Virus record (IMG/VR): IMGVR_UViG_3300029953_000147
Span: 1 to 25,457 of that record
Length of the DNA stretch: 25,457 bases
Reading direction: 5' to 3' (one strand)
Source of the DNA: a virus
The notes below the pieces were generated by a model that was not told where the DNA came from, searched no databases, and saw nothing but the letters and a program-made list of their open reading frames with translations. Of the stretch, positions 1 to 25,457 are shown in pieces. The position numbers and the translations under genes were made by a program. How positions within the stretch are numbered: position 1 is the first letter of the stretch; every line of letters starts with the position of its first letter.

Positions 1-1
1 T

Positions 2-301
2 AACGCCTTGGTCGCTGGTGGAGGCATCTCTAGGGTTATCACGAGTGTCTCTAGCCCTACGACTGCTGGCTCAACCGCCCTTAGAGACTATGTTTACTTT
101 GTTTCGGGCACTACGACGCTAACGCTACCTACTGCCGTCGGTAATAGCAACCTCTATACAGTGAAGAATACAGGCGTAAATACAGTGACTATCGCCACTA
201 CCGCAGGCCAAACCATTGACGGGAGCGCTTCCATTACCTTACCTGTCGCAAACACGTCCGTTGACCTGGTGTCTAACGGCAGTAACTGGAGCATAGTCTG
301 A
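2..301 (+). CDS. Tail fibre/structural protein, C-terminal part (5' truncated)
   Basis: The frame is open to the left edge of the window, so this is the C-terminal end of a longer protein; the TTG at position 8 is probably internal. The roughly 100 visible residues are rich in Thr, Ser, Val, Gly and Asn. They have the alternating pattern of beta-structure seen at the ends of phage fibre and appendage proteins, including a run reading TLTLPTAVGNSNLYTVKNTG and a final SNGSNWSIV. The stop overlaps the next start (TGATG), so it is co-translated with the following structural gene. A virion appendage role is inferred from composition and position; the receptor is unknown. Confidence 0.6.
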   Translation, partial: NALVAGGGISRVITSVSSPTTAGSTALRDYVYFVSGTTTLTLPTAVGNSNLYTVKNTGVNTVTIATTAGQTIDGSASITLPVANTSVDLVSNGSNWSIV

Positions 302-2112
302 TGAGCTACACACCCAATAACCCCAACGGATCAGCGACATCAGCCAACTCGGCCCCAGTAGTCATTGCTAGTGACCAATCGTCGATACCGGTTGCTGCCA
401 CCATAACCGGTACGCCTACGATATCCGGTTCGGTGTCCGTTTCCAACTTCCCAGCGTCCCAGGCGGTCACAGGAACGTTCTTTCAGGCTACCCAGCCTGT
501 TAGTGCTGCCTCACTCCCTTTGCCCACTGGAGCCGCCACAGACGCTAGCCTTGCCACTGTAAACACCACCCTTGGCACTCCGTTCCAGGCTGGCGGGAGC
601 ATTGGCAACAGCGCTTTTGGTATCTCCGGCAGCCTTCCCGCTGGTTCTAATGCCCTCGGTTCTGTTTCTGTCTCTAACTTCCCTGCGACACAAGCGGTAA
701 CCGGCACGTTCTTCCAGGCCACACAGCCGGTATCCGCAGCCGCCCTACCGCTCCCGACGAACGCGGCCCAAGAGGCTGGCGGCAACCTCGCTACCCTGGT
801 AACAAACACCACCAGCATCGCCACATCGGCTTTGCAAACTACGGGAAACACTAGTCTTTCGACGATTGCGACGAATACGGGCAACATCCCCGCCAAGGGC
901 GCTGCGACGACGGCCAACTCCATGCCGGTCAACATCGCCTCTGACCAAACGCTGCCCACGTCTGTGCCGGACCTCTACGTCACGGGAGCAGCGGCACAGA
1001 CAGCTATCGTTAACAACATATTAACAGCAGCCTCTGGCGCAGCCGCTACAGACTTGACTGGATACCGCTCTGCCACGGTGCAGGTTGTCTCGACGGGTAC
1101 TGGCGGCACTTGCATCTTTGAGGGAAGTAACGACAACACCAACTTCCAAGCAGTACCTGTCTATAGCCAGTTGATCCTAACTGGAACGGCTATTACTACT
1201 GCCATCACGGCCACCGCGTCTCAGTTGATTTACACTTTACCTACTACTTTCAGATACTTACGCCTTCGTATTGTGACCACAATCACTGGCGGTAGCATCC
1301 AGGCGTTCTCGCGTTTCTCACAAGCTGCCTGGACGCCCCCGGTGTTTCAAGTCGCTCAGAACACTGCCGGTAGCTTACAAACCACGGCCACGCTCTCCTC
1401 CGGCACTGTGACGACTGTTAGCACAGTCACTAACGGCAACCTTGGCTTTCCTGGACAAACCACAGACGTGGCGTCTGCGGCTTTGACCACCACCACGACA
1501 ACAGCGGCCTTTGCCCCCACCTACGGAAACGCCTATCAGATCAATATCCCTGTGACGGTTGTATCTGGCACATCCCCCACTCTTGATATTGAAGTGCAGG
1601 AGTCTCGTGACGCGGGTACAAACTGGGTGGCAGTATACGACTTCCCGCGTATTACGGCTGTTGGCTCATACAGCAGCCCCATGATGCCGTCTACGGGTAA
1701 CCGCGTTCGCTACGTCCAAACGGTCAGCGGTACTACGCCTTCATTCACCAGGGCTATTTTTCGCTTGCAGGAGTCCTTTGGAGGAGTGACGTTCTTGCGT
1801 CAAATGATTGACCGCACCATCAACTTGACGTCTTTGGGGAGCACAACGGCCGTATTGCAGGCTGAGCAGCAGACCAAAAACGTCCAGTTGACGATTAACA
1901 TCGGAGCGGCCACAGGCGCTCCTGCTGTCCAGCTGCAAGCCTCAGATGACGCTGGCGCTTCCTGGTACTCCATTGGCTCCCCGCTGACGGCTGTGGCATC
2001 GTCTACGGTGTCCTCGACTATCGCCAACGTAACTGCCCAACAGTACAGGGCTATTGTAACAACGGCCGGCACCGGAGTGACTGCCGGCTACACCTTAGTG
2101 AGGGCGTTCTAA
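301..2112 (+). CDS. Large Thr/Ser/Ala-rich phage structural protein, probably tail fibre or appendage
   Basis: This 603-residue protein has very low Lys and Cys and is dominated by Thr, Ala, Ser, Val and Gly, typical of beta-rich phage fibre or decoration proteins. Residues about 44-76 and 121-153 are a near-perfect internal repeat containing VSNFPA, QAVTGTFFQATQPVSAA and LPLPT. The C-terminal half contains two stretches that look like successive beta-sandwich domains, with SRDAGTNW near residue 437 and SDDAGASW near residue 549. The ATG overlaps the upstream stop (TGATG) and the stop overlaps the next ATG. No enzymatic motif was seen. A virion surface role is inferred from composition and from the lysis cassette immediately downstream. 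Confidence 0.65.
   Translation: MSYTPNNPNGSATSANSAPVVIASDQSSIPVAATITGTPTISGSVSVSNFPASQAVTGTFFQATQPVSAASLPLPTGAATDASLATVNTTLGTPFQAGGSIGNSAFGISGSLPAGSNALGSVSVSNFPATQAVTGTFFQATQPVSAAALPLPTNAAQEAGGNLATLVTNTTSIATSALQTTGNTSLSTIATNTGNIPAKGAATTANSMPVNIASDQTLPTSVPDLYVTGAAAQTAIVNNILTAASGAAATDLTGYRSATVQVVSTGTGGTCIFEGSNDNTNFQAVPVYSQLILTGTAITTAITATASQLIYTLPTTFRYLRLRIVTTITGGSIQAFSRFSQAAWTPPVFQVAQNTAGSLQTTATLSSGTVTTVSTVTNGNLGFPGQTTDVASAALTTTTTTAAFAPTYGNAYQINIPVTVVSGTSPTLDIEVQESRDAGTNWVAVYDFPRITAVGSYSSPMMPSTGNRVRYVQTVSGTTPSFTRAIFRLQESFGGVTFLRQMIDRTINLTSLGSTTAVLQAEQQTKNVQLTINIGAATGAPAVQLQASDDAGASWYSIGSPLTAVASSTVSSTIANVTAQQYRAIVTTAGTGVTAGYTLVRAF
430..759 (+). repeat. Two copies of a 33-codon repeat (430-528 and 661-759) inside the structural gene
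   Basis: The two copies encode 31 of 33 identical residues. Of those 31 conserved residues, 22 use a different synonymous codon in the two copies. The protein repeat is therefore maintained while the DNA has diverged almost to synonymous saturation. Confidence 0.9.
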
Positions 2113-2288
2113 TGGTTTCTTTGTACTACTTAGTGGATCAAGCGGGCGATATTTCGGGCGAAAAGGCTCTTGAGGGCAGCTATCTTGACCTTGCCCACGC
2201 TCAAGAGCAGGCGACAAGTGACGGTGTCGCTCATTATAGTATTGAAGACTCGACAAACGGCATCACTACAATCGTTTTTATCTGTTAG
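2112..2288 (+). CDS. Small hypothetical protein (58 aa)
   Basis: The ATG overlaps the TAA of the structural gene (TAATG), and the frame runs 58 codons to TAG. The product starts MVSLYYLVDQAGDISGEKAL and ends ITTIVFIC. It is acidic with no clear membrane segment or known motif. Its position between fibre protein and lysis cassette, exact start/stop overlap and codon usage like its neighbours support it being real. It could be a fibre chaperone or an accessory of the preceding gene, but nothing in the sequence establishes that. Confidence 0.6.
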   Translation: MVSLYYLVDQAGDISGEKALEGSYLDLAHAQEQATSDGVAHYSIEDSTNGITTIVFIC

Positions 2289-2298
2289 TGGGGGAGTT

Positions 2299-2535
2299 AT
2301 GGATGACAAGTTTCAGCGTCTTGAGAACAAGTTAGACACTTTGAGCGATAAATTAGTGGATATCGACAAGACGCTGGTCCGTAACACTGTCTCGTTAGAA
2401 GACCATGTCAGGAGAACCAACTTACTAGAAGAGAAGTTGGCACCAGTTGAAAGGCATGTCGCAATGATACAAGGCATAGTTAAGTTTATAGCTTTAATGG
2501 GAGTGCTTTTAGGCATCGCTAAGGCGGTATTATGA
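2299..2535 (+). CDS. XhlA-like coiled-coil membrane protein, putative lysis accessory
   Basis: The ATG at 2299 follows a GGGGGAG ribosome binding site; an in-frame upstream extension would overlap the previous gene in another frame and is not used. The 78-residue protein has a heptad-like charged region at residues 4-52 (FQRLENKLDTL, DKLVDIDKTL, LLEEKL), then one C-terminal transmembrane segment at about residues 57-77. This is the architecture of the XhlA/haemolysin-XhlA type proteins often found beside phage holins. It overlaps the next gene (ATGA), which is holin-like. A role in holin function or membrane anchoring is inferred from architecture and neighbours. Confidence 0.65.
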   Translation: MDDKFQRLENKLDTLSDKLVDIDKTLVRNTVSLEDHVRRTNLLEEKLAPVERHVAMIQGIVKFIALMGVLLGIAKAVL

Positions 2536-2747
2536 GCTTTTTTAGAGACTTATTGTCATCCGATAGCAAACTCAGCTCCTTACGCGTTATGGCCTTCTTG
2601 GCTCTTTTTGCTGGCATTGTGATTGCAGTGTATGGTCTTTATATGAACCGTGACATGATAGGGCTGTCCGCTTTGTGTGGGGTGTTTGTGGGAGCAGCCT
2701 TCGGAGGAAAAGTAAGTCAGAAAATCTTAGAAAAATCAGATAGTTAG
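2532..2747 (+). CDS. Putative holin (71 aa, two membrane segments)
   Basis: The ATG overlaps the stop of the XhlA-like gene (ATGA). The product has a short charged N-terminus (MSFFRDLLSSDSKLSSLR), then hydrophobic segments at about residues 20-37 and 43-59 separated by a short loop with NRD, and a Lys-rich end (KVSQKILEKSDS). Two close membrane spans, under 100 residues and a charged tail match class II holins. Holins let the cytoplasmic endolysin reach the cell wall at the end of infection, and a signal-less endolysin is encoded two genes downstream. It is not a recognised named family member, so the call rests on topology and context. Confidence 0.6.
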   Translation: MSFFRDLLSSDSKLSSLRVMAFLALFAGIVIAVYGLYMNRDMIGLSALCGVFVGAAFGGKVSQKILEKSDS

Positions 2748-2755
2748 GCGGTTCT

Positions 2756-3454
2756 TTGAAACTTCGAATCCTTAGTCTTTTGGTCATTATAGTTGTGTGT
2801 TTTCACACCTTCCGTGCTTGGGAAAGCAGCGATAGGCACCTTCGGTATACAGTATATAAGCTATTCGATGACAGCGGCAGTTGCACTGGGGTTAAGGTAT
2901 TCGCGCCAAGCGGCAAGGCGTACGTGCTGACTGCGGGGCATTGTGCTAGCTTGCTTAAGGACGGCACAGTTAAGGCGACTACGGAAGACGGTGTCGAGTA
3001 TACCCTTAATTTTATTGAGGAAGACCCCTACTCTGATTTACTTCTGCTTTCAGCACCTGTCGACGGTCCTGCGGTGAGTGTAGCAAAGCAATTGGAGCGG
3101 CATGAGCATGTCCACACCTTGACGCATGGCAGAGGATACCCCACTTACCGCACCGACGGTGAGGCCGTCGCAACAGACGTCACCACTGTTCCTACATTAC
3201 GTTTGACGAATCCTAACGACATCGTTAAGTGCTCCTCGCCAAAATATACGATCATAACAACCCCTTTCGGGGATCGGGCATGTGCGGTTGTCACTGTACA
3301 GCTAATATCGACGGCCAGTTTGATACCGGGTAGCAGTGGTGGACCATTATTTAATGCTGAGGGCCAACTTGCGGGTATCGCTAGCGCCACAGACGATAAG
3401 TTTGCGGCTTTTGTTACCCTTTCCGACATTGGATCTTTTTTGAAAGGACGATAG
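2756..3454 (+). CDS. Membrane-anchored or secreted trypsin-like serine protease
   Basis: The 232-residue product has a hydrophobic N-terminal segment (residues about 4-16), a signal anchor or signal peptide, followed by a chymotrypsin-fold domain. The triad is visible: His62 in LTAGHC, Asp94 in PYSDLLLL and Ser194 in PGSSGGPLFN. Cys43/Cys63 and Cys159/Cys176 could form disulfides, as expected for an exported enzyme. The start is TTG at 2756 behind AGGCGG, eight bases after the holin-like gene. It lies between holin and endolysin genes and ends one base before the endolysin ATG, so it is co-expressed with the lysis cassette. Its substrate is unknown: it could cleave outer-membrane or periplasmic proteins during lysis, or process virion proteins. 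The fold call is firm; the role is inference. Confidence 0.8.
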   Translation: MKLRILSLLVIIVVCFHTFRAWESSDRHLRYTVYKLFDDSGSCTGVKVFAPSGKAYVLTAGHCASLLKDGTVKATTEDGVEYTLNFIEEDPYSDLLLLSAPVDGPAVSVAKQLERHEHVHTLTHGRGYPTYRTDGEAVATDVTTVPTLRLTNPNDIVKCSSPKYTIITTPFGDRACAVVTVQLISTASLIPGSSGGPLFNAEGQLAGIASATDDKFAAFVTLSDIGSFLKGR

Positions 3455-3832
3455 ATGTCAATCACTTTCAATGAGTTGCTCCATGGGCACCTCATTAGCG
3501 ATGTCCCGATAGCATGTCAACACAATTTGGAAGAGCTTTTGAAGCGCATTAACGTCATTAGGGACGCTTGGGCTAAGCCGATGACTGTGACGTCAGGCTT
3601 TCGGACGCAAGCCGATCAAATGAGGATCAACCCCAAAGCACCCAACTCAGCGCATACGCGCGGGCAGGCAGTAGACATCTTAGACGAGGGACTCGAGTTG
3701 ACGGCTTGGCTTAAAGGCGATGGCGCTAAGTTGGCCGAAGAGACTGGCTTGTGGTTTGAAGAGGGCAATAAGAATTGGGTTCACGCCCAAATCGTTGCGC
3801 CCCGCAGCGGCCACCGCTGGTTCTTGCCCTAG
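3455..3832 (+). CDS. Endolysin, peptidase M15 family (zinc peptidase)
   Basis: The 125-residue enzyme carries the M15 zinc-peptidase pattern: SGFR with Arg50, SAHTRGQAVDI giving ligands His67 and Asp74, and WVHAQ giving His110. Family members cut peptide cross-links of peptidoglycan (D-Ala-D-Ala carboxypeptidase or L-Ala-D-Glu endopeptidase type). The length equals that of other compact phage endolysins of this kind. There is no signal peptide, consistent with release through the holin encoded upstream. The ATG abuts the stop of the protease gene. Its stop lies in a CTAG palindrome shared with the stop of the convergent helicase gene. Confidence 0.85.
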   Translation: MSITFNELLHGHLISDVPIACQHNLEELLKRINVIRDAWAKPMTVTSGFRTQADQMRINPKAPNSAHTRGQAVDILDEGLELTAWLKGDGAKLAEETGLWFEEGNKNWVHAQIVAPRSGHRWFLP

Positions 3833-5148
3833 AGCTCTAATTCTAAAGGCGTCGTGCCATAAACCTCAAGCAAAACCTTCTTCTGCGCATTATAATGGCG
3901 CACAGTGAATTTGTGGCTGGGATCCCGGATCAAGACCACTTTGGCGCTCTCTTTGCCCGGATACGTCCGGACGGCCCTTCCAACCTGCTGCATAAAGGCA
4001 CTCTTAGCCTTGCCTAGTCCGGCTATAATGACGTATTCGCAGGGCTTTGTGTCCACGCCCTCTCCGATTATGCCTGTCGTTCCTATCAAGGCCGATATTT
4101 GGCCTTTGGCGAAGGCTTTGATTAAGGCTCTAGAATCGTCGTCCTGCCCATTAGCGAAAGGGATGCCTGTCATGGTGCTAAGGGTATTGCCATGCGAGAT
4201 TTCTTTAACCAAGGTCAACGTGGAGCGTTCTTGGGCTTGTAGGCGGAGCATCAAGAGGGCGATACGTTCGTTACGATGCATATTTTGGGTTACTAGTGCT
4301 CGATATACTTCCGCCCAAGTGGTTGCCCCGGTGACAATTTTCGGCATTTTGAGGTAATATGCCTCTACGGGAACGACGTACTTAGCCTTTACCGCGTCGT
4401 GGTAGGACAGTTCGTAGGCTGGCTGGCCGCAGATAGCCTCAAACAGCAGGTGCTCGTTGGTTTGGTTCCGAAAGAAAGTGGCGGATAGAAAGAAGCGGTA
4501 GTAAATGCCATTCCAGACGGATTTATTAAGCTTTTGGTACGTCTTGGCAGCAGCGTGATGACATTCATCAATTATCAAACAGTCGTAATCCTTAGCGTTT
4601 TGCAGCTTTTTACTGTCGATATTGCATATCGTGATATGTGAATCGTTCAGGAAATAGGTCCTCATGGCGGCCTGCAGTTGGTGCTTAATCTCAAGCGACG
4701 GCACTACGACAAGTGTCCTAACCTGGAGTACGTTAGCGAGCATGGCGATGACGAAACTCTTACCTGAGCCCGTAGGCATAACCAAGCCGCACTGTTTGGC
4801 CAAGGATGCCCGGCGTACCGCCTCCACTTGGGCGGGGTAGGGCGTCAAGGTAGGCGCCATATGGAACAGCCTTGCCGCATTTAGAGGCACCTTGCGGGTG
4901 TCATTAGTGCCGAAGGTTATCTGGTTTTTTTGTAAAAATTCATGTACATAGGTCAGTAAGCCCGTGGGAACATTGCCTTTTTTGTCAACTAGTGACTGGC
5001 GCTTGGGCGGAAAGCGGGAGAAAACAGCCGCAGACTCTCCGCCCGGGAGGTAACTTAGCTCCTTGCGCAGGTCAGCCAGGGCTTCTTCCTTGAGTCCGAT
5101 GATACGACTGTAACTGTTGCCAACGGTTATTGTTGCGTTATTTGGCAC
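3829..5148 (-). CDS. Superfamily 2 DEAD/DEAH-type helicase (UvsW-like)
   Basis: The 439-residue protein shows SF2 motifs in order: a Q-like PYPAQVEAV, Walker A PTGSGKS (125-131), VVVPSLEI, Walker B DECHH (194-198), LSAT (221-224), and motif VI QQVGRAVRTYPGK near the end. Phage proteins of this type (UvsW and relatives) unwind branched DNA or R-loops and support recombination-dependent replication. The start is a GTG at 5148, 22 bases inside the end of the upstream lipoprotein gene, so translation is probably coupled. This and the lipoprotein are the only minus-strand genes in the window. Its own C-terminal stop overlaps the endolysin stop. A restriction-type helicase is less likely because no nuclease domain or partner is present. 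Confidence 0.85.
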   Translation of the reverse strand: MPNNATITVGNSYSRIIGLKEEALADLRKELSYLPGGESAAVFSRFPPKRQSLVDKKGNVPTGLLTYVHEFLQKNQITFGTNDTRKVPLNAARLFHMAPTLTPYPAQVEAVRRASLAKQCGLVMPTGSGKSFVIAMLANVLQVRTLVVVPSLEIKHQLQAAMRTYFLNDSHITICNIDSKKLQNAKDYDCLIIDECHHAAAKTYQKLNKSVWNGIYYRFFLSATFFRNQTNEHLLFEAICGQPAYELSYHDAVKAKYVVPVEAYYLKMPKIVTGATTWAEVYRALVTQNMHRNERIALLMLRLQAQERSTLTLVKEISHGNTLSTMTGIPFANGQDDDSRALIKAFAKGQISALIGTTGIIGEGVDTKPCEYVIIAGLGKAKSAFMQQVGRAVRTYPGKESAKVVLIRDPSHKFTVRHYNAQKKVLLEVYGTTPLELEL

Positions 5149-5651
5149 GACGCCCCCACAGTAAAGGTGCAGCTAGAGTTTATGCCGTTCGATTGATATT
5201 GTCCAGGTGGGATGAGGGAGCTAAACCCATCGTTGGCGCTATAGGTGGCATACAGATTGCCGTCGATACAAAAGCCAACCTCCGAGAAGGTGATGGGGTA
5301 GGTCGTCGTTCCTGAGCAAAACTGGACTATGGATATCTGAGTGCCAGGTGCTCCTGGCTGGCCGGCAGGGCCCTGCGGTCCAGAAGGCCCTACAATCGAC
5401 AGTCCGGGTACCCCAGGGCTACCCACAGCCCCATTGCAGATAATGCTTTGTGAGCCGTCTACGGTGATTACAGTGCCGCCCGTTGGACACTGTGTCTCAG
5501 TAGCAGGCGATTGGGTAATTATGGGTGTTTTACCGGGTATCCCCTGATCGCCCTTAGCACCATCGACTCCGTTAACCCCAGAGTACCCGGTGCAGGCGCT
5601 CATAAGGACCATCAGGGCTAGAATCGCAAAAACCAATAGGGCATTCTTCAT
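5127..5651 (-). CDS. Collagen-like lipoprotein
   Basis: The ATG at 5651 is preceded on this strand by GGAGGT; longer in-frame extensions lack a ribosome binding site. The 174-residue product begins with Lys and a hydrophobic stretch ending in the lipobox LMSAC (Cys20), so it is probably a lipid-anchored exported protein. Gly-X-Y triplets occupy residues 25-40 and, with an interruption, 74-103. The rest is Thr/Ser/Cys-rich, with several Cys that could pair outside the cytoplasm. Phage-encoded lipoproteins can act at the host surface, for example in superinfection exclusion, but that is inference here. It has its own regulatory region and runs opposite to the rest of the genome, like an accessory gene. 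It overlaps the downstream helicase start by 22 bases. Confidence 0.75.
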   Translation of the reverse strand: MKNALLVFAILALMVLMSACTGYSGVNGVDGAKGDQGIPGKTPIITQSPATETQCPTGGTVITVDGSQSIICNGAVGSPGVPGLSIVGPSGPQGPAGQPGAPGTQISIVQFCSGTTTYPITFSEVGFCIDGNLYATYSANDGFSSLIPPGQYQSNGINSSCTFTVGASCQITQQ

Positions 5652-5721
5652 AAAACCTCCTGCCCTCAGTGTCGCCCTAAGTGCCCTTAAAGTCAATATT
5701 AAAAATTTTACTAAAAACCAC

Positions 5722-5749
5722 TTGACATAGGCCCTAAAGACGATATACA
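5722..5749 (+). promoter_or_regulatory. Candidate rightward sigma70-type promoter with a box in the spacer
   Basis: TTGACA at 5722-5727 is a perfect -35 hexamer. It is followed after 16 bases by TATACA at 5744-5749, which matches four of six -10 positions. The GGCCCTAAAG box (5730-5739) lies in the spacer, where a bound repressor would block polymerase. No protein gene follows for 500 bases, so it would make a leader or a non-coding RNA. Confidence 0.4.
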
Positions 5750-5809
5750 TTGATATACGGTGACTAGATGCGCCCTCCCTTTTGAAAAACACTCTTTAAA
5801 ACTAACGTA

Positions 5810-5838
5810 TTGACATTAAGACTTAGGGCCTTTAGCAA
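5810..5838 (+). promoter_or_regulatory. Weak candidate rightward promoter with a box in the spacer
   Basis: TTGACA at 5810-5815 is perfect. The -10 at 17-base spacing (TAGCAA, 5833-5838) is poor. The CTTAGGGCC box at 5822-5830 again lies between the hexamers, the same arrangement as at 5722. Confidence 0.3.
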
Positions 5839-6012
5839 AGTTTTTAAAAGAGATTGTTCTTAGGGCATACCGCTTTTAGGCACTTTTAGCAAAGGTTTGC
5901 TTTTTAGGGTCCTGAAAATAGTAGAAATCTATACCTTTTACTAAGGCACTATGGGCGCGCGCGCTTTTTTTGCTTGCTTTTCTCGGTGTAGTTCGATATG
6001 ATACGGATTCTA

Positions 6013-6067
6013 GGCCGGGCGTGGCGCGGCGAGGTACGGCATGGCGAGGCGCGGCAGGGCAAGGTGA
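6013..6067 (+). repeat. GGYNN pentamer array 1 (11 units)
   Basis: Eleven consecutive pentamers each begin GGC or GGT, with GG at exact 5-base steps from 6013 to 6063 and variable bases at positions 4 and 5. The last two units are GGCAA and GGTGA. An intrinsic terminator hairpin begins at 6070. The period of 5 is not a codon period. GG runs separated by three bases also fit a two-layer G-quadruplex pattern. Confidence 0.9.
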
Positions 6068-6069
6068 AG

Positions 6070-6097
6070 GGCAAGGCGTAAAAACCTTGCCTTTTTT
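6070..6097 (+). terminator. Intrinsic terminator following array 1
   Basis: GGCAAGG (6070-6076) pairs with CCTTGCC (6085-6091) around an A-rich 8-base loop and is followed by six T. No plus-strand protein gene precedes it back to the lipoprotein start, so it would end a non-coding or leader transcript. Confidence 0.85.
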
Positions 6098-6125
6098 ATT
6101 TTTGTCCTTTATATTTAAATTTCTA

Positions 6126-6185
6126 GGCTCGGCGTGGCGCGGCGTGGTATGGCGGGGCCCGGCCCGGCTTGGTTTGGCAAGGTGA
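6126..6185 (+). repeat. GGYNN pentamer array 2 (12 units)
   Basis: Twelve pentamers begin GGC or GGT at exact 5-base steps from 6126 to 6181. The last two units are GGCAA and GGTGA, as in array 1. It ends flush against the next terminator hairpin. It differs from array 1 at many variable positions, so the GGY phase is conserved rather than a recent identical copy. Confidence 0.9.
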
Positions 6186-6216
6186 AGCGGTAGTCTCAAA
6201 AACTACCGCTTTTTTT
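6186..6216 (+). terminator. Intrinsic terminator following array 2
   Basis: AGCGGTAGT (6186-6194) pairs perfectly with ACTACCGCT (6202-6210) around a 7-base A-rich loop, followed by a seven-T run. It begins at the base after the last pentamer and ends 54 bases before the ATG at 6271. Transcripts entering that operon from the left must therefore read through it, or a promoter lies in the 6217-6260 gap. Confidence 0.85.
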
Positions 6217-6270
6217 ATTCCCCTTGCACTTTAAAAAATAGTGGCATACAGTGGGTTCATAGGAGGATTT

Positions 6271-6840
6271 ATGCAAACGCTAACCGTTACGTTCAAAGGT
6301 ATCAGTCCGCTACTCATGCACAGTGCTCGCTTTGCCAACCCGCTCGACCCGGCTACCAAAGCCCATAAGGCTCTTACGTCTAAGCGTAAGAAGACCGATG
6401 AGGACCACGAAGCCATTGCCAAGAGCGAGTGGCTTGGCGGCTTGTACTACGAAAAAGCCGTAGGGTTCTTCATCCCGGGCACCAACTTCGAAGGGTGCTT
6501 GTTCGAAGCTGCCAAGATGCAGAAGCTCGGTAAGGCGTCGAAGCGCGCTTTGTATGTCGTCGAAGATCATATCAAACTCGACTACAAAGGCCCAAAAGAT
6601 CCAGAAGCGATGTACAAAGACCCTAAGTTTGTCGATGTGCGCGCTGTTAAAGTCGGAACTGCCAAAATCATGCGCAGCCGGCCTAAGTTTCAGGAGTGGG
6701 GCGGAGTGTTCACGCTCCAGTTCAACCCTGAGCAAATCAATGAGTCAGAGATTTTACAAATTTTAACCGATGCTGGATCGTTGGTGGGAGTAGGTGATTA
6801 CCGCCCGCGCTTTGGCAAATTCTCAGTCGAGGTGAAGTGA
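6271..6840 (+). CDS. Phage protein with RAMP/Cas7-like sequence features, function unknown
   Basis: The ATG at 6271 follows AGGAGG at 6261-6266; an in-frame GTG at 6241 lacks such a site. The 189-residue protein opens with a beta-strand pattern ending GISPLLMH (10-17). It contains FFIPGTNFEGCLFEAAK (66-82), close to the IPG-S-x-x-G-x-x-R pattern of CRISPR RAMP (Cas7/Csm3-type) proteins. It ends with a Gly/Arg-rich VGVGDYRPRFGKF (172-184), reminiscent of the RAMP glycine-rich loop. RAMP proteins bind RNA through an RRM-like fold. Similar stand-alone proteins occur in phages as conserved hypotheticals, to my recollection. No cas gene or CRISPR is nearby. It is first in a two-gene operon bracketed by GGYNN arrays. 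The RAMP relation is an inference from motifs only. Confidence 0.75.
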   Translation: MQTLTVTFKGISPLLMHSARFANPLDPATKAHKALTSKRKKTDEDHEAIAKSEWLGGLYYEKAVGFFIPGTNFEGCLFEAAKMQKLGKASKRALYVVEDHIKLDYKGPKDPEAMYKDPKFVDVRAVKVGTAKIMRSRPKFQEWGGVFTLQFNPEQINESEILQILTDAGSLVGVGDYRPRFGKFSVEVK

Positions 6841-7301
6841 TGAGCGATGTAGTTGTACTGCCAATCTGGAAGAACGCTGTCAACAACTTTATTATCAAAG
6901 GGTCGAAGCCAGGTGACCTGATATCAAAAAGTTGGTTGATGCGAGAGTTTGGCATCGAAGAGCCGAAAACGATGTCTGAGTTGCAAAAAGCTCAGCTGAA
7001 GTTTATGGGCTGCATGAACAAGTTCCAAACTGAGTTGTTGGAAGAGCACCAAATCGCTCTGAAGACGGTTCAAGGGGTCGGCTACGAAGTCGTCGCCCCC
7101 GAGGATCAAACGCGGTTTGGCCTTGTAGCAGGCGTAAGGGCTATCGCTAAGGCCATTACTGCTACGGAACGCACTGTCGCAAACGTCAAGGTTGACTCTT
7201 TGACAGATGCACAGCGGCAAGAGCATTCTGACGGCTTGGCTAAAGTAGCCAATATGCAGTCGATGTTCAGCCGACGTCGTTTGCTTGGGCGATTAAAATA
7301 A
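6840..7301 (+). CDS. Conserved hypothetical protein, possibly winged-helix
   Basis: The ATG at 6840 overlaps the previous stop (TGATG); a GTG one codon earlier is less likely. The 153-residue protein has a segment reading PGDLISKSWLMREFGI near residue 24 that could form a recognition-type helix pair. A later GVGYEVVAPEDQ near residue 78 resembles the wing hairpin of winged-helix regulators. The C-terminal half is helical and ends in a basic tail with RRRLLGRLK. A nucleic-acid-binding or regulatory role alongside the RAMP-like partner is inference. It is the last gene before array 3 and its terminator, so these two genes form a closed operon. Confidence 0.7.
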   Translation: MSDVVVLPIWKNAVNNFIIKGSKPGDLISKSWLMREFGIEEPKTMSELQKAQLKFMGCMNKFQTELLEEHQIALKTVQGVGYEVVAPEDQTRFGLVAGVRAIAKAITATERTVANVKVDSLTDAQRQEHSDGLAKVANMQSMFSRRRLLGRLK

Positions 7302-7315
7302 AGTCTTTGTATTTC

Positions 7316-7375
7316 GGCGGGGCTGGGCCCGGCCGGGCATGGTTAGGTGCGGCAGGGCACGGTAAGGCAAGGTAA
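7316..7375 (+). repeat. GGYNN pentamer array 3 (12 units)
   Basis: Twelve pentamers begin GGC or GGT at exact 5-base steps from 7316 to 7371. The last four units are GGCAC, GGTAA, GGCAA and GGTAA, close to the ends of arrays 1 and 2. It lies in the 3' untranslated region of the two-gene operon and ends flush against the terminator. Confidence 0.9.
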
Positions 7376-7403
7376 GAGGGCTTTCGGGCCCTCTTTTTTT
7401 TTT
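7376..7403 (+). terminator. Intrinsic terminator following array 3
   Basis: GAGGGC (7376-7381) pairs with GCCCTC (7388-7393) around a 6-base loop and is followed by ten T. It closes the 6271-7301 operon. Confidence 0.9.
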
Positions 7404-7405
7404 CC

Positions 7406-7434
7406 TTGACACATCGACCTTGTCCTGCTAGGAC
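7406..7434 (+). promoter_or_regulatory. Candidate promoter, TTGACA with extended -10
   Basis: TTGACA at 7406-7411 is followed after 17 bases by TAGGAC at 7429-7434, preceded by TGC (extended -10 element). It starts just after the terminator T-run and would serve the ClpP-like gene block. Confidence 0.4.
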
Positions 7435-7491
7435 TACTACCAGCCTGTATCTTATTGTTTGGGCCTAAAGATTTTATGCTTTCTGAAAAGG

Positions 7492-7520
7492 TTGACACCC
7501 AGCCGCTAACCTGATAGTCT
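7492..7520 (+). promoter_or_regulatory. Candidate promoter of the ClpP-like gene, TTGACA with extended -10
   Basis: TTGACA at 7492-7497 is followed after 17 bases by TAGTCT at 7515-7520, preceded by TGA (extended -10). A GGGCCTAAAG sequence at 7461-7470, one base different from the box at 5730, lies 22 bases upstream. Transcription would begin near 7527, giving a leader of about 110 bases with a strong hairpin. Confidence 0.5.
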
Positions 7521-7548
7521 ATATTCAGTAACGACTCCTCTGCACTCC

Positions 7549-7592
7549 GGCCGAGGGTAGTAGGTCCCTCCTCCTGCCTACTACCCTCGGCC
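7549..7592 (+). promoter_or_regulatory. Perfect 16-bp leader hairpin upstream of the ClpP-like gene
   Basis: The 16 bases at 7549-7564 are the exact reverse complement of 7577-7592, enclosing a 12-base loop of only pyrimidines plus one G. The first seven loop bases (TCCCTCC, 7565-7571) are perfectly complementary to GGAGGGA at 7628-7634, which is the ribosome binding site of the next gene. The sequence after the stem is TTCTTCT, too weak for a standard intrinsic terminator, so translational control or mRNA protection is more likely than termination. Confidence 0.75.
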
Positions 7593-7636
7593 TTCTTCTA
7601 AGGGGAGGGGTGTTACAAAGGGAGGTTGGAGGGAAT

Positions 7637-8122
7637 ATGCGTAAGATCATTTTATCAGGCGGCATAGATGAAGAGTCGTTCAAAGACTTCTGCGAGCAAA
7701 TGGGCGAGTTGGAAGAAGGCCCTGCTGGCGTCATTGATATTGACCTTTGTTCTGGTGGCGGGGACGCTTATACTGCTCTCGGTTTTTGCGCCCGCATTCG
7801 TACTTCTTCTTGTGCTACTCGCGTTGTAGTCTACGGCTCTTGCCAATCCGCAGCCGTTCTGATTCTAGCAGCCGGTACCAAGCGCTATATGACAAAAGAG
7901 TCGTGGGTGATGGTGCACGAAGATCAAGCCGTCCCGGAAGGCGCTACCAGCCTTATCGAAGTTGAATCCAAGCAACTTAGGGCTATGGAAGATCAGTGGT
8001 CAAAGCTTTTGGCTGAGTATACTAAGACTTCGGCTAAGAAATGGGCCAAATTACATAAAGAAACCACATACTTAACGCCTGAACAGTGTTTAAAACTAGG
8101 GCTGATTGACGGTGTCATATGA
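7637..8122 (+). CDS. ClpP-like serine protease/crotonase-fold protein
   Basis: The ATG at 7637 follows GGAGGG; an upstream in-frame start would lie within the leader. The 161-residue product matches the ClpP fold: DLCSGGGDAY (oxyanion-loop region), YGSCQSAA with nucleophile Ser71, and WVMVHED with His94. The C-terminal signature LTPEQCLKLGLIDGVI also fits. The third catalytic residue, an Asp in classic ClpP, aligns to Thr143 in KETTYL, so the triad is incomplete or rearranged. Phage ClpP-like enzymes usually serve in head maturation next to portal genes. This one sits at the start of an early-type block with its own promoter and leader, suggesting a different target. It overlaps the next small gene (ATGA). 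Confidence 0.85.
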   Translation: MRKIILSGGIDEESFKDFCEQMGELEEGPAGVIDIDLCSGGGDAYTALGFCARIRTSSCATRVVVYGSCQSAAVLILAAGTKRYMTKESWVMVHEDQAVPEGATSLIEVESKQLRAMEDQWSKLLAEYTKTSAKKWAKLHKETTYLTPEQCLKLGLIDGVI

Positions 8123-8250
8123 CCTACCCCTATTATCCTGGTGCGGGAGTTGACCGACGCCCAGAAGTGTCTCATATAGTTGACAAAGATGAGGTAAATG
8201 CAAAGATTGCTATACAAAATAATTTGCATAGCGACGAGGGGGAAGCATGA
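8119..8250 (+). CDS. Small hypothetical protein (43 aa)
   Basis: The ATG overlaps the stop of the ClpP-like gene (ATGA), and its own stop overlaps the next ATG in the same way. The product is MTYPYYPGAG followed by a charged stretch. There is no membrane segment and no recognised motif. The double four-base overlap and lack of another frame across this gap support it as a real translated link in the operon. Confidence 0.55.
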   Translation: MTYPYYPGAGVDRRPEVSHIVDKDEVNAKIAIQNNLHSDEGEA

Positions 8251-8843
8251 GCCAAAAATATGAGTTAATAGCGACCGACAAGACTACGTCATCTGGCGCT
8301 CCACTGCTCCAGATACGGGCCTTGCGTAAGTTTAGTGAAGTTGGCATTGGGGACTTAGGTGGATATGTACAATCGGAGGCCAACTTAAGCCAGGGCTCCG
8401 ACAACGCCTGGGTTTGTGGCAACGCTCAGGTTTATGACAACGCCTGGGTTTATGGCAACGCTCAGGTTTGTGGCAACGCTCGGGTTTTTGCCAGCGCTCA
8501 GGTTTCTGACGACGCTCAGGTTTATGACAACACTCGGGTTTGTGGCAGCGCCTTGGTTTTTGCCAGCGCTCAGGTTTATGGCGACGCTCAGGCGACCGCA
8601 ACTCACCACCTGTTAAGCGTTACAGGTCTCAGGTGGCCGATGACGTCTACTACTGCCGGCGTACAAGTAGGATGCCATAACCACTCAATGCAAGTGTGGA
8701 AAGCGGACTACGCCAGAATTGGCGCAGAAAATGGCCTGTCCCCAGAGTTGGCCAAGGAGTACTTCCGGCTAATGAAAGCGCTGCGCAGAATTCAGAGGCT
8801 AGAGGAGCGGGCTATCAAGGCCGCTGGCGAGGGGGAGAAGTGA
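8247..8843 (+). CDS. Hexapeptide-repeat (left-handed beta-helix) protein
   Basis: The 198-residue protein begins with a domain ending GIGDLGGYVQSEANLSQ, then has eleven tandem hexapeptides at residues 52-117 of pattern x-N/S/D-A-x-V-x. These form left-handed beta-helix coils of about three and a half turns. This combination is a widespread phage and prophage family, as I recall, annotated only as hexapeptide or polymer-forming-like proteins. The C-terminal part is helical and charged, with RLMKALRRIQRLEERAIKAA. No transferase catalytic His is evident, so an enzymatic acyltransferase role is doubtful. The ATG overlaps the previous stop. Function is unknown; a binding or scaffold role is inference. 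Confidence 0.75.
   Translation: MSQKYELIATDKTTSSGAPLLQIRALRKFSEVGIGDLGGYVQSEANLSQGSDNAWVCGNAQVYDNAWVYGNAQVCGNARVFASAQVSDDAQVYDNTRVCGSALVFASAQVYGDAQATATHHLLSVTGLRWPMTSTTAGVQVGCHNHSMQVWKADYARIGAENGLSPELAKEYFRLMKALRRIQRLEERAIKAAGEGEK
8400..8597 (+). repeat. Eleven 18-bp tandem repeats coding hexapeptides
   Basis: Units of 18 bp alternate around variants of GACAACGCCTGGGTTTGT and GGCAACGCTCAGGTTTAT. Unlike the repeat at 430-759, copies are alike at the DNA level, which suggests recent expansion or contraction by slippage or recombination. Confidence 0.85.
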
Positions 8844-8850
8844 GGAAGAA

Positions 8851-8934
8851 ATGACCGCCTTTAACCATATAATCATTTTTCTAGCGTTTTACGGATTGTT
8901 TCTGTATTTTATCTATTGGTGGTTTGGAGTTTAA
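8851..8934 (+). CDS. Tiny membrane protein (27 aa)
   Basis: An ATG follows GAGGAAGAA just after the hexapeptide gene, and the frame ends in TAA one base before the next ATG. The product is almost wholly hydrophobic after MTAFNH, with a single predicted membrane helix rich in Phe, Ile, Leu, Tyr and Trp. The good ribosome binding site and tight fit between two genes favour a real peptide. Such small phage membrane peptides can inhibit host membrane proteins or help lysis, but no function can be assigned. Confidence 0.5.
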   Translation: MTAFNHIIIFLAFYGLFLYFIYWWFGV

Positions 8935-8935
8935 A

Positions 8936-9391
8936 ATGGAGACCAAGTATGTCGTGGCAGGTGGTATTACCGCTCTGGCTGTGTCTTTTTCCGCTGGCCG
9001 TTATTCCGTGGGAAGACCCACAGTTCAGACAGTTGTTGACACAAAAACTAAAGTCGATGTGGCAAAGGATATCGACACTAATACCAAGACCAAAATCGTC
9101 GAAGTCAAGACCAAAGACGGTACGGTCACAAAAACCACGACGATTGAGCAAATCAAAGACGAAGACACGAAAATCGTCCAAGACATCCAAACGCATGCGC
9201 AACAAACCATCACGCCTCCAAAAAGAAACAGTGTCAATATCTCGGCCCTCATGGGAACCCGACTCACTGACAACTTCGGAGTCCCTATCTATGGAGCAAT
9301 GGTCAGCAAAGAGGTCCTCGGCATGGTGACCGTTGGTGCCTTCGGCTTGACTAACGGCACTGTAGGCGTTAGTATAGGTCTTACCTTTTAG
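8936..9391 (+). CDS. Membrane-anchored hypothetical protein (151 aa)
   Basis: The ATG at 8936 follows TTGGAG. The N-terminus (residues 5-20) is a hydrophobic helix, then comes a long Lys/Asp/Thr/Val-rich stretch (residues about 30-85) with alternating charged residues that may be extended or coiled. The C-terminal domain is Gly-rich (ISALMGTRL, VPIYGAMVSKEVLG, VGVSIGLTF) with a beta pattern resembling an outer-membrane or beta-sandwich end. The layout is a little like an inner-membrane spanin, but the beta-rich C-terminus argues against it. Unknown function; probably faces the periplasm. Confidence 0.65.
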   Translation: METKYVVAGGITALAVSFSAGRYSVGRPTVQTVVDTKTKVDVAKDIDTNTKTKIVEVKTKDGTVTKTTTIEQIKDEDTKIVQDIQTHAQQTITPPKRNSVNISALMGTRLTDNFGVPIYGAMVSKEVLGMVTVGAFGLTNGTVGVSIGLTF

Positions 9392-9399
9392 GAGGGAAC

Positions 9400-9801
9400 A
9401 TGAGCAATTTTAAGACCTTGATCGCTGAGCTAGAGATCCTTATCACCGACAGCTACGAGTCTGGCGTTAGCATGGAGCAGGCAGAGCGCCTTGCAGGCCG
9501 TTTCCTTACCGCTCAGATGCTCGTCTCTTCTGAACTGCGTAAAGCCGACCTTAGTTCTCGAATGCGCAAGACGGGCCTTAAAGCCGTGCGAGCCGCGACC
9601 TATTTGGAGCAGGTAGAAAAGAATGAAAAGAAACCCAGTGATGTATTGATTAATAGTATTGTGGATACCTCTACTGACGTTATCGCAGAGCAACATGGAT
9701 TAGACGAATCAGAGGTGGATAGAGACGAGCTTGAACGCCTTTACAGCATTTACCAGAATGCCCACATTCATTTTCGCACTATTGCCAAAGGAACTATGTG
9801 A
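9400..9801 (+). CDS. Hypothetical protein (133 aa) upstream of the recombinase
   Basis: A strong GGAGGG precedes the ATG. The product is mainly helical and charged, beginning MSNFKTLIAELEILITDSYE, with a central basic stretch (SSRMRKTGLKAVRAATYLEQ). There is no membrane segment or known motif. Its stop overlaps the recombinase ATG (TGATG), and this tight coupling suggests a partner in recombination, such as a loader or mediator. That role is inferred only from position. Confidence 0.65.
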   Translation: MSNFKTLIAELEILITDSYESGVSMEQAERLAGRFLTAQMLVSSELRKADLSSRMRKTGLKAVRAATYLEQVEKNEKKPSDVLINSIVDTSTDVIAEQHGLDESEVDRDELERLYSIYQNAHIHFRTIAKGTM

Positions 9802-10676
9802 TGTCGAAAGTCGCAGCCGTTAGAGAGAAAAGTTCCAAACTGTACAACAAGGGCGGTTCCAAGATCATTCTTGCTGACGAGATGGCCAACACCGAAGACC
9901 TTGAGTTTGTAGTGATGCCCAAATGGTGGCAAGATGCGACGAACACCAAAGGATTGCCGTTTCGCAAAATCGTCATGATTGCGGGCGACAGCGACAGCGG
10001 TAAGACCTCTTGCTCTATTGCGGCACTAAAGGCCGCCCAAGAACAAGGTATTTGTAGCCTTTACATCGAAACAGAAGGCAAGACCACAAAGAAAGACTTT
10101 ACTGACTGGGGGGTAGACCCCAAGAAAGTCCATGTTTTACAAGAATCGGTAGTTGAGAACATATACGATGCAGTGCTTGGCTTTATTGACTATCAGATTG
10201 CCAAAAACCCGGATCAAAAACTTCTGGTGATTTTCGACTCCATAGGTAACGTTATCTCCAAGCACGACGCTGAGCGGGATATGGCTACTAGTGGAACTAA
10301 GCCTGGCGGCAAGGGAAAGTCGAACCGTGAAGGTCTTAACAAGCTAATCGCCAAGCGCACCCAGCACGATATTGCCTTGTTAATCATAAATTACACTTAC
10401 GACAACATTGGTAGCCCCGGTAAGACTAATGCGGGAGGTAAAGCCGTTAACTTCTTTTCTAGCCTCACTTACCAGACAAGCCGCAAAGGTTGGTATGAGG
10501 GGACCGTTAATGGCCAAAAAGTACGAAAAGGTGCCGTGGTGCAGTGGAAACTATTCAAAAATCATGTTGATCGTAGTAATCCCGGTCCGAAAGTGGTAGA
10601 ATTTAGAATCAGTGCCAATGGGTTTGAATATCTAGGAGGAAACAATGGCGGACAAGAATCAGAAGGGGACGAGTAG
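9801..10676 (+). CDS. RecA/UvsX-like recombinase
   Basis: The 291-residue protein has a RecA-type ATPase core: Walker A GDSDSGKT (62-69), an acidic IETEG after the next strand (residues 90-94), Walker B KLLVIFDSIG with Asp146, and a LLIINYTY strand followed by a Gly-rich GSPGKTNAGGKAV loop (L2 region). It ends in an acidic Gly/Glu-rich tail, as in RecA and UvsX. Such proteins pair homologous DNA for repair and recombination-dependent replication. It is shorter than UvsX and lacks a large C-terminal domain. The ATG at 9801 overlaps the upstream stop, and the downstream SbcD-like gene starts 32 bases inside its end. A non-recombinase RecA-fold ATPase is the main alternative. Confidence 0.8.
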   Translation: MSKVAAVREKSSKLYNKGGSKIILADEMANTEDLEFVVMPKWWQDATNTKGLPFRKIVMIAGDSDSGKTSCSIAALKAAQEQGICSLYIETEGKTTKKDFTDWGVDPKKVHVLQESVVENIYDAVLGFIDYQIAKNPDQKLLVIFDSIGNVISKHDAERDMATSGTKPGGKGKSNREGLNKLIAKRTQHDIALLIINYTYDNIGSPGKTNAGGKAVNFFSSLTYQTSRKGWYEGTVNGQKVRKGAVVQWKLFKNHVDRSNPGPKVVEFRISANGFEYLGGNNGGQESEGDE

Positions 10677-11676
10677 GCCTGTAGCTGTCTTGGTAGCCGA
10701 CGTACACTACAATATCCATACCCTGCCCGTTGCCGACGCTGCTATGCGTCAGGCCATTGCCAAAGCAAATGAGTTAGACGTTCCGCTCATCGTCGCAGGT
10801 GATTTGCACGACACCAAGGCCAACCTGCGCGGTGAGTGCGTAAACGCCATGCTCGAGACGTTTAAACAATGTGCTAACGAGGCGTATGTTTTAGTTGGTA
10901 ACCACGATAGGCTTAATGAGAAAGCTCCAGAGCATTCTTTGAAGTTTTTACGCCCCCCGGTGCATCTTATAGAAAGAACAACCCACATTGGTCACCAAAC
11001 TCTACTGATGCCTTATTATCACGATCTAACCGCCCTGCGAAAGGCGCTTTCGTACCACAGGGATGACGGCACTGTGTCCACCCTCATCATGCACCAAGGC
11101 ATCCAAGGTTCAAACTCAGGCGAATATTACAACGATAAAACGGCCCTCACATTCAAAGACGTTGAGAACTTCCGCGTAATATCTGGACATTACCACGCCC
11201 GCCAGGATATTGACACCGGCAAGGGCAATACGTTCTCCTATATCGGAAACCCATACACCCTAAACTTTGGAGAGTCTCGAGACCCGCAGAAGGGCTTTCA
11301 GATCCTTATGGACGACGGCACCTTAGAGTTTGTCCCTACCAACCTACGTCGCCATATCGTCATTGGCGTCACGATTAACGACAAGGGAGACCTTATTGCA
11401 GATAAGCGCACTACCAATCCCGACGACTTAGTATGGGTCAAAGTGGCAGGCAACGCTGCCCGCATCGCAGAATGGGGCAAAGAAGCCATTGGCCGAGCGC
11501 TATTCTTGCCTGGACCATTTCGGTATGAGGCAACTCCCGATGCCGCCCAAGCCGAAGTCTCAGAATCAACCAAAGGGCTCTCGCAAGTAGACATCCTAGA
11601 TCGGATGATCGATGCTTTAGAGGTATCCACGCAGCAAAAAGAAGACTTAAAAAGCTTGTGGAAGGACCTCTCATGA
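10645..11676 (+). CDS. SbcD/Mre11-like metallophosphoesterase nuclease (gp47-like)
   Basis: The 343-residue enzyme shows the calcineurin-like phosphoesterase motifs of Mre11/SbcD/T4 gp47: DVHY (Asp19, His21), GDLHD, GNHD, MHQG and GHYH, which coordinate two metal ions. Its usual partner, an SbcC/Rad50-like ATPase, is encoded immediately downstream with an ATGA overlap. Together they trim double-strand ends to expose ssDNA for the recombinase encoded just upstream. The ATG at 10645 has AGGAGG nine bases before it, inside the recombinase gene. The C-terminal 100 residues probably hold the capping and partner-binding region. Confidence 0.9.
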   Translation: MADKNQKGTSRPVAVLVADVHYNIHTLPVADAAMRQAIAKANELDVPLIVAGDLHDTKANLRGECVNAMLETFKQCANEAYVLVGNHDRLNEKAPEHSLKFLRPPVHLIERTTHIGHQTLLMPYYHDLTALRKALSYHRDDGTVSTLIMHQGIQGSNSGEYYNDKTALTFKDVENFRVISGHYHARQDIDTGKGNTFSYIGNPYTLNFGESRDPQKGFQILMDDGTLEFVPTNLRRHIVIGVTINDKGDLIADKRTTNPDDLVWVKVAGNAARIAEWGKEAIGRALFLPGPFRYEATPDAAQAEVSESTKGLSQVDILDRMIDALEVSTQQKEDLKSLWKDLS

Positions 11677-13211
11677 AGCCCAAGTATGTTAAAGTCCAAA
11701 ACTTCGGCAGTTATGACAGTTTAGAGCTAACCTTTGATAAAGAGGGCTTAACTCTCATCGCAGGCCCCACCGGTGCAGGCAAAAGCACCTTGTGCGATGC
11801 CCTTCCTTGGGTGCTCTTTGGCAAGACTGCCAAGAATGGATCAGTTGATGATGTGCGCTCCTGGCATACCAAAGAAGCGACCATAGGGGTGGCTGAGGTT
11901 GAAGTGGCTGGTCAAATCGTCACTGTAACCCGCTTTCGCGGCGTAGTTAGCGATATGTGGTTCCGAGTAGGGTACGGAGAGGAAATCCGTGGCAAAGACC
12001 GTATCGACACTCAGCGTCTTCTTAACGAAGCTCTTCGTATGGACATCGACACCTACCTGTCCAGCAGCTATTACCATGAGTTTAGCGAGGCAGCTGCCTT
12101 TTTTACCGCCAATGCTAAGGCGCGTAGGGCTTTTACTGAGCAATTGGCAGACCTGGCCTTCGCCAAGATACTAGCTGAGCGCCTCGCAGAGAAGTCCAAA
12201 ATCGTCAAAAGCACTCAGGCAGATCTCGAGACGAGTATTGAATCACAGAAGGCCCGGTCCCAAGCCCTGCTCGAAGTGTATAATCAGGCTCTTGAGAGCT
12301 TTAAAGACGGCGCGAAACACTTCGAAGAGCACAAAGCTGCTCGCCTCGAGATACTGTTTCAACGCCTTGCCGACAAGCAGAAATACGCCATCGACTCCAC
12401 CACCTTCGAAACCACCCTCTCAGCGCTCCAAGATGCCCTCAGAGAGGCCAAAGAGGCTAAGTGCGATACTTGTGGTGGCCCCCTGCACTCAGCCGACGTA
12501 GAGTCATTGCAGGAGGCTATAGACCAAGAGCGTCAGGTCCAGCATAAGAACGAGGGTGTTTTACGAGATATTGAGCGCCTACAGGAAGAAATCACCCGAG
12601 TGAGTAACGAAGTCCAACCAGAAAACACCGTGGACTTGGAAAAGCTTCTGCTGAAAGCCCAAAGGTCTAATGATGTTTGTAACTTACACAACGAAAATCT
12701 TAAAGCAGCCCGCGTTGCCCTCGCCAACCTCAATACCCTATCCGACGTAGTTTCGTCCTTCCGTGCCTCCCTCATTGCCAACACCGTCGCCCAACTCGCC
12801 AATGAGACCAATCGACTCCTGTCCAACCACTTCGACGCAGAGATTAAGGTCACCTTCACCGCAGAGAGCACGGACAAAATAAACGTCGATATCGCTAAAG
12901 ACGGCAATATCTGTTCCTTTGTCCAATTGAGCAAAGGACAACGCCAGTTACTCAAGTTCTGCTTTGGTATGGCCGTTGTAAAGGCTGTCCGGGAGAACAA
13001 CGGTGTTGGCAACAGTCCTCTATGGATTGACGAGGCGTTCGACGGCTTGAGCGAAGAGTTTAAGGTAAAAGCATTTGGCTTGCTTTCTGCTGTGAGTAAG
13101 GACTATTCTACCATTTACGTAGTGGAGCACTCCCAGGAACTAAAAAGTTTGTTTGCAAGCCAAGTAAAAGTATCGATGATTAACGGCAGGAGCACGCTTG
13201 AAGAAGCCTGA
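11673..13211 (+). CDS. SbcC/Rad50-like ATPase (gp46-like), short form
   Basis: The ATG at 11673 overlaps the nuclease stop; a GTG 15 bases upstream lacks support. The 512-residue protein has Walker A GPTGAGKST (31-39), a coiled-coil region interrupted by a zinc-hook CDTC (Cys264, Cys267), an ABC signature LSKGQRQL and Walker B PLWIDEAFDGLSEE. Rad50 and SbcC dimerise through the hook and bind DNA at the head. Its coiled coils are short, giving a size near T4 gp46 rather than bacterial SbcC at about 1,000 residues. The partner nuclease is encoded directly upstream. The HNH gene begins inside its last codons. Confidence 0.9.
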   Translation: MKPKYVKVQNFGSYDSLELTFDKEGLTLIAGPTGAGKSTLCDALPWVLFGKTAKNGSVDDVRSWHTKEATIGVAEVEVAGQIVTVTRFRGVVSDMWFRVGYGEEIRGKDRIDTQRLLNEALRMDIDTYLSSSYYHEFSEAAAFFTANAKARRAFTEQLADLAFAKILAERLAEKSKIVKSTQADLETSIESQKARSQALLEVYNQALESFKDGAKHFEEHKAARLEILFQRLADKQKYAIDSTTFETTLSALQDALREAKEAKCDTCGGPLHSADVESLQEAIDQERQVQHKNEGVLRDIERLQEEITRVSNEVQPENTVDLEKLLLKAQRSNDVCNLHNENLKAARVALANLNTLSDVVSSFRASLIANTVAQLANETNRLLSNHFDAEIKVTFTAESTDKINVDIAKDGNICSFVQLSKGQRQLLKFCFGMAVVKAVRENNGVGNSPLWIDEAFDGLSEEFKVKAFGLLSAVSKDYSTIYVVEHSQELKSLFASQVKVSMINGRSTLEEA

Positions 13212-13575
13212 GAGCCCAAAAGAACGCAATCTTGTGAAAGGAGCCTTACGTCGCGTCTTTAGTCGCAGTGACGTTCGTAGGGAGGCGTTGTCTCGGCAAC
13301 TAATCGAGCACAGCGACCCAAACCACCCCAGAGTCACTAAGTGGGCGTGGTGTGCTGAGTGCGGGGAGATACAGCCCGCATACAAAATGGAGGTGGATCA
13401 CGTCTCTCCAGTCATCCCTATGGACAAAGAATTGGGAGCAATGTCTTGGGAAGAAGTGATAAACCGCCTATGGTGCGGAGTAGAGTTTTTGCAAGTAGTT
13501 GACAAAGAGTGCCATAAACGTAAATCTAAGGAAGAGAATAAAGCGCGCAGGGAATACAAAAAGGGGAGAAAATGA
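13198..13575 (+). CDS. HNH-type nuclease-like protein
   Basis: The start is TTG at 13198 with AGGAG five bases upstream, overlapping the SbcC-like gene by 14 bases. The 125-residue protein is basic. It carries CAEC (Cys52, Cys55), then MEVDHVSPV (Asp67-His68) and ECHKRKSKEEN (Cys105-His106), matching the zinc-binding beta-beta-alpha HNH layout with the usual final Asn/His region. It sits directly before the cytosine methyltransferase (ATGA overlap). It could be a recombination or resolution nuclease, a packaging-associated HNH, or a nuclease paired with the methylase. The context does not decide between these. Confidence 0.75.
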   Translation: MKKPESPKERNLVKGALRRVFSRSDVRREALSRQLIEHSDPNHPRVTKWAWCAECGEIQPAYKMEVDHVSPVIPMDKELGAMSWEEVINRLWCGVEFLQVVDKECHKRKSKEENKARREYKKGRK

Positions 13576-14438
13576 ATGGCCTGGATCTACCTAGACTTAA
13601 CGGACTCGATCTCTTCTCCGGCATCGGTGGAAACACCCTTGCCCTACGTCAGTACGTTAGTACCGTCGCTTACTGCGAGCAGGACCGACACGCTCAAGCT
13701 GTCCTCCTATCACGCATGGGCGATGGGAGCATTGAGCCGGCACCCATTTGGGACGACATCACGACCTTACGCGGAGACCACTTCGACGTGCCAATCGACA
13801 TCATCGTTGGAGGCTTTCCCTGCCAAGACATCAGCGTTGCAGGTTCTGGAGCAGGCTTGGAAGGAAAGCGAAGCGGCCTTTTTTATGAAGTCGTTCGTCT
13901 GGCCAAAGAAATCAAGCCCCGATTCCTATTCCTTGAAAACGTCCCCGCAATCCGAACGCGGGGACTGGACCGAGTTATCGAAGAACTTACCGGAATCGGG
14001 TATGACCTTAGGTGGACGATGTTATCCGCTCAAGAAGTCGGAGCTCCTCATATCCGAAAGCGCTGGTTCTGTCTTGCCTCCAGACGGGAAGCCTTGGGCG
14101 ACTCCGATCGGCAGCGGCACGAATCGCAATCTCGAAGCGTGGAACCGCAAAGCGGAGCGAGAGAACCGAGGCAGACCCCACGACTTGACGACGCAAGTGA
14201 AGCTTTGGCCCACGCCCCGAGCGAACAAACCAGAAGGGTACAGTTCTCCAAACTACAGTCCAACACTGGTTATAGCGGTAACAGGAGAAGCCAAGCCGAT
14301 TGGTGGGAAGCTGAACCCCCAGTGGGTCGAGTGGTTGATGGGCTACCCCGCCGAGTGGACCGTCTTAAGCGACTTGGGAATGCAGTGGTCCCTCTCCAAG
14401 CCAAAACAGCGTTCGAAATCCTAATGGGGTTAAAATGA
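13572..14438 (+). CDS. C5-cytosine DNA methyltransferase
   Basis: The 288-residue protein has the ordered motifs of C5 methyltransferases: I DLFSGIGG (13-20, AdoMet binding), IV GGFPCQDIS with nucleophile Cys84, VI LENVP (Glu122), VIII GAPHIRKRWF and X RLGNAVVP (near 269-274). The region between VIII and X is short and low in complexity, so its target-recognition domain is small. It would methylate cytosine in a specific sequence, probably protecting phage DNA from host restriction. GGGGAG lies only three bases before this ATG. A second ATG four bases on (13576), in another frame at better spacing, opens a nearly co-extensive frame. The stop overlaps the next gene's ATG. Confidence 0.9.
   Translation: MNGLDLPRLNGLDLFSGIGGNTLALRQYVSTVAYCEQDRHAQAVLLSRMGDGSIEPAPIWDDITTLRGDHFDVPIDIIVGGFPCQDISVAGSGAGLEGKRSGLFYEVVRLAKEIKPRFLFLENVPAIRTRGLDRVIEELTGIGYDLRWTMLSAQEVGAPHIRKRWFCLASRREALGDSDRQRHESQSRSVEPQSGAREPRQTPRLDDASEALAHAPSEQTRRVQFSKLQSNTGYSGNRRSQADWWEAEPPVGRVVDGLPRRVDRLKRLGNAVVPLQAKTAFEILMGLK
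13576..14424 (+). CDS. Overlapping second-frame ORF within the methyltransferase gene (conserved phage LNPxWVEWLMG-type protein)
   Basis: This 282-codon frame is open across almost the whole methyltransferase gene. Its ATG lies seven bases after GGGGAG, a better distance than the methylase ATG has. The product contains SLEAFPAKTS (77-86), SYSLKTSP, ESGM followed by GGRCYPL, LWPTPRA (210-216) and LNPQWVEWLMGYPAEW (246-261). These recur, as I recall, in a recognisable family of phage and prophage proteins usually annotated as methyltransferase-associated, with a C-terminal LNPxWVEWLMGFPxGWT. The DNA of that last motif codes, one frame over, for the methylase stretch ending in motif X. It may be an overprinted gene, a frameshift product or a target-recognition module. 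Expression cannot be shown from sequence. Confidence 0.5.
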   Translation: MAWIYLDLTDSISSPASVETPLPYVSTLVPSLTASRTDTLKLSSYHAWAMGALSRHPFGTTSRPYAETTSTCQSTSSLEAFPAKTSALQVLEQAWKESEAAFFMKSFVWPKKSSPDSYSLKTSPQSERGDWTELSKNLPESGMTLGGRCYPLKKSELLISESAGSVLPPDGKPWATPIGSGTNRNLEAWNRKAERENRGRPHDLTTQVKLWPTPRANKPEGYSSPNYSPTLVIAVTGEAKPIGGKLNPQWVEWLMGYPAEWTVLSDLGMQWSLSKPKQRSKS

Positions 14439-15133
14439 AAAGACAGTCGATATTAGTACTTAGCGATATGCATTGGCCTTACGCTCATCCCGACACCGTG
14501 GCGTTCCTAAAGGCCATTAAAACCAAATATCGACCCACCGATGTCGTTTGCATTGGCGATGAGGCCGACTTTCACGACAGCTCCTTTCACGACAGCGATC
14601 CTGACCTGGACGCAGCTGGTGTCGAGTTACAAAAGGCTATCAAAGGCCTACAGCCGATTTACAAGATGTTTCCTAAAGTCACCGTGGTGGAGTCGAATCA
14701 CGGCTCGATGGTGCTTCGCAAAGCCATCCCCGCCAAGATACCCCGCAAAGCCATCAAGTCGTATAACGAAATCTTAGATGCCCCTAAGGGCTGGAAATGG
14801 GTTTTCGACATTATCATTAAAACACCCCTTGGCCCGGTATACTTTTGCCACGGTAAAACAGGGAGCGCTGGCAAGCTGGCCTCACAGTACGGAATGAGCT
14901 GCGTCCAAGGTCACTTCCACGAAAAAGCCCAAGTGACTTATATTAGTACGCCCGAGCGCCTTATGTTCGACGCCCACACAGGTTGTCTAGCTGACGACAA
15001 GTCCCTGGCACTAGGGTACAACAAGGTCAATGCCAAGCGCCCTATAGTGAGCGTTTTATTGATTTTAAACGGTATTCCACAAATCCTACCCATGCTTTTG
15101 GCCAAAGGTGGCCGCTGGACTGGCAAGATTTGA
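14435..15133 (+). CDS. Calcineurin-like metallophosphoesterase
   Basis: The 232-residue protein has a second, distinct metallophosphoesterase motif set: SDMHWP (Asp11, His13), GDEADF (41-46), SNHG, FCHG and QGHFHE. The fold hydrolyses phosphodiesters or phosphomonoesters with two metal ions. It lacks the extra domains of the SbcD-like protein encoded at 10645. Phage enzymes of this type are often annotated DNA repair exonuclease or phosphoesterase; the substrate is not evident. The ATG overlaps the methylase stop (ATGA), so the two are translationally coupled. Confidence 0.85.
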   Translation: MKRQSILVLSDMHWPYAHPDTVAFLKAIKTKYRPTDVVCIGDEADFHDSSFHDSDPDLDAAGVELQKAIKGLQPIYKMFPKVTVVESNHGSMVLRKAIPAKIPRKAIKSYNEILDAPKGWKWVFDIIIKTPLGPVYFCHGKTGSAGKLASQYGMSCVQGHFHEKAQVTYISTPERLMFDAHTGCLADDKSLALGYNKVNAKRPIVSVLLILNGIPQILPMLLAKGGRWTGKI

Positions 15134-15152
15134 GACCGACTATTGACTAGTT

Positions 15153-15174
15153 CCCAAGGCCAAATTACCTTGGG
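15153..15174 (+). promoter_or_regulatory. Hairpin immediately upstream of the transglycosylase start
   Basis: CCCAAGG (15153-15159) pairs with CCTTGGG (15168-15174) around an 8-base AT-rich loop. The 3' arm ends three bases before the ATG at 15178 and contains the only G-rich stretch that could serve as a ribosome binding site. Folding would hide that site. No T-run follows, so it is not an intrinsic terminator. Confidence 0.5.
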
Positions 15175-15177
15175 GAC

Positions 15178-15561
15178 ATGAGTAATATAATACTGGTTAT
15201 AGCCTTTCTCACTACAAGCCATCAGCAAAAGCTGCCGCCCATGCTCCTTAGCTCCCTCTGCTACGTAGAAAGCAGACACCACCCTAACACCATCCACCAC
15301 GACGATGGCGGCACCGACAGTTTGGGTACCTGCCAAGTTAAGCTCGCTACTGCCCAATGGCTCGGCTTCAAGGGTACAGAGAAACAGCTTATGGAGCCTC
15401 GTACGAATATCCACTACGCGGGCCTCTACCTTAGGTACCAACTCACCCGGTATCATGGCGATGTTACCAAGGCCGTTATCTCCTACAATCGAGGCAACGC
15501 AAAAGGATTGACAAGTACCGCCTACAGCGATAAAGTCTTAAAACAGTGGAGGCACATATGA
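15178..15561 (+). CDS. Lytic transglycosylase (SLT domain)
   Basis: The 127-residue protein has an SLT/lysozyme-like core: catalytic Glu31 in LCYVESRH, then TDSLGTCQVKLATAQWLG (the GxxQ-type motif) and AVISYNRG (the AYNxG-type motif). These enzymes cleave the MurNAc-GlcNAc glycan bond of peptidoglycan. A short hydrophobic N-terminus (residues 4-12) could be a weak signal or anchor. It lies among replication genes rather than the lysis cassette, so it may act early, during entry or in cell-wall remodelling. The ATG at 15178 is at the foot of a hairpin. Confidence 0.8.
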   Translation: MSNIILVIAFLTTSHQQKLPPMLLSSLCYVESRHHPNTIHHDDGGTDSLGTCQVKLATAQWLGFKGTEKQLMEPRTNIHYAGLYLRYQLTRYHGDVTKAVISYNRGNAKGLTSTAYSDKVLKQWRHI

Positions 15562-15935
15562 GTACTTACGAAACTTGCCCCAAGTGCAAGGCAGTTAAGA
15601 ACCCTGGATGCCTTTGTGAAGGTGGGGGGTATAAAGCCGATCACGACAAGCCCGACTATAGCCTCCTCCCCAGCGAGTGGTTGGAAGAGGTCTCAAAGGC
15701 ATTTACCTATGGCGCTAAGAAGTATAGCCGCCATAACTACCTAACGGGCATGGATTGGCACAGGATGTTCTCGGCTGCCCTCCGCCACGGGTATAAGTTC
15801 TGGCGCGGTGAGGATATCGACACAGAGACCGGCATCCACCATCTTGGGCACATGGGAGCCTGCGTGGGGATGTTGTACACCCACGTGGTGTACAACCTTG
15901 GTACCGATAACCGTTGGAAGGGACCAAAGAAGTGA
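15558..15935 (+). CDS. dATP/dGTP diphosphohydrolase-like protein (MazZ-type N-terminal domain family)
   Basis: The ATG at 15558 has GGAGG six bases upstream and overlaps the transglycosylase stop. The 125-residue product begins with a possible zinc-binding CPKC...CLC cluster (Cys7, 10, 18, 20). The all-alpha domain that follows has signatures DKPDYSLLPSEWLEEVSKAF, YGAKKYSRHNY, DWHRMFSAALRHGYKFWRGE and GIHHLGHMGACVGML, matching the phage family annotated dATP/dGTP diphosphohydrolase (DUF5664). Members include MazZ, which removes pyrophosphate from dNTPs in 2-aminoadenine phages. The Glu/His-rich helices fit metal-dependent pyrophosphohydrolysis. No purZ is in this window, so a diaminopurine pathway is not shown. 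The following HAD phosphatase overlaps its stop. Confidence 0.75.
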   Translation: MSTYETCPKCKAVKNPGCLCEGGGYKADHDKPDYSLLPSEWLEEVSKAFTYGAKKYSRHNYLTGMDWHRMFSAALRHGYKFWRGEDIDTETGIHHLGHMGACVGMLYTHVVYNLGTDNRWKGPKK

Positions 15936-16297
15936 AAACGATTAAGAACGAGCGTATTATTCCAACGGACATTGATGGTACCCTTATCATCCACAACCCC
16001 GGCCCTGGCATTCCTAGGGTTGGCGTAGTAGATCCCTCTACCGGCCACACAGTAGCAATGGGTATTAACCAAGCCATGGTGAAGCTGGTGCGGGAAGAGA
16101 AGTTTCGCGGAGCGTTTGTTATCGCGTGGTCCCGAGGTGGGTATGCCTGGGCTAAAAACGTCATTAACGCCTTACACCTTGAGAATCATGTCGATTTAGT
16201 CATGACTAAGCCAATGGCATATTTTGACGATATCCCAGTTGAAAAATGGCTTGAAACTCGCGTCTTTCTAGACGAGAATACCATATACAAGAGGTGA
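15932..16297 (+). CDS. HAD-superfamily phosphatase
   Basis: GTG at 15932 overlaps the preceding stop and lies eight bases after GGAAGGGA; a TTG at 15914 is less likely. The 121-residue protein has the HAD nucleophile motif TDIDGTL (Asp13, Asp15), a strand ending AWSRGG (motif II Ser), TKP (motif III Lys) and VFLDEN (motif IV Asp). There is no large cap domain, as in other small phage HAD proteins. It may dephosphorylate nucleotides produced by its neighbour or act in polynucleotide end repair. The substrate is not visible. Confidence 0.75.
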   Translation: MKTIKNERIIPTDIDGTLIIHNPGPGIPRVGVVDPSTGHTVAMGINQAMVKLVREEKFRGAFVIAWSRGGYAWAKNVINALHLENHVDLVMTKPMAYFDDIPVEKWLETRVFLDENTIYKR

Positions 16298-16300
16298 TAG

Positions 16301-16414
16301 ATGAGCGAGTTTATGATGGGGCTGACAATTTTAGTGTCTATACCTGTTGTGTTTGCCCTTGTAGGAGCAGGCCTCGCAGTTGGAGCTAAAATTATATTTT
16401 TGATCTTAGATTGA
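16301..16414 (+). CDS. Tiny membrane protein (37 aa)
   Basis: The ATG follows AGAGGTG three codon-lengths after the HAD gene. The product starts MSEFMMGLTI and is hydrophobic almost throughout, with a Gly/Ala-rich stretch (VGAGLAVGAK) between two possible membrane segments or within one long helix. A 49-base gap to the next gene carries no other open frame. It is probably a real short membrane peptide, function unknown. Confidence 0.5.
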   Translation: MSEFMMGLTILVSIPVVFALVGAGLAVGAKIIFLILD

Positions 16415-16463
16415 GACTAACAGTCATTAGCATACCGCTAACGACAGAACCGAAGGAGCCGAA

Positions 16464-16997
16464 ATGGCGTTTAAAACTGTAACTGACCTCAGCGCTGACA
16501 CTACGATCAGCCTTGGTGGTACCAACCGCAAGACGGGCAAGAAAAACCCCGATAGTATCGAGGGATACTATCTTGGCTCGCGCCAAGTCGAAGACAAGAA
16601 GAAGAAGTCTGGGGTGTCGTACCTCTACACGTTCCAAACGGCTAAAGGAAACGTGGCTGTCTGGGGCAAGACGGACCTCGACATCAAAATGCGTTCTGTG
16701 GCTGTAGGCACTATGGTGCGCGCCTCGCACGTCGGCATGAAGCCCACGCCCAACGGTGAGATGTACAAATACAAAGTCGAAATCGACGACGAAAACACCA
16801 TCGAAGTCCAAGGTACGCCCGAAGCGCCTTTGGCTGATGACGATGGCGCTGATGCGGAATATGTGGCGGCTAAGATAACACAAGAAGACGACGACATCGC
16901 GGACGACTCGGACGATATCGCCCAAGCTGCTGCTCTTGCCGCCCTTGAAAGGAAGGCTAAAGTCCAAGCTTTGTTGTCCAAGAATAAAAAAGCCTAA
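16464..16997 (+). CDS. Probable single-stranded DNA-binding protein
   Basis: The ATG has AAGGAG six bases upstream. The 177-residue product opens with strand-rich, Lys/Tyr/Gly-rich sequence (SIEGYYLGSRQVEDKK, YLYTFQTAKGNVAVWGKTDL, MVRASHVGMKPTPNGEMYKYKVEI). This is compatible with an OB fold, with basic and aromatic residues for ssDNA contacts. After residue 120 it becomes strongly acidic (DDDGAD, EDDDIADDSDD), as in many SSBs, and ends in a helical Lys-rich tail. It sits immediately upstream of the primase-helicase and polymerase genes. The SSB call is from architecture and context, not from a named family signature. Confidence 0.65.
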   Translation: MAFKTVTDLSADTTISLGGTNRKTGKKNPDSIEGYYLGSRQVEDKKKKSGVSYLYTFQTAKGNVAVWGKTDLDIKMRSVAVGTMVRASHVGMKPTPNGEMYKYKVEIDDENTIEVQGTPEAPLADDDGADAEYVAAKITQEDDDIADDSDDIAQAAALAALERKAKVQALLSKNKKA

Positions 16998-17018
16998 GTT
17001 GTTCCCCGGAGGCCCTCA

Positions 17019-18878
17019 GTGACCCTAGTTCGCATGCTTTCCCCCCAATGGCTTATGGACAAAGAGCCGACGCGACGACGGGTTATTGAGGGCCTATTTT
17101 CTACCGACGAAATCCTGGCAATGAATGCCGAAGGCATGAACGCCTACTACCTCCCCAACGGCCCTAAAGAGTACGTCCCCGGTACCACTGTAGACGGCAG
17201 CCTTGTCGACAATTTCCAATGGGTGTTCGTCGACTGTGACCTAAAAGACGGCAAGTACGCCTCCAAAGACGCTTTTATCGAAGCCCTGACCAATGTCCCA
17301 GAGCCCTCCCTAATCGTCGATAGCGGCCATGGTGTCCACGCTTATTGGAAGGTGTCGGACCTAGACGCTATGGCCTACCTGCGCCTCTCCAGACGCCTTA
17401 TACGCGCTTTAAACACCGACGAGGCAGTCGGCCAGATATTCCAGCTTATGCGACTCCCTGAGACGCTTAACACCAAGCAGGAGCACAACTTCGTCCTTTG
17501 CGAAACCCTTCACACTTCTGACACGGTCTATACCTGCGAGCAGCTAGATAAGGCTCTTCCGCCCATTGCCCATAACGACGAAGCCTATTGCCAGCAGCAT
17601 TACGATAAAACCTATAACGTCGATCGAAAAAACCTCAATATTGACGACACTCTACCGCCTAAATTTGGTGCCCTTTTAGCGTCCAATCACGAAGTCAAAG
17701 ATATATGGGCTGGTGGGGCATCGGACAGGAGTAAAAATGATTACCGTCTTGGTCACATTATGCTTGCTCATGGCTTTACAAGGGATGAAGCCGCCTCCGT
17801 GCTGGTAAACAGCGCCAAGGCCCTAGGTCGGCTTCCTGTACACCGTGCGTCCTATGCTGAGAACATCATAGACAAAATCTGGACCTTCGAATCCGCTACG
17901 CCAGAAGTAAAAGCCCAGACCTCCCCCACGGTGAGAGACATTCTGTCCAAGGGCGAAGAGACCGTCAAAGGTACCCGCTTCCCCTGTAACAAGCTCATTG
18001 ACGACACCGTGCATGGCTTTCGCTTAGGCCAAGTTATCGGTATTATAGGCGGCAGCGGAGTGGGCAAGACCACTCTGACGCTTAACGCCTTCCTATGGTT
18101 TGCAGAGAACAACCCAGAATACCACCATTTCTTCTTCTCCCTTGAACAGCCTATTGGCGAGATTGCGTCCCGTATCCGCACCATCTGCGGCATTAATGAT
18201 TCGCTCTATGACAAAATACACATAGTCTCTAACTATGCGGAATCAGGCGAATATCGTCACATGTCTATCGACATGGTCCAAGAGCACATAACGACGTGGC
18301 AGAAAGAGACAGGGCTTAAAGCTGGTGCCATCGTCATCGACCACATTGGCGTTCTTGAGAAGTCCACCAAGAATGGAGAGGCGGACGGGCTTATCTCTAT
18401 CTGCCGTAAGATGAAGGCAGTAGCGCAGGCCACCAACACTATGCTCATCATGCTCTCTCAAGCTCCCAGGGAGAAAGCGGGCATTGGAGACCTGGAGTTA
18501 GACAAATCTGCCGCATACGGCACGGTGTTTTTTGAGTCTTTCGTCGACTACTGTATTTGTCTTTGGCAGCCTCTCAAACGCACCTACACTCAAGGCGCAC
18601 CCACGGTAATGGCGGTGAAGTTCGCCAAGATACGGCATAAACTACAGAACAAAGACCGCATCAAAGAAGATACGTGTTACCAGTTTTTCTTTGATCCAGA
18701 GACCGAGCGGGTGCGAGAATTAACTCAAGACGAAGAGAAAGCCTCGGAGTACTGGGTTAAAACCGCAACTAACTTGCGGAAACTAGACAAAAAGACAGAT
18801 ATCGTTCGTTACGAGTCGCGCAGGGTGGAGGAGCCTAGTGCCAAAACTGACAGTAATACACAAGCCGTCAGACATTGA
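17019..18878 (+). CDS. Primase-helicase fusion (AEP/PrimPol-like domain plus DnaB-like helicase)
   Basis: GTG at 17019 follows GGAGG. The 619-residue protein has an N-terminal primase-like domain with VFVDCDL (Asp72, Asp74) and DSGHGVHAYW (101-110), the DxD and sGxGxH motifs of archaeo-eukaryotic-type phage primases. A linker region around 220-310 follows. The C-terminal RecA-fold helicase of DnaB type has GGSGVGKTT (344-352), FFSLEQP, VIDHIG (Asp441) and LIMLSQAPRE. It would unwind DNA and make primers at the fork, as T7 gp4 does with an unrelated primase. The 3' end overlaps the polymerase gene by 41 bases, so helicase and polymerase are co-translated. Confidence 0.85.
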   Translation: MTLVRMLSPQWLMDKEPTRRRVIEGLFSTDEILAMNAEGMNAYYLPNGPKEYVPGTTVDGSLVDNFQWVFVDCDLKDGKYASKDAFIEALTNVPEPSLIVDSGHGVHAYWKVSDLDAMAYLRLSRRLIRALNTDEAVGQIFQLMRLPETLNTKQEHNFVLCETLHTSDTVYTCEQLDKALPPIAHNDEAYCQQHYDKTYNVDRKNLNIDDTLPPKFGALLASNHEVKDIWAGGASDRSKNDYRLGHIMLAHGFTRDEAASVLVNSAKALGRLPVHRASYAENIIDKIWTFESATPEVKAQTSPTVRDILSKGEETVKGTRFPCNKLIDDTVHGFRLGQVIGIIGGSGVGKTTLTLNAFLWFAENNPEYHHFFFSLEQPIGEIASRIRTICGINDSLYDKIHIVSNYAESGEYRHMSIDMVQEHITTWQKETGLKAGAIVIDHIGVLEKSTKNGEADGLISICRKMKAVAQATNTMLIMLSQAPREKAGIGDLELDKSAAYGTVFFESFVDYCICLWQPLKRTYTQGAPTVMAVKFAKIRHKLQNKDRIKEDTCYQFFFDPETERVRELTQDEEKASEYWVKTATNLRKLDKKTDIVRYESRRVEEPSAKTDSNTQAVRH

Positions 18879-20919
18879 TGCCCTCCGTCAGCGTCTTGAA
18901 ACCGCTGACCTAGTGGCATTCGACACAGAGACGACGGGTGTCCATAAGGGCGCTGAAATCATTGGATTTTCCCTGTGTTTCGACGAAACCGAGGCTTTTT
19001 ACGTCGTCCTGTCGTATTGGGACAAAGATGCATCACAACTCAAGTATTGGGACAATAAAGTCTCCGCTACGGCCCTAATCCAAGCCCTCGCCGCTAAGCG
19101 CCTAATCATGCACAACGCGATATTTGACTGCACCATGGTCGAAAACTTCTTCAAAGTAAGTCTTATCAACAGCTTACACACCGACACCATGGTGCTAGCT
19201 CACTTGCTCGACGAAAATCGTCGTATTGGCCTTAAAGAACTGGCCACCAACCTCTTTGGTGATTCTGCGGCCGACGAAGCCAAGGCGATGAAGGAAAGTA
19301 TCGTCGCCAACGGTGGAAGCGCCTCCAAGGCCAATTATGAGCTTTATAAGGCTGATTGGCAGCTAATCGCCAAGTACGGTGCTCAGGATGCCCTATTGAC
19401 CTATAAGATGTTCCTAGCCCTAGTACCGGAGTTATACGACCAGGGCCTAGACCAGTTCTTTTACGAAGACGAATCAATGCCATTGCTCAAGGGAGCTACC
19501 TATGACCTCAATACCGTTGGACTCAGAGTCGACACAACCGCCCTCACAACCCTCAAAAAGACGCTTGAAGCTGAGTGCGCGGAGGCTCATTCGTTTATAT
19601 ATGCTGAAATCAAAGCGCGCATATCTGACAAATATCCTGGCACTAACAAAAAGAACACTTTCAATATCGGCTCGAATGTGCAACTTTCTTGGCTTGTATT
19701 TTCTGTTTACGGGCTGGAGTTTAATGGACTTACAAAGGAAGGTAAGTCGGTTGCCAAAGCTCTCGGTCTTAGAATTCCCTACACGCGTGGAGCTAAGTCC
19801 GAATTTATTAGAGCGGTCGAGCAGAATGCTGGACAATATTACGTCCAACCTGCCAACGGTAAAGGTGGCAAAAAGTACAAAGAGCCGTGGGCGTACATCG
19901 CGGTTGACAAAGAAGCGCTCAAAAAGCACGCGCCCAAGTACAAATGGATCGAAAAGTTCCTCGAATACCAAAAAAAGCAAAAAATCCTCCACACCTACGT
20001 TGAAGGTATCGAAGAACGACTTAATTATGGAGCTATCCAACCGCAGTTTCTACAAACCGGAACCACAAGTGGACGGTACAGTAGTCGCAATCCCAATTTC
20101 CAAAACCTCCCGAGGGACGACAAAAGGGTCAAAGCGTGCATCGTCTCCCGCCCAGGTAAAGTCTTCGTCGGGGCTGACTACTCTCAGCTCGAGCCTCGTG
20201 TCTTTGCGTACTTCTCGCAGGACGAAAGGCTCAAAGCAGCTTTCAAAGGCGAAGACGACTTCTACTCGGTAATCGGCATGGAGGTCTATGGAAAGACCGA
20301 CTGCACCCCGCAGAAAGAGGGCAGCCCTGACGCCTTTGGGGTTAAGTACAAGAAACTCAGGGACTTGTCCAAGGTTATCGCCCTAGCCTCCACCTATGGT
20401 GCCTCGGCTTGGCAGCTTATGAAAACCACCGGTAAGTCCGAGGCCGACACGCAGGAAGACATTAACGCCTATTTCGAGCGCTTCCCAGGCGTCGCCAAGA
20501 TGATGACCGACAGCCACAACATGGCCAAAAAGGATGGCTTTGTCACCAACTTATTCGGACGTAAGCGCAGAATGCCCGACGCAATGCGCATACAGAAGAT
20601 GTACGGCACTACAGAGCACCATGAACTGCCCTATGAAGCCCGCAAGATGCTGAACCTAGCCGTCAACCACCGCATCCAGTCCACAGGTGCATCTATTATC
20701 AACAGGGCGGTAATACAATTTTGCAATAATATCAAAGAGTTAGGCATTGACGCCAAGGTCGTTGTGCAGGTCCATGATTCTTTGGTGGTAGAGTGCCCAG
20801 AAGCCGATGCTGAGGCCGTCTCACTATTGCTCCAGGACGCCATGGAGAACACCGTCAAACTTGAGTCTATTGACCTTGAGGCGGTCCCCAAGGTCGGAAA
20901 AACCTTAGCAGACGTTTAA
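18838..20919 (+). CDS. Family A DNA polymerase with 3'-5' exonuclease domain
   Basis: GTG at 18838 follows GGAGGAG inside the helicase gene. The 693-residue protein has a DEDDy exonuclease (FDTETTG with Asp29 and Glu31, HNAIFD near 92, YGAQDALLTY) and a family A polymerase. Polymerase motif A is GADYSQLEPR (Asp447), motif B RDLSKVIALASTYG (508-521) and motif C VQVHDSLVVE (His646, Asp647). In motif B the position of E. coli Pol I Phe762 is Leu516, and the following Gly is Ala. It is the replicative polymerase by context: SSB, primase-helicase and recombination genes all lie upstream. A 5'-3' exonuclease domain is absent. It ends the large replication operon, and a new promoter follows seven bases later. 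Confidence 0.93.
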   Translation: MPKLTVIHKPSDIDALRQRLETADLVAFDTETTGVHKGAEIIGFSLCFDETEAFYVVLSYWDKDASQLKYWDNKVSATALIQALAAKRLIMHNAIFDCTMVENFFKVSLINSLHTDTMVLAHLLDENRRIGLKELATNLFGDSAADEAKAMKESIVANGGSASKANYELYKADWQLIAKYGAQDALLTYKMFLALVPELYDQGLDQFFYEDESMPLLKGATYDLNTVGLRVDTTALTTLKKTLEAECAEAHSFIYAEIKARISDKYPGTNKKNTFNIGSNVQLSWLVFSVYGLEFNGLTKEGKSVAKALGLRIPYTRGAKSEFIRAVEQNAGQYYVQPANGKGGKKYKEPWAYIAVDKEALKKHAPKYKWIEKFLEYQKKQKILHTYVEGIEERLNYGAIQPQFLQTGTTSGRYSSRNPNFQNLPRDDKRVKACIVSRPGKVFVGADYSQLEPRVFAYFSQDERLKAAFKGEDDFYSVIGMEVYGKTDCTPQKEGSPDAFGVKYKKLRDLSKVIALASTYGASAWQLMKTTGKSEADTQEDINAYFERFPGVAKMMTDSHNMAKKDGFVTNLFGRKRRMPDAMRIQKMYGTTEHHELPYEARKMLNLAVNHRIQSTGASIINRAVIQFCNNIKELGIDAKVVVQVHDSLVVECPEADAEAVSLLLQDAMENTVKLESIDLEAVPKVGKTLADV

Positions 20920-20925
20920 AACCGC

Positions 20926-20953
20926 TTGACACCTGTCCAAATTGTGCTATTGT
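20926..20953 (+). promoter_or_regulatory. Candidate promoter of the packaging block
   Basis: TTGACA at 20926-20931 is followed after 16 bases by TATTGT at 20948-20953, preceded by TGC (extended -10). Transcription would start near 20960, just before the ATG at 20973. It is the third TTGACA plus TGn promoter in the window. Confidence 0.6.
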
Positions 20954-20972
20954 AGTATTCAGAGGTATCAGA

Positions 20973-21323
20973 ATGAAACAAAAATTGACATTCCTTAAGG
21001 CAAAGATGCTTTCCTACTTCCCTACCCGACTTCCGCTCGGCAAGTCGGAGTTTAACGATTGGGCGACCAAAATCATCTCCCTTTCTGGCTCTATTGCGGA
21101 CGAAGACTCAATGCGCTATGTACTTGCATCCAAGATTCTGGAGCTTAAGCCTAATGCCTCCCGCGTCCCACTTAATGAGTTTGTGAAGCTCATGCATAAA
21201 GCGGCCGCTAATCAAGTCGCATCCTCTGTGTTCCAAGAAATCCGGGCGAAGCAACAAGAAGCCCAAAAACAAGCAGCAGCGACAGCCACAACCCCAGAAT
21301 CAACCAATGAGCAAAAAGTCTGA
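20973..21323 (+). CDS. Hypothetical protein (116 aa), first gene of the packaging block
   Basis: The ATG follows AGAGGT and a strong promoter. The product is basic and helical in its N-terminal 85 residues (MKQKLTFLKAKML, LPLGKSEFNDWATKII, ASKILELKP) and ends in a Gln/Ala/Thr-rich flexible tail. No catalytic or membrane motif is seen. It overlaps the HTH-like gene by 17 bases. A DNA- or terminase-associated role is possible from position only. Confidence 0.65.
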   Translation: MKQKLTFLKAKMLSYFPTRLPLGKSEFNDWATKIISLSGSIADEDSMRYVLASKILELKPNASRVPLNEFVKLMHKAAANQVASSVFQEIRAKQQEAQKQAAATATTPESTNEQKV

Positions 21324-21702
21324 CTTCAAGCAACTCCAGCGATTTTGGTATGAAAAACTAAAGCGCGATGGTTTCGAGGATATCGAAGTCAACGAGGCGA
21401 CGCTAAAGCGCACTTCCGCTGCTACCTTCGAGAACTCAAACCCTATGCTTTCCGAGATTAAGCGGCAGTATTACAGCATGGCAGAGCAGTTTTTAAATGA
21501 GAATGAGTTTGAGAACGTTAGAGAACGCATTATTTGGGAATACCATACAAACGCCATAAGTATGCGAAAAATTGTGTTTTTACTCAACCAAACCAACCCC
21601 GTAGCCCAAATCAGCCGCACTTACGTTTGGAAGGTAATCAACAGGCTTGAGCGCGCAATGAGACTTAAGTATGTCTACCCAGAGGTCCCCGGTGTCCAAT
21701 AG
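21307..21702 (+). CDS. Helix-turn-helix-like protein, possible regulator or terminase small subunit
   Basis: The 131-residue protein is charged and helical. Residues about 74-118 (IIWEYHTNAISMRKIVFLLN, then SRTYVWKVINRLERAM) have the spacing of a helix-turn-helix with a following recognition helix. Phage late-transcription regulators of ArpU/RinA style and terminase small subunits both use such folds. It starts 17 bases inside the preceding gene and lies about 1.4 kb upstream of the terminase large subunit. Which of the two roles it plays cannot be settled by eye. Confidence 0.65.
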   Translation: MSKKSDFKQLQRFWYEKLKRDGFEDIEVNEATLKRTSAATFENSNPMLSEIKRQYYSMAEQFLNENEFENVRERIIWEYHTNAISMRKIVFLLNQTNPVAQISRTYVWKVINRLERAMRLKYVYPEVPGVQ

Positions 21703-22120
21703 CAGTATTGACGCCCTATACACTGTACGCAGCTTCCTGCCAGAAACGGACATGGCCTTTATTAAGGCGACTTGGCTTCGCGGGCTGTACTACGGAGACA
21801 GCTGGTATTCCAAAATACCCAAAGCTGTCTTTATGGATGCCTATAGCCCTGCCCTTGACAAATTGCTCACAGGCGGTACAGTAGAAGTGGTAATCGCCTG
21901 TCAAAAAGAAGATCCAGACGTCATCTTGGGGTACTCCGTGCTTAGCAAAGACGCTCAAATCGCCCACTTTGTATACGTCAAAAGTGTCTGGCGACAGAAA
22001 GGCATTGCTCGCCGCATTATGCCATCGCACCCAGCCTCGGTATCACATCTAACCAAACTTGGCCTGCAACTATTACCTAAGCTTCCCGGAACCATTTTCA
22101 ACCCATTTAAACTATCATAG
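21692..22120 (+). CDS. GNAT-like N-acetyltransferase, phage type
   Basis: GTG at 21692 has AGAGG seven bases upstream; an in-frame ATG at 21671 has no ribosome binding site but would add seven residues. The product (142 aa from GTG) has strands and motif A of GNAT enzymes, IAHFVYVKSVWRQKGIARRI, where Q-x-x-G-x-A contacts acetyl-CoA. The start (FLPETDMAFIKATWLRGLYY) resembles the phage GNAT proteins often found near terminase genes. The acceptor is unknown; acetylation of host proteins is inference. The C-terminal part beyond motif A is short, so activity is uncertain. Confidence 0.65.
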   Translation: MSNSSIDALYTVRSFLPETDMAFIKATWLRGLYYGDSWYSKIPKAVFMDAYSPALDKLLTGGTVEVVIACQKEDPDVILGYSVLSKDAQIAHFVYVKSVWRQKGIARRIMPSHPASVSHLTKLGLQLLPKLPGTIFNPFKLS

Positions 22121-22128
22121 GAGATATC

Positions 22129-22395
22129 ATGTCTGCTAAATCGACTTTCAAAGGAAAAAAAGTGAGCCTCAAGCCAGCTGATCCGCGCCCCCTCGAAGCC
22201 ATTCAACAAGAATACCAAAAAGCCGCTTTCGACCTTGGGCAATTGGAGTACCAGATTTTTGCCTCTCAGTCGCAGGCTGAGGAGCTGAAGAAGAAGATCT
22301 TGGCCTTGAACCAAGAAGCCTTCTCGCGCAAAGACTTGGACTCGAAAGCCGCTCCTACGGAAGCGCCTGTGGAGGCTTCTGATGCAAACGCTTAA
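22129..22395 (+). CDS. Small coiled-coil protein (88 aa)
   Basis: The ATG follows TAGGAGA. The basic N-terminus (STFKGKKVSLKP) precedes a helical, heptad-rich segment (residues about 22-65, AIQQEYQKAAFDLGQLEYQI, AEELKKKILALNQEAF) and an Ala/Pro/Glu tail. There is no known family. It may oligomerise, and it overlaps the next gene by 14 bases. Confidence 0.6.
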   Translation: MSAKSTFKGKKVSLKPADPRPLEAIQQEYQKAAFDLGQLEYQIFASQSQAEELKKKILALNQEAFSRKDLDSKAAPTEAPVEASDANA

Positions 22396-22633
22396 TGGTC
22401 GCAAAGTCAAAATAGTCCGTATGCATGCGGTCGCCCATGCTCCGGGCCTTGGGCAAATCGGCCCAGCTATCGACGCCAATAGCGGAAAAACCCTTGGCGT
22501 CATGGAACTCTTATACTACAACGAGGGTGTCTACTTCCGTTGCAAGGGTGTAGAGGGCTTCATCCCCAGCGGTAACGTTTCCAGCATTATTTTTGAACCC
22601 GAAGCCGCTGTGGCAGTCCCAGTTAAAAAATGA
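22382..22633 (+). CDS. Small hypothetical protein (83 aa)
   Basis: The ATG lies 14 bases inside the coiled-coil gene, and GGAGGCTT is upstream. The product has a beta-rich pattern (GRKVKIVRMH, ELLYYNEGVYFRCKGVEGFI, VSSIIFEPE), compatible with a small barrel. No motif identifies it. The stop overlaps the next ATG (ATGA). Confidence 0.6.
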   Translation: MQTLNGRKVKIVRMHAVAHAPGLGQIGPAIDANSGKTLGVMELLYYNEGVYFRCKGVEGFIPSGNVSSIIFEPEAAVAVPVKK

Positions 22634-22803
22634 AAGCTGTAGAAGGGCAGTTCAAAGTTATTCGCGTAGACCCTTACCGCAGGACGGTGGATACACACCG
22701 CATCCCACCTGATGGTAATGTTTACACTTTTAGCTGCCCTCCCGGCCCTCTTCCTGAGAAGGGCGATATCTTAACGCTCGCTCCCAAGGCTACGGTGCAT
22801 TGA
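22630..22803 (+). CDS. Small hypothetical protein (57 aa)
   Basis: The ATG overlaps the previous stop (ATGA) and its TGA overlaps the next ATG (TGATG). The product begins MKAVEGQFKVIRVDPYRRTV and is Pro-rich in the middle (CPPGPLPEKGDILTL), with a beta-type pattern. It shares the short-barrel look of the preceding protein, so the two could be related modules. No function can be assigned. Confidence 0.6.
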   Translation: MKAVEGQFKVIRVDPYRRTVDTHRIPPDGNVYTFSCPPGPLPEKGDILTLAPKATVH

Positions 22804-23126
22804 TGAAGCACGTTTCCAAGCCCTCGACGACAGTAATGCAGGCACCAGCACAAAAGGCACCTGATATTCTTGTCTCTGAGGTCTCAATCCTTGGCCTAAT
22901 TGATAAGGGCCTTGTAGCGTTACATCGCGAAATGACTAACCTTTTGATACTATCGGCCAAGGGCAAGTTGGAAGCGCCCTTAGCCCGCGACTTAAGAGAC
23001 ACCGTGAAACTGCTATTTGAGCTGTCTGACAGGGGCGAAAAACTCCTTAAAGACAAAACCGATGACGAGTTAAAGGCGATACACACAGATGTCAGTACCG
23101 ATAAGCAAGAAAGAAATCCAAGCTGA
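22803..23126 (+). CDS. Small helical protein upstream of TerL, possible terminase small subunit
   Basis: The ATG at 22803 overlaps the preceding stop. The 107-residue product has a flexible N-terminus, then helices (ILGLIDKGLVALHREMTNLL, LEAPLARDLRDTVKLLFEL) and a charged end. Its gene overlaps that of the terminase large subunit by 38 bases. Position and size fit a terminase small subunit, but no clear DNA-binding HTH is visible, and the HTH-like gene at 21307 competes for that role. Confidence 0.6.
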   Translation: MKHVSKPSTTVMQAPAQKAPDILVSEVSILGLIDKGLVALHREMTNLLILSAKGKLEAPLARDLRDTVKLLFELSDRGEKLLKDKTDDELKAIHTDVSTDKQERNPS

Positions 23127-24537
23127 GCTTAACCGCAGATCCTCCAAGATCACCGGTAACCAAGTAGAGCTAAGTGGGCAGTTCCCGCAACAGAACGCCT
23201 TCATTGAAGATCCTAGCCGTTTCCTAACGGCTCAGTGCGGCCGTCGTTCTGGTAAAACCACAGGTCTTGCCATCAAGTTCTTTAAGACTCTAGAGAAGCA
23301 CCCAAAGGCCCAGTGCCTTTACCTCGCACTTACTCGCGAATCTGCCCGCGAAATCCTTTGGCCCGTCCTTATCGAGATTAACGACAAGTACCGACTAGGT
23401 TGCGACTTCTTGGAGTCGAAACTCACCATGCGCCACCCCAACGGCTCCTCCCTAGTGCTCTATGGTGCCGACCAGAAAAACTTCGTTAAGCGCCTTCGAG
23501 GACGCAAATACCCAGGTATCGGTATTGACGAAGCGCAGGATATGGGCCCCCACTTACAGTCCCTCATAGATGATGTCCTTATGCCCGCTATTGCTGACTA
23601 CTCTGACTCATGGATAGCCATGACGGGCACCCCCGGCCCCGTCCCAGCTGGATACTTCTTTGAAGCCACCATGAACGGCAAATATGGCTATAACCGCCAT
23701 GGTTGGACCATCCTCGACAACCCTCACATGCCCGATCCTGCTAAAATCATTGACGAAATCAAGACAAAAAACCAATGGGACGAGAGCAATCCGACGCTCA
23801 AACGAGAGTGGCGTAACCAATGGGTGTTAGACGTCAACAGCCTATGGGTGCGCTATAACGAGGTCCAGAACGACTTTACCCAGCTGCCCCAAGAGAAGAT
23901 GCAGTACATCATTGGCGTCGATATCGGCTACAAGGACGCAGACGCCATAGCCGTCCTTGGATGGTCTGACGTTTCTAAAGTCGTATATCTTGTCGAAGAG
24001 TTTGTAGCACCTAAGCAGGACATCACCGACCTCACCAACTGCATAAAGGCTTTCCAAAAGAAGTACGACGCCACTAAGATCGTTATGGACGAAGGCGCTC
24101 TCGGCAAGAAGATAGGCGAAGAGCTGCGTAGGCGCCATCTCATCCACGTCGAGGCAGCGGAGAAGACAGAGAAGCAGTCAAATGTCGAATTGCTCAATGA
24201 TGCCCTACGGTTAGGTCAGTTTAAGGCGCGAAAAAACTCTCGATTTGTTAAAGATAGCTACCTGGTACAGATTGACTGGGACAAAACCCGCCCAGACAAA
24301 ATTATTGTTAAAAAACACCCACATAGCGACATTATCGACGCTGTTCTGTACGCCTTTAAGCTCACCTACGCCTATACCTATGAAGCCCCCAAGAAAGGCC
24401 CCGTCTATGGCAGCCGAGAGTGGGCTAAGGAACAGTCCGAAAAGATGTGGCAGTGTGAAATGGACGGGTATTTACAGGAAAGCGCAGATAAATACAACGA
24501 AAACCCCACAAACCAGTGGATTTTAGGCAAAAAGTAG
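23089..24537 (+). CDS. terL: Terminase large subunit (TerL)
   Basis: The 482-residue protein has the packaging ATPase with Walker A GRRSGKT (51-57) and Walker B GIGIDEAQ (Asp147, Glu148). A TGTP coupling motif lies near 179. The RNase H-fold nuclease has GVDIGYKDADAI (Asp278), VMDEG (Asp334) and HSDIIDA (Asp414 and Asp417). It cuts concatemeric phage DNA and pumps it into the procapsid through the portal. The length is usual for the family. The ATG lies 38 bases inside the preceding gene with a weak ribosome binding site, so translation is probably coupled. Confidence 0.95.
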   Translation: MSVPISKKEIQAELNRRSSKITGNQVELSGQFPQQNAFIEDPSRFLTAQCGRRSGKTTGLAIKFFKTLEKHPKAQCLYLALTRESAREILWPVLIEINDKYRLGCDFLESKLTMRHPNGSSLVLYGADQKNFVKRLRGRKYPGIGIDEAQDMGPHLQSLIDDVLMPAIADYSDSWIAMTGTPGPVPAGYFFEATMNGKYGYNRHGWTILDNPHMPDPAKIIDEIKTKNQWDESNPTLKREWRNQWVLDVNSLWVRYNEVQNDFTQLPQEKMQYIIGVDIGYKDADAIAVLGWSDVSKVVYLVEEFVAPKQDITDLTNCIKAFQKKYDATKIVMDEGALGKKIGEELRRRHLIHVEAAEKTEKQSNVELLNDALRLGQFKARKNSRFVKDSYLVQIDWDKTRPDKIIVKKHPHSDIIDAVLYAFKLTYAYTYEAPKKGPVYGSREWAKEQSEKMWQCEMDGYLQESADKYNENPTNQWILGKK

Positions 24538-24583
24538 TGGACTTGGGACTAAAATCAATACTGATGCCCAACGGAGGTTCACT

Positions 24584-24838
24584 TTGTTGCCCTTTATGAA
24601 ACCAAAAGCCCAAGCGGGCATTATGACCACCTACCGCAAGCCGGACAGTGACGAGTCAGCACAAGCTCCTGAGACCGAGCAATACGACGAAACCCACGGT
24701 ATCGCAGAGGATATTCTACGCGCTGTGAGCACTAAAGACGCCAAAGCCCTTGCCGAAGCGCTTAAAGACATGTTTGAAGTATTAGACGCAGAACCTCATA
24801 CCGAGGGTCCACATATTAACGAATCTGAGGGTGAATAA
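24584..24838 (+). CDS. Small acidic hypothetical protein (84 aa)
   Basis: TTG at 24584 is six bases after GGAGG; TTG at 24587 and ATG at 24596 are alternatives. The product has a basic start (MKPKAQAG) and a Glu/Asp-rich remainder with a helix (IAEDILRAVSTKDAKALAEALKDMF compatible with a two-helix fold). It resembles small acidic proteins found between terminase and portal genes in phages. Function is unknown. Confidence 0.6.
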   Translation: MLPFMKPKAQAGIMTTYRKPDSDESAQAPETEQYDETHGIAEDILRAVSTKDAKALAEALKDMFEVLDAEPHTEGPHINESEGE

Positions 24839-24843
24839 TAATC

Positions 24844-25457
24844 ATGCCGTTACTGCCTGGAAAGTCCAAAAAAGCTTTTTCAAAGAACGTTGCGACTGAA
24901 ATGAAGGCGGGAAAGCCTCAGCCTCAAGCCTTGGCCATTGCTTATAGCATTAAGCGCAAGCACCCCAAAAAGATGGCCGAAGGTGGTTTAGCTACGGCTA
25001 AGACCGAAAGCCGTCCGATGCCTAATAAGCGCTATAACGATTCTCGCGACCTTATGCAGAACAGTGGCGACAAAGCCCCGGGCCACGACAGTTGGACCGA
25101 CCGCGCTCCTGAACGAGCCGCCTCCATGGGCCCTCGTCCTAAGCTCCAGCCAATTCATGCCGGCAAAATGGCTGCCTCCAGCGTAGTCCGCGCGCGTCCT
25201 ATAGATGCTATGGGCCGCGCAATGGAACGAGAAGAGGCCGACTTTATTCAAAGAGATCCTCCGGCCTCCCCAGATGAGCAACCCTATGAGCGTGACGACG
25301 AGCTGCGTCCTGACCGCCAAGGCCCCAAAGCTCATCCAATGAAGATGATGGCTGAAGGCGGAATGATCAACGAAGAAGTCTCAATGAAACGGGCCGAAGA
25401 GGACGAAGTTGAGCACCCGGCCGGTCTCGAAGAAGACGACGATCAAATGGCTCCTAG
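24844..25457 (+). CDS. Head-region hypothetical protein, 3' truncated by the window
   Basis: The ATG at 24844 opens a frame without stop to the end of the window (204 codons visible). The N-terminus MPLLPGKSKKAFSKNVATEM followed by KPQPQALAIAYSIKRK is a pattern I recognise from phage proteins encoded next to terminase and portal genes. The remainder is low-complexity and rich in Arg, Asp, Glu, Met and Pro (repeated MAEGG, then an acidic EEDDDQ end), suggesting an intrinsically disordered scaffold-like or internal protein. Reverse-strand open frames here are shadows. Confidence 0.7.
   Translation, partial: MPLLPGKSKKAFSKNVATEMKAGKPQPQALAIAYSIKRKHPKKMAEGGLATAKTESRPMPNKRYNDSRDLMQNSGDKAPGHDSWTDRAPERAASMGPRPKLQPIHAGKMAASSVVRARPIDAMGRAMEREEADFIQRDPPASPDEQPYERDDELRPDRQGPKAHPMKMMAEGGMINEEVSMKRAEEDEVEHPAGLEEDDDQMAP

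Follow-up and report, generated by a model that had tools for sequence, protein, structure and literature searches.

The window, that is, the whole 25,457-nt stretch of viral DNA analyzed here (IMG/VR record IMGVR_UViG_3300029953_000147), raises the question of what function is served by three arrays of pentameric GGYNN repeats, each joined to a terminator hairpin. The arrays had been noticed from the raw sequence alone in an earlier note, and its positions and counts were confirmed: 11 in-phase units at 6013-6067 (array 1), 12 at 6126-6185 (array 2), and 12 at 7316-7375 (array 3). GG is present in 35/35 units, position 3 is occupied by C (74%) or T (26%), and the last two units read GGCAA GGTGA in arrays 1 and 2 and GGCAA GGTAA in array 3. 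No runs of at least five GGNNN units were found elsewhere in the window when both strands were scanned, and the longest GGY run in windows simulated with an order-3 Markov model (200 simulations) was 4. The terminator hairpins (6066-6095, 6184-6212, and 7374-7395) start at or inside the final array unit. Compared with shuffled sequences, the isolated 3′ ends had folding z scores of -4.0 for array 1, -5.1 for array 2, and a moderate -2.4 for array 3. A scan against Rfam produced no match.

A two-gene operon, vipr-vap, sits between arrays 2 and 3. The first gene, vipr (6271..6840, plus strand), is preceded by an AGGAGG ribosome site at 6261-6266 and encodes a 189-aa RAMP protein of the Cas7/Csm3 fold; the second, vap (vipr accessory protein; 6840..7301, plus strand), overlaps the vipr stop codon and encodes 153 aa. 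Both open reading frames (ORFs) are open and well conserved, and the families to which they belong, phrog_4652 and phrog_5926, respectively, are annotated as being of unknown function. A possible weak promoter of the operon lies at 6224..6252 on the plus strand (TTGCAC, 17-nt spacer, TACAGT; 7/12 consensus matches). The vipr profile matches one PDB sequence, chain D of 36pp (“SUSP1 Vipr protein”), over its full length with an E value of 3.4e-81. The AlphaFold model of the window Vipr has a pLDDT of 90.8, and Foldseek groups it with chains of Csm3, Cmr, and type VII Cas7 at a probability of 1.00 and E values of about 1e-5. Vap aligns with the second gene of the related loci. In its confident model (pLDDT of 91.0), long helices come after a short N-terminal part that resembles a winged helix; a fold search with this model returned no significant match, the sequence match to an OmpR-type regulator is weak (E value of 0.92), and support for a winged-helix nature is weak. 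Neither Vipr nor Vap, alone or together with relatives, matched a Pfam family.

This combination of parts has been described under the name VIPR (Viral Interference Programmable Repeat) in a preprint posted in April 2026 (PMC13142463). VIPR comprises the single-RRM RAMP protein Vipr, an accessory protein (Vap), and vrRNAs made up of 9-16 YNNGG repeats with a constant GGY and a hypervariable NN; target recognition is by pairing of the NN dinucleotides with double-stranded DNA, one base of the target being skipped from each dinucleotide to the next, and the bound targets, which in nature are mostly competing phages and satellites, are silenced (PMC13142463). Small RNA sequencing, pull-down, binding with the 1-nt skip, and phage repression have been reported for homologues, and both the Vipr-vrRNA complex and target repression have been shown for the SUSP1 and Pseudomonas fulva systems (PMC13142463). 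The window contains a Vipr homologue with a RAMP fold, an adjacent vap, and arrays of 11, 12, and 12 units; the 3′ tail of the described vrRNAs was not found. We consider it almost certain that the window is a VIPR locus and that its three arrays are vrRNA guides serving Vipr on DNA. It is a new, divergent example of an already described system, not a new kind of system. By analogy with the homologues, the window Vipr would bind the vrRNAs and be guided by them. The statement in the earlier note that no named element has this layout is superseded by the April 2026 preprint, whereas its view that the arrays are neither coding nor CRISPR holds. The note did not connect the arrays with the two genes lying between them, which belong to the system. 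CRISPR-Cas itself was considered and rejected, given the period-5 arrays without spacers and the fact that no cas1, cas2, or further cas gene turned up in the scan of window proteins. That the arrays could be spotted from raw sequence alone indicates that the pattern is strong enough for annotating VIPR loci.

The relatives of the locus show which parts of the pentamer are held. A tblastn search found vipr in 130 phage records, mostly of the Felixounavirus type; a vap-type gene follows vipr in nearly all loci inspected, and many IMG/VR contigs, like Felixounavirus VpaE1 and Pseudomonas LESphi2, have the gene pair flanked by GGYNN arrays. In the 1,495 units collected from relatives, positions 1 to 5 carry 1.90, 1.75, 0.74, 0.06, and 0.03 bits of information; the units were located by a GG-seeking scan, which partly imposes the values for GG but not the contrast between Y and NN. 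In phase, at least 7 GGY units per 12 were present at 92/101 distinct relative loci, compared with a maximum of 6 in shuffled sequences. Thus, when relatives are searched for arrays, as the earlier note had proposed, the arrays are there, and GGY is kept while NN drifts freely.

Several relatives depart from the common pattern. In many arrays, one unit close to the center is broken (e.g., GCCAT, GATAA, or GCTGC; L016 at 2749, L022 at 2206 and 2801, L064 at 4688, and L090 at 3237), as if one mid-array position tolerated the loss of GG. Two loci with divergent Vipr relatives (L026 and L027; 34-35% identical) have no GGY arrays, and the flanks of L027 (e.g., 2870-2950 and 3590-3760) carry AGYNN-like pentamers (AGCGC AGCAA AGCAC AGCAC ...). 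L126 has 18-20 GGANN units in place of GGYNN at 3590-3690 and 3796-3885, with GGA almost perfectly kept, and both of these arrays end in GGCTT followed by TCCTTCTAGGCGTACAGA. L127 has a TGANN-like period-5 tract at 3212-3324 (TGAGATGAGTTGAAA repeated), near the gene of a Vipr relative that is 35% identical. Which triplet is held constant thus seems to differ between Vipr clades. Finally, L128 contains about 550 bases of nearly continuous GGCNN arrays (2261-2840) that shift phase at GGCAG/GGC junctions; these may be what PMC13142463 mentions as staggered or overlapping vrRNAs.

Each guide of the window can be resolved into parts, all on the plus strand. For vrRNA1, a predicted promoter at 5974..6002 (TTGCTT, 17-nt spacer, TATGAT; 8/12 consensus matches) ends 10 nt 5′ of array 1 (6013..6067), whose NN dinucleotides read CG GT GC GA AC AT GA GC AG before the shared end units AA GA; the 3′ end (6066..6099) is formed by the terminator hairpin GGGCAAGG..CCTTGCC and a T-run. 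The predicted vrRNA2 promoter at 6087..6115 (TTGCCT, 17-nt spacer, TATATT; 9/12 matches), the -35 box of which sits within the vrRNA1 terminator stem, likewise ends 10 nt 5′ of array 2 (6126..6185; TC GT GC GT AT GG CC CC TT TT, then the shared AA GA), and this guide ends at 6184..6216 with the hairpin GCGGTAGT..ACTACCGC and a T-run. All these promoters were identified solely as sigma-70-type consensus matches. Array 3 (7316..7375; GG TG CC CG AT TA GC AG AC AA, then the shared AA AA) lies in the 3′ untranslated region of vipr-vap, beginning 14 nt past the vap stop codon, and the 3′ end of vrRNA3 (7374..7403; GAGGGCTTTCGGGCCCTC and a T-run) is also the operon terminator. A consensus search found no vrRNA3 promoter comparable to those of vrRNA1 and vrRNA2.

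This arrangement suggests two kinds of guide. Since a plausible -10 box precedes each of arrays 1 and 2 by exactly 10 nt, vrRNA1 and vrRNA2 are probably each a whole RNA of about 85-95 nt and not the end of a longer one; the vrRNA transcripts of the described systems are about 100 nt long and come from intergenic regions (PMC13142463). The nearest sizeable ORF 5′ of array 1 is on the opposite strand, which leaves arrays 1 and 2 without a gene that feeds them. The proposal in the earlier note that these two arrays belong to noncoding RNAs with no gene upstream stands, but the idea that they are the ends of longer RNAs does not, given their own predicted promoters 10 nt upstream. Conversely, because array 3 lacks a promoter of its own and follows the vap stop codon by 14 nt, the vipr-vap operon transcript probably ends in vrRNA3.

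A modest difference between the window and most of its relatives concerns the 3′ ends. A small hairpin begins no more than 4 nt after the last GG in 83/136 arrays of relatives, versus 12 in shuffled sequences, and typically has the form GGGCTG-NNNN-CAGC; we take it to be the 3′ tail described in PMC13142463. No such tail follows arrays 1 and 2 of the window, and the hairpin after array 3 is the terminator itself. In the protein tree, the window Vipr groups with those of L013 and L110, with support of 88/75, which is not firm. The arrays of both of these loci carry tails, and for this reason the simplest reading is that the tail was replaced by a terminator in the lineage of the window. Arrays without a tail but with a nearby terminator also occur in L029 (at 4193) and L128. 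PMC13142463 details the conserved, pseudoknotted tail for the SUSP1 clade; such a tail may not define all VIPR types. As a tentative proposal, to which we give slightly less than an even chance, the window would represent a VIPR lineage in which an intrinsic terminator takes the place of the pseudoknot or hairpin tail, so that the guides are self-contained promoter-array-terminator genes and the terminator also serves to cap the RNP; given the tails of L013 and L110, this replacement would be derived. The simple guide ends of the window would be useful for testing whether the conserved tail is needed.

To examine the guide code, 113 guides, nearly all from relatives, were compared with 838 kb of VIPR loci with the arrays masked, allowing 0-3 skipped bases and using guides with permuted units as the control. 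With a 1-nt skip, 10 guides had a match of at least 85% (1, 2, and 2 for permuted guides) and 4 had a match of at least 90% (0, 0, and 1), counts that are not fully independent, as some guides and loci are related. Skips of 0, 2, and 3 yielded 2, 5, and 3 guides at the 85% level. The guides of relatives thus agree with the published 1-nt-skip rule, and of the skips from 0 to 3, only 1 clearly exceeds the control. This comparison amounts to a small independent replication of the rule on data that were not chosen for it.

Targets of the window's own guides were sought with the decoded NN and the 1-nt skip. No site for guides 1-3 was found inside the window when as many as 3 mismatches were allowed; the phage sequence present in the window is therefore not what the guides address. 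Guide 1 has one exact 9-unit match in IMG/VR, which falls in a portal-like gene of L129 and places the skipped base at codon position 1; it was judged to be due to chance, as about one such match is expected, by our estimate, in a collection of this size. Guides 2 and 3 have no exact 9-unit match in IMG/VR. Units 3-10 of guides 1, 2, and 3 match 16, 17, and 3 stretches of IMG/VR, respectively, in unrelated proteins, and the best looser matches (L151 for guide 1, 21/22 bases counting end units; L131 for guide 2, 19/20) are not convincing. For guide 2, a search of 399 Pseudomonas-phylum genomes allowing 1 mismatch found no site, nor did a search of 10 genomes or records behind relatives allowing 2 mismatches. 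Overall, no convincing target emerged for the window's guides from IMG/VR or the window, nor for guide 2 from the 399 genomes.

Other explanations of the arrays have to be weighed against their identification as VIPR guides. MtrB/TRAP acts at (G/U)AG repeats, and TRAP sites are triplets with 2-nt spacers near terminators. The window arrays, with 11-12 triplets spaced by 2 nt directly at terminators, resemble such sites and could be regulatory leaders in which a ring or filament of an RNA-binding protein wraps the triplets and controls the adjacent terminator; in addition, GGGCAAGG, in the last units of array 1, can pair with the 3′ arm of the terminator and displace the proper 5′ arm. However, the triplet is GGY and not (G/U)AG, the co-encoded protein is a RAMP that matches Vipr, with no TRAP match and an unrelated fold, and arrays 1 and 2 have promoters and terminators of their own, with only vipr, after array 2, available for control. 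Furthermore, most arrays of relatives do not adjoin terminators, and their NN dinucleotides fit DNA under the 1-nt-skip rule. We regard such TRAP-like leaders as very unlikely. The earlier note had attributed the GG rhythm to two-layer G-quadruplexes in RNA or to the faces of the DNA helix. GG runs with 3-nt loops would in principle permit two layers, acting at RNA 3′ ends, but quadruplexes would not call for a pyrimidine at position 3 (0.74 bits), for an unvarying step of 5 nt across 9-18 units, or for the linkage to a RAMP gene seen in 92/101 loci. These readings were abandoned: the co-encoded RAMP protein explains the rhythm, and the guide RNA of homologues is protein bound (PMC13142463), which makes a role for quadruplexes scarcely credible.

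The possibility that the locus is a decayed VIPR, with intact proteins but with RNAs rendered nonfunctional by loss of the tail, draws on the lack of the small-hairpin tail in 3/3 window RNAs, compared with its presence in 83/136 arrays of relatives, and on the failure to identify a target for the window guides. Decay is difficult to reconcile with 35/35 units of perfect GGY, when many relatives have broken units, or with the neatly placed promoters and terminators and the intact state of both ORFs; moreover, the tailless arrays of L029 and L128 show that the window is not alone in this respect. A decayed locus is accordingly highly improbable, and the identification as a VIPR locus with vrRNA guides is retained.

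Among described VIPR systems, that of Escherichia phage SUSP1 (Vipr, vap1, and vrRNA1-4; PMC13142463; PDB 36pp) shares with the window the vipr-vap operon, the RAMP fold, the location in a phage, and GGYNN arrays on both flanks, upstream and downstream, that have 9-16 units and a free NN. It differs in having one guide upstream and three downstream, whereas the window has two and one, and in its conserved tail, in place of which the window has just the hairpin of an intrinsic terminator. Identity of the window Vipr is 44% with the homologue in VpaE1, a member of the SUSP1 clade, and about 55% with that of the Pseudomonas prophage VIPR (LESphi2 locus L001; P. fulva clade of PMC13142463). The latter has the same gene pair and GGYNN arrays, but these end in GGCAA GGGCT followed by the small hairpin tail, usually without a T-run. 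The Class 1 CRISPR effectors (Csm3 and type VII Cas7) also have the RAMP/RRM fold and line a guide RNA with protein at a fixed step; however, the step is 6 nt with one base flipped, in contrast to 5 nt with GGY held, and the window has a single RAMP, no cas1/cas2, and no repeat-spacer array.

By analogy with the homologues, RNP formation, DNA binding, repression, and a role of Vap can be proposed for the window system. The three arrays would be transcribed as vrRNAs, vrRNA1 and vrRNA2 from stand-alone promoter-array-terminator genes and vrRNA3 being released from, or coterminating with, the vipr-vap mRNA. Along the vrRNA, each GGYNN unit would be occupied by one copy of Vipr, which would hold GGY and expose NN, and the row of NN dinucleotides would pair with double-stranded DNA, with a single unread target base separating one dinucleotide from the next. 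Once bound, the target, in all likelihood a gene belonging to a competing phage or satellite, would no longer be transcribed, and Vap would strengthen this repression. VIPR, a relative of CRISPR, represents RNA-guided DNA binding with a gapped code, two readable bases in five, and may be older than CRISPR. With its perfect repeats and the simplest guide anatomy among the loci examined, the window would be useful as a compact part.

Elsewhere, the window encodes a terminase large subunit, a ClpP-like protease, a DNA polymerase, a primase/helicase-type protein, SbcC/SbcD-like and RecA/UvsX-like genes, a DNA methyltransferase, and lysis-type genes. The phage is probably lytic, because no integrase was found among the proteins scanned on this 25-kb fragment. 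Some other features deserve mention. A trypsin-like serine protease gene at 2756-3454 (Pfam Trypsin_2; E value of 3e-11) seems unusual for a phage. An ORF on the minus strand at 5127-5792 has weak tail-fiber matches (phrog_5073 and phrog_3904). The ORF at 8247-8843, the N-terminal part of which matches phrog_5070 and phrog_7964, contains 18-base tandem repeats (GGTTTATGGCAACGCTCA) at 8400-8592. Finally, an inverted repeat at 7548-7595, GGCCGAGGGTAGTAGG...CCTACTACCCTCGGCC, lies just 5′ of the ClpP-like gene at 7610 and by eye resembles a further strong RNA hairpin.
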